Shown in pieces: positions 1 to 64,000 of a stretch of 64,000 nucleotides of DNA; the first letter of the stretch is position 1; each line of letters starts with the position of its first letter. This DNA comes from Bifidobacterium breve (GTDB lineage Bacteria > Actinomycetota > Acidimicrobiia > Acidimicrobiales > Acidimicrobilacustridaceae). The notes under the pieces are model-generated. The model did not search any database. It worked only from the letters and a program-made list of their open reading frames with translations, and was not told the origin of the DNA. The translations under genes and the position numbers were made by a program. The stretch covers positions 186,001 to 250,000 of the forward strand of contig CAMCTY010000001.1 in the NCBI GenBank assembly GCA_945878725.1. Direction: 5' to 3'.

Positions 1-2
1 CC

Positions 3-293
3 CACGAGAAGTTCCTTGAACTCGGACTCGAGTCGCCGTTCACTGAAGAGTGGTTTCAACGTCCGAGCGATGATCACCGAATCACGACCTCGATCAACAT
101 CGAGGATCATTTCGATGTGCGGCTCGATGCGCTCCTCGCACATGCCACTCAGGTGGACCCGGAATCGACGTTCTGGTTCGGACTGCCGCGCAACGTCGCC
201 CGCACTGTTCACCCCTTCGAGGACTTCATTCTTGCGCGGTCACGCGTCGAGTCGGCCCTGCCGGAGATCGATTTGTTTGCCGGACTGCGGTGA
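3..293 (+). CDS. mca: Mycothiol S-conjugate amidase (Mca), C-terminal fragment
   Basis: The 5' end lies outside the window; 96 C-terminal residues are visible. The segment reads as the tail of the PIG-L/LmbE-type zinc amidases: an ESPF..EW block, then ALLAHATQVDP, FWFGLP, a P-E-D-F motif with LARSRV, and the ending EIDLFAGLR. This tail is typical of Mca, which hydrolyses mycothiol S-conjugates to mercapturic acids and GlcN-inositol in the cytosol. The zinc ligands lie upstream and cannot be checked. The related deacetylase MshB is possible but fits the ending less well. A membrane-protein gene follows 6 bases after the stop, so they are probably cotranscribed. Mca implies that the host makes mycothiol. 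Confidence 0.75.
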   Translation, partial: HEKFLELGLESPFTEEWFQRPSDDHRITTSINIEDHFDVRLDALLAHATQVDPESTFWFGLPRNVARTVHPFEDFILARSRVESALPEIDLFAGLR

Positions 294-299
294 CTTGTC

Positions 300-1280
300 T
301 TGACAACTCCGACTGACGCGAATCCACAAAAAACAGTTTCGGGTCGGCGGGGGAAGTTCGCCGTCGCCCTCTTCGTGCTCGCTGGTTTGTGCGCGTCGTT
401 CTCGGTGGCCTCGTTCTGGTCGCTCAATGAACTTCTCGACGAGGACACGTGGGCATCGACGAGCAAGACGCTCGTCGACAACCCGACGGTGCAGCAGGAC
501 GTCGCCCGAACGATTGCCGAACAGATCGTGTCGGTCGCCGACGTGCAAAATCGGATCGACGACGCGCTACCGATACAGATCGGGGGCCTTTCGACATCAC
601 TGACCGAGACGGCGACTGATCTCATTACGCTGGCGACGCTGCAGGCAATACGAACCGACGCGTTCGTCGCCGTATGGGATGCCGCAACGCGCGCCACCCA
701 CGATGAATTCATTCGTGCCGTCGATGGCAAACAGCGATTCACCGTGATCGGCTCCGACGGCCTCTATCTCGATCTGGGATCGTCGCTCAGCGAGGTCCGT
801 CGCTATCTCGACGACCAGGGGATCACCTATCTCGACGATATTGATCTCAGTTCGATCGACGTGAAGGTCCTACTCCTTGATGCGCCCGGCCTCGATCTCG
901 TCCGGCGCTTGGTCGAGATGATGCGCGTACTCGTGATCATCCTTCCGACTCTTGCTGTCGTCTCGCTCGGACTCGGGTTGCTCCTGTCGTTCAGACCACG
1001 TCGTGCCCTTGTATCAATTGGTTCTGGCGTGATCGCAGGTTCGGTAGCGATCATCGTGATCGAACAGATGGCGAAGAGTTCGATCGTCGATGAATTGACC
1101 GGCGGCGTTCTTGGCCGCGCGAGTGCCGAGTTGATCGTTGATCAGGTGAGCTCAAGTCTCGATCGAATGTTGCTGCTCGTTGTGGGCGGAGGAGTGGCAC
1201 TGATCGCTGTCGGCCTCCTCTTGAAGAACGGTCGATTCCGACAGGTTCCCAAATCCCCGTCGGAAACTGTGGCGACATGA
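300..1280 (+). CDS. Membrane protein of unknown function
   Basis: 326 residues starting at a TTG; no better start is visible. One membrane segment near residues 20-42 is followed by a soluble, probably extracytoplasmic region of about 170 residues with a DNPTVQQDVARTIAEQI stretch. Three further hydrophobic segments lie near 208-231, 235-255 and 289-309. Proteins with this layout and a similar 'W...L.DNP.VQ..LA..I' beginning are widespread in Actinobacteria without a known role. It sits 6 bases after mca and overlaps the next gene by 4 bases (ATGA), so it belongs to a three-gene operon. I do not recognise a function. Confidence 0.7.
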   Translation: MTTPTDANPQKTVSGRRGKFAVALFVLAGLCASFSVASFWSLNELLDEDTWASTSKTLVDNPTVQQDVARTIAEQIVSVADVQNRIDDALPIQIGGLSTSLTETATDLITLATLQAIRTDAFVAVWDAATRATHDEFIRAVDGKQRFTVIGSDGLYLDLGSSLSEVRRYLDDQGITYLDDIDLSSIDVKVLLLDAPGLDLVRRLVEMMRVLVIILPTLAVVSLGLGLLLSFRPRRALVSIGSGVIAGSVAIIVIEQMAKSSIVDELTGGVLGRASAELIVDQVSSSLDRMLLLVVGGGVALIAVGLLLKNGRFRQVPKSPSETVAT

Positions 1281-2158
1281 GCGAGCCTTCCTCCTTGGCG
1301 ATCGTCCCGTGGACGGCGGAGCGGTTGGACGAACTCGTTGCACTCGTTGCGTCGAGCGCGGCGTTCGAGGACCTCACTGGTGACGAACTACTCACCGCAT
1401 GTTGGGAACGTCCGGGAGTTGTGTTGGGTGACGAGTCGGGTCTCGGAGCGGTAGCTGTTGGGGTCGGACGAGACAGTGACAATGGAGTTGTGGGCGTCGT
1501 TCGCCTGATCGCGGTTCATCCTGATCGGCAGAGGCTTGGATGGGGATCGGCGCTCGTCGAACATGCAGCAGTTTGGGCCCGTGATCGTGGGGCAACCCGT
1601 TTGGAACTTGGCGGCGTGCTCCCGTTTCCGTTGTGGCCGGGTGTGGATGTCGATAGCGGACTCGGAGAAATGGCGGACAGCCTCGGGTTCGATTCCGGCT
1701 CGGCGGGACAGTCGCTGGTGGTTCCGATCACGTTCCGGAGCGATGATCCGTCAGGCGTGACTGTGCGGCGTGTCGTGCGCGATGACGATGTCATCGCCGT
1801 AACCCTTGCGACCGCACAGGCCTGGCCGCACCTGTCCGACGAAGTGTCCCGAGCCCTCGAGCACGGCACCTGCCACGGAGCCTTCGGGCCGGACCATGGC
1901 GGTAATGACGCTGTGCTCGGTATCGGTTGCCACTCGGTTACTCGGGCGACATGGATTGGACCGTTCGTCGTCGTCCCGGCTCATCGCCGACGCGGAATCG
2001 GTCACGCACTTCTTGGTCAGATCTGTCGCGATCTAATGATCGCGGAATTCCAGTTCGCCGAAGCGCCCGGAGTGGTTGATGACGGGTTCGGCGAGTTTCT
2101 TCGGGCCGCAGGAGCGACAGGTTCGCGACGATTCTCCCGGCACGTGAAGCATCTCTGA
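1277..2158 (+). CDS. Tandem GNAT-family N-acetyltransferase
   Basis: 293 residues with two GNAT folds. The first (about 1-150) has the acetyl-CoA loop as HPDRQRLGWGSAL; the second (about 155-293) has VPAHRRRGIGHALL. Both match the R/Q-x-x-G-x-G/A pyrophosphate-binding motif. Two GNAT halves and linkage to mca recall mycothiol synthase MshD, but the sequence does not otherwise resemble MshD, so the substrate is unknown. The ATG overlaps the stop of the upstream membrane-protein gene (ATGA), suggesting translational coupling. The gene ends facing the minus-strand deacetylase gene 34 bases away. Confidence 0.75.
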   Translation: MSEPSSLAIVPWTAERLDELVALVASSAAFEDLTGDELLTACWERPGVVLGDESGLGAVAVGVGRDSDNGVVGVVRLIAVHPDRQRLGWGSALVEHAAVWARDRGATRLELGGVLPFPLWPGVDVDSGLGEMADSLGFDSGSAGQSLVVPITFRSDDPSGVTVRRVVRDDDVIAVTLATAQAWPHLSDEVSRALEHGTCHGAFGPDHGGNDAVLGIGCHSVTRATWIGPFVVVPAHRRRGIGHALLGQICRDLMIAEFQFAEAPGVVDDGFGEFLRAAGATGSRRFSRHVKHL

Positions 2159-2192
2159 TTTGCAGGCCCCGAAAGCCCGAGTCGTCGACGAC

Positions 2193-3029
2193 TCAGGACC
2201 CGGATCGCTGGAGATCGCGTAGTTCCCGGTAACCGATGAGCACAATGCCCGACCGATCGATCATCGCCCGTAAGCGCGAGTCGTGGCATACGAGGTGGAG
2301 ATCATCGACTCGTGCCGGCCAATCAGTCCCGATCGCCCGTAACTCGGGAGTATCGGTTGCTGGGTGCACGTACATCTCGGTTACCCCAACAGGAAGGTCG
2401 AACAGCGCTTTCTCGATCGCACGACGGCTGCCCCCACCGCCGACGAAGACGAAATGATCCGGAGAGACGACGCCCTCTTCGGCGGCCAAGCGACGGAACG
2501 GAAAGCCGATCGTGCGCTCGGTGGATGCGCCCGAGAGGCGCAAGGGAAGACCGAAGTCGACAGCTAGATCGAGATAGACATCAAAGAACTCGGGACGCAA
2601 TTGCAGAGCACCCATGTGTGAGTCGAGATGACTGACATCGAATCCCCACAGGATTGCTCGCTCGATCTGCGCTCGACATTCGCGGCGTACCTCGTCGAGA
2701 TCGGCGTGATCCCACAGGTCGCTCACTGTGCGCGGGAATCCGCCGTCGCCGTCAAGAAGTGACGGGGCGTGAGTGATCGGCCCCCAGCGATATTCCTCGT
2801 ACTCGGCATTGAGAGTGAGGTGGACGCCGACGTCCTCTCCGCGGTAATCGGAGGCCGCTTGGCGCGCCCATGGGCACGGAACCATGAGCGTGGCGCTGGT
2901 GGCGAGGCCCTGTCGGAGTGATTCGTAGATGCCCGTGTTCGCGGCGTGACAGAGCCCGAGATCGTCGCTGTTGATGATGACCAGTCGGGTGTCGGGGGCG
3001 TATCCGAGTCGTTCGGCGAGCGTTGTCAC
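2193..3029 (-). CDS. YdjC/ChbG-family carbohydrate deacetylase
   Basis: 278 residues of the YdjC-like polysaccharide deacetylase family, which removes acetyl groups from small N-acetylated sugars such as chitooligosaccharides. The motif VIINSDDLGLC near the N-terminus carries the metal-binding aspartates; GVHLTLNAEY and DSHMGALQ carry the histidines. I place the start at the GTG at 3029 because a TACCGT -10 box ends 7 bases upstream; the open frame runs further, into the nuclease gene, but without coding character. No sugar importer or chitinase lies nearby, so the natural substrate is open. Confidence 0.85.
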   Translation of the reverse strand: MTTLAERLGYAPDTRLVIINSDDLGLCHAANTGIYESLRQGLATSATLMVPCPWARQAASDYRGEDVGVHLTLNAEYEEYRWGPITHAPSLLDGDGGFPRTVSDLWDHADLDEVRRECRAQIERAILWGFDVSHLDSHMGALQLRPEFFDVYLDLAVDFGLPLRLSGASTERTIGFPFRRLAAEEGVVSPDHFVFVGGGGSRRAIEKALFDLPVGVTEMYVHPATDTPELRAIGTDWPARVDDLHLVCHDSRLRAMIDRSGIVLIGYRELRDLQRSGS

Positions 3030-3036
3030 GTCTGGA

Positions 3037-3042
3037 ACGGTA
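3037..3042 (-). promoter_or_regulatory. -10 box of the ChbG-like gene
   Basis: TACCGT on the minus strand, 7 bases before the GTG at 3029. The spacing would put the transcription start at or next to the start codon (leaderless mRNA). No convincing -35 box. Confidence 0.5.
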
Positions 3043-3064
3043 CCGCTCGGGGGATCCTGATGGA

Positions 3065-3643
3065 TCAACGTTGGGTTTCGGCTGACCCAGCACAGGCTTT
3101 CCACAGGCCGAGCTGCTGCTTCTTGGCCTGCGCCGCGGCTTGGGCGAATGTCGCCGCATGAGCGGTGTTCGGGGCTATTCGCAAGGTATCGGCGAGCCCC
3201 TCAGCTACAAGGGACAGGTTCACGAAAAGGCCATCGGAAGCGCGGTAGACGTACGCAAGTGTCCGGTCATAGATGTCGGTCTCCTCGATATCGCGTTCGA
3301 GTTGGACCTCGGTTCCCGGCGGGAGAAGCGCTGCGGTTCTGGCGCTGGCTTCCTTGCCGAAACACTGAACTGGTTTGCGCGGATCTTTGGTCTCCGGCGT
3401 GTCGATCCCGATGAGTCGGACCCTCCGGATCTGTCGACCGATCCGGACATCAATGGTGTCGCCATCAACCACCTTTGTCACCGTGGGGACAGCGGCGAAG
3501 GGAGCCCCGCCGGATGCGGTGATCCACGGAACTGCGATGCGAAGGATGACGAACGAGGCCGCGGTGAGTGCGAGAAGCGCAAGAACAACCGATCGCGTGG
3601 AGAGCGAATGTTTGGTTGGTGGACGCGCCGGACTTGCGGGCAT
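3065..3643 (-). CDS. Secreted or membrane-anchored thermonuclease (SNase family)
   Basis: 192 residues. An N-terminal hydrophobic segment (about residues 13-38) is a signal anchor or signal peptide. The staphylococcal-nuclease fold follows: KVVDGDTI, VRLIGIDTPE with the catalytic Arg, Asp and Glu region, YDRTLAYVY with the second catalytic Arg, and the tail GLW. It probably degrades nucleic acids outside the membrane. The ATG at 3643 is chosen because GGGAG lies at the right distance upstream; a longer frame to 3739 would overlap the thiolase gene. The ChbG-like gene begins 35 bases downstream on the same strand. Confidence 0.85.
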   Translation of the reverse strand: MPASPARPPTKHSLSTRSVVLALLALTAASFVILRIAVPWITASGGAPFAAVPTVTKVVDGDTIDVRIGRQIRRVRLIGIDTPETKDPRKPVQCFGKEASARTAALLPPGTEVQLERDIEETDIYDRTLAYVYRASDGLFVNLSLVAEGLADTLRIAPNTAHAATFAQAAAQAKKQQLGLWKACAGSAETQR

Positions 3644-3698
3644 TGGCGGAACTCCCGAATGGATTGGAGGGAGGCCGCCGAGGCAGCGAGAGGAGTGT

Positions 3699-4877
3699 CT
3701 AGATGCGTTCGATGAGTGTGCCGGTGCCCAGACCGCCACCGCAACACATGGTCACGATCGCACGCGTGCCACCGGAGCGCTGCAGTTCGTGCACCGCTTT
3801 GGTGATCAGCAGGGTACCGGTGCCGCCGAGCGGATGACCGGTGGCAATGGCCCCACCATTGGGGTTCACCTTGTCGAGATCCCCACCGAGCTCGCGTTGC
3901 CAGGCGAGAACGACCGACGCGAACGCCTCGTTGATTTCGAACAGGTCGATATCGTCAAGCGTGAGGCCGCTACGTTCGAGCAGACGCCGAGTGGCGTCGA
4001 TCGGGCCAGTGAGCATGAGCACAGGATCGACGCCAACAAGGCAGGTGTCGACGATGCGAGCAAGTGGCCGCAGGCCCAACTCGGCAGCCTTCTCGGCGGT
4101 CATGAGCAGCACTGCTGATGCCCCGTCGGAGATCTGCGAGGCCGACCCAGCGGTGTGGACTCCGTCGTCACCCATGATGGGCTTCAAACCACCAAGAACG
4201 TCGAGGGATGTTTCGCGCAAGCCTTCGTCGCGCGAAACCCGATGGGTAGTTCCGGTGGGCTTGCCGTCCTCGCCGAGATCGGGTGCGTCGACTTCGGCGA
4301 TCTGAGTTGCGAAGCGATCCTCAGCCCAAGCCTGAGCACCGCGCTGTTGCGATTGCAGACCGAACGCATCGGTATCGGCCCGGGTGACGCCCCACTTCGT
4401 GGCGATCCGCTCGGCGCCTTCGAACTGGCTGGTGTACTCGTAGCGGGCGAAATAACTCTTGGGAACAGGGAGACCCATGTCGAGCGAACGCGCGGCGTTG
4501 GAACCGATCGGAACTTTGCTCATGACCTCAACGCCACCGGCGACGGCAACATCGACAACACCGGAAGCGATGAGTGCGTACGCCATGTCGGCAGCCTGCT
4601 GGCTTGATCCGCACTGAGCATCGACGGTCGTTGCCGCCACTTCGAGCGGAAGACCCGCAGCCAGCCATGCGGTGCGGGCGACGTTGAAGCCCTGCATGCC
4701 GATCTGGCTCACGCAACCACCGATCACCTGCCCGACAATGGCCGGGTCGACGCCGGTCCGATCGAAGAGTGCCTTGAACGGCACGCCGAGCAGATCGGCA
4801 GAATGCATGGTGGACAGGCCACCGTTACGGCGCCCAACAGGCGTCCGAACGGCATCGACAATCACGACTTCGCGCAT
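3699..4877 (-). CDS. Acetyl-CoA C-acyltransferase (thiolase)
   Basis: 392 residues, the usual thiolase length. The nucleophilic Cys is C89 in DAQCGSS; the C-terminal part has NPNGGAIATGHPLGGTG with the catalytic His and MCCGGGLGTG with the second Cys. It cleaves 3-ketoacyl-CoA to acetyl-CoA (or propionyl-CoA) and a shortened acyl-CoA. The start VVIVDAVRTPVGRRNGGLS resembles actinobacterial FadA-type enzymes for fatty acid or sterol side-chain degradation, but the exact substrate cannot be read. A TAACAT box 6 bases before the ATG suggests a leaderless mRNA. The nuclease gene downstream has its own Shine-Dalgarno. Confidence 0.9.
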   Translation of the reverse strand: MREVVIVDAVRTPVGRRNGGLSTMHSADLLGVPFKALFDRTGVDPAIVGQVIGGCVSQIGMQGFNVARTAWLAAGLPLEVAATTVDAQCGSSQQAADMAYALIASGVVDVAVAGGVEVMSKVPIGSNAARSLDMGLPVPKSYFARYEYTSQFEGAERIATKWGVTRADTDAFGLQSQQRGAQAWAEDRFATQIAEVDAPDLGEDGKPTGTTHRVSRDEGLRETSLDVLGGLKPIMGDDGVHTAGSASQISDGASAVLLMTAEKAAELGLRPLARIVDTCLVGVDPVLMLTGPIDATRRLLERSGLTLDDIDLFEINEAFASVVLAWQRELGGDLDKVNPNGGAIATGHPLGGTGTLLITKAVHELQRSGGTRAIVTMCCGGGLGTGTLIERI

Positions 4878-4883
4878 GAGACG

Positions 4884-4889
4884 ATGTTA
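4884..4889 (-). promoter_or_regulatory. -10 box of the thiolase gene
   Basis: TAACAT on the minus strand, 6 bases before the ATG at 4877; leaderless-type spacing. Confidence 0.5.
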
Positions 4890-4925
4890 CGGGTTTCGGC
4901 GGCGGTTCGTGGCAGGTCGAGTCGG

Positions 4926-5129
4926 TCAGGCTGCGGTTGAATGCTGAGCTTCGGACCGGGAGAGGCCCAGTCGAGATTCACCCAGTCGAGATTCACCCAA
5001 GCGAGACTCGCCGGCCCGAGCCAGTGCCTCGCGTGCTTTGGAGATGCCGGCCCGCCCGCGTTCGCACGTGCGCTCATCGAGACGCCACTGCGGGTTGGAG
5101 GTGTTGAGGAGTCGCAGTTGTTCTTTCAT
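4926..5129 (-). CDS. Small basic protein with ESRLG repeats
   Basis: 67 residues. The first 40 (MKEQLRLLNT, RLDERTCERGRAGISKAREAL) look like a conserved helical actinobacterial small-protein module; the rest is a tandem G-E-S-R-L repeat encoded by a 15-bp DNA repeat. The frame stays open far upstream to 5519 but that part runs antisense to the thioesterase gene, so I start at the ATG at 5129, with a weak GGGA upstream. No function is known to me. Confidence 0.5.
   Translation of the reverse strand: MKEQLRLLNTSNPQWRLDERTCERGRAGISKAREALARAGESRLGESRLGESRLGLSRSEAQHSTAA
4966..5010. repeat. Three-unit 15-bp tandem repeat
   Basis: Two identical 15-bp units (4966-4980 and 4981-4995) and a third diverged unit (4996-5010). 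On the minus strand they encode the repeated pentapeptide GESRL inside the 67-residue protein; a more degenerate unit may precede them. Confidence 0.85.
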
Positions 5130-5260
5130 GTTCGTTAGTTTCCCGGTTGGGTGTGACAGTGCTCTGAACAGGGATTTCATCACCGCTTGGGATCGTCGTC
5201 GTGGTGGATCAACGACACGGAGAGCGGCCTGGGGCGCATATGGGCCATCGCCATGCGGTT

Positions 5261-5266
5261 TACGCT
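5261..5266 (+). promoter_or_regulatory. -10 box of the thioesterase gene
   Basis: TACGCT, 7 bases before the in-frame GTG at 5274. It supports 5274 as start over the ATG at 5253 or the TTG at 5187. No clear -35. Confidence 0.35.
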
Positions 5267-5273
5267 TATCCGC

Positions 5274-6053
5274 GTGGATGCACCCCAATGGCTCGGACTT
5301 CAGCCCACCCATAACCCGATGCGCTGGTATCTCCCGGTGACCCCGGGGATCTGCAGTGGGCTTGGCACGCTGTTTGGCGGTTGTGGCCTCGGTGCAGCGA
5401 TCGAGGCGCTCGAGCAAGTCACCGAACGTCCGCTCGTATGGGCCTGCGCCCAGTACCTGAACTTCACCAAGCCGCCATCGGTGGTGGACCTCGACATCTA
5501 CATCGATGCCCATGGGCACACCACGACGCAGGCCCGGGTCACCGGCCGGGTGGGTGACACGGGCATCTTCACGGTCAACGCGTCACTCGGGAGCCGCGAC
5601 ATGGCCGAGGAGGGACAGTGGATCACGGCTCCCGACGTCCCGAAGCCGGCGGACTGTCCGCTCCGCGAATTCCGTTTCGATCCGGGCAGCACTATTGCGA
5701 GCCGTCTCGAACAACGTATGGCGATTGAAGCCCCGGGTACCGGCCGCACTGCGTTTTGGATTCGCATGCCGGAACTGCTTGAGATGTCGGCGGCGTCGCT
5801 GGCTGTACTCGGCGATTTCGTTCCGATGGGTCTGGGTCAGGCCGTGACCTCGGAGATCAATTCGAACAGTCTCGACAACACGCTGCGTGTTGTGAACATC
5901 GTCCCAACGGAATGGGTGCTCGTCGATGTACGCATCGAGGCGGTTGCACGCGGTTTCGGCCACGGCCATCTCTACCTCTGGGCGGAAGACGGAACGCTCA
6001 TGGGAACGGCTAGTCAATCGGCGATGATCCGACCATGGAAGTGGGACAAATGA
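5274..6053 (+). CDS. Acyl-CoA thioesterase, double hot-dog (TesB-like)
   Basis: About 259 residues from the GTG at 5274 (ATG 5253 would add seven). The segment SGLGTLFGGCGLGAAIEALE is the central hot-dog helix with the GG motif, followed by RPLVWACAQYL. A second hot-dog half ends in LYLWAEDGTLMGTASQSAMIR. Such enzymes release free fatty acids from CoA thioesters in the cytosol. The stop overlaps the start of the next gene, a luciferase-like oxidoreductase (ATGA), so the two are translationally coupled. The chain length preferred cannot be deduced. Confidence 0.8.
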   Translation: MDAPQWLGLQPTHNPMRWYLPVTPGICSGLGTLFGGCGLGAAIEALEQVTERPLVWACAQYLNFTKPPSVVDLDIYIDAHGHTTTQARVTGRVGDTGIFTVNASLGSRDMAEEGQWITAPDVPKPADCPLREFRFDPGSTIASRLEQRMAIEAPGTGRTAFWIRMPELLEMSAASLAVLGDFVPMGLGQAVTSEINSNSLDNTLRVVNIVPTEWVLVDVRIEAVARGFGHGHLYLWAEDGTLMGTASQSAMIRPWKWDK

Positions 6054-7024
6054 GCGTTGTACGCGGCTACGGCCTGACCATTCCGCTCGACCACGCACCG
6101 CTGCATGCGCAGAGTGCGTGGATGGGAGAACTCGGTGATCTCGGTTACACCGATGTTTGGTCGGCGGAGACCGATGGAGTCGACGCGTTCACACCGCTCG
6201 CGCTCGCGTCCGTGTGGGCTCCTACCCTTCGACTCGGCACTGCGATCGTTCCGGTATTCACACGGGGGCCTGCGCTGATCGCGCAGAGCGCCGCCGCAAT
6301 GGCCCAGGCTGCACCCGGACGATTCGTCTTGGGACTGGGCACATCGTCGGATGTCATCGTGACGCGCTGGAACGGAATCCCGTTCGAGGAGCCCTACAAG
6401 AGAACTCGCGACATGGTCAGGTTCCTTCGAGCGGCATTGAGCGGCGAGAAGATCACCGAAACCTATGACACGTTCGCGATCCGTGGCTTCCGACTGGGCG
6501 CAGTTCCGGAACAACCAGTACCAATTCTCGTTGCCGCGTTACGTGAAGGGATGCTTAATCTGGCAGGACGGGACGGCGATGGGGCGATCATCAACTGGCT
6601 CTCGGCCGATGATGTTGCCCGTGTGGCTCCGATCGTCCGGGCCCACGGAGACGACAAGGAGATTGTCGCTCGGATTTTCGTAGTTCCGTCCGAGGACACC
6701 GACACCGTGCGCGCGCAGGCCCGATACGCGATTGCTGCATACCTCAATGTCCCCGTTTACGCGGCGTTTCACGAATGGCTTGGCCGAGGCTCGCAGTTGG
6801 AGGGGATGTGGTCGGCGTGGAAGGCGGGGGACCGGGCCGCCGCACTTGAAGCCATTCCCGACGAAGTGGTTGATGCCCTCATCGTGCACGGCTCGCCCGC
6901 GGAGTGTCGCGATCACATCCAGCGTTATGTCGACAACGGTGTGACCACGCCGGTGCTCTCGGTATTAGGAATGGCGGGTGTCGACGTCCGATCGGCGCTT
7001 CGTGAACTCGCTCCCAATTCGTGA
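6050..7024 (+). CDS. LLM-class (luciferase-like) oxidoreductase, probably F420-dependent
   Basis: 324 residues with the bacterial-luciferase TIM-barrel pattern: VWSAET, LGTAIVPVFTRGPALIAQSAA, GRFVLGLGTSS, and a C-terminal D-H-x2-Y motif. In actinobacteria this class mostly uses coenzyme F420, so hydride transfer with F420H2 is the best guess; FMN is the alternative. The ATG at 6050 overlaps the thioesterase stop by 4 bases. It closely resembles the oppositely oriented LLM gene at 7366-8358, including a shared GEKI/V...RGFRLG region, so the pair may be paralogues. The substrate is unknown. Confidence 0.85.
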   Translation: MSVVRGYGLTIPLDHAPLHAQSAWMGELGDLGYTDVWSAETDGVDAFTPLALASVWAPTLRLGTAIVPVFTRGPALIAQSAAAMAQAAPGRFVLGLGTSSDVIVTRWNGIPFEEPYKRTRDMVRFLRAALSGEKITETYDTFAIRGFRLGAVPEQPVPILVAALREGMLNLAGRDGDGAIINWLSADDVARVAPIVRAHGDDKEIVARIFVVPSEDTDTVRAQARYAIAAYLNVPVYAAFHEWLGRGSQLEGMWSAWKAGDRAAALEAIPDEVVDALIVHGSPAECRDHIQRYVDNGVTTPVLSVLGMAGVDVRSALRELAPNS

Positions 7025-7051
7025 CCAGCACAACCCGGAACGGTTGACGCT

Positions 7052-7366
7052 CTAGAGCAAACGCAGTTGTTCGGACCGTGCGGCGCGCTCGGTGAGTAAG
7101 TCCCAGACGACGCCACCCCTTGGGCCTTTCGTCCAGACCTCGATCGCTTCGAGAGGAAGGGCCCTGATGGCACCCTTCGCGTCGCAAAGGCCGAGGCTGC
7201 CGTCAGATTCGCGGCCAAGCACCGTTGCGTTTTTCCACCGTTCGGTGTCGCGGCGCCGGAACCGGACTTTGTCGCCCACGGCCAACCCGAGTTCGGCTAG
7301 TCCTGCCGCGGGGTAGGGGCTGGAATCGGGTGTCTTGCGACCAGGTTGTTTGCGGGCCGGGGGCAT
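7052..7366 (-). CDS. Small SH3-like barrel protein
   Basis: 104 residues. A basic, Pro-rich N-terminus is followed by LAVGDKVRFR, W..ATVLGRESDGSLGL, and RALPLEAIEVW, which reads as a compact beta-barrel of the SH3/KOW type. The start is the ATG at 7366 overlapping the TGA of the LLM gene by one base (TGATG), so translation is probably coupled. No catalytic motif is visible. Possible nucleic-acid or protein binding; the function is unknown. Confidence 0.6.
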   Translation of the reverse strand: MPPARKQPGRKTPDSSPYPAAGLAELGLAVGDKVRFRRRDTERWKNATVLGRESDGSLGLCDAKGAIRALPLEAIEVWTKGPRGGVVWDLLTERAARSEQLRLL

Positions 7367-8358
7367 CAGAGGATTCCTGCGGCGGCTTCGAGCGTGTCGC
7401 GTACGACACCCATTCGGTCGGGACCCCACGGCATCGGCATGATGACCGGGACATCAACACCGGCGTCGGCGTACGCCTTGACCGAATCGTGGATGTGTTG
7501 GCGGGTGCCGAGAATGTCGATGGCATCGACCATGCGATCGGAAACTGCGGCGAGGGCCGCCTCGCGGTTGCCAGCGGCGTGACATTCGCGGACAGCCGCG
7601 ACCTCATCAGCGAAACCGGCGCGGGCGAAGTTGGCGGCATACGAATCGACGACGATGTACGAGAACAGATCGCGCCGGGCCAGATCGCGATGGGGCTCTG
7701 GATCGGTGACGCCGACATGCACATAGCCGTAGATCGTGGCGTCGCCACCGGCCCGCACCTGTTCGACGGACCAGGGCACGTGGGTTGCCGGCAGATAGTT
7801 GAGCAACACACCGTCGGCGAGTTCGCCGGCCATCCGGAGCATCTTGGGATTGAGTGCCGCAAGGATGATCTTGGGCCGACGCTCTTCGAGGCGGACCCCG
7901 AGTCGGAAGCCCTTGACGGAGTAGAAGTCGCCGGCGAAGTCGACCTTTTCGCCGCTCAGGCACTCACGCAGGAGCGTGAGGTACTCGCGCATCTGGGCCA
8001 TGGGGCGGTCGCCATACTCGGCGCCGTGCCATCGGGAGACGACAGCCGGAGATGAGATGCCGATTCCGAGAAGGATGTCGCGATCGGGTTGGAGCGCCTG
8101 AAGGGTTGCTGCCCCCATGGCGGCGACGCCTGGGGTCCGCAATTGGATGGCAAGAACGCCGGTGCCGAGGGCGAGCGAAGGCTGGGCTGCACCGATGGCG
8201 GCCAGATTTGCGAAGGCCTCGGGGCCAGTGGTTTCGGCGACCCAGAACGAGGAAAAGCCCAGCTCGACAGCCCAATTTGCCCCGGTGAAGCCCGATTGCA
8301 TGCCGAGCGCCGCGAAACTCGCATAGGTGATGCCCATGTGGGGTGCGGCTGGAGTCAT
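7366..8358 (-). CDS. LLM-class oxidoreductase, probably F420-dependent
   Basis: 330 residues of the luciferase-like fold: LGFSSFWVAETTGPEAF, LALGTGVLAIQLRTP, ILLGIGISSPAVVSRWHG, and the C-terminal GVDVPVIMPMPWG. It probably reduces or oxidises an organic substrate with F420. A TAGCGT box ends 8 bases before the ATG, suggesting a leaderless mRNA. The small SH3-like gene is coupled at its 3' end. It shares layout with the convergent LLM gene at 6050-7024. Confidence 0.85.
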   Translation of the reverse strand: MTPAAPHMGITYASFAALGMQSGFTGANWAVELGFSSFWVAETTGPEAFANLAAIGAAQPSLALGTGVLAIQLRTPGVAAMGAATLQALQPDRDILLGIGISSPAVVSRWHGAEYGDRPMAQMREYLTLLRECLSGEKVDFAGDFYSVKGFRLGVRLEERRPKIILAALNPKMLRMAGELADGVLLNYLPATHVPWSVEQVRAGGDATIYGYVHVGVTDPEPHRDLARRDLFSYIVVDSYAANFARAGFADEVAAVRECHAAGNREAALAAVSDRMVDAIDILGTRQHIHDSVKAYADAGVDVPVIMPMPWGPDRMGVVRDTLEAAAGIL

Positions 8359-8366
8359 GGAAGGGG

Positions 8367-8372
8367 ACGCTA
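8367..8372 (-). promoter_or_regulatory. -10 box of the LLM gene 7366-8358
   Basis: TAGCGT on the minus strand, 8 bases before the ATG at 8358; leaderless-type spacing. Confidence 0.45.
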
Positions 8373-8611
8373 CTGCGGCGGGGTGACAGTGCGAAACGCG
8401 AAGTTCATGGAAGAAATCGGGTTATTGACCAACGGATTGCACGCTTGTACCCCTACGATGCGTTGAGCAGTAAAGCAAGAGCGCTACACCCCTGTGGCGC
8501 AACAAGAATCACAGCAAAAATCACAGCGCAGCAAAAATCACAGCGAAACCGACAACGAAAACTCACAACGAGACTGACACCGCCGGTTCGCCGGCCACGA
8601 CAGGAGACACG
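8373..8611 (+). other. Intergenic leader with A/C-rich repeats
   Basis: This stretch holds no supported gene. Between about 8500 and 8580 it carries short direct repeats built on AAAATCACAGCG and related CACAAC/GACAAC units, unusually A/C-rich and poor in structure. TTGACC at 8425 and TACGAT at 8454 look promoter-like but are too far apart (23 bp) for a standard pair. It directly precedes the 56-residue gene and could be its unstructured 5' leader. Confidence 0.5.
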
Positions 8612-8782
8612 ATGACTGAGACTCACGAACTGGACACGATCACCGAAGCACTGACGATCATCGATCAGGCGCTTGGCGAAATGCTTCATCGCGAACTCGT
8701 GAGCACGAACGAGGTCTCCGACCTGCTGCTCGATGTCCGTTCGATCCTGTCGCACGACGCAGGTTTGCTCGTCAAGAACTGA
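8612..8782 (+). CDS. 56-residue helical protein of unknown function
   Basis: The frame begins at an ATG 7 bases after CAGGAG, a good Shine-Dalgarno, and encodes 56 acidic residues (start MTETHELDTITEAL, end GLLVKN). The pattern of leucines and isoleucines suggests two amphipathic helices, as in small regulators or partner proteins. It is a monocistronic unit: A/C-rich leader upstream and a strong terminator 43 bases downstream. No family recognised. The strong translation signals and isolated transcription unit make me think it is real and well expressed. Confidence 0.65.
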   Translation: MTETHELDTITEALTIIDQALGEMLHRELVSTNEVSDLLLDVRSILSHDAGLLVKN

Positions 8783-8825
8783 TTGTTTCGCTTCTGGTCC
8801 GAGCATTCGGCCAAACGAGAAACGA

Positions 8826-8862
8826 AAAAAGGCGCACGGCCCAGCGGGTCGTGCGCCTTTTT
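8826..8862. terminator. Bidirectional intrinsic terminator
   Basis: A GC stem GGCGCACG/CGTGCGCC flanked by five A and five T pairs, with a short GC extension in the loop. The T-run follows on the plus strand and the A-run becomes a T-run on the minus strand, so it can end both the 56-residue gene and the DsbA-like gene's opposing transcript. Confidence 0.9.
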
Positions 8863-8926
8863 AGTTGTCGTGCACCTTTTTCGTTCTAGATATCTGTCAT
8901 TGCAGGAGACGTTCGATCGCAGAGAG

Positions 8927-9526
8927 TCAGCGATCGAGGCTCGTGTGCTTGAACTCGTTGAGCGATGACCAACCGGTGAGCATCTCGATGACCTGTTCGA
9001 CGTTTCGTCGTGCATCGGCGCCATCGACCGGGAGGTCCATGAGTCGCACGAACGCCGCCTTGCCTTCGGCCATGAACGTCGGGACACCCCAGACATCAAG
9101 ATCGGTGGCCGCCGTGGTGTGTTCGATGCGGATCGTTTCGAGTGGTCGGCCAGTGGCCACTTCGGCAAAGACGGAATCGACGTCGATCTCATGGGCTCCG
9201 AGGATCGTGCGCAGCACCGACTCGTCGCGGAGTTGGGCGCCTTCGGCATGCCGGGCTTCGAACAGCGATCGGTGAACGGCGGGGAAGAGTTCGGGAACGG
9301 TGTCGCGCACAACGACGGCGGCCTGAAGCGCCAGCAAACCTGTGTCGTCCTGGGGGCGTTCCCAGATGGGAGCTTCGCCTTCCTCAACATGGATCTGCCC
9401 GAGGGAGAACGGAACGAAGGTTACATCCCAATCGGCTCCGTCGAGCAGACCTTCGACAACGTGACTGTGCACGATGCGGGCGAACGGGCAGCGGTAGTCC
9501 CACGTGACTGCAAACGAGATGGTCAT
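8927..9526 (-). CDS. DsbA-family thioredoxin-fold protein (monothiol)
   Basis: 199 residues resembling FrnE/2-hydroxychromene-2-carboxylate isomerase-type DsbA proteins: TWDYRCPFAR at the N-terminus, a helical insert, and WGVPTFM with the cis-Pro loop near the C-terminus. The active site is C13-P-F-A, lacking the second Cys of a CxxC pair, so it is more likely a monothiol or mycothiol-linked enzyme than a disulfide oxidase. No signal peptide, hence cytosolic. No Shine-Dalgarno or near -10 box is obvious. It stands alone, ending towards the shared terminator. Confidence 0.75.
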   Translation of the reverse strand: MTISFAVTWDYRCPFARIVHSHVVEGLLDGADWDVTFVPFSLGQIHVEEGEAPIWERPQDDTGLLALQAAVVVRDTVPELFPAVHRSLFEARHAEGAQLRDESVLRTILGAHEIDVDSVFAEVATGRPLETIRIEHTTAATDLDVWGVPTFMAEGKAAFVRLMDLPVDGADARRNVEQVIEMLTGWSSLNEFKHTSLDR

Positions 9527-9610
9527 GTTGATTTGAACCTGTCTGGTTGGGGGAGTATTCCGTTGGGCGCCGTCGGGATGTGGGCTCTGAGCCCGTAAAC
9601 CCGGTAGCGG

Positions 9611-10183
9611 TCAGGAATGACGTCGATAGAGCGGCCAGAGTGCACGGGCGACGGCACCGAGTCCGATGCCAACTGCAAGTCCACCCGCGACATCCGAGGC
9701 GTGATGGATCTTCACGTGCACGCGGCTGAGGGCGACAAGGCCACCGAGTCCGAAGATCGCCGTTTTGAGGGGGCGCCCAGATTTCTGGGTGAGGAGAATG
9801 CCGGCGACCATGGCCGTGCTGGAGTGTCCACTCGGGAAGCTGGTGGTGAGTGGGATACGCATCTTGTGAGGACGTGGTTCCTGCACAACCGGCCGTTCGC
9901 GTTTGAACTGGCTCTTGATCACGCCGTTGATGATCACCGATTCAACGCCGAGAGCAGCCGCAAGGCGCCATGCAGCGCGAGCGTCTTCCTCGGACCGGAG
10001 ACCACGAGCGAACGCCAGTAGTACCCAGATCAGTCCGAAGTCACCGAGCTCGGTGAGGGCGTACATGATCCGGTCGGTCGGTTCAGTGCCGCGGAGCTTG
10101 TCGAACCAGCCGTCGACGAGCTCATCGAAGCGGGCGATGGGGCCGAGAACGAGGGATGGCTCGGGTAGATCTGTGGGACTCAC
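9611..10183 (-). CDS. PAP2-family membrane phosphatase
   Basis: 190 residues with all three motifs of the type 2 phosphatidic acid phosphatase family: K90-x6-R97-P98, P117-S-G-H and S153-R-x5-H160-x3-D164. Hydrophobic segments between the motifs fit an integral membrane enzyme that dephosphorylates a lipid phosphate (undecaprenyl-PP, phosphatidic acid or an isoprenoid-PP). The GTG start is preceded by a TAGCAT box 7 bases upstream. The neighbours give no clue to the substrate. Confidence 0.9.
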   Translation of the reverse strand: MSPTDLPEPSLVLGPIARFDELVDGWFDKLRGTEPTDRIMYALTELGDFGLIWVLLAFARGLRSEEDARAAWRLAAALGVESVIINGVIKSQFKRERPVVQEPRPHKMRIPLTTSFPSGHSSTAMVAGILLTQKSGRPLKTAIFGLGGLVALSRVHVKIHHASDVAGGLAVGIGLGAVARALWPLYRRHS

Positions 10184-10190
10184 GGGCCCG

Positions 10191-10196
10191 ATGCTA
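10191..10196 (-). promoter_or_regulatory. -10 box of the PAP2 gene
   Basis: TAGCAT on the minus strand, 7 bases before the GTG at 10183. It overlaps the 3' end of the RecB-like gene (stop at 10194-10196). Confidence 0.5.
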
Positions 10197-11057
10197 GGGG
10201 AGCGCTACTGCTGCCCCGTCCGTAAGGGCTGCGGTGGCCGCCTTGGCCTGTTCCCGCAAGGCCTCGGACTCGGCCCGGGCTTTGGAAGGATCGCCCCCGA
10301 ACTCGGGACACCACTTCTGGTAATCGCACCACGAGCAGAGCTTGGACGGTTTGGGCCGGAAGTCCTCGCGCTCGCAGCCAGTCTCGATAGCGGACCAGAC
10401 CGCCCGCAGTTTGTTCTCGAGTTGTCGCGTGGACTGGTCGGTCGGGACGGTGTCGATGACAACAGGCTGCCCAAGGAAGAGGAGTTGGACTCTTGCGGGC
10501 CGACGACCGAGAACGCGTTCGCACAGCAGCGAGTAGAAGTGCACACCGCCGAGACGGGCCTTCTGGAAAGCGGGAGCTGGTGCCCGACCGGTTTTGTAAT
10601 CGGTGATGATGAGCTCACCAGCGGCGTTCTCCTCGAGCCGATCAATGATGCCGCGTAGGAAGATGCCGTCAAGATCGAATTCGAGCTGCATTTCGAGGCC
10701 GACTGGCGTGATCGTCGACGGGTCTTCGAGCTGGAAGTATTTGTCGACGAGCGATGATGCCTCGGCCATGAATTTCGGTTCGAGCTGATCGTCGAGTGCG
10801 AGTTCGATCCACTCGGGATCAGTTTCGATGGCGACCCGCGCCTCGGCCAAACACACCTGGGCGTTTGAAAGGTTGCGTTCGGCCGGATCGAGTGCGAACA
10901 GGCGCTCGAGCGCAGAGTGAACGAGTGTGCCTTTGACCATCGCCGCCGTAGGCGCCTGCGGGATGCGATCGATCGAAGCAAACCGGAAGGCGAGGGCACA
11001 ATCGGTGAACGACGAGACCTTGGATGGTGAGAGCGATGTGGGGAGTTCGAGGGCCAT
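10194..11057 (-). CDS. RecB-like PD-(D/E)XK nuclease with Fe-S staple
   Basis: 287 residues of the actinobacterial stand-alone RecB-family exonuclease type. It opens SPSKVSSFTDC with C20, carries GIIDRLEE and ITDYKTG (the D-x-K catalytic core near residue 170), and ends with C241, C244 and C250, forming with C20 the four-cysteine 4Fe-4S staple known from AddB and Cas4. It is probably a DNA-processing nuclease in repair. No helicase or cas genes are adjacent, so a CRISPR role is not supported. TAGCCT 6 bases before the ATG suggests leaderless transcription. Confidence 0.85.
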   Translation of the reverse strand: MALELPTSLSPSKVSSFTDCALAFRFASIDRIPQAPTAAMVKGTLVHSALERLFALDPAERNLSNAQVCLAEARVAIETDPEWIELALDDQLEPKFMAEASSLVDKYFQLEDPSTITPVGLEMQLEFDLDGIFLRGIIDRLEENAAGELIITDYKTGRAPAPAFQKARLGGVHFYSLLCERVLGRRPARVQLLFLGQPVVIDTVPTDQSTRQLENKLRAVWSAIETGCEREDFRPKPSKLCSWCDYQKWCPEFGGDPSKARAESEALREQAKAATAALTDGAAVALP

Positions 11058-11063
11058 GAACTG

Positions 11064-11069
11064 AGGCTA
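11064..11069 (-). promoter_or_regulatory. -10 box of the RecB-like gene
   Basis: TAGCCT on the minus strand, 6 bases before the ATG at 11057; leaderless-type spacing. Confidence 0.5.
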
Positions 11070-11107
11070 CGCACCCGCTGCGACAGCCTGCGGCCGAAAA
11101 GACGTGC

Positions 11108-11935
11108 TCAGTCGAGAGCGAAGGCCGCCAGAATCGATTCGGCGACGAGCGGGGGATTCTCGAGCGGCCCGAAATGGCCGAGTTCAGGGTGCGACTCGAG
11201 ACGACCGGCCGGTAGTGCGGCGGCGATAGGGCGACCGAAGATGGCCGGAACCGTGTCTTCCACTCCCACGGCGATGGTGACGGGGCAACACACGAGATTG
11301 AGGGATCGGAAGGCCTGATGGGCGGTCCCGTGGGCATACACCTCGGCTTCGTTGTCCGGCTGGCATTTGAGCGTCACCGTGCCGTCATCAGTCGTGACGA
11401 AACCGTGATCGACGTAGGCGCGTAGAGCCACAGCGTCGAGCCCGCTGAACGGCGGCTTAGCCGCGTAGTTCTCGAACGCTTCGTCGTGGCTTGCGAAAGT
11501 CGGACGTCGACGTCGAGCTCCGTTCGAAAGTGGGTTGTCAGGCTGGTAACCGATGGCAATCTCCGGAGGCATGACGACAGGCTCCCAGCAGTACATGGAG
11601 CGAAAGGTTCCCGGTCTGCGCTGTTCGGCGAGCAGTAGCGCCGCTCCACCTTTGGAATGGCCGACGGCAAACGGTCGCTCCAACCCGAGAGCGTCGACAA
11701 CGGCCAGGACGTCGTCGGCGAAACCATCCCACTCGAGCGGACGCCCAAGCGGTGCCGTGGAATCTCCGTGCGCGCGCATGTCGATCGAGAAGCGTCGGAA
11801 TCCGGTGAGATGCGACGCAAGTGGTTCCCACACGAGTCCGTGGAAACCGGTCGCGTGGACGAGTAACAACGGAGGACCGTCACCCCCGAGATCGTGGACT
11901 TCAAGTTCCACACCGTCGGTCGAGTCGACCCTCAT
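11108..11935 (-). CDS. Alpha/beta hydrolase
   Basis: 275 residues with the full alpha/beta-hydrolase pattern: LLLVHATGFHG (oxyanion region), the nucleophile S94 in GHSKGG, the acid region in GVEDTVP, and the catalytic His in ELGHFGPLE. It is a cytosolic esterase, lactonase or similar hydrolase; the substrate cannot be told. I use the ATG at 11935, where AGGTGA lies upstream; a TTG immediately before it is also in frame. It is transcribed away from the SDR gene's end 52 bases upstream, on the same strand. Confidence 0.85.
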   Translation of the reverse strand: MRVDSTDGVELEVHDLGGDGPPLLLVHATGFHGLVWEPLASHLTGFRRFSIDMRAHGDSTAPLGRPLEWDGFADDVLAVVDALGLERPFAVGHSKGGAALLLAEQRRPGTFRSMYCWEPVVMPPEIAIGYQPDNPLSNGARRRRPTFASHDEAFENYAAKPPFSGLDAVALRAYVDHGFVTTDDGTVTLKCQPDNEAEVYAHGTAHQAFRSLNLVCCPVTIAVGVEDTVPAIFGRPIAAALPAGRLESHPELGHFGPLENPPLVAESILAAFALD

Positions 11936-11987
11936 CAAATCACCTGTCTGTCATCGTCGACCCCACCGGTGTCGATCGGATGGAACC

Positions 11988-12893
11988 TCAGCCGGCGTCG
12001 CCCATGACTGTCTTCACGATCTTGCTGATCTCGCCGCTGGAATCCTCGGGAACGATGTAACCGGTCTCGTCGCGGATGATGCTCAGGTGTTCGGCTACAT
12101 CTTCGGCGGTGAGATTGGGGTTGTAATAACCCGGGGTCAGGCCGATGAAGAAACGGGAGATGATGCCACCGGCAGCGGAGAAGATTTCACCGGTGGGTTC
12201 GCACGCATCCGATGACAGGTACGCCACCAACGGACTGACGAGAGCGGGATCGAGCGCGTCGCCGGCCGCACCGAACATCTCCTCGGTCATGCGGGTGAGG
12301 GCGACAGGCGCGATTGCGTTCGCCTTGATGTTGTTCTTGCGGCCCTCAATGGCCAGTACGCGGGTGAGGCCGACAAGGCCCATCTTCGCAGCGCCGTAGT
12401 TCGCCTGACCGAAGTTGCCGAGGATGCCGGAGTTCGACGAGGTCGACACGATGCGTCCGTAGCCCTTCCCCCGCATGATCTGGAACGCCGGCTGCGTGAC
12501 ATTGAATGCGCCAAGCAGGTGGACTTGGATGACCGATTCGATCATTGCCTGGTCGAGATTGTGGAACGACTTGTCGCGGAGGATGCCGGCGTTGTTGACG
12601 AGAATGTCAACGGTGCCAAACGCGTCGACGGCGGTCTGCACGATGGCCTTGCCGCCCTCGGCAGTAGCGACGGAGTTGCCGTCGGCGACTGCTTCACCGC
12701 CGAGATCGAGAATCTCCTGTACGACGCGCTGCGCCGGACCGGCATCGCCGCCTTCACCAGACAGCGAACCGCCGAGATCGTTGATGACGAGCCTGGCGCC
12801 ACGACTGGCCAGTTCAAGGGCGTGATGGCGGCCGAGGCCACCTCCGGCGCCAGTGATGATGGCGACCTTGCCGTCGAATCCGATGTCAGCCAT
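11988..12893 (-). CDS. SDR oxidoreductase, 17-beta-HSD4-like (3-hydroxyacyl-CoA dehydrogenase type)
   Basis: 301 residues of the short-chain dehydrogenase family: TGAGGGLGRHHAL (NAD(P)-binding), VNDLGGSLSGEG, NNAGILRDKSF, STSSNSG and Y-x3-K in YGAAK. The VNDLGG stretch and the long C-terminal tail resemble the SDR domain of the peroxisomal multifunctional enzyme type 2, which oxidises 3-hydroxyacyl-CoA. The ATG at 12893 is fixed by a strong AGGAGG upstream; the longer open frame to 13334 is antisense to the next gene. It could serve beta-oxidation with the thiolase and acyl-CoA dehydrogenase elsewhere in the window. Confidence 0.88.
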   Translation of the reverse strand: MADIGFDGKVAIITGAGGGLGRHHALELASRGARLVINDLGGSLSGEGGDAGPAQRVVQEILDLGGEAVADGNSVATAEGGKAIVQTAVDAFGTVDILVNNAGILRDKSFHNLDQAMIESVIQVHLLGAFNVTQPAFQIMRGKGYGRIVSTSSNSGILGNFGQANYGAAKMGLVGLTRVLAIEGRKNNIKANAIAPVALTRMTEEMFGAAGDALDPALVSPLVAYLSSDACEPTGEIFSAAGGIISRFFIGLTPGYYNPNLTAEDVAEHLSIIRDETGYIVPEDSSGEISKIVKTVMGDAG

Positions 12894-13000
12894 GAAAATG
12901 CTCCTCCTGCGCTGATGCGCTGGAACGATTGTGGGACGGGGGTCAGCGTAGCCAGCGAGGTTAGGGGTGTACCGAATCCGTCCCGAGCCGCTCCATTGGA

Positions 13001-13006
13001 TAGCGT
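13001..13006 (+). promoter_or_regulatory. -10 box of the 107-residue gene
   Basis: TAGCGT, 7 bases before the ATG at 13014; leaderless-type spacing that fixes the start. Confidence 0.5.
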
Positions 13007-13013
13007 GAGCCTT

Positions 13014-13337
13014 ATGGGAACGTCGATCAGTACAGAGAAGGTCTTCCGCCGCCGCCAGAAGGTGGCCGCTGCCGTCGACATGCCGGGTGTTCCGGTCGGC
13101 ACGTTCGGCAAGGTCTGGTTCGTTTCCGGAGTCACGTGGATCCGCTATCACGTCGCATTTGAGAATGGCGAGGAAATCGCGAACGTCGACGCGTCCCAAC
13201 TCGTTGACCGCAAGGCGTGGACCGCTGACCACGCGAAGATCGAACTCGCGGAACGCCAAGCGGCACAGGCTGTCGAACGCGGCGAGCGTCGGGCCGAGTT
13301 GTTGGCCAATCTCGCCGACGAGCCCAGCGGGCATTGA
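13014..13337 (+). CDS. Small SH3/KOW-like protein with basic helical tail
   Basis: 107 residues. The central part (VGTFGKVWFVSGVTWIRYHV, then NGEEIANVD) reads as an SH3/KOW-like barrel, and the C-terminal 40 residues form a charged helix rich in Glu, Arg and Ala. The start is set by the TAGCGT box 7 bases upstream. It precedes an LLM-class oxidoreductase gene, as the other SH3-like gene at 7052-7366 follows one. No function is known to me. Confidence 0.6.
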   Translation: MGTSISTEKVFRRRQKVAAAVDMPGVPVGTFGKVWFVSGVTWIRYHVAFENGEEIANVDASQLVDRKAWTADHAKIELAERQAAQAVERGERRAELLANLADEPSGH

Positions 13338-13364
13338 ACCTCACGCGGTAATACATTCGCTCGG

Positions 13365-13370
13365 TAAGAT
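13365..13370 (+). promoter_or_regulatory. Possible -10 box for the LLM gene 13424-14455
   Basis: TAAGAT in the gap after the SH3-like gene. It would give a leader of about 45 bases containing the GGAG Shine-Dalgarno. -35 not clear. Confidence 0.35.
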
Positions 13371-13423
13371 ATTTGGCGGACTCGTCTCTCGCGAGGATCG
13401 ACGCGAACCAGATGGAGAACACG

Positions 13424-14455
13424 ATGAAGCTGGGCATGCAGATCGATTACTCGGGGGGCTTCAAGGAGTCGGCGAAGCGAGTTGCCGATTACGAGAAGGC
13501 CGGTCTTGATATCGCATGGGTCGCCGAGGCTTACGGCTTCGATGCTGCGACGTTCATGGGTTACCTCGCAGCGACGACGGAGTCGATCACGATTGCCTCC
13601 GGGATCCTGCCGATTTACACCCGCACGCCCACGCTGATCGCAATGACGGCAGCGGGCATGGACGCACTGACTGACGGACGTTTCATCCTCGGTCTCGGCG
13701 CATCGGGTCCACAGGTGATCGAAGGATTCCATGGCGTGCGTTACGACGCTCCTCTGGGTCGCACCCGCGAGATCATCGACATCTGTCGGCAGGTCTGGAA
13801 GCGTGAACGCGTCGAATACGACGGTCGCTATTACACGCTGCCGCTTCCCGCCGACCGCGGAACCGGTCTGGGTAAGCCACTGAAGATCATTGCCAAGCCG
13901 GTTCGCGAGGAGATTCCGATCTGGATCGCGTCACTCGGCCCGAAGAACGTCGAGATGACCGCCGAAGTCGCCAACGGTTGGCTACCGATCTTCTTCATGC
14001 CCGAGCGTGCCGACGAAGTTTGGGGTGCTGATCTCGCCGCCGGGCGGGCCAAGCGGGCTCCGGAACTCGGCCCCCTCGAGATCGCGGCCGGTGGCCTTGT
14101 GGCGATCGGTGACGATGCCGGTGACATCGCGGAACTGTCGCGACCGATGGTTGCGCTCTACGTCGGTGGTATGGGAGCCAAGGGTCGAAACTTCTACAAC
14201 GACCTCATGTGTCGGTACGGCTACGAGGCTGAAGCGGCCAAGATCCAGGATCTTTACCTCGAGGGCAAGAAGGACGAGGCCGCGGCGATCGTCCCGAAGG
14301 AGTTCCTCGAACTCACGAACCTGTGTGGGCCCGAGGGCTTCGTGCGCGACCGTCTCGAGGCATTCAAAGAAGCCGGCGTCAGCGTGCTCAACATCATCCC
14401 CGTGGGCGACAACCCGACGGCGATGATCGAAAAACTCAAAACCTGGGTTTCGTAG
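13424..14455 (+). CDS. LLM-class F420-dependent oxidoreductase
   Basis: 343 residues: LGMQIDYSGGF, AWVAEAYGFD, ASGILPIYTRTP, GRFILGLGASGPQV, IWIASLGPKNVEM and the C-terminal GVSVLNIIPVGD. This is the long LLM type common in actinobacteria, typically F420-dependent. The ATG at 13424 is chosen for the GGAGA 8-9 bases upstream; the ATG at 13412 is an alternative. Its end faces the nitronate monooxygenase-like gene 8 bases away. The substrate is unknown. Confidence 0.88.
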   Translation: MKLGMQIDYSGGFKESAKRVADYEKAGLDIAWVAEAYGFDAATFMGYLAATTESITIASGILPIYTRTPTLIAMTAAGMDALTDGRFILGLGASGPQVIEGFHGVRYDAPLGRTREIIDICRQVWKRERVEYDGRYYTLPLPADRGTGLGKPLKIIAKPVREEIPIWIASLGPKNVEMTAEVANGWLPIFFMPERADEVWGADLAAGRAKRAPELGPLEIAAGGLVAIGDDAGDIAELSRPMVALYVGGMGAKGRNFYNDLMCRYGYEAEAAKIQDLYLEGKKDEAAAIVPKEFLELTNLCGPEGFVRDRLEAFKEAGVSVLNIIPVGDNPTAMIEKLKTWVS

Positions 14456-14463
14456 GTGCTGGG

Positions 14464-15435
14464 TCAGAGCTTGGCGCCGACCCTCTCGAAAACCGCTTCG
14501 GCTTCGGCTACGAACTGACGCACGAGATCTCCTGCGGGGATCAATTCATCGATGGCACCGACGCCCTGTCCGGCCGGCCAGAACTCGCGCTCCGGATCGA
14601 CCTCTGTGTCGGGACCGGCACCGAGATGGTTCGCTCCGTCTTCCATCGATGCGAGGAGTTGAGCCGGGAAAGGCTTGAGTTCCTCGGGGTGCTCTTCGAA
14701 GTGTTGTGTGTAGGCGTTTCGAACGACGCGACACGTCTTGCCACTGAAGGCCTTACTAATGACGGTGTCGTCTTCAGCCATGTCGATCAGACGTTGCTTG
14801 TAGCCCGGGGTGCCCCAAGCCTCGGGTGTCGCGATGAAACGCGTGCCAATCCAAACGCCGTCGGCGCCAAGGGTGAGCGACGCAGCAAGTCCTCTTCCGT
14901 CGAACAGACCTCCGGCGGCAACGACCGGCACGCGTCCGTCGACAGCATCGACAACCTGCGGAATGAGAGCCATCGTCGCGATAGTTCCTGTGTGGCCGCC
15001 CGCTTCGGTTCCTTGGGCGATGACGAGATCACAACCGGCCGCAACGGCAGCAACAGCGTGGCGAACTTTTCCGCACATGGACGCAACGAGAACGTTGTTG
15101 TCGTGACAGAGGTTCACGACGTCGCGCGGAACTCCGAGACCGGCGACGAATACACGGCCACCGTGTTCGATGATCGCTCGGACCTGTTCGGGCATGTCGC
15201 CGGGAAGCGCGGTGAGGAGATCGACACCCCAGGGTCTCGTCGTGGCGCCAGCCACGAGATCCATCTCGGCGATCATGCGATCGAGCCCCATCGTCGAAGC
15301 GCCCATGCAGCCGAAGCCGCCGGCTTCACTCACGGCGGTCACCAGTTCGTGATAGCTCACACCGCCCATTCCGGCGAGCATGACGGGGTGTTCGATTTCG
15401 AGAAGTTCAGTCAGTCGTGTCTGCACGGACACCAC
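14464..15435 (-). CDS. Nitronate monooxygenase-like flavin oxidoreductase
   Basis: 323 residues of the 2-nitropropane dioxygenase/enoyl reductase TIM-barrel family: HPVMLAGMGG, IAQGTEAGGHTG (phosphate and His region) and GADGVWIGTRF. Family members bind FMN and oxidise nitronates or reduce enoyl groups. The first GTG is at 15435; a GTG three codons on (15426) is as likely. It overlaps the end of the upstream flavoprotein gene by about 29 bases, so the two are one operon. Confidence 0.85.
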   Translation of the reverse strand: MVSVQTRLTELLEIEHPVMLAGMGGVSYHELVTAVSEAGGFGCMGASTMGLDRMIAEMDLVAGATTRPWGVDLLTALPGDMPEQVRAIIEHGGRVFVAGLGVPRDVVNLCHDNNVLVASMCGKVRHAVAAVAAGCDLVIAQGTEAGGHTGTIATMALIPQVVDAVDGRVPVVAAGGLFDGRGLAASLTLGADGVWIGTRFIATPEAWGTPGYKQRLIDMAEDDTVISKAFSGKTCRVVRNAYTQHFEEHPEELKPFPAQLLASMEDGANHLGAGPDTEVDPEREFWPAGQGVGAIDELIPAGDLVRQFVAEAEAVFERVGAKL

Positions 15436-16669
15436 GGTAGGCGCCCGGCCCGCTCAACATCTTGCGATGCCAGCGTTTCGGTGTGAGAAGCACGGCGCGT
15501 GGGTAATCCTCAAACAACCACCGTGCGAAATTGCGGCGCGTCCAGTCAGTGAGACCGGCGATACGTACCGCCCCGCGTGCACCAAGTGGGCTGCGGAGAA
15601 TGGCCGTCAAACGTTCGGCGAAACGATGATCGACAGCGAGTTCGTTGTGCACCGTCTGCTCGTAGAGGGCGGTTGCTGAAGCGGGATTGTTGCGATGGGC
15701 GATGATCGCCTCGGCCGCCCAACGGCCGGTGAGAAGCGCTTGTCCGATTCCCTCGCCGGTCATCGGGTCGGTTGCGGCGGCAGCATCTCCAACGAACAAT
15801 GCGCGTCCGCTGGTGAGTTGTGTTGAATCGACCCGTGCCGGGATGGGCCACGCGCGATGCGGGCCCTCCGGTGCGGCGTCGGCTCCGAGAAAGGCGCGAA
15901 TGTGTGGACGAGCCAAGAGATCTCGCCAGACGGCCGCCATGTCGCCGACCTTGTAACTGCTTCCGCGCAAGATGCCGAAGCCCACGTTGGCGACGCCATC
16001 GGCGATAGGAAACGACCATGCGTATCCGGGAAGCAGATCCGGTTCGAACCAGATAGCGAGTTCGCTTGCTGCTTCGGGGGACACGCCGGTGAAGTACTGG
16101 CGGAATGCGTGCCACTCACCCCGATAGGTCGGATCGTTGACCCCCAGCGCTTTGCGCAGCGGAGACCACATGCCATCGGCGCCGATCACCCACGAGGCAT
16201 TGATGGTTCCGACGCCGTCAACGTCGAGGCAGAATCCGTCAGTAGTCGCAGCTGCATGAACAAGCGCGGCGTTCTCGTGAATGGTGACTCCGGCTCGGCG
16301 GGCCAGCGCGACAAGTTCCGCGTCGAGATCCTTCCGACGGCAGACGGCGGCGAATCGGCCATCGCCCCGCGGCAACGGAAACGTGACTTGGCGGCCACTT
16401 GGGGAGCGCACGAGCACATCGTCGACGTCGATCCATGAATCGACGAGTGAGGGATCGAGGCCAAGAGAGTCGAGTTCTCGGAGTGCTGACGTCGTGAGTC
16501 CGTCGCCGCAGATCTTGTCGCGGGGAAACGTCGCCTTATCGATCACCAGTACGTCGATGCTGGCGCGCACTAGGGCAATCGCCGCAGCAGTTCCCGCCGG
16601 TCCGGCGCCGATGATCGCGACCTCGGTGGTCAACGACCGTGTGGATTGGGGGGCGGAGTCGGTCGGCAT
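15407..16669 (-). CDS. Geranylgeranyl reductase-family flavoprotein
   Basis: 420 residues with an N-terminal FAD motif VAIIGAGPAGTAAA, the family signature TFPRDKICGDGLT, PGYAWSFPIADGVANVGFG, and GDAAAATDPMTGEGIG. The family hydrogenates isoprenoid double bonds; in mycobacteria the relative MenJ saturates one bond of menaquinone. A role in menaquinone or polyprenol saturation is therefore plausible, but unproven. A TATTCT box lies 9 bases before the ATG. It overlaps the nitronate monooxygenase-like gene and follows DUF983 on the same strand by 24 bases. Confidence 0.85.
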   Translation of the reverse strand: MPTDSAPQSTRSLTTEVAIIGAGPAGTAAAIALVRASIDVLVIDKATFPRDKICGDGLTTSALRELDSLGLDPSLVDSWIDVDDVLVRSPSGRQVTFPLPRGDGRFAAVCRRKDLDAELVALARRAGVTIHENAALVHAAATTDGFCLDVDGVGTINASWVIGADGMWSPLRKALGVNDPTYRGEWHAFRQYFTGVSPEAASELAIWFEPDLLPGYAWSFPIADGVANVGFGILRGSSYKVGDMAAVWRDLLARPHIRAFLGADAAPEGPHRAWPIPARVDSTQLTSGRALFVGDAAAATDPMTGEGIGQALLTGRWAAEAIIAHRNNPASATALYEQTVHNELAVDHRFAERLTAILRSPLGARGAVRIAGLTDWTRRNFARWLFEDYPRAVLLTPKRWHRKMLSGPGAYRGVRADTTD

Positions 16670-16678
16670 TAAAGGAGA

Positions 16679-16684
16679 AGAATA
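16679..16684 (-). promoter_or_regulatory. -10 box of the geranylgeranyl reductase-like gene
   Basis: TATTCT on the minus strand, 9 bases before the ATG at 16669; near-leaderless spacing. Confidence 0.4.
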
Positions 16685-16693
16685 CGACCCCGA

Positions 16694-17131
16694 TTACTGA
16701 GGGCCGTAGCCGGGGCGGACTTCACCTGTCTCGAGGGGCCGCATGAGCAAATCGAGAGCGAGCCAGATCGTCTTCGAGAACGGAAGGAAGACGAGAGGCA
16801 TGATCCCTGCGATGGCGAGGGCCAGCACGATGATCGGGACAATCGGTGGTGTTGGCCAGAAGGCGAGGAACCCGACCATTAGGACGATCATGAGCGCGCC
16901 GAAACTAACGATTGTGTTCACCCCGATGTCGCCGGAGAAATGTCCCTCGATGCGTTCGAATCGGAGGTTGCAGCGTGGGCAACGATCGCGGATGCGGAAC
17001 CAGGTTTCGAAGAGGTGTCCTTGTCCGCATACGGGACAGCGTTTGGTGCAACCCCGAAAAAAGACGCGCCAAGGATGTTCCTTGATCGACAATGCGCCGG
17101 CGGGCTTGTCCGATTCGTTTCGGCTCACCAT
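16694..17131 (-). CDS. DUF983 membrane protein with zinc ribbon (copy 1)
   Basis: 145 residues. An N-terminal four-cysteine zinc ribbon (CTKRCPVCGQG with CPRC later) is followed by two membrane helices (about 70-95 and 97-118), the DUF983 layout. The biochemical role of the family is not known to me. It overlaps the NUDIX gene by 7 bases at its start, so the three minus-strand genes DUF2332-NUDIX-DUF983 form one operon. A second DUF983 gene lies at 18816-19262. Confidence 0.85.
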   Translation of the reverse strand: MVSRNESDKPAGALSIKEHPWRVFFRGCTKRCPVCGQGHLFETWFRIRDRCPRCNLRFERIEGHFSGDIGVNTIVSFGALMIVLMVGFLAFWPTPPIVPIIVLALAIAGIMPLVFLPFSKTIWLALDLLMRPLETGEVRPGYGPQ

Positions 17132-17643
17132 GTGATGTCGGGATCTATGTGAGTGATGTCGATTGGCGAATCGGGAATGATTCCGCTGGCAAGATCGGGC
17201 AGGAACTCCCGGAGACGCCGTGGAAGAACCGCGTCGTCCGACGCAAGGAGATTGTCAACGCTCCACCAGTCGTGGCCCTTGAACGCCATCACCTCGAATG
17301 CTTCGAGTCCGCCAGGGGTGAGGGTGGCGAGATCGATGCGATCCATCCATGCGACGTGAACGTGTTCGTGCTGATCAAACTTCCAGCCGGCAAAGGTGAA
17401 TCGGGCATGTTGTGTCCAGACGCAGGGACCGATCTCCGCGTCGCGGATCCCGGTTTCTTCAAACAATTCGCGGCGGGCAGCGTCTGCACTTGATTCACCC
17501 TCGTCGATGCCGCCACCGGGAATCTCCCACCAATGGCCCTTCGATGAGTCCGCGGGGTCGCGCGCCTGAAGTAGGAGTACGTGTCCGTACTGGTCGAGTA
17601 CGACGACTCGGGCGGCGGTTCGCCGCAGAACCCAATCGGCCAT
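17125..17643 (-). CDS. NUDIX hydrolase
   Basis: 172 residues with a complete Nudix box, GGGIDEGE...RRELFEETGI, matching G-x5-E-x7-R-E-U-x-E-E-x-G-U. The strand before it (VVVLDQYGHVLLLQ) and the WWEIPGG start are typical of nucleotide-sugar, ADP-ribose or oxidised-nucleotide pyrophosphohydrolases. The ATG at 17643 follows the upstream DUF2332 stop by one base (TGACATG) and so is the likely coupled start; an ATG at 17673 is also in frame. The substrate is undetermined. Confidence 0.88.
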   Translation of the reverse strand: MADWVLRRTAARVVVLDQYGHVLLLQARDPADSSKGHWWEIPGGGIDEGESSADAARRELFEETGIRDAEIGPCVWTQHARFTFAGWKFDQHEHVHVAWMDRIDLATLTPGGLEAFEVMAFKGHDWWSVDNLLASDDAVLPRRLREFLPDLASGIIPDSPIDITHIDPDITW

Positions 17644-17644
17644 G

Positions 17645-18754
17645 TCAGTCGCTCCAGTGCATCCATCGTCCATGAGGATGGACGAATGCCAGTATTCGGG
17701 ATTCACACATGCCGCCGCTCCAGCGACGCATTGCGAGAATTGTGGATGTCCCATCGTTCACACTGGCGCCCTCCGGCAGATCCTCAACTACCGGGCTCCA
17801 CGGAGTAAACCGTGGCTCTTCGAGGGTGATGAACGCCAGATCGCGCCGGGCGCCAAGGTCGTCAACATCACGGAGGATCTGCTCCCTGCCCTCGGTGGGA
17901 ATGTAGGCAAGTGCCCATGTCGCGATGACGATTGGCACTATCCCTTCCGGAACCGCAGCCATGACCTCAGCGAGCTCCGTTACCGCGTCGCCGCGACGAA
18001 TCGGTGGCGGAGTGGCTCCGACGAGTTTGATCGCGGCGGCGAGTCGCTCGGGTCGGTCGGGGACGCCGGGCCATAGGCAGGCCTGGAGCCATCGTGATTG
18101 CTCGGGATCGGTTATGTCGATCGGCGCCGCGTCGATGCCGACGCGTGCGGCAATGGCGAGATCGGGTTCGAGGAGCGGGACGTCGAGATCGCCGCGCAGT
18201 TCGCATGAAAGTCGCACGGGTGAATCGGCAGGTCCGGTGGAACAAGTGACGTCTGCGCCGCGCGTGTACTCGATTCGGTAGGAATCAAAGGCGAGATTGA
18301 GGCCCGCACTCGGGCCTATTTCGATGAGTCCGATCGGTCGTGAGTCGCCGGCAGTGCAACGAGCGACTGCGGCGGCGATCGCAGCGCTGCGTCCGACCTC
18401 GTTGGTTTGTACCGAGTGGGTGCGCATCCGCTCAGCGATTGCGTTCCGATCGTTGGCTATGAGTTGGAAGAAGGGAGCGACTGGGTCGGCATTCATGTCG
18501 CCTCGGTAAATCGCGGCGATCGGACTTGTCGGTTGGGAAAGGATGACGTCGTGCGTGGCGGCGAAGAACAAAACCGGAAGGCGACCGCGCCGGGCCGTCG
18601 GCGCCGCCGAGTCGAGTACGAAGGTGAGCACGTCGTGATCCTGGGCTACGGCCAGCGCGAGCTTCTCGTAGATAGGGCTGTATCCAGCAAAATCGGTGTG
18701 AGCCAACGATCTGAAGAGCCTGGCCAGCTCATCGATCACATCGTTGTTGTCCAC
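17645..18754 (-). CDS. DUF2332-family protein
   Basis: 369 residues. DUF2332 features are ARLFRSLAHTDFAGYSP at the start, EIGPSAGLNLAFDSYR in the middle, and a Rossmann-like C-terminal half (VIATWALAYIP). The 'GPSAGLNL' region suggests a methyltransferase-like fold, but no activity is known to me. The GTG at 18754 is supported by TATCGT ending 7 bases upstream; the frame extends further, antisense to the DUF983 copy 2 gene, without coding character. It leads the operon with NUDIX and DUF983. Confidence 0.8.
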   Translation of the reverse strand: MDNNDVIDELARLFRSLAHTDFAGYSPIYEKLALAVAQDHDVLTFVLDSAAPTARRGRLPVLFFAATHDVILSQPTSPIAAIYRGDMNADPVAPFFQLIANDRNAIAERMRTHSVQTNEVGRSAAIAAAVARCTAGDSRPIGLIEIGPSAGLNLAFDSYRIEYTRGADVTCSTGPADSPVRLSCELRGDLDVPLLEPDLAIAARVGIDAAPIDITDPEQSRWLQACLWPGVPDRPERLAAAIKLVGATPPPIRRGDAVTELAEVMAAVPEGIVPIVIATWALAYIPTEGREQILRDVDDLGARRDLAFITLEEPRFTPWSPVVEDLPEGASVNDGTSTILAMRRWSGGMCESRILAFVHPHGRWMHWSD

Positions 18755-18761
18755 TTCGTCA

Positions 18762-18767
18762 ACGATA
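18762..18767 (-). promoter_or_regulatory. -10 box of the DUF2332 operon
   Basis: TATCGT on the minus strand, 7 bases before the GTG at 18754; leaderless-type spacing that fixes the start. Confidence 0.5.
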
Positions 18768-18815
18768 CCCGGCCACCACTCGTCAGAACTGTGGGGTTGG
18801 CAGCACAATGGGGGA

Positions 18816-19262
18816 ATGTCACCTTCCGCTACCACCATGTTGCGGCGGGGCTGCGCCCGACGCTGTGCGGTCTGCGGCGGAGGAAGTCTCTTTATGCATT
18901 GGGTACAGATGGTGCCTGAGTGTCCCGGGTGCGGGTTCGTTTTCACTCGGGCCCCTGGTCAGTGGCTGGGCTCGTGGTTCCTCAACGTGTGTCTGGCCCA
19001 GACCGTCGTGTTTGCGGTCCTCGCCATCGGCGTCGGATTCACCTGGCCTGATCCGCCCATCAAGGCGATCGCCGTACTCGCGGTCGTCGCCGCCATTGTT
19101 CTTCCACTGGCATTTTTTCCATACTCGCGGACGCTGTGGGTCGCCATTGATCTGGTGATGACGCCGCTTGCGTTCGACGATGGCGTGCTGCCGGGATTCA
19201 TGCTCGAAGAGGATTACGAGGCATTCCGGCGGGAGAAGGAACCCCCGGGTCCGGATCTCTAG
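18816..19262 (+). CDS. DUF983 membrane protein with zinc ribbon (copy 2)
   Basis: 148 residues: a four-cysteine ribbon (CARRCAVCGGG and CPGCG), then two membrane helices and a short acidic tail. The ATG at 18816 has GGGGGA directly upstream. It is transcribed divergently from the DUF2332 operon, which contains the first DUF983 copy; the two share the ribbon, the helices and the FFPYS/FLPFS-T-L/I-W motif. The stop is 6 bases from the end of the convergent lipoprotein gene. Confidence 0.85.
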   Translation: MSPSATTMLRRGCARRCAVCGGGSLFMHWVQMVPECPGCGFVFTRAPGQWLGSWFLNVCLAQTVVFAVLAIGVGFTWPDPPIKAIAVLAVVAAIVLPLAFFPYSRTLWVAIDLVMTPLAFDDGVLPGFMLEEDYEAFRREKEPPGPDL

Positions 19263-19268
19263 ACCTTG

Positions 19269-19859
19269 TCAGGGAAGCGGAACGGGAACGGCGGTTGTCG
19301 CGGGCGACGTGTAGGGAACGATCGTCACGATAAAGGTTGCGGTCAGGGTGGGATCCTGACCGGAGGAACCGATGCGGCTGTAGCGGAACCGCAAGGTTGT
19401 CGAACCGAGTCCGCGCGCTGCGAACGAAATCACCTGCACTAGCGGGGCCGGCGCAGCAGGGATGGAGAGAGAGGTAGTGGTGGGACCAGTCGCCAACGGG
19501 GACACCGTCGTTGTCGTCTGCAGCGGGATCGATGCGAGAAGTTTGGGATCATCGCGAAACTCCGATCCGAGTGGGGCGAGCAGTACTTGATCGACAGGCT
19601 CGCTGGTCCAGTGCCAACCGGATTCCGGATCGGACGGGAGTGCGATGGCAAATCGGCGGCTCAATCCGACGCTGATCGGCACACGAGGATCGGAATGAAG
19701 GGGATAGTCGAGACCGGGAACCACAGTGACTGTTGTCGTCGTGGTGTCGATCCCGGCTGACTGGTCGGACCCGCCACCGCAGCCAACTGCAACGACAGCG
19801 AGAACCACGGTGAACGCCAAGGCGCTCAGGATGGTTCTCGGTGTCAGGGTGAAACTCAT
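19269..19859 (-). CDS. Lipoprotein with chagasin-like (I42) inhibitor domain
   Basis: 196 residues. The N-terminus is a lipoprotein signal with the lipobox Cys at 27 (AVGC). The mature part starts with a Thr-rich linker and then has RRFAIALPSDPESGWHW, a long Thr/Pro-rich loop, VQVISFAARGLGSTTLRF and YSR, which follows the chagasin pattern (NPTTGY, G-x-x-x-L, Y-x-R). Chagasin-type proteins inhibit papain-like cysteine proteases; the match here is by pattern only. The ATG at 19859 is supported by TAGTCT 7 bases upstream. Confidence 0.65.
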   Translation of the reverse strand: MSFTLTPRTILSALAFTVVLAVVAVGCGGGSDQSAGIDTTTTTVTVVPGLDYPLHSDPRVPISVGLSRRFAIALPSDPESGWHWTSEPVDQVLLAPLGSEFRDDPKLLASIPLQTTTTVSPLATGPTTTSLSIPAAPAPLVQVISFAARGLGSTTLRFRYSRIGSSGQDPTLTATFIVTIVPYTSPATTAVPVPLP

Positions 19860-19866
19860 CGACCTG

Positions 19867-19872
19867 AGACTA
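19867..19872 (-). promoter_or_regulatory. -10 box of the chagasin-like lipoprotein gene
   Basis: TAGTCT on the minus strand, 7 bases before the ATG at 19859. Confidence 0.5.
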
Positions 19873-19950
19873 CGGGGCGACCGGGCGAGTCCAACTACAC
19901 CGGTGGTTCGGGATCCGATGGCGGGTTCTCCTAGTGGGGTTCGGCCCATC

Positions 19951-19956
19951 TAAAGT
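19951..19956 (+). promoter_or_regulatory. -10 box of the acyl-CoA dehydrogenase gene
   Basis: TAAAGT, 8 bases before the GTG at 19965; leaderless-type spacing. Confidence 0.5.
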
Positions 19957-19964
19957 CACCTTTT

Positions 19965-21197
19965 GTGAACTTTGACGAGAGCCCAGAAGAAGTCGCCCTT
20001 AGGACCGAGATTCGATCGTTCCTCGAGGCGAATGCCACGCTCAAGACCGGAACCGATGCTGATTGGTCCCGCGGACCGGTCGACGATTCTGAAGAGGCCG
20101 CCGTTGCCTATCTCGATCGTTGTCACGCATGGCAAAAGGTCCTCTATGACAACGGATGGGCCGGCATCACTTGGCCGAAGGAATTCGGAGGGCGCGGAGA
20201 TTCGGCTTCGGTAGCAATCATCTTCGGACAGGAGGCGTCGAAGTTCGACGCAACGGCCGGCTTCGGTGGTGCGGCACAGTCGTTGGTCGGTCCGCCGATC
20301 ATGCGTCACGGAAACGTCGAACAGCAGAAGCGATTCCTTCCCAAGCTCCTGAGCGGCGAGGAGAAGTGGTGCCAACTCTTCAGTGAGCCGGGCGCCGGCT
20401 CGGATTTGGCCGCCCTCGGAACCCGCGCGGTGCGCGACGGTGACAGTTTCATCGTGAACGGTCAGAAGGTCTGGAACTCAGAAGCGCAGCACGCCGACTG
20501 GGGCATCCTCATCGCTCGGACCGATCCCGATGCTCCCAAGCATCGTGGTGTCACGTTCTTCCTCGTCGATATGAGCACGCCGGGTATCGACGTGCGCCCA
20601 TTGCGCCAGTCGACCGGACAATCACATTTCAATGAGGTTTTCTTCAACGATGTCGTGATTCCGGTTGAGAACGTCGTCGGTGAGATCAACGGCGGTTGGT
20701 CGGTCACCCGCACGGTGCTCACAAGCGAAGCGGGCATGATCGGTTCGGGGCAGGGTGGAGCATCGTCGTTCGACGCACTTCTCGCGACTGCCCGCGAGTT
20801 CGGCCGCACCGACGAGACCGTCATTCGCGAACGTCTGGCCGACATCTATGCGCGCGAACGCATGCTCCAGTTGATGGGCCTGCGCATGCAGTCGTTCATT
20901 CTGAACGGACGCGGCAATCCTCCGGATCCGTCAGTCATGAAGAACTTCATGGTGCAGTCGGCGGAACGCAAATATGACCTCGCCATGGAAATCGAAGGCG
21001 CGGCCGGAATGCTCGATCGCGCTGATGCCCCTGAGTCCGGTTTCTGGCAGCAGGCGATCATGGGCCAGTTCGGTTCCCGCATCGGTGGAGGAACGAGCGA
21101 AGTCCACAAGAACATGATTGCGGAACGCGCTCTGGGCCTGCCCCGCGATGCATCACCCGACAAGGACCTTCCCTGGAAGGAAATCCTGAAGGGTTGA
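19965..21197 (+). CDS. Acyl-CoA dehydrogenase
   Basis: 410 residues of the FAD acyl-CoA dehydrogenase fold: WPKEFGGRG, QLFSEPGAGSDLA (FAD and substrate loop), QKVWNSEAQHADW, and the C-terminal FGSRIGGGTSEVHKNMIAERALG. It introduces the alpha-beta double bond into an acyl-CoA. The usual catalytic Glu region near the C-terminus is not obvious in this subclass, which resembles the long-branch actinobacterial FadE types for sterol or branched substrates. The start is the GTG with TAAAGT just upstream. It is convergent with the amidohydrolase gene. Confidence 0.88.
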   Translation: MNFDESPEEVALRTEIRSFLEANATLKTGTDADWSRGPVDDSEEAAVAYLDRCHAWQKVLYDNGWAGITWPKEFGGRGDSASVAIIFGQEASKFDATAGFGGAAQSLVGPPIMRHGNVEQQKRFLPKLLSGEEKWCQLFSEPGAGSDLAALGTRAVRDGDSFIVNGQKVWNSEAQHADWGILIARTDPDAPKHRGVTFFLVDMSTPGIDVRPLRQSTGQSHFNEVFFNDVVIPVENVVGEINGGWSVTRTVLTSEAGMIGSGQGGASSFDALLATAREFGRTDETVIRERLADIYARERMLQLMGLRMQSFILNGRGNPPDPSVMKNFMVQSAERKYDLAMEIEGAAGMLDRADAPESGFWQQAIMGQFGSRIGGGTSEVHKNMIAERALGLPRDASPDKDLPWKEILKG

Positions 21198-21208
21198 AAC
21201 GCTGATCC

Positions 21209-22069
21209 CTAGAGCCCGAGGACCCGCTTCGCGTTCTCACGAAGGAACTTCGGCCACACCTCGTCTTTGAACGGGACTTGCTGAAGTTCGTCGAAGATCC
21301 GGTCGTAGCTGAGCCCGGCGGGGAAGTACCCGGCGTACATGATCTTGTCGGACCCGCGTGAGTTCGCGTAGTCGATGATGTTCTTCGGGTAGTGCTTCGG
21401 AGCGAATGCTGATGTTGAGTAATAGAGGTTCGGCCACTTCAGCATGAGCTTCATTGCCAGTTCGGTCCACGGCTCTGCGCCATGGCGCATGACGAAGGTG
21501 AGCTCGGGGAAGTCATACATAACTTCGTCGATGAGCTCGACGTGCTGGGGGGCGAACGGAACACGTGGGCCCGGGATACCAACACAGACGAAGATCGGAA
21601 GTCCGAGTTCAACGCAAAGGGCGTAAAACGGATACATCTTCTTGTCGTTGAGCGGCACGCGGTATCCGGCCGGGAAGGTGCTGACAGCCTTGAGCCCGAT
21701 TTCGGAATGGATCTTGCGAATGCGGTTGATCGCAACCATCACGTCGTTCGGATCGAATTCGAGGCATGTGATGAAACGATCGGGATGTTCGGTCAGAGCG
21801 CGCAGGCAGTCGGGATTGTCGGGGTTGTAACCGAGCATCGCCGTCTCGATGTTGTGGCGGTCGAGGTTGTCGACAAGAAGAGCAACGGGGTCGACGCCTT
21901 CATCGGTGTCGGGCGGAACGTCTTTGAACATGTACTGCGCCGGGAAGCGGAAGCCCTTGGACTCGTCGTCGCGAAGGTGAGGGGCGAGGAATTTGTAGAC
22001 CTCTTTGCGATTTCGGCTCGGCATGCCGACAAACGTCTCGATGACCTTGATGTCACTCGGAAATCCCAT
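21209..22069 (-). CDS. Amidohydrolase 2-family protein
   Basis: 286 residues, TIM-barrel amidohydrolase-2 type: CLEFDPNDV, GLKAVSTFPAGYRVPLNDKKMYPFYALCVELGLPI split over two strands, MRHGAEPW, and the C-terminal MYAGYFPAGLSYDRIF with ENAKRVLGL. Family relatives decarboxylate or hydrolyse aromatic and cyclic acids. The first metal motif (usually H-x-H) is not clear at the N-terminus, so activity is uncertain. The ATG at 22069 is taken; the long N-terminal extension of the frame is Pro/Arg-rich and non-coding in style. Confidence 0.8.
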   Translation of the reverse strand: MGFPSDIKVIETFVGMPSRNRKEVYKFLAPHLRDDESKGFRFPAQYMFKDVPPDTDEGVDPVALLVDNLDRHNIETAMLGYNPDNPDCLRALTEHPDRFITCLEFDPNDVMVAINRIRKIHSEIGLKAVSTFPAGYRVPLNDKKMYPFYALCVELGLPIFVCVGIPGPRVPFAPQHVELIDEVMYDFPELTFVMRHGAEPWTELAMKLMLKWPNLYYSTSAFAPKHYPKNIIDYANSRGSDKIMYAGYFPAGLSYDRIFDELQQVPFKDEVWPKFLRENAKRVLGL

Positions 22070-22112
22070 GACCTTGATGCCCCTTTGTCTTGTTCGCTTA
22101 CGAGAAGGGAAT

Positions 22113-23123
22113 CTAGGACATGGATGAGCCCTCGGTTTCCAGGGCGGTATAGGCGGTGCCATAGCGATGTCGGAACAGGAGGTGAGCCACAAGTCCGGCC
22201 GGAATTGGGAGCCAGTAGGAAACGACTCGGTAGGCGAGCGTTGCGAGGAGAGCATCCTCACCGGGTACGCCAGCAATCACCAGCATCGCTGTGAGTCCGG
22301 CTTCGACGAAGCCGATGCCGCCCGGAGTGAGCGGAATCATTCCGAGGAGCGCGGCGGCTCCGTACGCAAGAAGGACGAGGCTCAATCTTGGGCGGACGCC
22401 CACCGCCATAAGGGCGGCAACGAGCGCGAAATAGTCGAGGAGCCAGTTCCCGACTGAGGCGGCGAGAGCCCGCTTCCAACGTGCGCCGAGCCCGCTAACC
22501 ATCTCATCGCGCTGGTGCATGATGCTGTCCGCGGTCGGGGGATTAGCCCGGTGAATGCGGTGGTAGATCGCTCCGAACAAGCGCTCGATGAATCTTCCGA
22601 AGATGCGGATCGGTTTGTCGTAACGAACGAGGGAGAAACCGAAACCAAACAGCAAGATGAACAGGATTGCCCCACCCCACGCAACGCGGTCAAGGCCGCT
22701 GGGTACGGGGGCGCCGACGATCGAAAGAAGAAGCGCAAGTATCGGGAGGCAGAACAAAACGCCATTGGAGATAATGGCGTTAGCGGCCAGGGCGGCGCCG
22801 GCCGATCCCTTCTCGACACCGGAAACCGAGAGCATCCGGAATCCGGTTGCCGCTCCGATTGCCGCGCCGCCGGGCACCGTTTTCGAGACAGCGTTTGAAA
22901 CCAGTTGCGATGTGCCAGCCACGAACCATGAAACCTGGGGAAGGGCGACCCTGGTTAGCGACCAGGTACAGGCGTAGGAGCCCGCCTCAAGAACGAGCAT
23001 GACCCCAAACCAGAACGCGCTCACACTGCGCAATCGCGGCGCGGCATCCCACATGTCGAGTAACTGGGGGGCCAGGCCGTAGAGGGCAAAGGCCGCGACG
23101 GCGAGGAACAACAGCCGTCCCAC
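22113..23123 (-). CDS. UPF0104/LPG-flippase-like integral membrane protein
   Basis: 336 residues with about eight hydrophobic segments. The motif IPLTPGGIGFVEAGLTAML and the earlier SNAVSKTVPGGAAIGAATG are hallmarks of the UPF0104 family (the membrane half of lysylphosphatidylglycerol synthase MprF). Stand-alone members are thought to move lipids or lipid-linked sugars. The GTG at 23123 is the first usable start, though the 25 codons upstream read like protein as well. It follows the CoA-transferase gene by 83 bases on the same strand. Confidence 0.8.
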   Translation of the reverse strand: MGRLLFLAVAAFALYGLAPQLLDMWDAAPRLRSVSAFWFGVMLVLEAGSYACTWSLTRVALPQVSWFVAGTSQLVSNAVSKTVPGGAAIGAATGFRMLSVSGVEKGSAGAALAANAIISNGVLFCLPILALLLSIVGAPVPSGLDRVAWGGAILFILLFGFGFSLVRYDKPIRIFGRFIERLFGAIYHRIHRANPPTADSIMHQRDEMVSGLGARWKRALAASVGNWLLDYFALVAALMAVGVRPRLSLVLLAYGAAALLGMIPLTPGGIGFVEAGLTAMLVIAGVPGEDALLATLAYRVVSYWLPIPAGLVAHLLFRHRYGTAYTALETEGSSMS

Positions 23124-23206
23124 GACGCGTAGTGGCGAAATTCGCCGTGCTGCGAGCGCATCGGCAGATTCGTCGGCCGATGGCGGCCCCAGATCGCCGG
23201 CGGGAT

Positions 23207-24436
23207 TCAGCCGAGAACGCCCTTCTCGCGCAGCGCAGCGATGCGGGCGCTGTCGTATCCAAGGAGCTCGCCGAGGATTTCGTCACTGTGTTGACCGGGG
23301 GTCGGGGCCATGCCCGGATCGGCAAGCTCCCGGTTGACGATCTTCACGGGGATCGGAAGCATGTCCGCCCCATGAGTTTCCTTGGGAAGCCATGGCATGC
23401 GATCAAGGAACTGCGGATCGTTCGCGAGGGTCTCTGGCGTGTTGACCGGCGCAAGCGGAGTGTTGAACTCGCCGCCGAATGCCATCCATTCGACAGATGT
23501 CTTCGTCTTGAAGATGACGGTCAGTTCGTCAAGCAGTTCGCGATTTCCGCGAGCGTGACTTGCGTACTTGGTCCCCGGGAACTTCTCGAAGAGATCGGCG
23601 CGGTCGATGCCATTGCAGAAGTTCTTCCAGAACTCCTGCTCGGAGGCCATAAACAGGATGTGGCCGTCGGAGGTTTCGTACATTTGGTAGCGAACGCCCT
23701 CCTTCATTCCGGCCGTGCCGGGAAGGCGACGCTCGAAATCGTCAGCCGCGTTTCCGGTGACTTCGGACTCGGGACGCTCGTAGGCACGGTAGGTCTCGCT
23801 GCGGAGCCAGTCGACAGCGGCGGCGGCATCGGACTGTGCAACTTCCATCTGGCAACCTTCACCGGTGGCTCGGGCGTGAAGGATGCCGGCGAGGATGCCG
23901 ACGGCACCAAATAGCGGCCCGGCGTTGATGCCGACCGAGACGTGCTCCGGGATGTAGCAGTAGCCCTCGTCGTCGTATGCGGGGGGCACGATGCCGGCCC
24001 ACGTGTCGTAGGCGATTCCGTGGCTGGGGAGGTCGCGATATGGACCGGTCATTCCGTATCCACTGATCGTCATGAAGACGATTTTCGGGTTGATCTTGCG
24101 GAGATCCTCAAATCCGAGCCCGCGTCGAGCGAGTGCTCCGGGTCGCATTGCTTCGACGACGCAGTCGGCGTCGGCGACGAGTTCCTTGAAGGCTTCGACG
24201 CCCTCATCGGTTCGGAGGTCCAGCACGATGCTTCTCTTGCCTCGGTTGGCATGAAGAAACAGCAGTGAGGTTTCTTCGACGATGGGCCAGGTCATCTGAC
24301 GGCCGTAGTCGCCGCCGGGCGGTTCGACCTTGATGACGTCGGCGCCGAGATCGACGAGATTGGTGGTGATGGCAGCGGGTCCGAGCATCGAGGCTTCGAT
24401 GATTCGTACCCCGGCGAGGGGAGCAATCAGTGTCAT
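23207..24436 (-). CDS. Family III CoA-transferase (CaiB/BaiF)
   Basis: 409 residues: PLAGVRIIEAS, GADVIKVEPPGGDYGR, RGKRSIVLDLRT, the substrate segment with VVEAMRPGALARRGLG, and GYGMTGPYRDLPSH. These enzymes transfer CoA between carboxylic acids, with a catalytic Asp that lies after the GPLFGAVGILAGILHA region. In actinobacteria they often activate bile acids, aromatic acids or methyl-branched acids. The ATG at 24436 gives the standard family start. The donor and acceptor are unknown. Confidence 0.9.
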   Translation of the reverse strand: MTLIAPLAGVRIIEASMLGPAAITTNLVDLGADVIKVEPPGGDYGRQMTWPIVEETSLLFLHANRGKRSIVLDLRTDEGVEAFKELVADADCVVEAMRPGALARRGLGFEDLRKINPKIVFMTISGYGMTGPYRDLPSHGIAYDTWAGIVPPAYDDEGYCYIPEHVSVGINAGPLFGAVGILAGILHARATGEGCQMEVAQSDAAAAVDWLRSETYRAYERPESEVTGNAADDFERRLPGTAGMKEGVRYQMYETSDGHILFMASEQEFWKNFCNGIDRADLFEKFPGTKYASHARGNRELLDELTVIFKTKTSVEWMAFGGEFNTPLAPVNTPETLANDPQFLDRMPWLPKETHGADMLPIPVKIVNRELADPGMAPTPGQHSDEILGELLGYDSARIAALREKGVLG

Positions 24437-24565
24437 GTCACTAATCTGCCACGCGGCTACCCCTGCCGTCATCCCGCGATGCTGTCGCTGCGGTCCGCAT
24501 GGTGCTCGGGAATGGGGCATGATTGGGGCTCTAGGGCCAGCGGCCGAATCGAGAAGGGGACGGAT

Positions 24566-24760
24566 ATGCGAGTAGTTGTCGACTTCGACTTGTGTGAAAG
24601 CAATGCCGTCTGCATGGGCATCGCACCGGAGATCTTCGAGGTGCGTGACGACGATTTCCTCTATGTGCTCGACGAGAACCCGTCGGAGTCGATGCGGGCC
24701 AAGCTCGAAGAGTCGGTGCAGCGTTGCCCAAAGCAGGCGATCTCCATCGTCGAGGACTGA
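24566..24760 (+). CDS. Small ferredoxin, C-x2-N-x2-C type
   Basis: 64 residues. C10-E-S-N-A-V-C16 and a C-terminal C-P give three cysteines, with Asn in the position of the fourth ligand, as in the atypical actinobacterial ferredoxins that feed cytochromes P450. It therefore holds a 3Fe-4S cluster or a 4Fe-4S cluster with a non-Cys ligand. The ATG is preceded by GAAGGGGA. A ferredoxin reductase gene follows 36 bases on. No P450 or Rieske oxygenase gene is found in the window. Confidence 0.88.
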   Translation: MRVVVDFDLCESNAVCMGIAPEIFEVRDDDFLYVLDENPSESMRAKLEESVQRCPKQAISIVED

Positions 24761-24796
24761 CAGCCCAGCTTCGGGCCTCAGCTGTCTGCATCATCT

Positions 24797-26032
24797 ATGA
24801 GTAACCCAGTAGTCGTCGTTGGTGCGTCCCTCGCGGGTATGCACGCGGCCCGGACTCTTCGCCTTGAAGGCCATGACGGACCGATCGTCGTCCTTGACGG
24901 GGATTCGAATCGTCCGTACGACCGTCCGCCGCTGTCGAAGCAGATCCTTTCGGGTGAATGGGATCCGGAGCGGATCGTCCTTGCGGCCGCCAACGAAGAT
25001 CTCGGTCTCGACATGCGTCTCGGTGTTCGGGCGACTGGCCTTTCGCTTGCTGACCGCATCATCGAAACGCTTGCCTCCGATGGCAGCACGTCGGCAATCA
25101 CCTTCGACGGTCTCGTGATCGCCTCTGGTGCGGCGGCACGTCGACTTCCCGGCTCCGACGGTGTCGCTGGCGTCCACGTAGTGCGCACCCTTGACGATTC
25201 GATGGCCCTTCGGTCCGAGCTTGAAGCAGGGCCAGCGCGGGTCGTCGTCATCGGCGCCGGTTTTATCGGCTCAGAAGTCGCGTCCGCGTGTCGTAAACGT
25301 GGGCTTGAGGTCACGCTGGTTGAAGCTATGCCTGTTCCCCTCGAAAGGATTCTGGGCGTCGAGATGGGTGCCGTGTGCGGTCGTGTCCACATCGAAAACG
25401 GTGTCGACCTTCGGCTCGGAACTGGTGTCGATCATCTCGAAACGGTCACGGCATCAGATGGATCACTGCGCGTGGTCGGCGTGGCGCTCACCGACGGAAC
25501 AACGGTTCCAGCCGAGGTGGTCGTGATCGGTATTGGAGTTTCCGTCAACACCGGTTGGCTCGATGGATCGGGTCTGAATCTTGAGAACGGCGTCGTGTGC
25601 GACAACACACTGCTTGCGGCTCCCGGCGTCACTGCGGCCGGCGACATCGCCCGGTATCCGAGCGAGCGTTTCGGCGAGATGTTGCGAGTCGAGCATTGGG
25701 AGCATGCGATCCAAGGTGGAGAGGCGGCTGCTCGCCGACTCCTCGCCGAACAGCGCGGCGAACCTGGAGCGATCTTCGATCCTGTGCCGTGGTTCTGGAG
25801 TGATCAATACGATCGCAAGATTCAGTTGGCGGGTCGCCCGGCGCCGACAGACAATTTCTCTGTTGTCCACGGGAGCACGGAAGAATTCCGGTTCGTGACG
25901 CTCTACGGTCGTCAAGGCCGACTCGTCGGCGTGCTTGGAATGAACCGACCCCGTCACGTGATCCAGTTGCGAGGACTCCTTGAAACGGGAGCAAGCTTCG
26001 ACGATGCCTGTGCAAAGGCCGCCGAACTCTGA
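24797..26032 (+). CDS. FAD-dependent ferredoxin reductase
   Basis: 411 residues. Two dinucleotide-binding motifs (VVVVGASLAGMHAA at the N-terminus, VVVIGAGFIGSEVA near 148) bracket the usual PPLSKQ segment; AAGDIARYP closes the FAD domain and a reductase C-terminal domain (WFWSDQYDRKIQLAG) ends it. It passes electrons from NAD(P)H to the adjacent ferredoxin. Its stop overlaps the NUDIX start by one base (TGATG). Confidence 0.92.
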   Translation: MSNPVVVVGASLAGMHAARTLRLEGHDGPIVVLDGDSNRPYDRPPLSKQILSGEWDPERIVLAAANEDLGLDMRLGVRATGLSLADRIIETLASDGSTSAITFDGLVIASGAAARRLPGSDGVAGVHVVRTLDDSMALRSELEAGPARVVVIGAGFIGSEVASACRKRGLEVTLVEAMPVPLERILGVEMGAVCGRVHIENGVDLRLGTGVDHLETVTASDGSLRVVGVALTDGTTVPAEVVVIGIGVSVNTGWLDGSGLNLENGVVCDNTLLAAPGVTAAGDIARYPSERFGEMLRVEHWEHAIQGGEAAARRLLAEQRGEPGAIFDPVPWFWSDQYDRKIQLAGRPAPTDNFSVVHGSTEEFRFVTLYGRQGRLVGVLGMNRPRHVIQLRGLLETGASFDDACAKAAEL

Positions 26033-26538
26033 TGGCGGGTGATCGGGAACAATCGGAATCGGTCGATCTCCTCGACGACTTCGGAACAATCGTCGGCGTG
26101 ACAACGCGGGCGGAGATGCGTGATGCGAATCTCCTGCACCGCTCGGTCTTCATCGCCGTTGTCAACGACGCCGACGAGTTGCTGGTTCACCTTCGTGCGG
26201 ACTGGAAAGACCTCTGGCCGAGTTCTTGGGACATTGCGGTCGGTGGCGTTGTCGGAGCCGGTGAGGCATGGGAGACAGCAGCAGCACGCGAGTTGGCTGA
26301 AGAGATCGGTATCACAGCCGAACTTGGCTATCTCGGCGAAGGCACGTACGAAGATGATCATGTTCGTGAGATCTCCCGCATCTATCACGCCCGTTCTGAA
26401 GGTCCATTCACCTACGACGACGGCGAAGTGGTTGAGGCGGCGTGGGTCCCCATCGCATCATTGCGTGACTGGCTTGAGGGACGTCCTGTCTGCCCAGACA
26501 GCATTGCGCTCGTACTGCCACGCCTTGATGCTCCCTAA
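26032..26538 (+). CDS. NUDIX hydrolase, IPP isomerase-like
   Basis: 168 residues. The Nudix box is altered to GGVVGAGE...ARELAEEIGI, and the preceding LLVHLRADWKDLWPSSWDIAVGG has the layout of the IPP isomerase/YfcD group. YfcD-type proteins hydrolyse nucleotide derivatives of unknown identity; IPP isomerisation needs specific Cys and Glu residues that I cannot confirm (no Cys is present before the box). It is coupled to the ferredoxin reductase gene by a one-base overlap. Confidence 0.82.
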   Translation: MAGDREQSESVDLLDDFGTIVGVTTRAEMRDANLLHRSVFIAVVNDADELLVHLRADWKDLWPSSWDIAVGGVVGAGEAWETAAARELAEEIGITAELGYLGEGTYEDDHVREISRIYHARSEGPFTYDDGEVVEAAWVPIASLRDWLEGRPVCPDSIALVLPRLDAP

Positions 26539-26570
26539 GTCACCAACGTCTGACCGAAGCGAGATGGCCT

Positions 26571-27203
26571 ATGACTGGTAGCGCGTTCTTGTTGCTGGCG
26601 CTGACTGCCGTTGTGGCGGTGGCCGATTGGTTGGCCGCATCGGCGAATCGTCGCGGCGCCGAATACGTCCTGAAGCCGCTCACGATGGTCGGGTTGATCG
26701 CGGTGGCGCTCACTCTTGATCCCTCAGACGACCTCGCCCGCTGGTTGGTGGTGATTGCGCTGGTGTTCTCACTCGCCGGTGACACTTTTCTGATGCTTCC
26801 AGGCGACCTCTTCGTACAGGGCCTCGGATCATTTCTCATAGCGCATGTCATCTATGTGGCTGCATTGGTAGCTCTGGGTGTAAGCGTCGGCGGACTCTTG
26901 GTCGGACTTCTGATCGTGGCTCTCGCCGGGGTAGTCATCGGAAGGCGAGTAATTCTCGGTGCCGCTGCGGCTGATCGTGCACTAGCCGTGCCAGTTACGG
27001 CCTACATGGTCGTGATCTCGTTCATGGTCATGACGGCGTTCGCCACGGGCCTGTTCTTCGCGATTGCAGGAGCATTGCTGTTCTTCGTCAGTGACGCTGT
27101 TCTCGGTTGGTCACGCTTTGTGAAGGATTTTTCAAAAAGCCACACGATCGTGATGGTGACGTACCACCTCGGGCAGGCCGGCCTAGTGCTTGCGCTCATC
27201 TGA
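26571..27203 (+). CDS. YhhN-family membrane protein (lysoplasmalogenase-like)
   Basis: 210 residues with about seven or eight hydrophobic helices. LKPLTMVGLIAVAL and SLAGDTFLMLPGD near the N-terminus and FVSDAVLGWSRFV near the C-terminus match the YhhN/TMEM86 family, whose animal members cleave the vinyl-ether bond of lysoplasmalogen. The conserved acidic residues in GDTFLM and SDAVL fit the proposed active site. It lies 32 bases after the NUDIX gene. Confidence 0.82.
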   Translation: MTGSAFLLLALTAVVAVADWLAASANRRGAEYVLKPLTMVGLIAVALTLDPSDDLARWLVVIALVFSLAGDTFLMLPGDLFVQGLGSFLIAHVIYVAALVALGVSVGGLLVGLLIVALAGVVIGRRVILGAAAADRALAVPVTAYMVVISFMVMTAFATGLFFAIAGALLFFVSDAVLGWSRFVKDFSKSHTIVMVTYHLGQAGLVLALI

Positions 27204-27367
27204 CTGGGGTTACGCAGCGTTGTGTGCTGTTACGCCGCCTATCGCTCCGGTCGAAGCCGATGAGATAGCAACTCTTTCGGCAGCAATGGATAATCGCACG
27301 CGCTGAATACTGAGTAACCACTACAGCCCTACCCGTCCGCCGATGACCGCGCAGGTAGCCTGACCTT
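27204..27367. other. Intergenic region before the mannosyltransferase gene
   Basis: No coding frame of its own. The only signal I see is the -10 box at its end. Confidence 0.5.
27356..27361 (+). promoter_or_regulatory. -10 box of the mptB-like gene
   Basis: TAGCCT, 6 bases before the GTG at 27368; leaderless-type spacing. Confidence 0.5.
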
Positions 27368-29020
27368 GTGGCAATCACGTACCAGCGCGCACGGGCAGCC
27401 GTGATCGCCTCGCCAGAACTACGACGATGGTCGATCAAAGCCCGGCGAATCGTCTACGGCGATCCGACGCCTCAGGAGATTTCGTTCCACGACCGTCCAA
27501 AAGCGCCCACGGCCGAACCGGAATCTCGACGCCTTTGGCAGACGGGCCTTGCGGCGCTTTCCGGATTGCTCGGAAGCCTGATCATCGCGGCGTCGGCGCC
27601 GTCATGGCGTTGGGCGGTGCCTTCGTGGCGACTCTCGATCCCAGGGATAGCGCAACCGGGATCCACCACTCAGTCCACGACCTTCTTCCTGATCGGACTC
27701 ATCCTTCTCGCCGCCGGTTGGCTCGGGCTCATTTATCGAGCCGGTCGTCCGGGCGATCCCCGGCGGGTACTTGTCATTGTCGGAATCGTCATCGCCATCT
27801 GGGCGATTCCTGTGTCGCTTGGACCGCCGCTGTTGTCGAACGATGTGTATAGCTACGTCGCTCAGGGTGAAATGGCCAGCCGTGGGCTTGATCCAAGTTC
27901 GGTCGGTCCGGTGGCGCTAGGACGCGGGGATTTCACAACCGCCGCCGATCCTGTGTGGCGGCCAGCACCGGCCCCCTACGGGCCGGTAGCGGTAGCAACG
28001 AGCCGCGCTGTGGTCGAGCTGTCAGGCCATAACGCGGCGACGTCAGTTTGGGTTTACCGACTCGTTGTTCTCCTCGGCGTGGCCATGGCCGCGGTCGGTG
28101 TGTCACTAATCGCTTCGCGTAACGGACTCGCTCCTGCCGTGGCGGTAGCGATAGGAATCGGCAATCCGATTGTGATTCTGCATTTGATCGGTGGGATACA
28201 TAACGACGCTCTGATGTTCGGACTGCTGGCTCTCGGCCTCGCCGTGGTCCAACGCGACCGGCTTGTGTTGGGTGTGGCGCTTCTGACAGCGGCGACGGCG
28301 GTCAAGATTCCTGCAGCGGTTGCGCTGGTCTATGTGGGCTGGTGCTGGCGGGGATCGATCGCCACAGTTCGAGAACGCATCACCACGACGGCCTCTGTGC
28401 TTCTTGCGTCCGTCTCCGCGATCGTTGCAGCGTGTCTTGTTGTCGGTCTGAGTCCGGGATGGATCACGGCCCTCAAGAGCACCGGCAAAGTGAACGACAC
28501 ATACTCGCCGACAACGAAGATCGGGTTCAGCATCGCCGAGATCCTCAACGCCGTCGGACTAAATGTCGATGGGTCGACGTTTGCGGCGGGTGTGCGCGCT
28601 CTCGGTCTGCTCGCAACGGTGGTTGTGGCCATGGTGATGCTGCTGCGGAGTCCGCGGATCGGCTACATCAAGGCGACCGGCGTGGTGCTCGTCGCCTATG
28701 TCATTCTCGGTCCGGTCATCTGGCCCTGGTATTTGCCGGCCGGTTTCGCCCTGTTGGCCGCATGTGGTCTCGGCCGCTATCGACCGTCGTATCTCGTCGT
28801 TTGCATCGCTGCGAGTTGGTTTGTGTGGCCTACCTCGGTCCTGTCCATCCAAGGTTTCGGTGGGGGATACCAGCATCTACGGGGCCTCGGCGTTGTCCTC
28901 CTCGTGATGGGACTCGCGTACGGAGCACAGCGCCTTGCCAGCAGATGGGAAGCGAACCATTGGGGATCGCAGTTGGCTGAGGAATCGGCAGCCTCGACGA
29001 ACGAAACCGTGAGCGCCTAG
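27368..29020 (+). CDS. Polyprenol-phosphomannose-dependent mannosyltransferase (MptB-like)
   Basis: 550 residues with about twelve hydrophobic helices. The first large periplasmic loop has SNDVYSYVAQGEMASRGLDP and later PAPYGPVAVATSR, the signature of the GT-C family MptA/MptB, which adds alpha-1,6-mannose to lipomannan cores on the outer face of the membrane. This points to lipomannan or a related mannosylated glycolipid. The start is the GTG with TAGCCT just upstream. The stop overlaps the CorA start by one base. Confidence 0.85.
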   Translation: MAITYQRARAAVIASPELRRWSIKARRIVYGDPTPQEISFHDRPKAPTAEPESRRLWQTGLAALSGLLGSLIIAASAPSWRWAVPSWRLSIPGIAQPGSTTQSTTFFLIGLILLAAGWLGLIYRAGRPGDPRRVLVIVGIVIAIWAIPVSLGPPLLSNDVYSYVAQGEMASRGLDPSSVGPVALGRGDFTTAADPVWRPAPAPYGPVAVATSRAVVELSGHNAATSVWVYRLVVLLGVAMAAVGVSLIASRNGLAPAVAVAIGIGNPIVILHLIGGIHNDALMFGLLALGLAVVQRDRLVLGVALLTAATAVKIPAAVALVYVGWCWRGSIATVRERITTTASVLLASVSAIVAACLVVGLSPGWITALKSTGKVNDTYSPTTKIGFSIAEILNAVGLNVDGSTFAAGVRALGLLATVVVAMVMLLRSPRIGYIKATGVVLVAYVILGPVIWPWYLPAGFALLAACGLGRYRPSYLVVCIAASWFVWPTSVLSIQGFGGGYQHLRGLGVVLLVMGLAYGAQRLASRWEANHWGSQLAEESAASTNETVSA

Positions 29021-29988
29021 TGGCTACTGCGACGATCTTCCTCGCGGATTCCTCGGTCGACACGGACGATTTCGGTGAGATCAGCCGTGCGCTTAGTGAT
29101 CCTGACGCTCTCGTCTGGATCGACATCTGTGGCCCGGATGAGGGAGAGCTCGAACCGCTCGTTGATGTCCTGGGGCTTCACGAACTCGCGGTGGAAGATG
29201 TCAACAAGCACGGGCAGCGGGCAAAACTCGACCGTTTCCCCTCACATGCATTTCTTGTTGCCTACGCACGCGCCGAAGACGGTGACATGTCGGAGGTCGA
29301 CTTCTTCGTTGGCGCGAACTGGTTGCTCACGGTGCGTGAACTCAACGACCACGGCGAATCGTTTCCAATCGACGGGGCTCGGGCGCGCTACGAGCGCACG
29401 CGTCAGGTCGATCGAAAGGTTGGCTATCTCCTTTACACACTCATGGATTCGCTTGTCGATGGTTACTTCTCCGAAGCGGACAAGGTCGAGGATCGACTCG
29501 AACTGATCGAGGAAGATCTCTTTGAACACGGACCCCCGGCGGATGGATCTCTTCAGCAGGAATTGCTGACGCTGCGGAGGGAACTCATCGTGTTTCGTCG
29601 TCGCGTCGTGCCGCTACGCGACGTGGTGCTCTCACTGCTCCGCCGCGAGATCCCGTGGATCGAGGAACAAGCGATCCTGTACTTCGAGGATGTTCTTGAT
29701 CACTTGCTCAGAGTTACCGATCAGATCGACACACAGCGAGAACTGATGGGCAACGTTGTCGATGCGAGTCTGGCCCTCTCATCGAACCGGATGAACGAGG
29801 TCATGAAGAAGATGACCTCGTGGGGCGCGATCCTGATCGTTGCGACGCTTGTGGCCGGAATCTACGGAATGAATTTCCAGAACATGCCCGAACTCCGTTG
29901 GAAGTACGGATACTTCATGGCGCTCGGGACGATGCTGGCGACAACGGGAACCCTCTATCTGTATTTCAGACGGAAGAAGTGGCTCTAG
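29020..29988 (+). CDS. corA: CorA-family magnesium/divalent cation channel
   Basis: 322 residues. A cytoplasmic alpha/beta and helical part is followed by two C-terminal membrane helices with the Y-G-M-N pore motif (about residue 283) and MPELRWKYGYF in the periplasmic loop. It forms a homopentamer that admits Mg2+ (or Co2+, Ni2+). The GTG overlaps the stop of the mannosyltransferase gene by one base (TAGTG), so it is cotranscribed. Its 3' end faces the aminopeptidase gene 13 bases away. Confidence 0.92.
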   Translation: MATATIFLADSSVDTDDFGEISRALSDPDALVWIDICGPDEGELEPLVDVLGLHELAVEDVNKHGQRAKLDRFPSHAFLVAYARAEDGDMSEVDFFVGANWLLTVRELNDHGESFPIDGARARYERTRQVDRKVGYLLYTLMDSLVDGYFSEADKVEDRLELIEEDLFEHGPPADGSLQQELLTLRRELIVFRRRVVPLRDVVLSLLRREIPWIEEQAILYFEDVLDHLLRVTDQIDTQRELMGNVVDASLALSSNRMNEVMKKMTSWGAILIVATLVAGIYGMNFQNMPELRWKYGYFMALGTMLATTGTLYLYFRRKKWL

Positions 29989-30001
29989 CCCGCTAAAGCG
30001 T

Positions 30002-32644
30002 TCAGCCGTGCAGGAGGCGGGCTGAGAGCCGTCTCGATTCGCGTGAGCGAAGCGCGACGTTCACCTCAAGTCGTTCGAGATGCTGGGCCACGATCTTGTC
30101 GCCCTGAGGAACCGTGTGGGTCTCGAAAAATACAAGGACCTCTGCTGCTGTCGACGGGAGCGAGAGGGAGCGGATTCCCTCGAGCAAGCGCGAGATTGAG
30201 TTGGACGGGAAGCGCTCATTGATCGTGTCCCATTCGCTCGCGATGAAGAACCAGGCCAGTTCGCCGCATTCGCGGTTGTTGAGAGCCCGGCGCAGGAGTA
30301 GAGGAGCGTTCTGCGTGCGAATGTCGTCGGTGATGCTCATCGCGAGGATCCGACGAAACAACTCAGGATCACTGAAATCAGCGAGAGCGCCGAGGAATCG
30401 TTGTTCCTCCTGCGGCGTGGAGGCCGCGGCCATCCTCCCAACAAATTCGTCGAACTCGGCAGGAGTGCCTGAGGCGGCGACAATGTTCACCGCGGCAGCA
30501 ATGAGGGCCGGGTCGGGTTCGATCAGACCGGAATCAAGAAGAACTCGTGCTCGCGCGTGTGCATCCGGATCATGCCCGAGTGTCCCGCGCGCTTCGAACA
30601 ACACGCCGCGCAACGCACGGTCACGGTCGCTTTCGGCGGGGGAGGGAACATCCCCGAGTCGGGCGACGGCAGGAGCGAGGAGAGACCTGATGCGCTTACG
30701 AAGTGCGTCATGGGCGTCACCATCGACGATGCGATCGAGGGCTCCCAACCCGCCGATGATTCGTTGCCATACCGAGAGGTCCGTCTCGTCGACAAAGGCT
30801 TCGGCCGCCTCGATGAAGTCGATTGCCTCGAGGTCGCCGGCGAGCACGCCGGCCCAGATGTCGTCGATGAGTCCGTAACGTTCAATCGGGGAGAGATCGT
30901 TCTGGGCGTGGGCAACGAGGGCGGCGCGTAGATCAGGTGAGTAACGGGCCCGATAAAAACCAGTTCCTTCGGTGTTGATGAGAATCCATTCAACGGGTTC
31001 GATCAGGGCGATGTCCATGCTTGGCTGATCAAGCAGAACGCGCTCGAAGGTGATGACCCCGTCGGTCAGGGAGCGCTGCGAGAAGATCAACGGCACCGCC
31101 CACATCGAGGTGTCGTCTTTGGCAGGCAGGATGTGCTCGCCATCTCCGAGATCGCCGGCGTAGCCAAAACGGTGTTGAGTGAGTCTGAGCGTGCTGCCGT
31201 CGTTCACGAGGTCAGCAGAAATCGCAGGGAATCCTCCCTGGAAGATCCACGTGTCCATGATGCGGCGAACCGGCTCGCCGGTGGCTTCCTCGATCGCGTC
31301 CCAAAGATCTGTGGTCTCTGTCGTCCCGTGGGCATGGCGCTGCAGGTAGAGACGGATACCGGAACGGAACGCTTCCTCGCCGAGGAACTGTTCGAGCATG
31401 CGAACGACGGCGGCACCCTTTTCGTACGTGAGGATGTCGAACATTCCCTCGGCGTCGGCAGGGGAGATGACGGGATACTCGATGGGGCGGGTGTTTGTCA
31501 GGGCATCGGTGTCGAACGCCGCTGAACGCGAAAGGCCGAAGGTGACCCATCGTTCCCACTCGGGACGGAATGCGTCAGTGGCCAGCATCTCCGCAAATGT
31601 CGCGAATGCTTCGTTAAGCCAGATCCCGTTCCACCATTTCATGGTCACGAGATCGCCGAACCACATGTGGGCGAGTTCATGGTTGATGACGTCAGTGACG
31701 TTAAGCAGCTCGGCTTGGGTGGTGGTGGTGGGGTCGACCAAGAGGAGAACTTCGCGGAACGTGACACAACCGAGGTTTTCCATGGCGCCGAAAGCGAAAT
31801 CGGGAACGGCAACAAGATCGAGCTTGTCGCCGGGGTACGCGATCCCGTAGTACTCGGTGAAATATCGGAGGCAGAACGCACCGACCTCGAGTGCATAGGA
31901 CGTCAGGTGCGCCTTTCCCCTAGGGAAGATGACTCGCAAGGGGGTTCCGTCGACATCGACGACATCGGTTGCTTCGAGCGGGCCGACGATGAACGCAACG
32001 AGGTACGTGGACATCTTCATGGTGTCGGCAAAACTCACAACGTGCTTGTCGCGGCGATCGGGATGTGGGCTCCTGCTGATCTCGGCCGCATTGGAGACAG
32101 CGAAAAGATCGGCGTCGACGATCAGCGTGATGCCGTAGGTGGCTTTGTGGGCGGGCTCGTCCCAACAGGGGAATGCCCGTCGTGCATCAGTGGCCTCAAA
32201 TTGAGTCGTGGCGATCGTCTGCTCGACACCGTCAATGTCGGTGAAGGTCGAACGGTAGAACCCGCGCAGTTTGTCGTTGAGCGTGCCGGCGAATTCGATG
32301 GCGAGGATGACTTTGCCGGCTGCAATCTTCTGGCCGAAGGTGAACGTAACCCGCTCGGCATCGTCGTCGAGTGCGATCGTCATTGCCGGGTGTCGGACGC
32401 CGTCGGCGGTAGTAACCGATGCCGACGCGAACGAGAGATCGATTGCGTTGCAGCAGATACTCGACGTCGCTGAGATGACATCCAGATCAATCTCGCAGTG
32501 GCCGATAAATCGAGCCTCATCAAGATCGGGTTCGATAGTCAACCGGTAATGGATCGGCTCGACTCCGGCCGGGAGCCGGTAAGGATCAACCGCCGTCGGA
32601 TCGTCGAAATCGGGCTCGGCAGTGGGGAGTTCACGTTCGGTCAC
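30002..32644 (-). CDS. pepN: M1-family aminopeptidase (aminopeptidase N type)
   Basis: 880 residues, the usual length. GAMENLG (substrate N-terminus binding), HELAH-x18-E (zinc site, near residue 320) and a C-terminal ERAP1-like helical domain are present. It removes N-terminal residues from peptides in the cytosol. The GTG at 32644 is supported by a -10 box (TACGCT) 6 bases upstream, although the frame stays open to 32920 over the divergent gene. It is transcribed back-to-back with the PfkB kinase gene with only 23 bases between starts. Confidence 0.93.
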   Translation of the reverse strand: MTERELPTAEPDFDDPTAVDPYRLPAGVEPIHYRLTIEPDLDEARFIGHCEIDLDVISATSSICCNAIDLSFASASVTTADGVRHPAMTIALDDDAERVTFTFGQKIAAGKVILAIEFAGTLNDKLRGFYRSTFTDIDGVEQTIATTQFEATDARRAFPCWDEPAHKATYGITLIVDADLFAVSNAAEISRSPHPDRRDKHVVSFADTMKMSTYLVAFIVGPLEATDVVDVDGTPLRVIFPRGKAHLTSYALEVGAFCLRYFTEYYGIAYPGDKLDLVAVPDFAFGAMENLGCVTFREVLLLVDPTTTTQAELLNVTDVINHELAHMWFGDLVTMKWWNGIWLNEAFATFAEMLATDAFRPEWERWVTFGLSRSAAFDTDALTNTRPIEYPVISPADAEGMFDILTYEKGAAVVRMLEQFLGEEAFRSGIRLYLQRHAHGTTETTDLWDAIEEATGEPVRRIMDTWIFQGGFPAISADLVNDGSTLRLTQHRFGYAGDLGDGEHILPAKDDTSMWAVPLIFSQRSLTDGVITFERVLLDQPSMDIALIEPVEWILINTEGTGFYRARYSPDLRAALVAHAQNDLSPIERYGLIDDIWAGVLAGDLEAIDFIEAAEAFVDETDLSVWQRIIGGLGALDRIVDGDAHDALRKRIRSLLAPAVARLGDVPSPAESDRDRALRGVLFEARGTLGHDPDAHARARVLLDSGLIEPDPALIAAAVNIVAASGTPAEFDEFVGRMAAASTPQEEQRFLGALADFSDPELFRRILAMSITDDIRTQNAPLLLRRALNNRECGELAWFFIASEWDTINERFPSNSISRLLEGIRSLSLPSTAAEVLVFFETHTVPQGDKIVAQHLERLEVNVALRSRESRRLSARLLHG

Positions 32645-32650
32645 GCTCTC

Positions 32651-32660
32651 AGCGTAGGGT
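32651..32660. promoter_or_regulatory. Overlapping divergent -10 boxes of pepN and the kinase gene
   Basis: The ten bases contain AGCGTA (TACGCT on the minus strand, 6 bases before pepN) and TAGGGT (7 bases before the kinase GTG). The two boxes share the central TA, so only one polymerase can bind at a time. Confidence 0.55.
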
Positions 32661-32667
32661 CGCTCAC

Positions 32668-33684
32668 GTGAGCACGCTGCAACCTCTTTCCGGCCGGACA
32701 TTCGACGTCGTCTGCGTGGGCAACGCCATCGTCGATGTTCTGGCCCACACCGACGACGCGTTCCTCGATCGCCATTCAATGGTGAAGGGTTCGATGCAAC
32801 TGATCGAGCCGTCGCTGGCTCGCTCGATCTACGACGAGATGCCTCCAGCAATCGAGATCTCCGGCGGATCGGCGGCGAACACCGCAGCAGGCATAGCTGC
32901 GTTGGGAGCGAAGGCTGCATTCGTCGGCAAAGTCGCCAACGATGAGCTCGGGCGGGTCTTTACCCACGACATCAACGCTGCCGGAGTGTCCTTCACCCCT
33001 GCACACGCGACCGGCGAACAACTTGCGGCCGGCACGGCACGTTGCCTGATTCTCGTGACGCCCGATGCGCAGCGGACGATGAATACCTCGCTTGGCGTGG
33101 CCGGATTCCTTGAGCCCGCCGACATCGACGAGGAACTCCTATCGCAGGCGAGCGTTGTGTATTGCGAGGGTTACCTTTGGGACGAACCGAGCGCGAAGGC
33201 CGCTATCCGCAAAGCGATGGATGTCGCCCGTAACGTGGGCGCCGCGGTTGCGTTTACGCTCTCCGACGGTTTTTGCGTCGATCGCAATCGCGCCGAATTC
33301 CTGGATCTCGTGGAAAAGCGGATCGACATTCTCTTCGCGAACGAGGCTGAGATCTGCTCGCTTTACGAGGTCGAGTCCATCGAGGAAGCAGCTGACCTCG
33401 TGGCAGGCCACTGTGCGATCGCGTGTCTTACGCAATCAGAGAAGGGCTCCCTCATCCTCAGCCGAGACGGAACCCGCATACGTATTCCTGCGGTATCGAC
33501 GAATCTTGTTGACACCACCGGGGCCGGCGATCTCTTTGCCGCGGGCTTCCTTGCGAGTTGGTCTCGCGGAGCAGACCTCGCCGAGTCGGGGCGGATCGCG
33601 TCGATCGCAGCCGGCGAAGTGATCTCCCACCTCGGAGCGCGGCCTCAGCAGGACCTCAGGGCACTTGTCGCTGCGGCAGACTGA
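32668..33684 (+). CDS. PfkB-family kinase, adenosine-kinase-like
   Basis: 338 residues. GNAIVDV at the start, SGGSAANTAAGIAALG (ribose region) and VDTTGAGDLFAAGFL near residue 280 (catalytic Asp and anion hole) define the family. In many bacteria this subtype is annotated as adenosine kinase; other nucleosides or sugars are possible. The start is the GTG fixed by TAGGGT 7 bases upstream. The crotonase gene follows 31 bases on. Confidence 0.87.
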   Translation: MSTLQPLSGRTFDVVCVGNAIVDVLAHTDDAFLDRHSMVKGSMQLIEPSLARSIYDEMPPAIEISGGSAANTAAGIAALGAKAAFVGKVANDELGRVFTHDINAAGVSFTPAHATGEQLAAGTARCLILVTPDAQRTMNTSLGVAGFLEPADIDEELLSQASVVYCEGYLWDEPSAKAAIRKAMDVARNVGAAVAFTLSDGFCVDRNRAEFLDLVEKRIDILFANEAEICSLYEVESIEEAADLVAGHCAIACLTQSEKGSLILSRDGTRIRIPAVSTNLVDTTGAGDLFAAGFLASWSRGADLAESGRIASIAAGEVISHLGARPQQDLRALVAAAD

Positions 33685-33715
33685 AGCCTGAGATCAAAAC
33701 GAAGGGTGTGACGGA

Positions 33716-34573
33716 ATGATTCGGGAATCTGACTCGGGGTGTTTCACTGTCGAAGTTTCAGGCAAGGTCGCCCATCTGCGACTTGCCCGTCCCGAAAAGT
33801 TGAACTCGATGATTCGCGAGTTCTGGACCGAACTTCCGCAGATTGTGCGGGAGCTTGACAGCGGTGGTGATGTTCGAGCCTTGGTGATTTCGTCGACCGG
33901 CAAACACTTCTGTGCCGGTATGGATCTCGGAGTTTTCACCTCGGGAGAAACGTCACTCAGCTCCGATGGTTCCGAAGAAACCGGTCGGGTGCGGGCACGA
34001 CTGCGTCAGACAGCGCTCATGCTGCAGGACAGCTTTACGTCGTTCGAGCAGGCGCGCATGCCTGTTCTTGTCGCGATCCAAGGTGGCTGTATCGGGGGAG
34101 CGGTCGACATGGTCTGTGCGGCAGACATGCGTTACGCAACGGAAGATGCGTTCTTCGTCATCCAAGAGATCAACATCGGGATGACGGCGGATGTCGGAAC
34201 GTTGCAACGATTGCCGAAGTTGATTCCGGACGGAATTGTTCGGGAACTTGCCTATACCGGGGAACGGATGTCGGCTCGAAGGGCTGCCGAACTCGGCCTC
34301 GTCAACCGGGTCTACGCCGATCATGACGAAATGGTCGAAGCCGTGCTGGAGATTGCAGCGACGATTGCCTCGAAGAGTCCGCTCGCCATTTGGGGGACCA
34401 AGGAGATGCTCACCTACGCCCGAGATCATTCGGTGAACGACAGTCTGAACTACGTCGCTACTTGGCAGACCGGTATGTTCCAGCCGGCGGACATGCTCGA
34501 AGCGATGACGGCGAAGGCCGAAGGTCGCGATACTGACTTTCCGGATCTTCTTCCGACCCCGGAAGCGTTCTGA
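33716..34573 (+). CDS. Delta3,5-delta2,4-dienoyl-CoA isomerase-like crotonase
   Basis: 285 residues of the crotonase fold. ALVISSTGKHFCAGMDLG and QGGCIGGAVDMVCAADM form the oxyanion hole. QEINIGMTADVGTLQRLPK matches the ECH1-type isomerase, which carries catalytic acidic residues there, rather than a plain hydratase. It would move double bonds during breakdown of unsaturated fatty acids. The ATG has GAAGGG upstream. The stop is 18 bases from the convergent hypothetical gene. Confidence 0.87.
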   Translation: MIRESDSGCFTVEVSGKVAHLRLARPEKLNSMIREFWTELPQIVRELDSGGDVRALVISSTGKHFCAGMDLGVFTSGETSLSSDGSEETGRVRARLRQTALMLQDSFTSFEQARMPVLVAIQGGCIGGAVDMVCAADMRYATEDAFFVIQEINIGMTADVGTLQRLPKLIPDGIVRELAYTGERMSARRAAELGLVNRVYADHDEMVEAVLEIAATIASKSPLAIWGTKEMLTYARDHSVNDSLNYVATWQTGMFQPADMLEAMTAKAEGRDTDFPDLLPTPEAF

Positions 34574-34591
34574 GCAGAGTGGGTTCCTCGG

Positions 34592-35182
34592 TCAGTCGGC
34601 CGGGAGAAAATCCCAGGCGAGATCGCCGACGCGGACCAGAGCCGCGGAGATCCAGCCGCCCATCTCACTGAGATCGTTGTCGAGACGGGCGCCGTCTTCA
34701 AGAATTTGCTCGCTCACTTCGTAGCTGCCTTCGTAGCTGACCTCGATGGCGAATTCCGGATTGCCCAGGTCATTCGAATACACCGTTTCGACCGTGGGTC
34801 CGGAACGGGTTAGACGATCGCGCCCCACCATCGGACTTGATGCGGGAAGGGCATCAAGGACTGCGGCTGGATCTGGAGTCGACGCCAGACGTTGGACCCG
34901 CAAGACCAATTCGATATCGATCTTCGGTGCGTCATCGAGCGGCTCGCCGAGGTACCACGATCGATAGGCGGTCTGCGCCCATGTCGGCCAAGTGAGTTGG
35001 ATGTCGGCCTGCACACGAGGCGGAACGCCTTCGCCGGGAAGCCCGTACGTTGTTTCCCACGTCATGTCGCCGAGGAGCATGTCCATATTGAATCGTTCCT
35101 CGAACGCCTGACGCTCGAGCATCGCTCCTTCGAACGCATCTCGGAGCGCTCCGATGGCATCAGTAAACACGTGGTCAAGCAC
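34592..35182 (-). CDS. Conserved hypothetical protein
   Basis: 196 acidic residues without signal peptide or membrane segments. The sequence alternates strand and helix, with WETTYGLPGEGVPPRVQADI and FAIEVSYEGSYEVSEQ. I do not recognise it. The GTG at 35182 is fixed by TAGGGT ending 6 bases upstream. It is a single-gene unit between a convergent crotonase gene and the divergent MBOAT gene. Confidence 0.6.
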   Translation of the reverse strand: MLDHVFTDAIGALRDAFEGAMLERQAFEERFNMDMLLGDMTWETTYGLPGEGVPPRVQADIQLTWPTWAQTAYRSWYLGEPLDDAPKIDIELVLRVQRLASTPDPAAVLDALPASSPMVGRDRLTRSGPTVETVYSNDLGNPEFAIEVSYEGSYEVSEQILEDGARLDNDLSEMGGWISAALVRVGDLAWDFLPAD

Positions 35183-35188
35183 ATAGCG

Positions 35189-35194
35189 ACCCTA
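35189..35194 (-). promoter_or_regulatory. -10 box of the 196-residue gene
   Basis: TAGGGT on the minus strand, 6 bases before the GTG at 35182; leaderless-type spacing. Confidence 0.5.
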
Positions 35195-35299
35195 TCCCCC
35201 TACCACGGGTAGGACCTCTGCTGGAGTAGTTTCAGAATCTGAACTGCAACCGGGAATGGCCCGGGTTTTCAGCGGTCTCCCCTTTGGAAGCGCCCGCCC

Positions 35300-36736
35300 A
35301 TGTTGTTTCCCACCATCGACTTCGCGGTCTTTTTCATGGTGGTATTCACGGGCAGCTGGATCCTTCGTCCCTACAAGAAGCTGTGGCGCTGGTTCATCCT
35401 TCTGGCGAGTTGCGTCTTCTACGGATGGTGGGATTGGAACTACCTGTTCCTCCTCTTGGGGAGCATCGGAATCAACTGGTTCCTTGGCCTCGCTGTATTC
35501 AAGGCGTTGACTCCCGAAGGGGAGCGGACCAATGCGAGCCGTTGGATTGTCCGGGCCGCGGTTGTCATCAACCTCGGGATCCTCGGGTACTTCAAATATT
35601 TCGAATTCTTCGCAACGACGATCGCCGAAAAACTGCGCAGCCTCGGGATCTCTGTTGATACGCCGCTGCTGAACATCATCCTCCCCGTCGGCATCTCGTT
35701 CTTCACCTTCCAGGCGATCAGCTACGTCATGGACATCGGACGCGGTGAATGGCGAAGGCCGCTCAATCTTCTCGACTTCGGGGTGTACCTGTCCTTCTTC
35801 GCCCATCTCGTGGCCGGACCGATCGTGAGAGCGAGCGAATTCGCTCCACAACTCGACGAGACGCCCGATCCGCGGTTCGTGAAGTCGTCAGAAGCCTTCA
35901 TGCTGATTTTCCGGGGCATGTTCAAGAAGGTGGTGATTTCCAGCTTTCTCGCCACCCAGATCGTGGATCCCGTCTTTGCGCTTCCCGGTAGCTACAACCG
36001 TTGGGAAGTCTTGTGGGCCATCTACGGCTATGCGATCCAGATCTACGCCGACTTCAGCGGGTACACCGACATCGCTATCGGCATCGCGCTCCTACTTGGC
36101 ATCAGGTTCCCTTTGAATTTCGATGCGCCGTATCGGTCACTGTCGCTTCAAGATTTTTGGCGACGATGGCACATGACGCTTTCGCGATGGCTACGCGATT
36201 ACCTCTACATCCCGCTCGGCGGCAACCGCGGCTCCAAGCTTTTCACCTACCGGAATCTCTTCCTCGTGATGTTTCTTGGCGGGCTATGGCACGGGGCCAA
36301 CTGGACCTTTGTCGTTTGGGGTTCAATCCACGGTGGCTATCTGATTGCTGAACGCGTCGTCAAGGAACATTGGGCTGGACACGAGTTGGGGCTCCCTCCG
36401 TTGCTCGTCAAGGGTCTGCAGTGGTTCCTCACCTTCAACGTCGTGTGCCTTGCGTGGGTTTTCTTCCGTTCCCAATCGGTAGGTGGGGCGTTCGACGTTT
36501 TGGGTCGCCTCTTCAGCGGATCGGGACGTGGCGACGACGTTTCACTGCTGCTGATCATCGTCATCGTGGGGAGCGTCGCGTCGCAGTTTGTTCCCAATCG
36601 CATCCCCATGAAGGCGGAGAACTGGTTCGGGCGCCTTGCTCCTGTCCTCCAGATCGCGGCAGTTGCCGTGGGCCTCGTTCTTATCGATGCCTTCGGTCCC
36701 GAAGGTATCGCTCCCTTTATTTACTTCCAGTTCTGA
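35300..36736 (+). CDS. MBOAT-family membrane O-acyltransferase (AlgI-like)
   Basis: 478 residues with about ten membrane helices. FWRRWHMTLSRWLRDYLYIPLGG and LGGLWHGANWTFVVWG (catalytic His) are the AlgI-type MBOAT signature. Such proteins move acetyl groups across the membrane for O-acetylation of a surface polysaccharide. The following gene encodes an SGNH-type protein 51 bases on; such MBOAT-plus-SGNH pairs are the known arrangement (AlgI with AlgJ/AlgX, PatA with PatB). The polysaccharide is not identified. Confidence 0.9.
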   Translation: MLFPTIDFAVFFMVVFTGSWILRPYKKLWRWFILLASCVFYGWWDWNYLFLLLGSIGINWFLGLAVFKALTPEGERTNASRWIVRAAVVINLGILGYFKYFEFFATTIAEKLRSLGISVDTPLLNIILPVGISFFTFQAISYVMDIGRGEWRRPLNLLDFGVYLSFFAHLVAGPIVRASEFAPQLDETPDPRFVKSSEAFMLIFRGMFKKVVISSFLATQIVDPVFALPGSYNRWEVLWAIYGYAIQIYADFSGYTDIAIGIALLLGIRFPLNFDAPYRSLSLQDFWRRWHMTLSRWLRDYLYIPLGGNRGSKLFTYRNLFLVMFLGGLWHGANWTFVVWGSIHGGYLIAERVVKEHWAGHELGLPPLLVKGLQWFLTFNVVCLAWVFFRSQSVGGAFDVLGRLFSGSGRGDDVSLLLIIVIVGSVASQFVPNRIPMKAENWFGRLAPVLQIAAVAVGLVLIDAFGPEGIAPFIYFQF

Positions 36737-36774
36737 TGTGGCCGCGCTGATCTGTTTGCCCGCGCCCCGACCAG

Positions 36775-36780
36775 TACTGT
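36775..36780 (+). promoter_or_regulatory. -10 box of the SGNH gene
   Basis: TACTGT, 7 bases before the ATG at 36788. The second gene of the pair may therefore also be transcribed on its own. Confidence 0.45.
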
Positions 36781-36787
36781 CATTTCA

Positions 36788-37924
36788 ATGAGCGAACCGG
36801 ATTCGGGACGATCGCCGTATAACTGGCGGAACCTTTTCCGGCCGTTCAAGTCCGTGCGCGAGGGCACGATGCCCGCCGGGCTCATCCTCGTGATTATGCT
36901 CCTCGGTCTTTTCGGAGCGATGTTCCTCAATGCCGATGCGACACTGCGCAAGAGCGACGCCAAGGGAGACGGTTGGCGTAATGAGGTGGCCAGCATCGTT
37001 GCGACGGTGAGCGATGGTCTCGGCATCACGTCGTTGCGGGGCCGCGTTGACGAAGCTCTCGGGAAGAACCAGGGAACCAAGATCGATGTTGCGGAATTGT
37101 TGGCTCGGCAGCAGGCGGAGGAGCAGGCGGCGATGGTTTCGCAACAGGCCGAAGCTGCCGCAAAACCACCTGTACTGCCCGCCGCCACTCCCGAGGCTCC
37201 ATTGCGGTTATGGATCGGAGGCGATTCGATCGCACAAACATTCGGGACGTCGATGCAGCGCATCTCCGCATCGACGGGGGTATTCACCCCGACGCTCGAC
37301 TATCGAGTGTCCACTGGCTTATCTAGGCCTGACTTTTTCAACTGGCCGGAGCATCTCGTCAAGGATGTTTTGCCCGCTAATCCACACATCCTCGTGATCA
37401 TGTTCGGCGCCAACGACGGACAAAACATGACCGTTGCTGGAGGCAAAGTTCTTGAGCGCTACGGCGATGAATGGATGACCGAATATCGCCGTCGCGTCGC
37501 GGCGACGATGGATCTTCTGAAGTCGCCGACGAACGATCGACTCACGATGTGGGTCGGAGCGCCGCCAATGGGACCCGGTTCCAAGGTCCGAGGCATGGAC
37601 CGAGTCAATTACATCTATTGGTCCGAAGCGCAGACGCGGCCTTGGGTCCAGTACTTCGATTCATGGCCGTTCTTCTCAAATGCAGAGCTACAGTTTTCCG
37701 CCAGCCTGCCGAACGCCGACGGCGTGGTGCGCGGAATGCGCCAGAAGGACAACGTGCACTACTCGACCGTGGGCGGCGATCGTCTGTCGTGGGCAGTCAT
37801 CAACCGGATCGGCAAGCTCGTGAACATTGCGGCGGGCAAGGTCACACCGCCGCCGAAGGACGCACCTCCGCCCGAACTGGTGGAGCGCACAGAGCTACCG
37901 CCCACGATGCCTGGAGCCGAATAG
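36788..37924 (+). CDS. Membrane-anchored SGNH/GDSL hydrolase-like protein (DUF459-type)
   Basis: 378 residues. One membrane helix (about 29-49) anchors the protein; a coiled-coil and Pro/Ala linker precedes the catalytic part. LWIGGDSIAQTFG carries the nucleophilic Ser, FGANDGQNM the block III Asn, and KDNVHYSTVGGDRLSW the Asp-x-x-His-like block V (with Asn-Val-His here). It probably transfers or removes O-acetyl groups outside the membrane together with the MBOAT protein. An own -10 box exists. Confidence 0.85.
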   Translation: MSEPDSGRSPYNWRNLFRPFKSVREGTMPAGLILVIMLLGLFGAMFLNADATLRKSDAKGDGWRNEVASIVATVSDGLGITSLRGRVDEALGKNQGTKIDVAELLARQQAEEQAAMVSQQAEAAAKPPVLPAATPEAPLRLWIGGDSIAQTFGTSMQRISASTGVFTPTLDYRVSTGLSRPDFFNWPEHLVKDVLPANPHILVIMFGANDGQNMTVAGGKVLERYGDEWMTEYRRRVAATMDLLKSPTNDRLTMWVGAPPMGPGSKVRGMDRVNYIYWSEAQTRPWVQYFDSWPFFSNAELQFSASLPNADGVVRGMRQKDNVHYSTVGGDRLSWAVINRIGKLVNIAAGKVTPPPKDAPPPELVERTELPPTMPGAE

Positions 37925-37983
37925 CGCCCTGCGAAGACTCGCGATCGGAATGCGGGAATGCTTCGATCTATATTCAGGCGGCG

Positions 37984-38334
37984 TCAGGGAAACGAAGCGG
38001 TGATGGTCGCAGCGATTCCGCCGCGAACCTTCCAGATCGTCTGCACAGTCATCCGCCGCGGCTTCGTCACCCGAAGGAGTTCGTCGAGGATCTCGTTCGT
38101 GATCGCTTCGTGGAACGCACCCTCGTCACGGAAACTCCAGAGGTACATCTTGAGGCTCTTGAGTTCAACGAGAAGTTCGTCGGCGACATACGTGATGCGA
38201 ACCGTGGCGAAGTCCGGCTGTCCCGTGACTGGACAAAAGCAGGTGAGTTCGTCGGTTTCAAAGAGAATCTCGTAGTCCCGTCCCGGCTGGGGGTTCGGAA
38301 CGGTGATCAGCTCTTTCGAAGGTTTGCTGGGCAC
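37984..38334 (-). CDS. queF: NADPH-dependent 7-cyano-7-deazaguanine reductase, short QueF
   Basis: 116 residues. [13 protein letters not shown] holds the Cys that forms the thioimide with preQ0; the E-x-x-SLK-x-Y motif ([12 protein letters not shown]) and GAFHEAITN bind nucleotide and substrate. It reduces preQ0 to preQ1 in queuosine synthesis. It is shorter than B. subtilis QueF (about 165 residues) but keeps all motifs. The start is a GTG 16 bases after the bL37 gene, so the two are probably cotranscribed. No queC, queD or queE is nearby. Confidence 0.9.
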
Positions 38335-38350
38335 AGGGAAAGCTTGAGGA

Positions 38351-38437
38351 CTAGCCCCGGCCGGCGTTCGGCTTCGTGCCGTGATTCGCGGGCTTGCGGC
38401 GTGCGTTGGTCTTGCGCTTATCGGTCTTCTTTGACAT
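38351..38437 (-). CDS. Ribosomal protein bL37, 28 residues
   Basis: A 28-residue, very basic peptide beginning MSKKTDKRK and containing ANHGTKPNA. Mycobacterial bL37 is 24 residues and ends ANHGKRPNA, as I recall it, so the match covers the conserved core. It is a small actinobacterial component of the large subunit. The ATG at 38437 has TACCCT 9 bases upstream. It lies directly before queF, a tRNA-modification gene. Confidence 0.8.
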
Positions 38438-38446
38438 AGGGCTACA

Positions 38447-38452
38447 AGGGTA
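38447..38452 (-). promoter_or_regulatory. -10 box of the bL37-queF operon
   Basis: TACCCT on the minus strand, 9 bases before the ATG at 38437. Confidence 0.4.
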
Positions 38453-38533
38453 CCCGAGGAGTACGGATCCCCAGAAATCAGGAGGCGCCAGGGCTACTCC
38501 CGTCCGCTGGGTCGGGGTAAGCGCCGGGACCGC

Positions 38534-38539
38534 TAGCCT
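38534..38539 (+). promoter_or_regulatory. -10 box of ychF
   Basis: TAGCCT, 9 bases before the ATG at 38549; near-leaderless spacing. Confidence 0.4.
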
Positions 38540-38548
38540 GCCCAACCC

Positions 38549-39625
38549 ATGGAACGGTTCGGATTCGTCGGTCTCCCCAATGCGGGCAAGTCATCGCTGT
38601 ACAACGCGCTTTCGGGCGGCAGCGCTCTCGCTGCGCCGTATGCATTCGCCACGAAAGAACCGAACGTCGGTATGGCCCGTGTGCCTGATGATCGACTTGA
38701 GAAGCTCGCGATCATGGCCGGCAGCAAGAACGTCATCCCGGCCAGCGTCCAGTTCGTGGACATCGGCGGCCTCGTCGAGGGAGCTAGTACCGGTGAAGGG
38801 CTTGGGAACAAGTTCCTCGCCAACATCCGCGAGGCTGACGCCATTGTTTTCGTTCTACGCGCCTTCGAGGACATCGATGTCCCAGGCCCGTCAGATCCGC
38901 TGGATCATCTCCGGATCGTTGAGATCGAGTTGGCCCTCGCTGATCTCGAAACCGTCGAGAACCAGATCGAGAAGCGCCGCAAAGCCGCAAAGCAAGACCG
39001 CACGATTGCTGATGAAGTTGAGGCGCTCGGAAAGGCCTACGACGTTCTCTCAGCAGGAACACCGATCTACCGCAGTGACCTCGACGAGGAAACGCGAGCA
39101 TTGATCCGGAGCTACTTCCTACTCACCAACAAACCGGTTCTTGCCATTGTGAATGTTGGCGAGAATGATCTCGATCGCATCGATGAACTCGCCGCACCTG
39201 TGGTCGAAGAGCTCGGCGGTTTTGGAGAGGTCGTCGGAATGTGCGTGCAACTCGAAGCCGAGGCGGCACAGCTCGACGCAGATGAACGAGTCGAGATGCT
39301 CGAAGGGCTCGGTCTCGGCGAGGGCGCATTACCGCGCTTCCTCAACACGGCTTACCGGATGCTCGGACTGCGCACGTACTTCACGACCGGCGAGAAGGAA
39401 TCGCGTGCATGGACATTCCGCGCCGGATATCGGGCTCCTCAGTGCGCTGGTGTGATCCATTCGGATTTCGAGCGCGGATTCATCCGCGCCGAGGTGATCC
39501 GATGGGACGACCTTCTCGAGGTCGGTTCCTGGTCTAAGGCCCGTGATGCCGGCACTCTGCGTGTTGAAGGTAAGGACTATGTCGCCGAGGATGGCGATGT
39601 GATGGAGTTCCGGTTCAACGTCTGA
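38549..39625 (+). CDS. ychF: YchF-type ribosome-associated ATPase
   Basis: 358 residues. FVGLPNAGKSSLYNAL is the Walker A loop, VDIGGLVEGAS the switch region, and NVGEND replaces the usual N-K-x-D, the mark of YchF, which prefers ATP to GTP. A coiled-coil insert (about 130-160) and a C-terminal TGS domain ending in DVMEFRFNV complete the family layout. It binds the ribosome and affects stress responses. Confidence 0.95.
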   Translation: MERFGFVGLPNAGKSSLYNALSGGSALAAPYAFATKEPNVGMARVPDDRLEKLAIMAGSKNVIPASVQFVDIGGLVEGASTGEGLGNKFLANIREADAIVFVLRAFEDIDVPGPSDPLDHLRIVEIELALADLETVENQIEKRRKAAKQDRTIADEVEALGKAYDVLSAGTPIYRSDLDEETRALIRSYFLLTNKPVLAIVNVGENDLDRIDELAAPVVEELGGFGEVVGMCVQLEAEAAQLDADERVEMLEGLGLGEGALPRFLNTAYRMLGLRTYFTTGEKESRAWTFRAGYRAPQCAGVIHSDFERGFIRAEVIRWDDLLEVGSWSKARDAGTLRVEGKDYVAEDGDVMEFRFNV

Positions 39626-39678
39626 GCCCGAAGCGGGGATCCGGGTCGATGCTCCTTTGCGGCCACCCGTTGTCCTCG

Positions 39679-39684
39679 TAGCAT
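39679..39684 (+). promoter_or_regulatory. -10 box of the DUF192-rsmI operon
   Basis: TAGCAT, 6 bases before the ATG at 39691; leaderless-type spacing. Confidence 0.5.
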
Positions 39685-39690
39685 GGCCAG

Positions 39691-40041
39691 ATGGCCTCCG
39701 CCCCCGACTCCAGCCGAGCATGGTTGGTCCAAGGCGGAAATGTTCTGGCCACTCTCGAAGTGGCCGCTACCCGCTCCGAGCGTCGGCGCGGACTGCTAGG
39801 GCGTGATCGCGTCGAAGGTGTCTTGCATCTCGTGCCGGCGCGTTCGGTACACACATTCGGCATGCGGTTTCCGATCGACGTCGTCCATCTCGATGGCGAC
39901 CTCCGAGTGCTTCGGGTCCGGACGATGGTCCCCAATCGGTTGGGTGCGATCGTGTTTGGTTCACGATCTGTTCTCGAAGCTGAAGCAGGTGCCATGGAGC
40001 GTTGGGGCGTATCTGTCAGCGACCAACTCGAGATCAGATGA
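39691..40041 (+). CDS. DUF192 family protein
   Basis: 116 residues. RRRGLLGRD and SVHTFGMRFPIDVVHLD are the DUF192 signature; it forms a small beta-barrel whose function is not known to me. No signal peptide is seen here, unlike many relatives. The stop overlaps the start of rsmI (ATGA), so translation is coupled. Confidence 0.85.
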   Translation: MASAPDSSRAWLVQGGNVLATLEVAATRSERRRGLLGRDRVEGVLHLVPARSVHTFGMRFPIDVVHLDGDLRVLRVRTMVPNRLGAIVFGSRSVLEAEAGAMERWGVSVSDQLEIR

Positions 40042-40901
40042 GTAGCCCTGACTCAAGCCCGGGAAAGCTCGTTCTTGTCGGCACCCCGATCGGCAATCTC
40101 GGAGACATGTCCGAACGCGGTGCAGATGCACTGCGGCGCGCTGATGCAATCGCCTGCGAGGACACGAGGCGCACCGGTCGATTGCTCGCCCATCTCGGCT
40201 TTCGGACTCCAGCGCTTCTAGTTGTGAACGACCACACCGAGGAAGGCGCGATCGACGACATCCTCACCCGTCTTGGGCGAGGTGAACGGGTTGCTGTCGT
40301 CAGCGACGCGGGGATGCCGGGCATTTCTGATCCGGGCGAACGACTCGTTGTTGCCGCGTCCAACGCAGGGTTCGTGATTGAAGTCGTACCGGGCCCGTCG
40401 GCGGCGATCACCGGTTTGGTAGCAAGTGGGCTTCCCGCCGGCCGGTTCGTCTTCGAGGGTTTCCTGCCCCGCAAAGGTTCGGGCCGCACAGCACGTCTGG
40501 CCGAGATCTCCGCCGAGAGACGAACGGTCGTGCTTTACGAAGCGCCCCATCGTTTGGAGCGGACGCTCTCGGATCTGACGGCCGGATGCGGTGGCGAGCG
40601 TCGAGTCGCTCTTGCACGTGAACTGACCAAGATGCATGAGGAATTTTGGCGCGGCACGCTCGACGAGTCGCTCATTCGATGCGCAGAGATCGAACCGCGC
40701 GGCGAGTACGTGATCATCCTCGACGGAGCACCGGTACCCGCCGCGGCGACCGACGAAGATGTCCGGATCGCAATGCAACGGTCTATGACGAGTGGAAAAA
40801 GTACGAGGGACGCAGCAACTGAAGTTGCTGCGTCCCTCGGAGTAGCAAAGCGCAGGGCTTATGACGCGGGTTTAGCGCTCACATTGGAGAGTGAGGCGTA
40901 G
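40038..40901 (+). CDS. rsmI: 16S rRNA (cytidine(1402)-2'-O)-methyltransferase
   Basis: 287 residues. LVGTPIGNLGDMSERG, CEDTRRTGRLLAHL, VVSDAGMPGISDPG and VVPGPSAAITGLVASGLP are the tetrapyrrole-methylase-fold SAM motifs of RsmI. It adds the 2'-O-methyl of m4Cm1402 in the decoding centre. The ATG overlaps the DUF192 stop. The last 43 bases overlap the 3' end of the convergent surE-like gene, and the stretch 40804-40839 doubles as that gene's terminator. Confidence 0.95.
   Translation: MSSPDSSPGKLVLVGTPIGNLGDMSERGADALRRADAIACEDTRRTGRLLAHLGFRTPALLVVNDHTEEGAIDDILTRLGRGERVAVVSDAGMPGISDPGERLVVAASNAGFVIEVVPGPSAAITGLVASGLPAGRFVFEGFLPRKGSGRTARLAEISAERRTVVLYEAPHRLERTLSDLTAGCGGERRVALARELTKMHEEFWRGTLDESLIRCAEIEPRGEYVIILDGAPVPAAATDEDVRIAMQRSMTSGKSTRDAATEVAASLGVAKRRAYDAGLALTLESEA
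40804..40839 (-). terminator. Terminator of the surE-like gene inside rsmI
   Basis: A perfect 16-bp inverted repeat with a 4-base loop, followed on the minus strand by TACTTTTT. It starts 20 bases after the surE-like stop and lies wholly within the 3' coding part of rsmI. On the plus strand no T-run follows, so rsmI transcription should read through. Confidence 0.88.
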
Positions 40902-41674
40902 CCCTCGAGATACGCCTTGATGTCATCGGCCGGATTAGTCGCCGTTGACAGGCAATTCGGTGCGGTTCCGTATCCGTCCGCAGTCGATGCCAAGGGAACG
41001 ACCACAAGCGAGCGGACCGACCCGGTCGGGCAGGTCGGAATGTTCAGGTTGAAGACCGTGGCACGTGTGATCGAGCCGTCGGCGATGGCGGCTCGATTCG
41101 AGTCGAACCAGGCAAGAACCTGCTTGACGCCGGCTGGAAAATCGAACGGTGCCGTGAGTGGTCCCTGGCTTGCTGCCATTGCAGGGATGCTCCGGGTTAC
41201 AGCAGCGCGAGCGGCGCCAACGGTGCCGGAGAGATCGATAACCGGACCCATGTTGGCGCCGGCGTTGATTCCGGACATGACAAAATCGGGTACGAAATCG
41301 ATGCCTTTCTGGTCGATCGCCCAAATGATCGAGTCGGCAGGTGTGCCGTTTACGGCCTTCGCGGGATAGCCACTCTTTGTGGTCGCATCGGTAGCGGTGA
41401 GGGTTCCGCCGGTGACAGTTCCACCCTTACCGCTCTGATTCGCGGCCGGCGCCACAACCGTGACCTTCACGTTGGGTTGTGCCCGGAGTGCTTCGACCAC
41501 GGCGTCGATACCGTCAGAACCGACGCCATCATCGTTGGTAACGAGGATCTGGAGCGTCCGTGCCGGGGTTGTTGTCGTGGCGGCATCTTCATTGGTATTT
41601 GAACTGCTGCTGCAGCCACTGAACAGCAGGAGAGCGACGCCAAGTGTCGCGACAGCCTGAGCGGAGCGTTTCAT
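40859..41674 (-). CDS. SurE-like nucleotidase with lipoprotein signal
   Basis: 271 residues. The first 21 form a lipoprotein signal ending at C21 (LLFSGC). The mature part has ILVTNDDG (metal-binding Asp pair), NQSGKGG with the Ser ligand, and SGINAGANMG with the Asn ligand, the four-ligand set of SurE 5'/3'-nucleotidases. SurE is normally cytosolic, so this one probably dephosphorylates nucleotides or similar compounds outside the membrane. The ATG has AAGGGAA upstream. It converges on rsmI with a 43-base overlap. Confidence 0.87.
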   Translation of the reverse strand: MKRSAQAVATLGVALLLFSGCSSSSNTNEDAATTTTPARTLQILVTNDDGVGSDGIDAVVEALRAQPNVKVTVVAPAANQSGKGGTVTGGTLTATDATTKSGYPAKAVNGTPADSIIWAIDQKGIDFVPDFVMSGINAGANMGPVIDLSGTVGAARAAVTRSIPAMAASQGPLTAPFDFPAGVKQVLAWFDSNRAAIADGSITRATVFNLNIPTCPTGSVRSLVVVPLASTADGYGTAPNCLSTATNPADDIKAYLEGYASLSNVSAKPAS

Positions 41675-41722
41675 GGATATTCCCTTCGATCGGTTTGAAC
41701 GAAGGAGAACGTACATCGCAAG

Positions 41723-42757
41723 TCAGGAGAATGCCGGGATAACTTCGCGACCAAACAACCGGATCATTGCCGCGATTTCATCGAAGGTGCCGAGTGATGC
41801 CTGACCGGTGTCGGCTGGAAGGCCGGCGCCGAATGCGGCATGCACATGCGTGCAATTCGTCGTTGCCTCGTAGGAACGAATCTGGTTGATGACCCGTTCG
41901 GGATTCCCCCACAGAAGGCGATCGGCGGCGATGTCTTCGGCGCTTATGGATTCTCCTGCATCGAGACGGGCAAAGAGTTCCAGTTCTTCGGCTTCTTCCG
42001 CCGACTCGCGCCAATGAGCCATCAATCCATCGACGTAATGGGGGAGCACTTCGGTGCGAACCTGCTCGTCACTCTCGCCGATCCAGGCGTATCGACGGAG
42101 GATCCAATCGTCAGCTTTGGCGAGTGCCGCGCACGCAGGACGGTAGATGTCGAGGCAGCGAAGGGCCGCGTTCAACGACTGAACGGGACCACAGATCCAC
42201 GCGTCGCCGAGACGCGCGGCGCGGTCGACGGCAGCAGGAGCAACGCCCGCCACCCACAGCGGGGGATTGGGCTGCTGGAGTGGGCGCGGTTGGACGGTCA
42301 ACTCCGGGAATGACGTGAAGCGACCATCGAATGAGGTGTTCTCTTCAGTCCACACAAGTTTGAGGATGGTGAGTGCCTCCTCCATACGTGCGCCGCGTTC
42401 GCGAAAGTTGGATCCGTGAACGTCGTATTCGAGGGGCCACCAACCCATCCCGACGCCGAGGGTTACCCGTCCGCCGGACAACTGATCAATTGTGGCTACC
42501 TGTTCGGCGACACGTACCGGGTTATGGATCGGGAGCTGGAAGATCCCGGTTCCGACCCTGACGGTGGATGTGCGGGCGGCAACTGCAGCAAGGAACGTGA
42601 GCGGATCGCTCATATTGCCTGGCATGAAATGGTGATGACCGATGGTGACGGTGTCGAAACCGCACTCCTCCGCGATTACGGCGAGGTCGAAGGTTTCCTT
42701 GTAGGGATCCGGTACGTTGAGATCCTTGAGGAGTGGGAGCGACAGGGAGAACTTCAC
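41723..42757 (-). CDS. LLM-class F420-dependent oxidoreductase
   Basis: 344 residues: TVTIGHHHF, VGTGIFQLPIHNPVRVAEQVA, GRVTLGVGMGWWPLEY, LTVQPRPLQQPNPPLWVAG. The pattern fits the probable-F420-dependent type of the luciferase-like family. The GTG overlaps the stop of the SDR gene (GTGA), so the genes crotonase-SDR-LLM form one operon. It could act on the same acyl substrate as its neighbours, but nothing in the sequence tells which. Confidence 0.87.
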   Translation of the reverse strand: MKFSLSLPLLKDLNVPDPYKETFDLAVIAEECGFDTVTIGHHHFMPGNMSDPLTFLAAVAARTSTVRVGTGIFQLPIHNPVRVAEQVATIDQLSGGRVTLGVGMGWWPLEYDVHGSNFRERGARMEEALTILKLVWTEENTSFDGRFTSFPELTVQPRPLQQPNPPLWVAGVAPAAVDRAARLGDAWICGPVQSLNAALRCLDIYRPACAALAKADDWILRRYAWIGESDEQVRTEVLPHYVDGLMAHWRESAEEAEELELFARLDAGESISAEDIAADRLLWGNPERVINQIRSYEATTNCTHVHAAFGAGLPADTGQASLGTFDEIAAMIRLFGREVIPAFS

Positions 42758-43641
42758 AGCTCGAACGGTCCTTTGCCCATCTGATCGCGAATGGTGACGA
42801 TCGGAGGATTGGTGAGTGAGCGGCGCTGCCAATTCGCACCGTCGACGACGAGGGTGTGTCCGCTGATGAACTGCGCCCACGGAGAGGCAAGGAATGTTGC
42901 TGCCCAACCGAGTTCGCGGGGCTGGCCGACGCGCAGTGCCGGTTGACAAACATCCTTGTCGTTCGTCCGCGCGAGATTTCCTTGGATGTCGGCCGTCATG
43001 TCTTCATGAGGGAACAGCCCGGGAACGAGACCGTTGACCTGGATTCCGTAGGGTCCCCACTCGACGGCAAGGGTTTCGACCATGTTCTTCACGCCGGCCT
43101 TTGCTGCTGCCGAATGAGCAAACCCAGGGCCACCAGTCCACGCATAGGACGCGCCGACATTGATGATCGAGCCCGGCGTGTTTGCTTCGAGATGCCGACG
43201 GGCGAACTCGCGAGCGCAGAAATAGGTGCCGTTCAGCGTGATGTCGACGACTGTTCGCCAGGCGTTTGGAGACATGTCCTCGGCCGGTACGGGGAAGTTT
43301 GCCGCCGCATTGTTGACGAGCACGTCAGGAAGAGCGAACGCAGCCTCGGCTTCGTCGAACGCGGCGGCGATTTGATCCGGATCGCGAATGTCGCAAGCGA
43401 CCGTCAGAACTTCCGCTCCGATTTCGGTCATGGCTGCATCGGCTTGGGCCAGATGTTCCGGCTTGCGGCTGGCGACGACGATGCGCGCGCCGAGACGGGC
43501 GAATTCCGTAGCTACGGCGCGGCCGAGGCCAGTTCCCCCGCCTGTGACGAAGACGACCTTGCCGTCATACGTGCCGTCGGGGAGTGCACTGGAACCCGGA
43601 GCTGGAGCGGCGGGCAGACCGATGGGATCAGAAGTGGACAT
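42754..43641 (-). CDS. SDR enzyme resembling 2,4-dienoyl-CoA reductase
   Basis: 295 residues. VTGGGTGLGRAVA is the nucleotide-binding loop; ASRKPEHL and CDIRDPDQI follow the pattern of dienoyl-CoA reductases. The usual Y-x3-K is replaced by S-A-A-A-K (HSAAAKAGV), which is the known arrangement in 2,4-dienoyl-CoA reductases, where other residues do the chemistry. The ATG follows the crotonase stop with a one-base gap (TGACATG). It probably reduces a dienoyl- or enoyl-CoA. Confidence 0.82.
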   Translation of the reverse strand: MSTSDPIGLPAAPAPGSSALPDGTYDGKVVFVTGGGTGLGRAVATEFARLGARIVVASRKPEHLAQADAAMTEIGAEVLTVACDIRDPDQIAAAFDEAEAAFALPDVLVNNAAANFPVPAEDMSPNAWRTVVDITLNGTYFCAREFARRHLEANTPGSIINVGASYAWTGGPGFAHSAAAKAGVKNMVETLAVEWGPYGIQVNGLVPGLFPHEDMTADIQGNLARTNDKDVCQPALRVGQPRELGWAATFLASPWAQFISGHTLVVDGANWQRRSLTNPPIVTIRDQMGKGPFEL

Positions 43642-43642
43642 G

Positions 43643-44422
43643 TCAGCTTCCTCGATAGTTCGGGGTGCGGTCTTCGGCACGGGCGGCACGGAACTCCGCA
43701 AAGTCATCGGACTTGTTTATGAACGTCTGGTAGATGAGTTCGTCCGCCATGGACGTAACAATCTCGGGCTCGGCGAGATGTTTGATGACCTTGCGCGCCA
43801 TCTTGATCGTGACGGCCGGTGCCGCCGCAATTTTCTCGGCCATCTCGCGCGCCGTTGAGTCGAGTTCGTCGCGCGAAACGACCCGCGAGACGACGCCGAG
43901 CGAGAGAGCCTCTTGCGCATCAAGCGCGCGACCGGTCAGCACCATGTCGCTTACGACGCCGTGTCCGCACATCTGGAACAGACGTCCGACGCCGCCGGTG
44001 TCGGGGATCACACCGTGGTTCGTTTCGGGCAGCATGAATCGAGCGTCTTCGGCTGCGATGCGGATGTCGCAAAGCAACGCTCGCTGGAACGATCCCCCGA
44101 TTGCCCAACCTTGGATCGGGACGATCACGGGAGCATCAAGTTCAAAGATCTGTTGAATTCCGCGATGGCCGCGCGACATCAGTTCGTGATGCGTCATCTC
44201 AACCTGCTCGCCGCCGATAGCTGAGACATCGCGCCCTGACGACCATGAGTGGCCCTCGCCTCGCCAGATGATGGCGCGGATCTCTGGTTTGGCACGCAGT
44301 TCTTCGAGGATGGCAAATAGCTGCGCATCCATCGCATCGGAAAAGGCGTTGCGCTTCTCTTGGTTGTCGTTGGTGACGATCGCAATTGCGCCGTCGATCT
44401 CAAGTCTGACTTCACCGCTCAT
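43643..44422 (-). CDS. Enoyl-CoA hydratase/isomerase (crotonase family)
   Basis: 259 residues. WSSGRDVSAIGG and QGWAIGGSFQRALLCDIRIA form the oxyanion hole; LPETNHGVIPDTGGVGRL carries acidic residues at the expected catalytic place. It hydrates or isomerises an enoyl-CoA. The ATG at 44422 has GGGGGAA upstream. It leads the minus-strand operon crotonase-SDR-LLM, divergent from the MBL-SDR-phosphotransferase operon. Confidence 0.88.
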   Translation of the reverse strand: MSGEVRLEIDGAIAIVTNDNQEKRNAFSDAMDAQLFAILEELRAKPEIRAIIWRGEGHSWSSGRDVSAIGGEQVEMTHHELMSRGHRGIQQIFELDAPVIVPIQGWAIGGSFQRALLCDIRIAAEDARFMLPETNHGVIPDTGGVGRLFQMCGHGVVSDMVLTGRALDAQEALSLGVVSRVVSRDELDSTAREMAEKIAAAPAVTIKMARKVIKHLAEPEIVTSMADELIYQTFINKSDDFAEFRAARAEDRTPNYRGS

Positions 44423-44548
44423 GATTCCCCCGGGCATCGGATTATGTCCGGGGTCAGTCTTGCCCAACCGGTCGAATCCGGCGAACGAAACATGAGTGGC
44501 CCCGGTTGGGCTACACCGGTGTCATCGAAAGCACTGGGGGAGATAGAG

Positions 44549-45400
44549 GTGAAGTGGACTATTGGAGACGTAACCGTGACGAAAGTCGTCGAGATGGAAC
44601 AGACAGTTCCGGTGGGAGGACTGCTTCCGCTGGCGACGGCGGAAGGACTTGACCGTCATCGCTCGTGGCTCGAACCGCATTTCATCGACGGCGACGGCAA
44701 CACGCATCTCTCAATACATGCGCTTGTCATCGAGACAGATGGGCTTCGGGTGCTGGTTGATACCTGCGTCGGCGATCGCTCGATTGACGGAATGCTGGGC
44801 TTCCGGGGTGACCCCGGATTTCTCGAGCGCATGGAAGCGGCCGGTTTCCCGGTCGAGTCCATCGACATCGTCTGTTGCACTCATCTGCACTTCGATCACG
44901 TCGGTTGGAACACTCGGCCCGAAGGCGATGGCTGGGTGCCGACGTTCCCCAATGCTCGCTATCTCTTCTGTCGGACTGAATACGAGCACTGGATGGCTGA
45001 ACCCGGCGGCTACGCGTCGAACCTCCCGGACACGGTGATGCCAGTCGTGGACGCGGGATTGGTCGACCTCGTTGAACCGAACCATCGCGTGACCGGGGAC
45101 GTCCAGTTCGTTCCCACCCCTGGACATTCACCTGGCCACATGTCGGTGCTCGTTGAATCACAAGGGCAGCGCGCCTTGATTACTGGTGATGCCACCCATC
45201 ATCCGGTGCAATGGGCGGAACCAGATTGGGGGATGGGCGGTGACTGGGATGGCCCTATGGGTGCACAATCCCGGCGCATGTTGCGCGACGAGCACGCTGA
45301 CTCGGGCACCCTCGTAATCGGAACCCACTATGCCTCGCCGACCGCCGGATGGATCGAGAGTCTCGACGGAGGTTGGTATTTCAGGGCGTTCGAGCGATGA
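44549..45400 (+). CDS. Metallo-beta-lactamase-fold hydrolase
   Basis: 283 residues. CTHLHFDHVGWN is the H-x-H-x-D-H metal motif; PTPGHSPGHMS and ITGDATHHPVQ give further metal ligands, and GTHYASPTAGW the last His. It is a two-metal hydrolase, perhaps of a thioester or lactone. I prefer the GTG at 44549, where GGGGGAG lies upstream and the protein starts MKWTIGDVTV; the ATG at 44492 would add 19 residues. The stop overlaps the SDR start. Confidence 0.85.
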   Translation: MKWTIGDVTVTKVVEMEQTVPVGGLLPLATAEGLDRHRSWLEPHFIDGDGNTHLSIHALVIETDGLRVLVDTCVGDRSIDGMLGFRGDPGFLERMEAAGFPVESIDIVCCTHLHFDHVGWNTRPEGDGWVPTFPNARYLFCRTEYEHWMAEPGGYASNLPDTVMPVVDAGLVDLVEPNHRVTGDVQFVPTPGHSPGHMSVLVESQGQRALITGDATHHPVQWAEPDWGMGGDWDGPMGAQSRRMLRDEHADSGTLVIGTHYASPTAGWIESLDGGWYFRAFER

Positions 45401-46152
45401 CGGCGCCATCATTCGGGCTCGAAGGGAAGGTCGCGCTAGTCACCGGTGCGAGCAAGGGCCTGGGTCGGGCAATGTCGCTCGGGTTTGCGGAGGCTGGAGC
45501 CGACGTGGTCGTTTCCAGCCGCGACCTCGATGCCTGTGAATCGGTCGCAATCGAAATTCGTGCAATGGGTCGTCGTTCCCTGGCGGTGGCCTGTCATGTT
45601 GGCGACTGGGAACAATGTGCCGCGTTGGTGGCGGAGGCGGTAGCCGAATTCGATCGGATTGACATCCTGGTAAACAACGCAGGGATCGCGCCGGTGCCGC
45701 CTTCAATCCCTGGAATCACCGAAGAACTGTTCGACAAGACCATCGCCGTGAACCTGAAGGGCCCGGTGCGGCTGACCGGGCTGGTTGCCCCGCACATGCC
45801 CGAGGGTGGTTCCATTATCAACATCAGTTCAAAGGCATCAGACCGTCCGTCGCCGTTCACGATTGTCTATGCCGCGGCAAAGGCTGGACTGAATGCGGTG
45901 ACGAAAGCGACGTCACAGGAATACGGACCCCGAGGGATCCGGGTGAACGCAATCGTGTGCGGTCCGTTTCTTACCGACAGTTTCGAAAAGGCCTTACCGA
46001 CTCCCGAGGCGGCAGCACATGTGGCGGGCCAGTCCTCAGTGGGGTATCTCGCCGGCCCGGAGGAGATCGTTGGCACGGCACTCTTTCTCGCATCCGAGGC
46101 ATCGAGATACATGACTGGTGCATTGTTGGCGCTTGATGGTGGAGGATCGTGA
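45397..46152 (+). CDS. SDR oxidoreductase
   Basis: 251 residues of the classical SDR type: VTGASKGLGRAMS, NNAGIAPVPP, NISSKASDRPS, Y-A-A-A-K (Y-x3-K) and a C-terminal TGALLALDGG. NADP preference is suggested by SSRD after the second strand. It is coupled at both ends: ATGA with the MBL gene, GTGA with the phosphotransferase gene. The substrate is probably a 3- or 4-hydroxyacyl compound given the neighbours (inference). Confidence 0.88.
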   Translation: MTAPSFGLEGKVALVTGASKGLGRAMSLGFAEAGADVVVSSRDLDACESVAIEIRAMGRRSLAVACHVGDWEQCAALVAEAVAEFDRIDILVNNAGIAPVPPSIPGITEELFDKTIAVNLKGPVRLTGLVAPHMPEGGSIINISSKASDRPSPFTIVYAAAKAGLNAVTKATSQEYGPRGIRVNAIVCGPFLTDSFEKALPTPEAAAHVAGQSSVGYLAGPEEIVGTALFLASEASRYMTGALLALDGGGS

Positions 46153-47132
46153 GCGATTCGCTTGTTGACGAGCACAGACTCAGCGTCTGGCTCGATGGCT
46201 GCGCAATAGCGGAGGGTGAGCCCCTGCTGGTCGAACGACTTGACGCCGGACGATCCAATGCCATGTTCACGATTCAGCGCGGAGATCGCGATCTCGTTCT
46301 TCGCCGTCCGGCGGGCGTTGCCGTGGACCGGGCCAATGAAGGCATGCGTCGGGAGTACAGGATCTTGAGAGCACTAGATGCCTCCGATGTACCCCATCCC
46401 GAGGCCATTGCTCTGTGTGAGGACCCGGCGGTGCTCGGGTGCACGTTCTTTGTCATGGAACGAGTCGACGGAATCAATCCGATGCCTCCCCTTCCAGATG
46501 TATTCGCCAGCAACGAGGTACGCGCTGGTGTGGCGTTCGCGATGGTGGACGTTCTCGCTGCGATCCATTCGTTCGATTGGCAGGCAGGGGGACTTTCTGA
46601 TCTTGGTCGACCAGATGGTTTTCATGAGCGCCAGGTCGATCGCTGGACTCGACAACTGTGGTCATACGGAGGTCGCGTGCTTCCGGGTATCGACTCGGTG
46701 GCGCAGTGGTTGTCGACTAACAGGCCCAACTCGTTCACGCCGACGTTGATGCATGGTGACTTCCACATGTTCAATCTGCTTATCGCAGAAGGGCCGCCGG
46801 GCAAGGTGACTGCCGTTGTTGATTGGGAGACGGCAACGATCGGCGATCCCCTTCTCGATCTGGCCGGGTTCTGTGAAATCTGGTGTCCTCTGACGGCCGA
46901 AGGTTGGCCGTCGCGGCACGAACTCGAATCTCGCTATGCGGAGGCCCGGGGGATCGAGCTCCCGCGCTCGTTTGGGTATTACGACGCGCTTTACAACTTC
47001 AGGATGGCAGTCCTTCTGGAGGGGATCCATCAGCGGTCGTTGCGTGATCCGACCCGACCGGATCTGGTCGAAGTGGGGGATCGTGCTCTGGCGAATGTTT
47101 CCCGTGCGCTGGAGGCGGTCTCCCGATCCTGA
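46149..47132 (+). CDS. APH-like phosphotransferase (ACAD10/11 N-terminal type)
   Basis: 327 residues with a kinase-like fold: LDAGRSNAMFTI (P-loop region), VLRRP (Lys/Arg strand), MHGDFHMFNLL with the catalytic Asp and VVDWETATIGDPLLDLA with the metal-binding Asp. This subgroup resembles the N-terminal half of human ACAD10/11 and LvaA, which phosphorylate 4-hydroxyacyl-CoAs so that the phosphate can be eliminated. The GTG overlaps the SDR stop. It is the last gene of the MBL-SDR-phosphotransferase operon. Confidence 0.85.
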   Translation: MSDSLVDEHRLSVWLDGCAIAEGEPLLVERLDAGRSNAMFTIQRGDRDLVLRRPAGVAVDRANEGMRREYRILRALDASDVPHPEAIALCEDPAVLGCTFFVMERVDGINPMPPLPDVFASNEVRAGVAFAMVDVLAAIHSFDWQAGGLSDLGRPDGFHERQVDRWTRQLWSYGGRVLPGIDSVAQWLSTNRPNSFTPTLMHGDFHMFNLLIAEGPPGKVTAVVDWETATIGDPLLDLAGFCEIWCPLTAEGWPSRHELESRYAEARGIELPRSFGYYDALYNFRMAVLLEGIHQRSLRDPTRPDLVEVGDRALANVSRALEAVSRS

Positions 47133-47162
47133 CGCTGTTCGATGATGGGGCCTGCTTCCGCG

Positions 47163-47168
47163 TAGCCT
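47163..47168 (+). promoter_or_regulatory. -10 box of metG
   Basis: TAGCCT, 6 bases before the GTG at 47175; leaderless-type spacing. Confidence 0.5.
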
Positions 47169-47174
47169 TGCGAT

Positions 47175-48695
47175 GTGCCTCAACCCTTTTACGTGACCAC
47201 ACCGATTTATTACGTCAACGATGTGCCGCACATCGGTCACGCCTATACGACGGTTACCGCCGACGCTTTGGCTCGATGGCATCGACTGCTCGGCGACGAC
47301 GTCTTCTTCCTCACCGGCACCGATGAGCATGGTCTCAAGATTCAACGCACCGCCGACGCGAACGGGATCACTCCCAAGGAGCAGGCTGATCGCACGAGCG
47401 CCAGGTTCCGCGAAGTTTGGGAGATGCTTGGGATAAGCAACGACGATTTCATCCGCACGACCGAACCGCGCCACATCACCTCGGTGCAGTCGTTCATGCA
47501 GGCGATCTTCGACAACGGGTGGATCCGAAAAGGCACCTACTCCGGTCAGTACTGCGTTCCGTGTGAGGCCTATTACAACGACGCTGATCTCGTTGATGGC
47601 AATTGTCCGATCCATAACCGTCCGGTCGAGTGGCTCGAAGAGGACAACTGGTTCTTCGAACTGTCAAAGTTCGAACAGCCGCTACTCGACTGGTACGCAT
47701 CCAATCCGGGTTGCGTGCAACCGGACGGCAAGCGCAACGAAGCGCTCGGCATCATCCGGCAGGGTCTCGAGGATGTTTCGGTGTCGCGCACGTCAATCTC
47801 GTGGGGTGTCCCAGTCCCGTGGGATGAAGGGCATGTCTTTTACGTCTGGTACGACGCGCTCATCAACTACGCGACTGCAGTCGGCTACGGCTCGGATCCA
47901 GACCGGTTCACTGAATGGTGGCCGGCGGTCCATCATCTGATCGGCAAGGACATCCTTCGGTTCCATTGTGTCTACTGGCCGGCCATGTGTCTCGCCGCCG
48001 GTATCGAACCGGCCAACAAGATTGGCGTGCATGGGTTCCTGCTCGTCGGCGGCGAGAAGATGTCAAAGACCAGCCTCAACCAGATTTTTCCCGCTGATCT
48101 TGTCTCCGACTTCGGTGTTGACGGATTCCGTTATCACTTCCTGCGAGACAACCCGTTTGGTCCGGATGGCGATTTCTCCTACGAAGCCATGGTCACTCGT
48201 TTCAACACCGATCTGGCGAACAACCTCGGCAATCTTCTTTCCCGCGTGGCGACTGTCGTCGGCAAGAAGTGTGATGGCATCGGGCCGGCGCCTTCGCCGA
48301 CATCGCCCCTCGCTGCGGTGTCAGTGGAGGCGTACGCGGACACCGCCACGGCGTGGGCGAACATGACGCCGAGCCTTGCGCTTGAAGCGACATGGCGACT
48401 CGTGCGCGAAGCGAATGCGCACCTAGAGATGAACGAGCCATGGAAGATGGAACCGGGCCCCGAGCTCGATGCCGTGATGGGCGACGCGCTCGAAGTGCTC
48501 CGACTCGTATCGATTCTGGCAACGCCGGCAATGCCCGACACGTGTGCCGAAGTCTGGAAGCGGATCGGTCTTTCCGGCACGCCGGGCGATCAGCGTCTTC
48601 CGGACGCGGCGGCATGGGGTGGCTATCCCGGGGGCCTTGTCGTCGACAAGGGCGAAGCCCTGTTCCCGCGTATGGCCATGCCGGCGAGCGACTGA
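47175..48695 (+). CDS. metG: Methionyl-tRNA synthetase
   Basis: 506 residues. TPIYYVNDVPHIGHAYT contains the class I HIGH signature, EKMSKTSLN the KMSKS-type loop, and CVPCEAYY with CPIH the zinc knuckle. It charges tRNA-Met. There is no C-terminal tRNA-binding (EMAP) extension, as usual in actinobacteria. The start is the GTG with TAGCCT just upstream. tatD follows 10 bases on. Confidence 0.96.
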   Translation: MPQPFYVTTPIYYVNDVPHIGHAYTTVTADALARWHRLLGDDVFFLTGTDEHGLKIQRTADANGITPKEQADRTSARFREVWEMLGISNDDFIRTTEPRHITSVQSFMQAIFDNGWIRKGTYSGQYCVPCEAYYNDADLVDGNCPIHNRPVEWLEEDNWFFELSKFEQPLLDWYASNPGCVQPDGKRNEALGIIRQGLEDVSVSRTSISWGVPVPWDEGHVFYVWYDALINYATAVGYGSDPDRFTEWWPAVHHLIGKDILRFHCVYWPAMCLAAGIEPANKIGVHGFLLVGGEKMSKTSLNQIFPADLVSDFGVDGFRYHFLRDNPFGPDGDFSYEAMVTRFNTDLANNLGNLLSRVATVVGKKCDGIGPAPSPTSPLAAVSVEAYADTATAWANMTPSLALEATWRLVREANAHLEMNEPWKMEPGPELDAVMGDALEVLRLVSILATPAMPDTCAEVWKRIGLSGTPGDQRLPDAAAWGGYPGGLVVDKGEALFPRMAMPASD

Positions 48696-48705
48696 GGGCG
48701 ACTTC

Positions 48706-49467
48706 ATGCGTTGGATCGATGATCACTGCCATCTTGGCGACAGCGTGGAGGGCTGGCCAGGTCCCGCCGAAGCGCTCCTCGAGGCTCGGGCGGCGGGAGT
48801 CGAGCGGATGATCACCGTTGGGACCGATCTAGCCACCTCTCAGGTGGCACTCGATGTCGCCCGGGGCCATGACGGGGTATGGGCAACGGCCGGGGTGCAT
48901 CCTCATGACGCGTCTGGTGGGATCGACGGAATCGAGGCACTGCTGTCCGAACCGGAGATTGTCGCCGTCGGGGAGTGCGGTCTCGACTATCACTACGACC
49001 ATTCGCCGAGGGAATTACAGCGCGAGGTCTTCGCTGCGCAGATCGCCCTCGCTCATGCCCACTCGTTGGCTCTGGTGGTTCACACCCGTGAGGCGTGGGA
49101 CGACACTTTCGATGTTCTTCTCGCCGAGGGTGTGCCGGAGCGCACGGTGATCCACTGTTTCACCGGAGGTGCTGCCGAGGCAGCCCGATGCCTTTCACTT
49201 GGCGCGTATCTGTCGTTCAGCGGGATCGTGACCTTCAAGGGAGCCCCCGATGTTCGGGAAGCCGCACAGTTATGTCCGCTTGATCGGTTGTTAGTCGAGA
49301 CCGATTCACCATTCCTGGCTCCCGTTCCTCACCGCGGCAAGTCGAACAGGCCTGCACTTGTCACGCTGGTTGGCGCGGCGATTGCCGAGGTCAAGGCGAT
49401 TTCGGTTGAGACTGTGGCGGATGTCACATGGAAGAACGCGAATCTCGTCTACGGCCTGCCCTCGTAA
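48706..49467 (+). CDS. tatD: TatD-family metal-dependent DNase
   Basis: 253 residues. DDHCHLGD (first metal site), GVHPHDA, GECGLDYHYDHS, VVHTREAWDDT and ETDSPFLAP follow the TatD pattern. It is a 3'-5' DNase with roles in repair. The ATG lies 10 bases after metG. This metG-tatD-rpf-rsmA-ispE order is the actinobacterial norm. Confidence 0.94.
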   Translation: MRWIDDHCHLGDSVEGWPGPAEALLEARAAGVERMITVGTDLATSQVALDVARGHDGVWATAGVHPHDASGGIDGIEALLSEPEIVAVGECGLDYHYDHSPRELQREVFAAQIALAHAHSLALVVHTREAWDDTFDVLLAEGVPERTVIHCFTGGAAEAARCLSLGAYLSFSGIVTFKGAPDVREAAQLCPLDRLLVETDSPFLAPVPHRGKSNRPALVTLVGAAIAEVKAISVETVADVTWKNANLVYGLPS

Positions 49468-49492
49468 GGCATCGCGGCGGACTGACAAAATG

Positions 49493-49599
49493 CCCCAAAG
49501 GCGTCTACGCCGGGGAAAATCCCCTCTGAAATGGGCTTTTTGGGTTGGGGACTGATCGTGGGCGAACCCGACAAAAGTTGCAGTCGGGTTACAGCCCAC
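49493..49599 (+). other. Structured gap between tatD and rpf
   Basis: Two inverted repeats. The first (49493-49515) pairs CCCC with GGGG around GGCGT/ACGCC; the GGGG can instead pair with CCCC at 49520-49523. The second (49558-49599) pairs GTGGGC with GCCCAC and ACCCGAC with GTCGGGT and encloses the -35 box of rpf. No U-run follows either, so they are not clear terminators; the second could be an operator. Confidence 0.6.
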
Positions 49600-49606
49600 C
49601 TAGCGT
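49578..49606 (+). promoter_or_regulatory. rpf promoter
   Basis: TTGCAG (49578-49583), a 17-bp spacer and TAGCGT (49601-49606), 6 bases before the ATG at 49613. This is the best complete promoter in the window. The -35 box lies in the loop of the 49558-49599 inverted repeat. Confidence 0.6.
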
Positions 49607-49612
49607 CTCCCC

Positions 49613-50299
49613 ATGGCTCCGGGCGGAGTCCACGGCGAATGCCTTCGGGCGTTCGCCGTTCTTTCGCCTTCAGCTGGTCCCTGTTGTCGAGAAAAGGACG
49701 TTGCTCTGTCTTCCACCGTGCATCCAACGCAACGCAGGCTAGCGATCGCTCTTTTCGCCACGCTGGCCTGTCTTCCGTTGTTGGTGATTGACATGTTCGG
49801 AAGCTCGAGCGGCGCGTCTGAAACGACTTCGACGGCTTCAGCCGTATCTGAGTCGAGTCTTGTGATGCAAGCGACGCCAGACACTTTCGACGTACAGGCC
49901 TCATTGGTGTTTGAAACGACAACTGTCCCGCCGCCCACGACGCTCCTGGCAGTTCCCGTACCCACCACGTCGGCTCCCAGAATCGTCCGGACCCCGCCGA
50001 CCACGGCTGCGCCGGTTTACGTGCCACCGCCGGTCCTTAATTCGTCCGATGAGGCCTTCATGGCCTGCATCCGTGAGCGTGAGTCCCACGGCAATTACTC
50101 CGCTGTTGACCCGTCCGGGCAATTCATGGGCGCCTACCAGATCTACCAAGGCGGCTGGGATTCAATCGCCAGATCGATCGGTCGCACGGATCTTGTCGGC
50201 GTAAGGCCTCACCACGCGTCGCCCGCTGACCAGGACACGGTTGCGTTCGCGATGCTCGCCAAACTGGGGCGTTCACCCTGGAATTACGCCTGCTCCTAA
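49613..50299 (+). CDS. Resuscitation-promoting factor-like cell-wall hydrolase
   Basis: 228 residues if the ATG at 49613 is used. A signal anchor lies at about residues 44-62 (RRLAIALFATLACLPLLVI). A Thr/Pro-rich linker follows, and the C-terminal 80 residues are the Rpf transglycosylase domain: FMACIRERESHGNY with the catalytic Glu, MGAYQIYQGGWD, and SPWNYAC with the paired Cys. It cleaves peptidoglycan and aids outgrowth. The GTG at 49718 is an alternative start: the first 35 codons contain a 12-bp UUCG hairpin (49632-49659) and read poorly as signal peptide. The position between tatD and rsmA equals that of mycobacterial rpfB, but DUF348 and G5 domains are absent. Confidence 0.88.
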   Translation: MAPGGVHGECLRAFAVLSPSAGPCCREKDVALSSTVHPTQRRLAIALFATLACLPLLVIDMFGSSSGASETTSTASAVSESSLVMQATPDTFDVQASLVFETTTVPPPTTLLAVPVPTTSAPRIVRTPPTTAAPVYVPPPVLNSSDEAFMACIRERESHGNYSAVDPSGQFMGAYQIYQGGWDSIARSIGRTDLVGVRPHHASPADQDTVAFAMLAKLGRSPWNYACS

Positions 50300-50332
50300 C
50301 GCAGGCACTCCCGTGACGATGGTTGCCACAGG

Positions 50333-51235
50333 GTGACGCTCACCAGACGCGAGATCACGGCTCTCCTTGAGAAGCACGGTCTTTCCCCGAGTCGTGCGCT
50401 CGGCCAGAATTTTGTGGCGGATCCGAACACTGTTCGTCGCATTGTGCGCTTGGCCGAAGTGAACTCGGGCGATCACGTCGTGGAGGTCGGACCAGGTGTG
50501 GGATCGCTCACCACCGCACTTGCCGAGGTTGGTGCCCACGTGACGGCTGTTGAGTTGGATCGCCATCTTCTTCCCGTTCTTCGCGATGTTGTCGAACCCT
50601 TGGGAGTCCGGGTTATCTCGGGCGATGCCCTCACGGTTGATTGGACGGAGATTCTCGGAGATCACGACCGTTGGAAGCTCGTTGCGAACCTTCCGTACAA
50701 CGTGGCGACCACGATCGTGCTGCAGTTGCTCGATGATGTGCCGGCCATCCATTCAATGCTCGTTATGGTGCAACGTGAAGTGGGCGAGCGTCTTGCATCA
50801 GTTCCAGGATCAGGCGCCTACGGAATCCCGACGGTGAAGCTCGGGCTTTGGGCGACAGCGGAGGTTGTCGGTCGGGTGCCGGCGACAGTGTTCATCCCGC
50901 AACCCCGAGTTGAGTCGGTGCTTGTTCGCATAACGCGTCGGGACTCGCCGGCGGTGTCGGTCGATCATGACCAACTCATGTCGCTTGTGCGGACGGCTTT
51001 TGGCCAACGACGCAAAATGTTGCGTCGTTCGCTCTCGGGGATCGTGACGACTGAACAATTTGAGCAGGCTGGGATTGCCCCCGACGATCGTCCCGAACGA
51101 CTCGGGGTCGAAGCATGGGGAGCGCTGACCGAGATTGTGTTCGGCGAACCCGGGCCCGGTGTAGAGAATTCCGGTGCGAACGACGTAGCGGAGTACGAGC
51201 CCGGTCGTGACAGTGCCGACCGCCAGGAACAATGA
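50333..51235 (+). CDS. rsmA: 16S rRNA dimethyladenosine transferase
   Basis: 300 residues. SRALGQNFVADPNTV, VVEVGPGVGSLTTAL (SAM loop), AVELDRHL and NLPYNVAT (adenine-binding N-L-P-Y) are the KsgA signature. It makes the two m6,6A residues at the 3' end of 16S rRNA. The start is the GTG at 50333. ispE follows 7 bases on. Confidence 0.96.
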   Translation: MTLTRREITALLEKHGLSPSRALGQNFVADPNTVRRIVRLAEVNSGDHVVEVGPGVGSLTTALAEVGAHVTAVELDRHLLPVLRDVVEPLGVRVISGDALTVDWTEILGDHDRWKLVANLPYNVATTIVLQLLDDVPAIHSMLVMVQREVGERLASVPGSGAYGIPTVKLGLWATAEVVGRVPATVFIPQPRVESVLVRITRRDSPAVSVDHDQLMSLVRTAFGQRRKMLRRSLSGIVTTEQFEQAGIAPDDRPERLGVEAWGALTEIVFGEPGPGVENSGANDVAEYEPGRDSADRQEQ

Positions 51236-51242
51236 TCGGGAC

Positions 51243-51980
51243 ATGAATGAGATTCCCTCACCGGTCACCCGTCTCGTCGCTCCGGCGAAACTTACGATCG
51301 GTTTGCGGATCACGGGGATTAGAAACGACGGTTTCCATCTCATCGACTCGGAGATGGTGACGCTCGATCTACTCGACCGACTCGAGATTTCCGACGGCGA
51401 TTCTCTCGAAATCATCGATGACTCCACCGGATCGACCCGTGAAATCGGGGTTGGTGACGACAATCTCGTTCGTCGAGCTCTGAATTTGGTCGGGAGATCA
51501 GCCCGCGTTCGACTGTTCAAGTCGATTCCGCCAGGCGCCGGGCTCGGCGGGGGCTCGGCTGACGCTGCCGCCATTTTGCGCTGGGCAGGTTTCGACGATC
51601 TCGAAGCAGCAGCGGCCCTCGGAGCCGATGTCGCTTTCTGTCTGGTGGGGGGTCGTGCCCGCGTTTCAGGTATCGGCGAGATCGTCGAGCCTCTGGCCCA
51701 CGTCGATCGCACATTCACGCTCTGGACGCCACCGTTTGGCTGCTCGACGCCGGCGATCTATCGCGCGTGGGACGAGCTTGGTGGCCCCGAAGGCGACTTC
51801 GGGAACGACCTAGAAGCGGCTGCGCTTGTTGTCGAACCTCGGCTCGCGCAATGGCGCGACCGTCTGGCAGATATCAGCGGGCAACGACCGCGGTTGGCTG
51901 GCTCAGGTTCGACTTGGTTTGTGGACGGTGCCTATCCGGGTGACGGTCGAATTGTCGCTCACACGACTCCTCAAACCTGA
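51243..51980 (+). CDS. ispE: 4-diphosphocytidyl-2-C-methyl-D-erythritol kinase, compact
   Basis: 245 residues. APAKLTIGLRITG with the catalytic Lys, DGFHLID, PPGAGLGGGSADAA (GHMP ATP loop) and GADVAFCLVGG with the catalytic Asp are all present, as is LAGSGSTWF. It phosphorylates CDP-methylerythritol in the MEP isoprenoid pathway. It is about 40-60 residues shorter than usual, mostly by short loops and a trimmed C-terminus. The ATG is 7 bases after rsmA. Confidence 0.92.
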   Translation: MNEIPSPVTRLVAPAKLTIGLRITGIRNDGFHLIDSEMVTLDLLDRLEISDGDSLEIIDDSTGSTREIGVGDDNLVRRALNLVGRSARVRLFKSIPPGAGLGGGSADAAAILRWAGFDDLEAAAALGADVAFCLVGGRARVSGIGEIVEPLAHVDRTFTLWTPPFGCSTPAIYRAWDELGGPEGDFGNDLEAAALVVEPRLAQWRDRLADISGQRPRLAGSGSTWFVDGAYPGDGRIVAHTTPQT

Positions 51981-52020
51981 GCCGGACGGCGCTGCGCTCA
52001 CGACCGAAATGCGGGTCGAA

Positions 52021-52122
52021 CTACTTGCCTGCCGCGCGGCGCTGGAAGCGCGTGCGCTTCAGCATCTTCTTGTGCTTCTTCTTGCGCATTCGTTTGCGCC
52101 GCTTCTTAATGAGAGATCCCAT
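52021..52122 (-). CDS. Ribosomal protein bS22, 33 residues
   Basis: A 33-residue, extremely basic peptide: MGSLIKKRRKRMRKKKH at the start and ending RRAAGK. This matches the actinobacterial bS22 (AURKAIP1/COX24 domain), which sits in the small subunit of mycobacterial ribosomes and is also 33 residues. It lies on the opposite strand to its neighbours ispE and glmU. TAAGGT ends 9 bases before the ATG. Confidence 0.92.
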   Translation of the reverse strand: MGSLIKKRRKRMRKKKHKKMLKRTRFQRRAAGK

Positions 52123-52131
52123 GGCGGAGCG

Positions 52132-52137
52132 ACCTTA
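52132..52137 (-). promoter_or_regulatory. -10 box of the bS22 gene
   Basis: TAAGGT on the minus strand, 9 bases before the ATG at 52122; near-leaderless spacing. Confidence 0.4.
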
Positions 52138-52240
52138 GCGGCCCGGGAACGATTAAGCGAAACGACGATCTGTGGAGGTTCATCGACCGCAGAATCGCTA
52201 CTCGCTACTGCGTAGCTGTGAGGAGAAGAAGGCGAAGTTG

Positions 52241-52312
52241 CTCGGGGGCAGGGACTCGAACCCCGAATGACTGGACCAAAACCAGCCGTGTTGCCAATTA
52301 CACCACCCCCGA
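52241..52312 (-). tRNA. tRNA-Gln (anticodon UUG)
   Basis: 72 bases. The acceptor stem is TCGGGGG/CCCCCGA with discriminator G. The anticodon arm GCTGG-TTTTGGT-CCAGT gives anticodon TTG. The T arm has the GTTCGAGTC core. The CCA end is not encoded. It is the only tRNA in the window and sits upstream of glmU on the other strand. Confidence 0.95.
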
Positions 52313-52343
52313 AGGGCGAGGCTGACCGTACTAGAAAGTGGGC

Positions 52344-53423
52344 ATGCCTTCGAAGCCGCTTTCAGCGATCGTGCTCGCCGCCGGCGAGGGGACGCGCATG
52401 CGGTCATTGCGCCCAAAGCCGCTCCACCTGCTGTGCGGCAAGGAGATGGTTCTGTACGTGCTGGATTCTCTCGCCGATAGCGATGTCGGGCGGGCCGTCG
52501 TGGTCGTGGGGCACGGTGCTGAACGGGTGACGGAAAAGTTGCTGAATGCCGCGTCCGAGACCCGACTCGAATTTGTGGAGCAGGAGATTCAGCGGGGGAC
52601 CGGCGACGCTGTCGGAGTCGCCCTCACCGCCTTCGGCGTCGATGAGCTTGATGACGCAGACGCCGACATTCTCGTTCTGCCTGGAGATACCCCGTTGCTG
52701 CGGGCGTCCACGATCGCTGCCCTGGTTGAGGCACACCGGGCGACCGACTCCGCCTGCACGCTCCTGACTGCCGACATGGATAATCCAACGGGCTACGGGC
52801 GGGTAGTCCGGGGCAAAGACGGCCGAGTGGACCGGATCGTCGAAGAGGCGGACGCCTCAGATCACGAGCGCATGATCACGGAAGTCAACACCTCGATCTA
52901 CTGCTTTCGGGCAGGTGTGTTGGGCCCGGCTCTTCGGCGGATTACGACAGAGAACGCGCAGGGCGAGTACTACCTAACCGATGTGGTCCAAGTGCTTTCG
53001 GGGGCGGGCTATCGGGTATCTGCCCAGATCGCGAATGACGCGGCCGAAACCCAAGGCGTGAACGATCGCCTGCAACTGGCGGTGGCCGAGAAGGAACTGC
53101 GCAGGCGCACTAATGAGGGGTGGATGCGTCAAGGCGTCACAATGGTCGACCCGACGAACACCTATGTCGACACGACGGTGATTCTGGCATCGGATGTCAC
53201 CCTTTTCCCCGGAACCATTCTTCAGGGAGCGTGCACGATCGGAGCCGGTACCGAGATTGGTCCGAACACGAGACTGGTTGATTGCACCGTCGGCACCGGT
53301 GCCGTGATTGAGAACAGTGTCGCTCGAAATTGCACTATCGGCGACGACGTCCACATGGGCCCCTTTGCGGCTCCGGAGCCCGGAACCTCGGTACCGGCGG
53401 GCGCCCGTCTCGGTGCGTCCTAG
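52344..53423 (+). CDS. glmU: GlmU uridylyltransferase lacking the acetyltransferase domain
   Basis: 359 residues; full-length GlmU has about 450-480. The pyrophosphorylase half is complete: LAAGEGTRMRS, KPLHLLCGKEM, QRGTGDAV, LPGDTPLL, NPTGYGRVV and EVNTSIY. A left-handed beta-helix starts (TVILASDVTLFPGTILQG, IGPNTRLVDCTVG) but the protein stops after GPFAAPEPGTSVPAGARLGAS. The part with the acetyltransferase active site (normally KxxxxG...NxGAGT...) is absent. Only 39 bases separate it from prs, so no lost fragment is present. It should make UDP-GlcNAc from GlcNAc-1-P but not acetylate GlcN-1-P. A GTG at 52338 is an alternative start. Confidence 0.92.
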   Translation: MPSKPLSAIVLAAGEGTRMRSLRPKPLHLLCGKEMVLYVLDSLADSDVGRAVVVVGHGAERVTEKLLNAASETRLEFVEQEIQRGTGDAVGVALTAFGVDELDDADADILVLPGDTPLLRASTIAALVEAHRATDSACTLLTADMDNPTGYGRVVRGKDGRVDRIVEEADASDHERMITEVNTSIYCFRAGVLGPALRRITTENAQGEYYLTDVVQVLSGAGYRVSAQIANDAAETQGVNDRLQLAVAEKELRRRTNEGWMRQGVTMVDPTNTYVDTTVILASDVTLFPGTILQGACTIGAGTEIGPNTRLVDCTVGTGAVIENSVARNCTIGDDVHMGPFAAPEPGTSVPAGARLGAS

Positions 53424-53462
53424 ACTCAAGTTTCCGACTGAGTAGATCGGCTAAACGACCGC

Positions 53463-54443
53463 ATGGAACTTGTCACCAAGAAGCGTCTGCACATCGTCTC
53501 GGGACGAGCGAACCTTCCACTGGCCGAGGAGATCGCCCTACGTCTCGGCGTCACCCTGGGAGACGCGAACCTGGCTGAGTTCGCCAACGGTGAGTTGCAC
53601 ACCCGTTTTGGCGAGTCGGTGCGTGGCGCCGATGTCTTCATCGTTCAGACCCATGCGGGTAACGAAGGCATCTCGGTAAACGACGCGATCATGGAACACC
53701 TGATCATGGTTGATGCCGCGAAACGCGCGTCGGCGAAGAGAATCACTGCGGTCGCACCGTTCTACGGCTACGCCCGCCAAGACCGAAAGTCCGAAGGCCG
53801 GGAACCGATTACCGCGAAACTCGTGGCCAACATGTTCGCTGCTGCAGGTGCAAACCGGCTGATCTCTGTGGATCTCCACTCCGGTCAGATCCAAGGTTTC
53901 TTTGACGGACCAGTCGACCATCTCACGGCGATGCCGGTCCTTGTCGATTACATGGCCAGCCTCGGCGACGACCTCGTTGTTGTGTCTCCCGACGCGGGCC
54001 GGGTGAAAGTCGCCGAACGCTATGCGAACCAATTGCATGCTGATCTTGCGATCGTTCACAAGCGTCGGGTCAAGGGTATGAAGAACACTGTCGAAGCCCG
54101 CGACGTCGTCGGTGAGGTCGATGGTCGGATCTGTGTTCTGATCGACGACATGATCGATACCGGTGGAACAATTGTTGCGGCTGCCGATCAACTCAAGGCC
54201 CGCGGTGCTTCGAAGATCTACGCCGCTTGCACCCACGGTGTCTTTTCGGGGCCCGCCATTGAACGGCTGCAGAACTCGGTCATTTCCAAAGTCGTGACGA
54301 CCAACACCCTGCCGTTCCCGAAGTCGAAGCAGATCGACAAGATCGAAGTTCTCTCGGTAGCCGGGATCATCGCTGACGCAATCGATGCGGTCTTCGAGGA
54401 CACATCGGTCAGCGAGATCTTCGACGGTCATAACCAGAACTGA
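53463..54443 (+). CDS. prs: Ribose-phosphate diphosphokinase (PRPP synthase)
   Basis: 326 residues. FANGELHTRF, RQDRKSEGREPITAK, DLHSGQIQGFFD (about 137-148), VVSPDAGRVKVAERYA and the PRPP loop VLIDDMIDTGGTI are all present. It makes PRPP from ribose 5-phosphate and ATP. It lies 39 bases after the truncated glmU, the same order as in mycobacteria. Confidence 0.96.
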   Translation: MELVTKKRLHIVSGRANLPLAEEIALRLGVTLGDANLAEFANGELHTRFGESVRGADVFIVQTHAGNEGISVNDAIMEHLIMVDAAKRASAKRITAVAPFYGYARQDRKSEGREPITAKLVANMFAAAGANRLISVDLHSGQIQGFFDGPVDHLTAMPVLVDYMASLGDDLVVVSPDAGRVKVAERYANQLHADLAIVHKRRVKGMKNTVEARDVVGEVDGRICVLIDDMIDTGGTIVAAADQLKARGASKIYAACTHGVFSGPAIERLQNSVISKVVTTNTLPFPKSKQIDKIEVLSVAGIIADAIDAVFEDTSVSEIFDGHNQN

Positions 54444-54466
54444 CCCAGAACTGGCCCAGAACTGGC
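54434..54466. repeat. Three-unit 11-bp tandem repeat at the end of prs
   Basis: Three 11-bp units (54434-54444, 54445-54455, 54456-54466) based on CCAGAACTGGC. The first includes the last two codons and the stop of prs; the copies could be a recent slippage product. Confidence 0.85.
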
Positions 54467-54728
54467 CGCCGGTCCGAAGGATCGAACGGGGTCCTAGCCG
54501 TGGGGATGCCGGGTCCGTCTCGAGGGAGTACCGGGGCCGACAGCGGCGCCCCAGAGCGCAGCCAGGGATAGCGCCGAACGGCCGATCTGGCGGGGGAAGT
54601 CGTCCCTCTGGCTGCTCTCGAACCAGCGGGTTCGCTCCACTGGGGGAGCGACCGGTAGGATCGCCAGTCGTTTCCGAAACGTTCGCCCTCCGGCGCACCT
54701 TGCTGCCGCCGCTTCAGGAGTATCCACC
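54467..54728 (+). other. Leader region of rplY
   Basis: No coding frame that I trust. It holds a bulged GC hairpin (about 54629-54653) and the -10-like TAGGAT at 54656, and ends in AGGAG 8 bases before the rplY ATG. If transcription starts near 54668, the leader is about 60 bases. Confidence 0.5.
54656..54661 (+). promoter_or_regulatory. Possible -10 box of rplY
   Basis: TAGGAT, 67 bases before the ATG at 54729. The best -35 partner, TTCGCT at 54631, is poor and spaced 19 bp. Confidence 0.3.
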
Positions 54729-55370
54729 ATGGACCAGACCCTCATCGCCACCACCGGACGCATCCCCGGTTCCCGCTCATCCACCCGGATGCGCACGGAT
54801 GGCCACGTTCCGGCTGTCGTGTACGGCCTCGGCCGCGATGCCGTCTCCGTGTCGGTTCCGTGGACTGATCTTCGTCGTGCGCTCAACACCGATGCTGGTC
54901 TCAATGCGCTGATCACTATCGACGTCGATGGCACAAAGGACCTCGCCATCGTCAAGGACCTTCAGCGTCACCCAGTGCGCCGCAACGTTCTCCACGTCGA
55001 CTTCCTGCGTGTCGATCCGAACGCTCCCGTGGCCGTCGATGTGCCCGTAATCCTCATCGGCGAGGCCAAGAAGGTCGAAGGTCGTCGTGGCATCGTTGAT
55101 CAGCCGCTCAAGTCGCTGACCATCAAGGCCAAGCCTGCCGACATTCCCGATCGCATCGAAGTCGAGATCTCCAATCTTGAAATCGGCACAGTTGTCACCG
55201 TCGCCGATCTCCCGCTTCCTGCCGGAGTCATGACCGAAGTCGATCCGGGTGCACCCGTTGTCGCCGGCATGGCGACTCGCTTCTCCGTCGATCTCGATCA
55301 CGGTGGCGATGGTTCAACCCTCACCGATGACGGAACCGAAAGCGCCCCCGTCGAGGCCCCTGCCGAGTAA
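54729..55370 (+). CDS. rplY: Ribosomal protein bL25 (Ctc type)
   Basis: 213 residues. The N-terminal L25 5S-rRNA-binding domain (about 1-92) has GRIPGSRSSTRMR and HVPAVVYGLG; the C-terminal TL5 beta domain follows (VDVPVILIGEAKKVEGRRG...), then an acidic tail. It binds 5S rRNA in the central protuberance. The start has a clear AGGAG. pth begins directly at the base after its stop. Confidence 0.95.
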   Translation: MDQTLIATTGRIPGSRSSTRMRTDGHVPAVVYGLGRDAVSVSVPWTDLRRALNTDAGLNALITIDVDGTKDLAIVKDLQRHPVRRNVLHVDFLRVDPNAPVAVDVPVILIGEAKKVEGRRGIVDQPLKSLTIKAKPADIPDRIEVEISNLEIGTVVTVADLPLPAGVMTEVDPGAPVVAGMATRFSVDLDHGGDGSTLTDDGTESAPVEAPAE

Positions 55371-55994
55371 GTGGCCTTCGGTCCGCGCAATTCCGAGCCT
55401 CGCCGCGGCACTCCCGCGGATCTGTTGGTCGTCGGTCTTGGCAATCCCGGCAAGGAATACGAAGGAACTCGTCACAACGTCGGCTTCGATGTTGTCGAAC
55501 TTCTAGCGCGCCGGCACAACGGCCGCTTGAAGGCGGGAAAAGAACGCGCTCTCGTCGATGAGGTGCGCATAGACGGTCAGCGGGTAGCTCTCGCTATGCC
55601 GACGACGTTCATGAATCTCTCGGGTGAATCAGTAGCTCCACTCGTTCGAAGGTTCGGCATCACGGACAACGCGGCGCTGGTCATCGTCCATGACGAACTC
55701 GACCTTCCGACTGGCGTGGTTCGGGTGAAGGTAGGCGGAGGCCTGGCTGGCCACAACGGACTGCGCTCGATCAAGGCACATTTGCACGCCGACGACTTCG
55801 TTCGAATCCGCATTGGAGTCGGCAAGCCGGCGAGCAAGGAACAGGGTGCCGATCACGTGCTGAAGCGCGTGGGCAAAGCCGATCGCGAACTGCTGGCGAT
55901 AGCGATTGAGATTGCGGCAGACGCAATCGAAGCAATTGTGAGCGAGGGAACCGACGCGGCGATGAACAGCGTGAATTCCCGTCCTCAGCCCTAA
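55371..55994 (+). CDS. pth: Peptidyl-tRNA hydrolase
   Basis: 207 residues. LLVVGLGNPGKEYEGTRHNVG with the catalytic His, PTTFMNLSGESV, VHDELDLPTG and KVGGGLAGHNGLRS are the Pth signature. It frees tRNA from stalled peptidyl-tRNA. The GTG follows the rplY stop with no gap (TAAGTG), so the pair is cotranscribed. It converges with the OB-fold gene. Confidence 0.96.
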   Translation: MAFGPRNSEPRRGTPADLLVVGLGNPGKEYEGTRHNVGFDVVELLARRHNGRLKAGKERALVDEVRIDGQRVALAMPTTFMNLSGESVAPLVRRFGITDNAALVIVHDELDLPTGVVRVKVGGGLAGHNGLRSIKAHLHADDFVRIRIGVGKPASKEQGADHVLKRVGKADRELLAIAIEIAADAIEAIVSEGTDAAMNSVNSRPQP

Positions 55995-56033
55995 CCCGAC
56001 AAAGCCCCTCATCGTGCGGTCACCGATGGGAGA

Positions 56034-56420
56034 TCAGTAGGGAAGCGGGACCCTGTTGGGGAGCAATTGATACGCAGGGTTCAACATCGCTAGCTGGTGT
56101 CGCACTTCCGCTACCCGGCCATCCACAACGAGATGAGATCCGAGGTGGATGCCACCGAGGTGTCGGCGGCCAAGGAAAATGATGGTGAGACCGCCGGTCT
56201 GATCGGCAAGTGTGAGCTCGAGGCTGACGACCTGCTCTGACCAGGGCTGGACTCGCATGGCCTTCACTCGGCCGGCGACTTTCACGTGTTCCCGCCAAAC
56301 CACTTCGGCTATCGGAATCACGCCGCCCAAAGCGCGCTCGCCCAATGAGGCGAGGTTGGAGGAAGTCTGCTCGGCCTCATCGGCGGCTAGTTGCTTGGTC
56401 TTTCGAGCGAAAATCGCCAT
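56034..56420 (-). CDS. OB-fold nucleic-acid-binding-like protein
   Basis: 128 residues. A charged N-terminal helix is followed by an OB-fold: VKVAGRVKAMRVQP, VVSLELTLADQTGGLTIIFLGRR split over strands, GSHLVVDGRVAEV and LAMLNPAYQLLP. The same type of small OB protein occurs beside potassium-uptake and APC-transporter genes in mycobacteria. Its ATG follows the KimA-like stop by one base (TGATATG), so the two are an operon. The ligand is unknown. Confidence 0.8.
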   Translation of the reverse strand: MAIFARKTKQLAADEAEQTSSNLASLGERALGGVIPIAEVVWREHVKVAGRVKAMRVQPWSEQVVSLELTLADQTGGLTIIFLGRRHLGGIHLGSHLVVDGRVAEVRHQLAMLNPAYQLLPNRVPLPY

Positions 56421-56421
56421 A

Positions 56422-58437
56422 TCAGTTGTGACTATCGCTTGTGCCCGAAACGGCGCCGCGCTCGACCTTGTGGATGTGCTGACCCTTAGACGACTGGGTC
56501 AGGTGATATGGAACAAAGGTCACATTGGCATGAGGGACATCACCAAGCGCTTTTGCGATCGAATCAGCAGTTCGGTCGTGGAGGAATCGATGCCAAGCCG
56601 AGCGGTATTCGCGTCGCGGGATGAGGACGCTGACTTCGGTATCGCCATCGGCGGCGACCTCGGCGACGAGTTCCAGAACGCTGCGGTTGATCCGCCGGTC
56701 GGGGCACTCGCGGATTTCGAGGGGAACCCGCTTCAGTTCAAGCTGTTCCCACTGTGCGGCGAGTTCGGCGGCGTGGAGTTCGTCGACGGCGATATGAACT
56801 GCATAAAGTCGATCGGGATTCAACGTGCGGGCGTATTGAATTGCACGGGCAGAGGTGCGATCGATTTTGTCGATGAGTACAACGACGGCGTGACGATTGA
56901 GGATGGGGGCAGTGGCGGCAAGGTGCGCGTCTTCTGCGAGTTCGGCTTTTTCCGCCTCGTATTGGTGATTGAGGCGGACGACGACCCACACGAAGATTGG
57001 GATCATCAAGAGAATGACCCACGCGCCGTCGAGGAATTTTGTCGCACTAATGACTACCGTCACGACAGCAGTCACGACCGCGCCGGTGCCATTAATCAAG
57101 AGCCCGAACTTCCACCCTTGTTCCTTCAAACGTATGTGGTGACGGGCCATGCCGACCTGAGACAAGGTGAAACTGAGGAATACACCAATTGCGTAAAGCG
57201 GAATGAGGCGACTCACGTCAGCGGCAAGAATGACGACAAGTGAGGCAGCCATAATGGCGAGCGCCAAGATGCCATTGCTGTACACAAGTCGATGTCCGCG
57301 TTTGGTGAGTTGTCGCGGCAGGAAGGAGTCTTCTGCTTGGAAGCTGGCGAGTCGAGGGAAGTCGGCGAACCCGGTATTGGCGGCCATGATCAAGATGAAC
57401 ATCGTTGCGAACTGTGTAAAGAAGAACATCACACGGCCAAATCCAGAACTGCCATAGACGCCCTCGGCGATTTGGGCAATGACGGTCTTGCCTGACACAG
57501 GAATGGTGTGGAGTTCCGAGGCGAGCCATGAGATGCCGACGAACATGAGTCCGAGCATCGTTCCCATGATGACGAGTGTCTGTGCGGCGTTTTTCCACGC
57601 AGGTTCACGGAAGGCGGGAACACCATTGGAAATTGCCTCAACGCCTGTAACCGCGGCGCCGCCCGATGCAAACGCGTGCAGGACGAGGAACCAACCAACC
57701 GCACTGATGCCCATGGCTTCATGAGCCTGCTCTGGATCCATCGCGTCAATGGAGATTTGATCGAGGCCTCCGCCAAATCCTGCCTTGTACAGCCCGTAGC
57801 CGATCATCAGGGCCATGGCGACAACGAATGCGTAGGTCGGGACAGCAAAGATACGTCCTGATTCCTTCACGCCTCGTAGGTTGCCGACCGTAACAATCGC
57901 GATGAAGAAAAGAGCGATGAAGACTCGGTACGGATAGAGCTCGGAGAACACGGAGTAGAGGGCAGCGGTTCCGGCCGACGCCGAAACGGCAACCACCAGG
58001 ATGTAATCGGTAAGGAGAGAAACGCCGGCGACCTGGGCGGGAAGTACGCCAAGGTTGTCCTTAGTGACGATGTAGGCGCCACCTGCGGACGGATAGGCCT
58101 TGATCGTTTGCCGATAGCTCAGAATCAAGATGATCAACACGCCGACCATCGCGAGAGTGATTGGCATTACGAATTGGAACGCAACAAGGCCAATGCCGGC
58201 GAGCAGCAAGGTGTGGAGAATCTCTTCGGTTGCGTACGCAGCTGATGAAAGGTTGTCCGACGCAAAGACTGCGAGCGCAGTTGGTTTGCCGAGTCGTTCG
58301 TGTTCGAGCTGATCGGTGTGCAGGGGCCGGCCGAGAAACCGGTTCTTGAATCTGAATGTCCGGCCCTCGGGAATTGAGACTTTGGGGGTGGGTGGCAGCG
58401 GTGAAGGGCCGGGAGGGTTTTGGGCTGGAGCAGTCAT
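56422..58437 (-). CDS. KimA-like APC-superfamily potassium importer
   Basis: 671 residues. A short N-terminal tail precedes about twelve membrane helices starting with RFLGRPLHTDQLEHERLG and ASDNLSSAAYATEEIL, then LSYRQTIKAYPSAGGAYIV and GVSLLTDYILVVAVSASAG. These closely follow B. subtilis KimA (YdaO), a proton-coupled K+ importer inhibited by c-di-AMP. The C-terminal 190 residues are a cytosolic USP-like domain (VVVLIDKIDRTSARAIQYAR). An amino-acid permease function is the alternative. The ATG at 58437 is chosen; the frame stays open to 59085, antisense to mfd. Confidence 0.85.
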   Translation of the reverse strand: MTAPAQNPPGPSPLPPTPKVSIPEGRTFRFKNRFLGRPLHTDQLEHERLGKPTALAVFASDNLSSAAYATEEILHTLLLAGIGLVAFQFVMPITLAMVGVLIILILSYRQTIKAYPSAGGAYIVTKDNLGVLPAQVAGVSLLTDYILVVAVSASAGTAALYSVFSELYPYRVFIALFFIAIVTVGNLRGVKESGRIFAVPTYAFVVAMALMIGYGLYKAGFGGGLDQISIDAMDPEQAHEAMGISAVGWFLVLHAFASGGAAVTGVEAISNGVPAFREPAWKNAAQTLVIMGTMLGLMFVGISWLASELHTIPVSGKTVIAQIAEGVYGSSGFGRVMFFFTQFATMFILIMAANTGFADFPRLASFQAEDSFLPRQLTKRGHRLVYSNGILALAIMAASLVVILAADVSRLIPLYAIGVFLSFTLSQVGMARHHIRLKEQGWKFGLLINGTGAVVTAVVTVVISATKFLDGAWVILLMIPIFVWVVVRLNHQYEAEKAELAEDAHLAATAPILNRHAVVVLIDKIDRTSARAIQYARTLNPDRLYAVHIAVDELHAAELAAQWEQLELKRVPLEIRECPDRRINRSVLELVAEVAADGDTEVSVLIPRREYRSAWHRFLHDRTADSIAKALGDVPHANVTFVPYHLTQSSKGQHIHKVERGAVSGTSDSHN

Positions 58438-58642
58438 ACGTGTTGCTAGTTGACACCCATTCAGTAGTCGGGCGCAATCGGTGGACAGGGGATTCGCCTG
58501 TCGGAAATCTGACCCGGACGGCCTGTGTCTTCCGGGGCATCGGTAGGGTTGGGAAACTCCCGTCACCCCCGGTGCGCCCTGCGTCCCGGGATCTTGCGCG
58601 TCGTCATGCCTCCGGGCGGTTGCGGCGGCGCCGAAAGAACCG
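58438..58642. other. Divergent region between the kimA-like gene and mfd
   Basis: A shared 205-base control region. It contains GACAGG/CCTGTC (58484-58502) and TAGGGT at 58544, a possible -10 box for mfd with a leader near 90 bases. I see no c-di-AMP riboswitch on the kimA side. Confidence 0.45.
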
Positions 58643-61600
58643 ATGTCTCTCACCGATCTCCCCCAACTCCTCATCGATGAACCGGGTCTTACCGCGGTGC
58701 TGGGTCGACGCGATGCGGTACTCGTCGTTCCTGAGGCGGCCCGGGCCATCGTCATCGCCGGCCTGGCCCACCGGGCCGATCGCCAACCGATCGTGGTCGC
58801 GGTGCCGACAACAGGAGAGGCCGAGCGATTGGCGCGCGATCTAGCCGCCTTTCTTGGCCCGGACGAGGTTGACCTCTTCCCCGCGTGGGAGACCCTTCCC
58901 TTCGAGCGAGTGAGCCCGGCGGTAGAGACCATGGGCCGTCGACTCCGAACGTTGTGGCACCTCCGTGATCCTGAACGGGCCCGGCGGGTTGTCGTCGCGC
59001 CGGTGCGGGCTCTTGTCCAACGACTTGGCCCCCACGTTGCCGAGATCGAGCCGATTGTCATCGGGGTAGGAGACCAACTCGACACATCGGAACTGATCGA
59101 CAGGTTGGTGCGCGCGGGTTACCGGCGGGAGTTCCAAGTCGAGCATCGCGGTGAGGTAGCGGTACGTGGATCGATCGTCGATGTGTTTCCGAGCACCGCC
59201 GATGCTCCGGTCCGCATTGACCTCTGGGGCGACGAGGTCGATCGTCTCTCGGAGTTCTCGGTCTCGGATCAGCGCTCGACAGTTGATCGTGCCGAAGTCG
59301 AAATCTTCCCGTGCCGCGAATTGCTCACGACCGATGAGGTCCGTGCCCGTGCGGAGAAACTTGTAGCCACCCAGCCGTGGGGCCGAGAGCAGTGGGATCG
59401 ACTTTCCGACGGTCAGACCTTCGACGGTATGGAGAGTTGGTTGCCGTGGCTCGTTGGTGACGGCAGCGACGACAACGAGGTTCTTTTCGATCTGCTTGAT
59501 GCCGATGCACAGATCTTGCTGATCGAACCGCGCCGCATGCGCGATCGCGCCGGCGACATCATCGCTGAAGAGGATGATCTCGCCCGATCGCTCGCCAGAA
59601 CGTGGGAAGCAGACGCATCCAACGGGTTTCCCCAATTGCACCTTCCGTTCGACAGACTGCTCGCACGAACGACGGCGCCGGCGTGGACGATCATCGACAT
59701 TGCCGATGGGCCGGATACTCCTGCGGTTCTTGCATCCGGATGGGATCCCGTAGTCGGCGAAGGCTCGACCCTCGTTTCGCAACTTTCGAAACAGTTGGCC
59801 GACGGCTTCAGTGTGGTGGTGGCTGCTGACGGTGCCGGCTCGGCGGATCGCCTCGTGTCGATGCTCGGTGAACAAGGTCTGAACTTTGTGTTCGACGAAC
59901 GCGGTCGGGAGGATCTGACCAAACCAGGTGGGCGAGTGGTCGTCGTTCCTCTTGAACGGGGATTCCGGCTTCCGGATGTGAAGTTGGCCGTTCTCGCCGA
60001 GTCAGATGTGACGGGTCGGCGCCGGGCCCATCGCCGCGCTCGGCCACGCAAGGCCGCCGCTCCCGGCTATTTCGAGGATCTCAAAACTGGCGATCACGTC
60101 GTGCATTTTCAGCACGGCGTGGCGCGTTACGGCGGCATGGTCACGCGCACGATTGGTGGCGTCGAACGCGACTATCTGCTGCTCGAATACCGGGGCGATG
60201 ATCGGCTTTATGTTCCGAGCGATCAGATTGATGCCGTTCGCCATTACACGGGTGGTGACAGTCCGAGTCTCAGTCGACTCGGAGGTGGGGAGTGGCAAAA
60301 GAGTAAGGCAAAGGTGCGCGCTGCGGTCACCGAGATCGCGCAGGAATTGGTGGTGCTTTATCAGAAGCGGGTAAACGAACCAGGTCACGCGTTCGCCATC
60401 GACACGCCATGGCAAAGCGAACTTGAGGCGTCGTTCCCCTATGAACCGACGCCGGATCAGCACACGGCGATCGCCGCGATCAAGGCCGACATGGAAGCCG
60501 AGACGCCAATGGATCGTCTCGTATGTGGCGACGTTGGTTTCGGAAAGACCGAGGTCGCCGTTCGGGCGGTGTTCAAAGCGGTACAGGACGGCAAACAGGC
60601 CGCCGTGCTTGTGCCCACGACACTCCTTGCGCAACAGCATGGTCAGACATTTAGTGACCGTTTCGCTGGGTTTCCCGTTCGTGTCGAAGTGCTCAGTCGC
60701 TTCCTCACTGCGGCACAGGCGAAGAAGGTCATCGCCGGTCTCGAATCCGGAGATGTCGATGTCGTGATCGGCACGCATCGGTTGTTGGCGCCGGATCTCA
60801 AGTTCAAGGATCTCGGACTTCTCGTCGTCGACGAGGAACAGCGATTCGGAGTGAGCCACAAGGAATCAATCAAGGGTCTCAAGATCGGCGTTGATGTGCT
60901 CACGCTTACGGCGACACCGATCCCGCGGACACTCGAGATGAGTCTTACGGGTATCCGCGATCTCACGCTCTTGAACACGCCGCCGAGCGAGAGGCAACCG
61001 ATCCTTACCTACGTCGGAGAGTACGACGAGCGCGCGGTTGCGGAATCGATCAGACGCGAGTTGCTGCGTGAAGGGCAGGTGTTCTTCGTGCACAACCGTG
61101 TTCAGGACATCGATCGGGTGGCGGCGAGACTCCACGAACTTGTGCCGGAAGCGCGGATCGCGATCGCACACGGGCAGATGGACGAGGGCACCTTGGAAAA
61201 GGTCGTTCTCGATTTCTGGGAGGGGCAGTTCGACGTCCTCGTGTGCACGACGATCATTGAATCCGGGATTGACATGCCGACCGTCAACACACTCGTCGTC
61301 GACCGTGCCGATCTACTCGGACTCGGACAGTTGCATCAGTTGCGCGGTCGCGTCGGCCGGTCGGGGAGCCGCGCCTACGCCTATCTCTTCTATCCGCCTG
61401 ATCGTTCGCTCACCGATCAGGCCTTCGAGCGACTGAAGACGATCGGCGAAGCCACCGACCTTGGGTCGGGGTTCCGGATCGCCATGCGTGACCTCGAAAT
61501 CCGCGGCGCCGGAAACCTGCTTGGCACAGGCCAGAGCGGTCACATCTCTGCGGTCGGATACGACCTCTATTGCGAGATGGTTACCGAGGCCGTGGCGGAA

Positions 61601-62095
61601 CTGAAAGGCGAGACACCGTCGGAGCCCGCCGAGATCAAGATCGAACTACCTCTCGATGCCCACCTTCCCTCCGATTACGTCGAGCGGGAGGAGTTCCGAC
61701 TTGATGCCTATCGCCGTCTGGCAACTGTGACCTCGCAGGAGCAGGTCGACGACATTCGGGTGGAGTGGGAGGACAGGTACGGCCCGGTTCCTGCTCCAGC
61801 GGAAGCGTTGCTGGAGGTGGCGCGACTTCGAGCCGAATGCGCCCGCACGGGTATCCGGGAGATCGCAGTCACGAAGGGAAGCGGATTCGGTGGACCGAAG
61901 TATCTAGCCCGCATCAGCCCGATTTCGTTGTTGACGTCGAAGACGATTCGTCTCGAACGGGTTTACAAAGGATCCGTCTACAAATCCGAGATTGGCCAGT
62001 TGCAGCTTCCGCTCACGTCAGCACCGGCGGCGGCTCGAGATCTTGTGGAAGCGATCCAAGACCTTCTCCCGGAACCTGAAGGTCAGGGCGCTTGA
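58643..62095 (+). CDS. mfd: Transcription-repair coupling factor
   Basis: 1150 residues. The N-terminal UvrB-like module (about 20-330), the CarD-like RNA-polymerase-interacting domain (GDHVVHFQHGVARYGG, about 480), the helicase core with GDVGFGKTEVA (Walker A, about 629) and D-E-E-Q (about 730), the QLRGRVGRSG motif VI, and a C-terminal TRCF domain are in the standard order. It removes stalled polymerase and recruits UvrA to DNA damage. The ATG at 58643 gives a normal start. Confidence 0.97.
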   Translation: MSLTDLPQLLIDEPGLTAVLGRRDAVLVVPEAARAIVIAGLAHRADRQPIVVAVPTTGEAERLARDLAAFLGPDEVDLFPAWETLPFERVSPAVETMGRRLRTLWHLRDPERARRVVVAPVRALVQRLGPHVAEIEPIVIGVGDQLDTSELIDRLVRAGYRREFQVEHRGEVAVRGSIVDVFPSTADAPVRIDLWGDEVDRLSEFSVSDQRSTVDRAEVEIFPCRELLTTDEVRARAEKLVATQPWGREQWDRLSDGQTFDGMESWLPWLVGDGSDDNEVLFDLLDADAQILLIEPRRMRDRAGDIIAEEDDLARSLARTWEADASNGFPQLHLPFDRLLARTTAPAWTIIDIADGPDTPAVLASGWDPVVGEGSTLVSQLSKQLADGFSVVVAADGAGSADRLVSMLGEQGLNFVFDERGREDLTKPGGRVVVVPLERGFRLPDVKLAVLAESDVTGRRRAHRRARPRKAAAPGYFEDLKTGDHVVHFQHGVARYGGMVTRTIGGVERDYLLLEYRGDDRLYVPSDQIDAVRHYTGGDSPSLSRLGGGEWQKSKAKVRAAVTEIAQELVVLYQKRVNEPGHAFAIDTPWQSELEASFPYEPTPDQHTAIAAIKADMEAETPMDRLVCGDVGFGKTEVAVRAVFKAVQDGKQAAVLVPTTLLAQQHGQTFSDRFAGFPVRVEVLSRFLTAAQAKKVIAGLESGDVDVVIGTHRLLAPDLKFKDLGLLVVDEEQRFGVSHKESIKGLKIGVDVLTLTATPIPRTLEMSLTGIRDLTLLNTPPSERQPILTYVGEYDERAVAESIRRELLREGQVFFVHNRVQDIDRVAARLHELVPEARIAIAHGQMDEGTLEKVVLDFWEGQFDVLVCTTIIESGIDMPTVNTLVVDRADLLGLGQLHQLRGRVGRSGSRAYAYLFYPPDRSLTDQAFERLKTIGEATDLGSGFRIAMRDLEIRGAGNLLGTGQSGHISAVGYDLYCEMVTEAVAELKGETPSEPAEIKIELPLDAHLPSDYVEREEFRLDAYRRLATVTSQEQVDDIRVEWEDRYGPVPAPAEALLEVARLRAECARTGIREIAVTKGSGFGGPKYLARISPISLLTSKTIRLERVYKGSVYKSEIGQLQLPLTSAPAAARDLVEAIQDLLPEPEGQGA

Positions 62096-62135
62096 CTGTT
62101 GTGAAACGGGTTGCTCCGTTAGTGTTCTGTACCTT

Positions 62136-63227
62136 GTGAAGACGTTACGGAAAGCCCCCATCGCCGTTATCGCCCTGGCTCTTGCCCTTACCGTGATCGG
62201 CAGTTCCTGCTCGGCAGTGAACCCGGTCGCGCTGAGTGTCAATGGTTGGAATCTGTCGGACAAAGATTTCAGCAGCCAACTCTCGTCATTCGCGACGGTT
62301 TACGAGAAGGCCAACGGCTCGGCGAGTGATTTGCGCAGTCCCGACGGCGATTCGTGGGCGACGTCGTACACCTCCGCTTTTCTTAACGACCAGTTGAATC
62401 TTCAACTGGCGCGTCTGGCCGTCGAACAACGCGGTCTGACCGTAACTCAGGCCGATCTCGACGATGCGCGGGCGTTGCTCGAAAAGAACTTCGTGTCGTC
62501 CTCAGGTCAGACCTTTTTCGCGAGCCTCCCTGTCGACTACCAAAACTCGCTTGTCGCCGGAGTTGCAGCACAGAACCTTTTGCTGGCCAAGCTCGTATCC
62601 GACGCACAGTCCGACGAGGGATTGCGTCGACTCTTCGAATCGACGAAGGATGAGTACTCCGGCGAACTTGTGTGCGCTAGCCACATTCTCATCGTCGCCG
62701 GCAACAACTCAGGCGCGGCCGCACCTACCGAGGCGCAGTACGCATTGGCCCTCACCCAGATCGAGAAGATCCAAGGGCAACTCGTCGGGGTTTCGAACTT
62801 CGCTGATCTAGCCCGGACGACCTCTCAGGACTCCGGCTCGTCCCCCGATGGCGGCTTCCTCGGCTGTAATCCCAAGGGAGCATTCGTTACCGAGTTCGAC
62901 GCCGCGGCCTGGAGCCAGCCGATCGGCGTCGTCGGTCAACCCGTGAAAACCAAGTTCGGCTATCACATCATCCTGGTTACGGCTCGGGGCTCAAACCTCG
63001 GGTTCAATGATTTGAAGGAACAACTCCGTTCGTCGATCGCGCAAAGCGCTTCGGAACTGTTGGGAGCCGAACTGGCTCGTGTTGCCGCTGATGCCACGAT
63101 CGGTGTCGATGGTCGCTACGGCCAATTCGATTCTGCAACGCTTCAGATCATCGCCCCCGCCGGTGCCGTTCAGCCGAGCACCACGCTCTCCCCGTTGGAG
63201 AACCTGGTCGACTCTGAAATGCGTTAG
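62136..63227 (+). CDS. SurA/PrsA-like peptidyl-prolyl isomerase lipoprotein
   Basis: 363 residues. The N-terminal signal ends at C25 (IGSSC), a probable lipoprotein site. A helical SurA-N-like part (about 40-180) is followed by the parvulin domain: ASHILIV, FADLARTTSQDSGSSPDGGFLG and VKTKFGYHIILV. It should help fold secreted proteins at the outer side of the membrane. The GTG at 62136 is used; TAGTGT ends 10 bases upstream. A mazG-like gene follows 9 bases on. Confidence 0.87.
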   Translation: MKTLRKAPIAVIALALALTVIGSSCSAVNPVALSVNGWNLSDKDFSSQLSSFATVYEKANGSASDLRSPDGDSWATSYTSAFLNDQLNLQLARLAVEQRGLTVTQADLDDARALLEKNFVSSSGQTFFASLPVDYQNSLVAGVAAQNLLLAKLVSDAQSDEGLRRLFESTKDEYSGELVCASHILIVAGNNSGAAAPTEAQYALALTQIEKIQGQLVGVSNFADLARTTSQDSGSSPDGGFLGCNPKGAFVTEFDAAAWSQPIGVVGQPVKTKFGYHIILVTARGSNLGFNDLKEQLRSSIAQSASELLGAELARVAADATIGVDGRYGQFDSATLQIIAPAGAVQPSTTLSPLENLVDSEMR

Positions 63228-63236
63228 AGCGGCATC

Positions 63237-64000
63237 ATGGATGACCGCCCCAGCATCGTGGTCATCGGCCTCGGTCCTGGTGATTCAGATCTTCTGACGA
63301 AAGGTGCACGAAACGCAATAGAGGCGTGTCCGAACCGTTGGTTGCGGACGACTCGTCATCCGGCTGCATCATGCGTTCCCGATGCTTTGAGTTTCGACGG
63401 GCTCTACGAGAGTTCCGACTCAATAGACGAGGTCTATCCGGCGATAGTGGAGTCTCTTGTCGCCGCCGCACGCGATCACGGGCGCATTCTTTATGCAGTC
63501 CCGGGCTCACCGCTGGTCGCGGAACATACTGTCGAACTTCTTCTTGCCGATCGTCGCGTCGATGTCGAGGTGCTCCCGGCTATGTCCTTTCTTGATCTCG
63601 CGTGGGTCCGACTCGGGATTGATCCGGTGGCGGTCGGCGTGCGCATCGTTGACGGACACCGTTTCGCGGTTGATGCGGCCGGTGAACGCGGTCCGCTACT
63701 GGTGGCCCAATGCGATTCCGTCCATGTTCTTTCCGATGTGAAACTCGCCCTTGACGACGGACCGGAGGCCGCAGTGGAGCCCAACGCCCAAGTCGTGGTG
63801 CTGCAGCGTCTCGGACTTCCCGACGAGCGGGTCGAGAGCATCGCGTGGGTCGATCTCGACCGTGTCGATCCGGATCACCTGACGTCGGTGTACATCCCGG
63901 CCCTTCGTGCGCCGGTCGCGCGTGAACTTGCTCGGTTCGTCGAGCAGGTCGCGATTCTGCGCGCCGAGTGTCCTTGGGACAAAGAGCAGACGCACGAGTC
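63237..64000 (+). CDS. mazG: Tetrapyrrole methylase-MazG fusion, N-terminal part
   Basis: 254 residues to the window edge; the 3' end is cut. The N-terminal 200 residues have the tetrapyrrole-methylase fold (VVIGLGPGDSDLLT and LYAVPGSPLVAEHTV), as in B. subtilis YabN. The MazG domain then starts with LRAECPWDKEQTHES, the usual C-P-W-D motif of the nucleotide pyrophosphohydrolase. MazG removes aberrant NTPs; the methylase half has no known substrate. The ATG is preceded closely by the PpiC-type stop. Confidence 0.92.
   Translation, partial: MDDRPSIVVIGLGPGDSDLLTKGARNAIEACPNRWLRTTRHPAASCVPDALSFDGLYESSDSIDEVYPAIVESLVAAARDHGRILYAVPGSPLVAEHTVELLLADRRVDVEVLPAMSFLDLAWVRLGIDPVAVGVRIVDGHRFAVDAAGERGPLLVAQCDSVHVLSDVKLALDDGPEAAVEPNAQVVVLQRLGLPDERVESIAWVDLDRVDPDHLTSVYIPALRAPVARELARFVEQVAILRAECPWDKEQTHE

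Follow-up and report, generated by a model that had tools for sequence, protein, structure and literature searches.

The rpf gene in the window (the whole stretch of 64,000 nucleotides that was analysed) stands behind a conserved non-coding leader sequence, found before this one gene, the core of which is a box of 15 nucleotides, GGCTCCGGGCGGAGT. The box was identical and present in exactly one copy per genome in 23 of the 61 genomes compared, always just before rpf. We consider this leader element to be real and, as far as the open-licence literature shows, undescribed; no paper on an rpf riboswitch in Acidimicrobiia was found among the open-licence papers searched. We tentatively suggest that the leader is a clade-specific, cis-acting RNA that would act at the initiation of rpf translation. 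This reading could well be right, and we favour action as RNA because the invariant bases of the box are asymmetric and the constraint runs on into the coding region.

Rpf enzymes wake dormant actinobacteria and may harm the cell that produces them, and their control is therefore layered. A sequence-only reading of the window had considered it possible that rpf is controlled by a protein operator together with an attenuating hairpin that carries a UUCG loop. A conserved leader is indeed present, and an early hairpin is plausible, but the most conserved part is the 15-mer and not the UUCG hairpin. The genes in this part of the window follow in the order metG, tatD, rpf, ksgA and an ispE-like gene (Table 1), and the 251-nt gap between tatD and rpf, folded as RNA, lies 4.5 standard deviations below its shuffles.

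Table 1. Features of the rpf locus in window coordinates
Feature	Position	Strand	Remarks
tatD, upstream neighbour of rpf	48706..49467	+	PF01026
Nested inverted repeat around the -35 element	49558..49599	none	Not conserved; specific to the window genome
Direct repeat GTTGC-N6-GTTAC, 11-nt period, over the -35 element and spacer	49577..49592	+	MtrA-like candidate site
-35 element TTGCAG	49578..49583	+	GTTGC invariant in 23/23 box genomes
-10 element TAGCGT	49601..49606	+	TANNNT in 23/23, 6-8 nt before the box
Invariant box GGCTCCGGGCGGAGT at the predicted transcript 5' end	49615..49629	+	23/61 genomes
Possible 5'-terminal hairpin GGCUCC-GGGC-GGAGUC (conformation a:b)	49615..49630	+	RNAalifold consensus
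12-bp stem with UUCG loop	49632..49659	+	Sequence differs in relatives
Predicted partner strand of box nt 49621-49628 in alternative fold b:c	49662..49669	+	MFE, first 60 nt
Shine-Dalgarno (SD) sequence AAGGA, 7 nt before CTG	49694..49698	+	SD-like sequence in relatives
rpf coding region from the conserved CTG	49706..50299	+	PF06737, transglycosylase-like domain; start by conservation
First 25 rpf codons	49706..49780	+	Extra constraint at synonymous sites in relatives
ksgA, downstream neighbour of rpf	50333..51235	+	PF00398
ispE-like GHMP kinase gene, downstream neighbour	51207..51980	+	PF00288

Distribution of the box

Rpf was searched for in the 61 genomes, 46 of which gave a match, and upstream regions were compared. 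All genomes with the box fall in one family, in its genera g1, g4 and g8, which contribute 25 genomes to the set. Of these 25, 23 carry the box; in one of the two others there was no rpf match (G017), and in the second the contig ends inside rpf (G018). In a KsgA tree of 21 rows, the 17 rows with the box lie together on one side of a branch with support of 99/96. The distance from the box to the CTG described below is 80-91 nt in the 23 genomes and occurs in all three frames, and in 4 of the 23 an in-frame stop lies at the end of the box or beyond it. The box is therefore not coding, nor does the Rpf protein include a translated leader, since the frames differ and stops intervene in some genomes. 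No upstream ORF is conserved in the leaders of the relatives. One that would start after the GGAG of the box was considered and rejected, as five of the leaders (L037, L039, L040, L051 and L052) hold no candidate start.

When one mismatch was allowed, the 37 genomes of the family gave scattered single matches that did not exceed the reversed control in GC-rich genomes; the sole one of them that was inspected, in L076, looks like coding sequence. A profile of promoter and leader, run under strict filters that may lose weak matches, was searched against 397 genomes of the order and gave E values below 1e-10 in ten genomes, all of family f1. The next match was G026 (2.6e-6), a genome outside the box clade with a diverged form of the box at the same place and a short leader. 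By eye, six of the seven matches that follow lie in sequence apparently unrelated to rpf, and the seventh (L099) resembles an rpf promoter but lacks the box. This search of 397 genomes showed no further convincing member. A scan of genome contigs for the box gave 21 stretches, among which the context was inspected individually for L057 alone, a planctomycete record in which it is apparently unrelated to rpf; the scan of viral contigs returned 0. Behind a similar promoter, G022 and G024 have, as read by eye, apparently a very short leader or none.

Some single records deserve a separate mention. A locus of genus g7 (L020) has a diverged box, TGCCTCGGGCGGAGT, in which the 3' strand is kept and the 5' strand is not, together with a short leader and an apparent ATG start. 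Three records labelled Bifidobacterium breve or Acidobacteria (L061, L070 and L073) carry this actinobacterial rpf leader and may be mislabelled.

Promoter, start codon and constraint at synonymous sites

The -35 and -10 elements of the window are separated by a spacer of 17 nt, and from their position transcription would start at about 49613, 1-2 nt upstream of the box. A strict sigma-70 promoter scan listed nothing at the rpf leader region.

The start of Rpf had been left between an ATG at 49613 and a GTG at 49718, and the comparison points to neither of them. Rpf most likely starts at a third site, the CTG at 49706-49708, because this codon is kept in the Rpf frame behind an SD-like sequence, 6-9 nt upstream, in 23/23 box genomes, whereas the ATG is not preserved among the relatives and the GTG is replaced in several of them and lies 19 nt from the SD. 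Two leaders (L052 and L053) argue for the same site: an in-frame stop lies 15 nt before the CTG with no ATG, GTG or TTG between them, and the next such codon past the CTG would cut off a conserved N-terminal stretch. The CTG is thus kept across three genera.

Conservation extends into the reading frame beyond what the protein sequence accounts for. In the 12 genomes of g1 (group A), the count was restricted to codons at which the encoded amino acid never differs. Third positions were invariant at 13/21 such codons among the first 25 of rpf, compared with 2/34 later in the gene (Fisher p 1e-5), and the ksgA control gave 1/22 at its start and 14/169 later. The window and L036, its nearest relative, likewise agree at 20/22 same-amino-acid rpf codons in the first 25 and at 81/130 later (p 0.007). 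Within group A, pairwise identity reaches 1.00 for the box, 0.96 for leader nucleotides 60-71, 0.92 around the SD and 0.97 for the first 30 coding nucleotides, compared with 0.68 far upstream.

Predicted folding of the leader RNA

The sole consensus structure that RNAalifold returned across the 23 leaders is the 5' hairpin formed by the box. In folding of the growing transcript, this hairpin has a probability of about 1 at 20 nt and of 0 at 60 nt in 23/23 leaders, and by 60 nt the models instead pair the 3' strand of the box with later nucleotides around a middle hairpin, again in 23/23. When nucleotides 16-60 of 16 representatives were shuffled, the 5' hairpin was likewise lost in 25-75% of cases per sequence (mean 52%); its loss in all lineages by chance has a product of about 0.01 if six lineages are treated as independent. 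In these models, re-pairing of the box downstream thus appears to exceed what shuffling predicts, though not overwhelmingly. In the window itself, the pairing of 49662-49669 with the box is weak by duplex energy.

Complementarity to the rest of the leader gave a combined z of -4.3 for the SD and -2.6 for the box in 14 representatives, not all of them independent; for the window alone, the values are -0.5 and +1.4. SD-leader complementarity is strong in parts of group A, in L051 and in L037. The models give no support to a simple switch in which the 5' hairpin governs the SD: when the hairpin was forced or removed in the 23 leaders, the openness of the SD rose in 3, fell in 3 and stayed within 0.05 in 17, so that it moves in no consistent direction. 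The middle hairpin has a z of -4.0 in the window and -4.6 in L036, and is mostly ordinary compared with shuffles elsewhere. The leaders of these two differ by 10 substitutions, and by eye the four that were read as paired all retain pairing.

Covariation cannot prove the pairs of the box because the box never varies. In an extended fold of group A, 95% of the cells pair and changes are one-sided only, with 0 pairs changed on both sides; the all-leader consensus likewise holds 0 double changes. By eye, two double changes were seen in hairpins of L052-L054, the arms of which the automatic alignment does not line up. A covariance model of group A matched the other lineages weakly and on both strands, and the predicted folds of the full leaders differ between relatives. 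We put forward switching of the leader as a hypothesis, which the modelled folds of some relatives fit better than those of the window do.

The UUCG hairpin of the window is present as described in the sequence-only reading, directly before TCTTTC, and its arms (49632-49643 and 49648-49659) form 11/12 Watson-Crick pairs and one U-G pair. It is unlikely to result from composition alone, since dinucleotide shuffles predict 0.2 hairpins with at least 11/12 pairs and a 4-nt loop and the window holds such hairpins at 3 places. Attenuation by termination is not indicated, as the hairpin lacks a terminator-like tail: TCTTTC is not a U-run, and the terminator scan gave 0 terminator-like sites at the leader.

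Other hairpins were noticed in the window. A second one with at least 11/12 pairs and a 4-nt loop lies inside ksgA (51004-51031), and a perfect 16-bp stem with a TGAA loop occupies 40804-40839, within the coding region of the ORF 40002-40901, which by its appearance is presumably RsmI-like.

Proposed action of the leader and alternative explanations

If the leader acts as RNA, the following sequence of events can be proposed. Transcription would start 1-2 nt upstream of the box, so that the RNA would begin with a small 5' hairpin, which may serve as the recognition element for a ligand or an RNA-binding protein. Once the RNA has grown to about 50-60 nt, the box could give up this hairpin and pair through its 3' strand with downstream nucleotides, enclosing a hairpin whose sequence varies; the strand that captures the box could, in several relatives, mask the SD as well. 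Rpf would be initiated from a weak CTG codon, and the state of the 5' hairpin would set access to this start, keeping the lytic enzyme low until it is needed. A further-reaching form, in which the leader is an undescribed riboswitch-like or protein-bound RNA that has the 15-nt 5' hairpin as its recognition part, controls initiation at the CTG and represents a third, independently evolved rpf leader control, is possible but somewhat unlikely.

Control by an MtrA-like response regulator that represses rpf from the 11-nt direct repeat in the promoter is about equally doubtful, and it could coexist with the leader element. MtrA has been reported to repress rpfB in M. tuberculosis, and passages of the same papers describe MtrA repeats with a period of 11 (PMC7843721, PMC6265350, PMC13189361). 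The rpf promoter of the window has a direct repeat of the same period, but its first half site is GTTGC and not GTNAC, and the repeat is missing in most box promoters: GTTGC-N6-GTNRC occurs in only 8/23 and is absent from all 12 group A genomes. The strict promoter version was found in 5 of the 37 family genomes, once in each and always at an rpf promoter, but the repeat is not enriched genome-wide (7 sites compared with 13 for the reversed control). The window genome also encodes an mtrA-mtrB-like pair (L123:2618-4815), the products of which score 278 of 300 bits (MtrA) and 212 of 450 bits (MtrB), both under the curated cut-offs. We retain MtrA-like control at the promoter as a putative second layer.

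A DNA operator at +1, bound by a dedicated transcription factor, is a conceivable although unlikely reading of the box; a repressor sitting there would block initiation or promoter clearance. The dyad CTCCG-GG-CGGAG with its 5-bp half sites, the single site per genome and the location directly after the -10 element would all suit an operator. Against this, the asymmetric positions of the box (the GG at the 5' edge, the central GG and the T at position 15) show the same invariance as the symmetric ones, and T15, together with C or T at position 16 in 21/23 genomes, fits G-U or G-C pairs and not a DNA dyad. An operator would also leave the constraint in the end of the leader and in the 25 codons unexplained, and the spacing of the box to the -10 element varies by 2 nt.

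Less likely still is a leader that senses nothing, the hairpins of which would only protect the 5' end or, with the CTG, fix a low rate of translation. Such a role would agree with the low mean openness of the SD in the predicted ensembles (0.21), where it is largely paired, and with the presence of CTG in 23/23 genomes. However, hairpins that only add stability would have no need of 15 bases kept unchanged in three genera, while other positions of the leader do vary.

The nested inverted repeat around the -35 TTGCAG had itself been considered as a possible protein operator. It is present exactly as described, with outer arms GTGGGC (49558-49563) and GCCCAC (49594-49599) and inner arms AACCCGAC (49565-49572) and GTCGGGTT (49583-49590), and composition alone is unlikely to account for it, since shuffles of the whole window with dinucleotides preserved give 0.1 nested repeats of such kind compared with 3 places in the window, this one included. 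Its pairing is lost in relatives, which speaks against the operator: the window has 14/14 matches (inner 8/8, outer 6/6), L036 has 9/14 (5/8 and 4/6), and the other 21 box genomes have at most 8/14 (0-5/8 and 0-4/6). From this comparison, we regard the repeat as private to the window genome. That it is a protein operator, or an RNA hairpin in read-through transcripts from tatD, is very improbable: it is statistically unusual within the window and, by eye, 3/5 of the changes in L036 can still form G-U pairs, but conservation stops at L036 and the repeat lies upstream of the predicted start of transcription.

A divergent c-di-AMP (ydaO) riboswitch, the known control of rpf in Streptomyces as described in a passage of PMC9960051, has an almost negligible probability: although a diadenylate cyclase (DAC) domain is encoded (90.6 bits, cut-off 27), which speaks of potential only, RF00379 matched neither the window nor the six relative loci nor any of the 61 genomes (0/61) while two control genomes did match, and the leader from box to start measures about 91 nt compared with a model of 134 positions. 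A search of Rfam with gathering and permissive thresholds gave no credible match to any family in the window or the six relative loci.

Relation to known leader systems

By position and gene order alone, the nearest known system appears to be the RNA switch in the 5' UTR of M. tuberculosis rpfB. According to passages of Schwenk et al. 2018 (PMC6009663), that leader also lies between tatD and rpf, with ksgA and ispE downstream, and leads to a non-ATG start behind an SD, which is TTG in M. tuberculosis and CTG here. It has two promoters and an intrinsic terminator with poly-U, whereas in our leader no terminator was found and an invariant 15-nt box is present; its authors describe the switch as limited to some pathogenic mycobacteria (PMC6009663). 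As described in passages of PMC9960051, ydaO riboswitches (RF00379) precede Streptomyces rpfA and Corynebacterium nlpC/rpf1, which is likewise leader control of actinobacterial cell-wall hydrolases, suggested to be translational in C. glutamicum; the window and the 61 genomes differ in having no match to this family.

The leader, if it works as proposed, can further be set beside translational attenuators. Since these systems use mutually exclusive stems, the likeness would lie in an anti-SD strand and a competing 5' strand that can be drawn in several relatives; unlike in such attenuators, the stems here are not consistently predicted and are weak in the window. If the leader works as RNA, it adds to the two systems from the literature, so that leader control of rpf would have at least three separate origins. 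The box would then also offer a defined target of 15 nt with which the signals for resuscitation in uncultured Acidimicrobiia could be sought.

CRP-like palindromes were seen by eye upstream of rpf paralogues in other genera, in L025 (for example TGTGACGCTCTTCACA) and in L026.

Follow-up and report, generated by a model that had tools for sequence, protein, structure and literature searches.

In bacteria, the standard way of making UDP-GlcNAc is considered to run through bifunctional GlmU, which is also regarded as an antibiotic target. The window analysed here (the whole stretch of DNA, 64,000 nucleotides) carries a glmU that stops short of the acetyltransferase site, which raises the question of how glucosamine-phosphate (GlcN-phosphate) is acetylated in this organism and its relatives. 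The features concerned are the following.

51207-51980, plus strand: ispE, upstream neighbour of glmU.
52240-52312, minus strand: tRNA-Gln(TTG), between ispE and glmU.
52344-53423, plus strand: glmU, truncated, with the uridylyltransferase domain (about residues 1-245) and the first left-handed beta-helix turns (about residues 260-350); the acetyltransferase part is missing.
53150-53423, plus strand: hexapeptide-repeat remnant of the GlmU beta-helix, which stops where full-length GlmU goes on.
53463-54443, plus strand: prs, ribose-phosphate diphosphokinase, 39 bp downstream of glmU.

The glmU ORF encodes 359 amino acids plus stop from an ATG, with an alternative GTG start six bases 5' of it. 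From residue 7 onwards the protein was aligned to positions 2-343 of the 452-position TIGR01173 (glmU) model, scoring 345.6 bits, which is below the curated cut-off of 366.85. Pfam returned NTP_transferase and two hexapeptide stretches. The uridylyltransferase motifs LAAGEGTRM (with the G-x-G-T-R-M signature), LPGDTPLL, GYGRVVR and EVNTSIY are present; the C-terminal beta-helix is incomplete and lacks the acetyltransferase site. The catalytic region of E. coli GlmU, which we take to include His363, Asn386 and Ser405, lies beyond the end of the window protein, and a Pro in GPFAAPEPG occupies the place of the Arg in E. coli GPFARLRPG, presumably Arg333. An earlier note on this DNA had described a uridylyltransferase half with the beginning of the beta-helix kept and the acetyltransferase site missing, and the extent of the model match bears this out. 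It was also right that no space is left for a second fragment, since prs begins so soon after the glmU stop. The gene order ksgA-ispE-glmU-prs was found in the window and in relatives. The window's own genome assembly (G000; 2.26 Mb, 44 contigs, 93% complete) yielded neither a second GlmU nor a stand-alone C-terminal domain of the enzyme. A very basic ORF of 33 residues on the minus strand (window 52021-52122) appears to resemble a small ribosomal protein of the bS22/AURKAIP1 type.

GlmU length was then compared at increasing taxonomic distance, with membership of the order (Acidimicrobiales) assigned by record titles. GlmU extended to model position 340-344 in 17 of the 20 other species of the genus; the remaining three were a piece with the same end (G017) and two shorter pieces, probably contig ends (G009 and G013). 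The GlmU of the nearest relative (L022) ends almost identically (...VPAGARLARS). Complete matches ended at about model position 331-344 in 40 same-order relatives, except in G030, where the match reaches position 362 across an in-frame TAG. TAG codons within the match near the truncation point were seen in L021 (G030) and L184 (G153), and may be remnants of the C-terminal region that was lost. In a class sample of 198 genomes, none of the 52 order genomes that matched the GlmU model exceeded about 369 bits; those rows with coordinates ended at 333-362, the weaker order rows being listed without coordinates. Other orders of the class had GlmU matches to model position about 431-452, with at least 490 bits for intact genes, and GlmU in the rest of the phylum was full-length among the matches listed. 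The acetyltransferase domain is also gone in a few genomes of another family of the class (f37) and in Anaerolineaceae (Chloroflexota). The truncation is genuine, extends across the order and recurs in other lineages. This agrees with the lineage-specific change that had been suspected, and contradicts the possibility, raised in the same note, of full-length GlmU in all close relatives. Our inference that the domain was lost once, in the Acidimicrobiales ancestor, rests on taxonomy and on the uniform point at which GlmU ends, and not on the GlmU tree.

A sequencing error at 53400-53423, also raised earlier, is excluded by the shared GlmU end across the species of the genus. More broadly, error, assembly break or recent pseudogenisation almost certainly does not account for the short gene: the sister species has the same end, equivalent ends were found across the order families sampled, and the uridylyltransferase domain is open and conserved. 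The one feature in its favour is that the window GlmU lacks the tail of most relatives, a few conserved residues (GPFYT or similar) that stand in place of the beta-helix continuation in 30 of 36 order members and are absent from the window lineage (L001, L022). That same tail, and the partly kept helix, could be taken to mean that a minimal beta-helix suffices for acetylation by the short GlmU. We find this hardly credible, as the catalytic region falls past the end of the protein, the Arg333 position is altered in the order members listed, and the helix is wholly lost in f37 members and in the order member G213, whose GlmU of ~250 residues is the uridylyltransferase domain alone.

No GlmU was detected in eleven order genomes of 95-98% completeness (G077, G097, G113, G156, G185, G194, G200, G209, G211, G215 and G219), nor in MedAcidi-G2B (G463). 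In the latter the ispE-prs interval (L406:403-5833) is filled by unrelated genes, by their sequences apparently encoding aldo-keto reductase, Gfo/Idh, luciferase-like and PhyH-like proteins. Only two weak nucleotidyltransferases were found in 1.31 of about 1.4 Mb of MedAcidi-G2B.

The earlier note had proposed that another enzyme would be needed for acetylation, and a separate beta-helix acetyltransferase was one suggestion. This was not borne out in the own genome: its hexapeptide proteins were assigned as gamma-carbonic-anhydrase-like, WbbJ/WcaF-like O-acetyltransferase, DapD and sugar nucleotidyltransferases, and a hexapeptide replacement was rejected. Replacement by a UAP1-type pyrophosphorylase (PF01704) was likewise rejected, the family being absent from 23 of 24 genomes including G000, so that the uridylyltransferase remains GlmU-type. 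The single PF01704 (UDPGP) pyrophosphorylase among the 24 genomes was L211 (G030:C1:3063911-3065017).

Eukaryotes acetylate GlcN-6-P by GNA1, a GNAT. Human GNA1 (sequence confirmed against 2huz) was used as a query against 26 genomes, and a single orthologous GNAT of ~145 residues accounted for the top matches in many order members. A profile (A1) was built from the order GNATs and run over the class sample, with E<1e-40 counted as a strong match. The own copy (G000:C2:135658-136083, outside the window) matched A1 at E 4e-70, and strong matches were found in 60 of 63 order genomes, all but G002, G153 and G219. Since order members supplied the sequences for A1, matches inside the order are to be expected, and the cases outside it are the informative ones. 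Within the class these were six genomes. In three of family f37 (G152, G225 and G212), GlmU covers model positions 2-244 only, in open frames of 263-304 aa, and the short glmU sits between ispE and prs in G152 and G225; the host genomes of ten extracted full-length f37 GlmUs were all without a strong GNAT match. The other three (G084, G088 and G172, one genus of f48) have the GNAT together with full-length GlmU. Their GNAT has changes at otherwise conserved positions (VVVD to VVVA, NVYR to NVYE), and may serve a different function or mark an intermediate stage. When the scan was widened, the GNAT turned up in Anaerolineaceae and in two MAGs that carry an Acidobacteria label. The Anaerolineaceae genomes were selected for carrying the GNAT and their GlmU was inspected afterwards; it was cut at position 320-333 in all five whose GlmU match was clear, one of them the isolate Longilinea arvoryzae KOME-1 (G458, with a weak match in a long fusion ORF, was left out of this count). 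Among the other carriers from the wider scan, GlmU ends at 240 in G460 and is in contig-end pieces in G459, and none was seen in G454.

Genomes with a clear GlmU state (counts read by hand) comprised 53 with truncated GlmU and the GNAT, 2 with truncated GlmU and no strong GNAT match (G002 and G153), 3 with full GlmU and the GNAT, and 116 with full GlmU alone. Fisher tests of truncation against GNAT, uncorrected for kinship, gave p values of 2e-38 overall and 7e-5 outside the order; both overstate significance because related genomes are treated as independent, and lineages are the useful unit. In a tree of the GlmU uridylyltransferase domain, the f37 short forms were placed beside full-length f37 GlmU (89/82) and the Anaerolineaceae sequences formed a distinct clade far from the order, so these losses are separate. 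The order itself was not one clade in this tree, with some f7 rows and the long-branched G213 falling apart from the rest. The GNAT tree placed the copies from Anaerolineaceae, f37 and the Acidobacteria-labelled MAGs among order sequences, with low deep support, which suggests that the GNAT may have moved between lineages by transfer. Mean column identity of the GNAT was 62% over 38 class sequences, and identity to the Anaerolineaceae copies was 63-67%. The gene adjoins Nudix, glnD and glnB; no amino-sugar genes were found in its neighbourhood.

An AlphaFold2 model of the own GNAT (pLDDT 96.5) has the GNAT fold of GNA1. Its best Foldseek match in the PDB was 3fb3, a T. brucei acetyltransferase (TMq 0.76, 26% identity), and C. 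parvum GNA1 ranked 19th, with other GNATs scoring much the same. We take 3fb3 and 3i3g to be the T. brucei GlcN-6-P N-acetyltransferase; human GNA1 matches them at E 6.7e-16, and a work cited in PMC7909634 (reference 49) supports this identity by its title. In GNA1 of C. elegans, the sugar hydroxyls are contacted by Glu104 and Asp105 and the 6-phosphate by Lys136 and Arg164, and catalysis has been proposed to depend on Tyr149 (PMC3413214). The Glu-Asp pair and the Tyr are invariant in all 38 GNATs. The phosphate-binding Lys (human Lys152, C. elegans Lys136) is Thr, Ser, Asn or Ala in the candidate family, the active-site Cys (human 157) is Ser, and no reliable alignment was obtained for Arg, the other phosphate ligand. 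As a guess, the two invariant Arg of an LTSRPxR motif might hold the phosphate. Foldseek and HMM matches also included AAC(3)/aminoglycoside, polyamine and N-terminal acetyltransferases at similar scores, so the fold alone cannot fix the substrate.

Taken from sequences and a structural model, the reading that we consider likely is that the truncated GlmU is a monofunctional uridylyltransferase and that the ~145-residue GNAT acetylates GlcN-phosphate. After loss of the acetyltransferase domain in the Acidimicrobiales ancestor, the shortened GlmU would act on GlcNAc-1-phosphate, and the stand-alone GNAT would move acetyl from acetyl-CoA to GlcN-phosphate. That a GlmU of such truncated form folds alone follows from the 331-residue E. 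coli structures (1fwy and 1fxj). The GNAT substrate could be GlcN-6-P, as for GNA1, or GlcN-1-P, as for GlmU; in the former case GlmM would have to accept GlcNAc-6-P. A GNAT without the phosphate-binding Lys, beside an ordinary GlmM, makes GlcN-1-P a real alternative. The enzyme that was said to be needed thus has a candidate by sequence, and the likeness to a eukaryotic division of labour is apt, this candidate belonging to the GNAT superfamily of GNA1. More tentatively, and with rather less than even confidence, the step order itself may be eukaryote-like in the order and in the other lineages: a new GNAT family would acetylate GlcN-6-P before the mutase, with GlmU reduced stepwise to a bare uridylyltransferase and the other lineages gaining the trait by gene transfer.

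It is unlikely, in our judgement, that a different GNAT or a hexapeptide transferase of changed specificity acetylates GlcN-phosphate while the co-distributed GNAT has a protein, polyamine or antibiotic role. The mixed matches that leave its substrate unreadable from the fold, its occurrence alongside full GlmU in f48 and its gene neighbours without an amino-sugar link would all fit such a role. They are outweighed by the presence of the same GNAT with independently truncated GlmU in f37 and Anaerolineaceae, by its strong conservation, and by the other assignments of the own-genome hexapeptide proteins.

The rest of the pathway bears on a further possibility raised in the earlier note, that GlcNAc is salvaged from outside and no GlcNAc-1-P is made from glucosamine. 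Salvage would dispense with the acetyltransferase, and true glmM and glmS were indeed not found in the G000 assembly, where only a PMM-like 197-bit match was seen (C9). These absences are probably an assembly gap, consistent with 93% completeness. Against salvage, glmM scored above cut-off in 14 of 18 genomes, GlmM of the same-genus G019 carries the GEQSGH motif, and the other order members tested have glmM, mostly with glmS or a GlmS-like gene adjoining. Since the trait is also order-wide, and is paired with the same GNAT elsewhere, we regard salvage as very improbable. The GlmS-like protein that adjoins glmM in relatives (L109:6918-10391, L110-L125) is giant, at about 1120-1200 aa. Besides its glutamine amidotransferase and SIS domains it has long additional segments, and its C-terminal extension matches no Pfam family. 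It is found in most order members and in the outgroup G042; G085, G053 and G061 have normal glmS. A coupling of this protein to the GlmU change was rejected, because G042 has it with full GlmU, and G085 and G053 combine normal glmS with truncated GlmU.

An entire order is without the acetyltransferase half of GlmU, and a small protein can be named as its likely replacement, so that what was a gap in annotation can be put to a direct biochemical test. If the assignment is true, the GNAT would be a new family of GlcN-phosphate acetyltransferases, and the system would show clearly how the repeated loss of a domain can be coupled to a gene that moves between lineages. A literature search, which had most subscription journals outside its reach, found no report of a GNAT replacing the GlmU acetyltransferase. 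The GlmU of Chlorobaculum limnaeum, mentioned once as being without the C-terminal domain (PMC7725333), is also a bacterial GlmU lacking acetyltransferase, but belongs to another phylum, and no replacement enzyme is given. The apicomplexan GNA1 family is a separate GNAT family that independently gained GlcN-6-P N-acetyltransferase activity, as proven biochemically (PMC5838249); it is eukaryotic and does not involve GlmU. Eukaryotic GNA1 (T. brucei 3fb3/3i3g, human 2huz, C. elegans 4ag7) shares with the candidate the GNAT fold, the Glu-Asp motif, the Tyr and, if our reading is right, the pathway. The candidate differs in its ~26% identity, in not keeping the phosphate-binding Lys and active-site Cys, and in an invariant LTSRPxR-type motif that is absent from GNA1. 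With bifunctional GlmU (TIGR01173; M. tuberculosis 3d98, 4aaw) the window protein shares an orthologous uridylyltransferase domain and the beta-helix start, and relatives with full bifunctional GlmU share its ksgA-ispE-glmU-prs neighbourhood; it is about 110 residues shorter at the C-terminus and is without the acetyltransferase active site. Closest in extent are the two truncated E. coli structures, with the uridylyltransferase domain and the first helix turns; these are presumably laboratory constructs, whereas the truncation in the order is natural and fixed.
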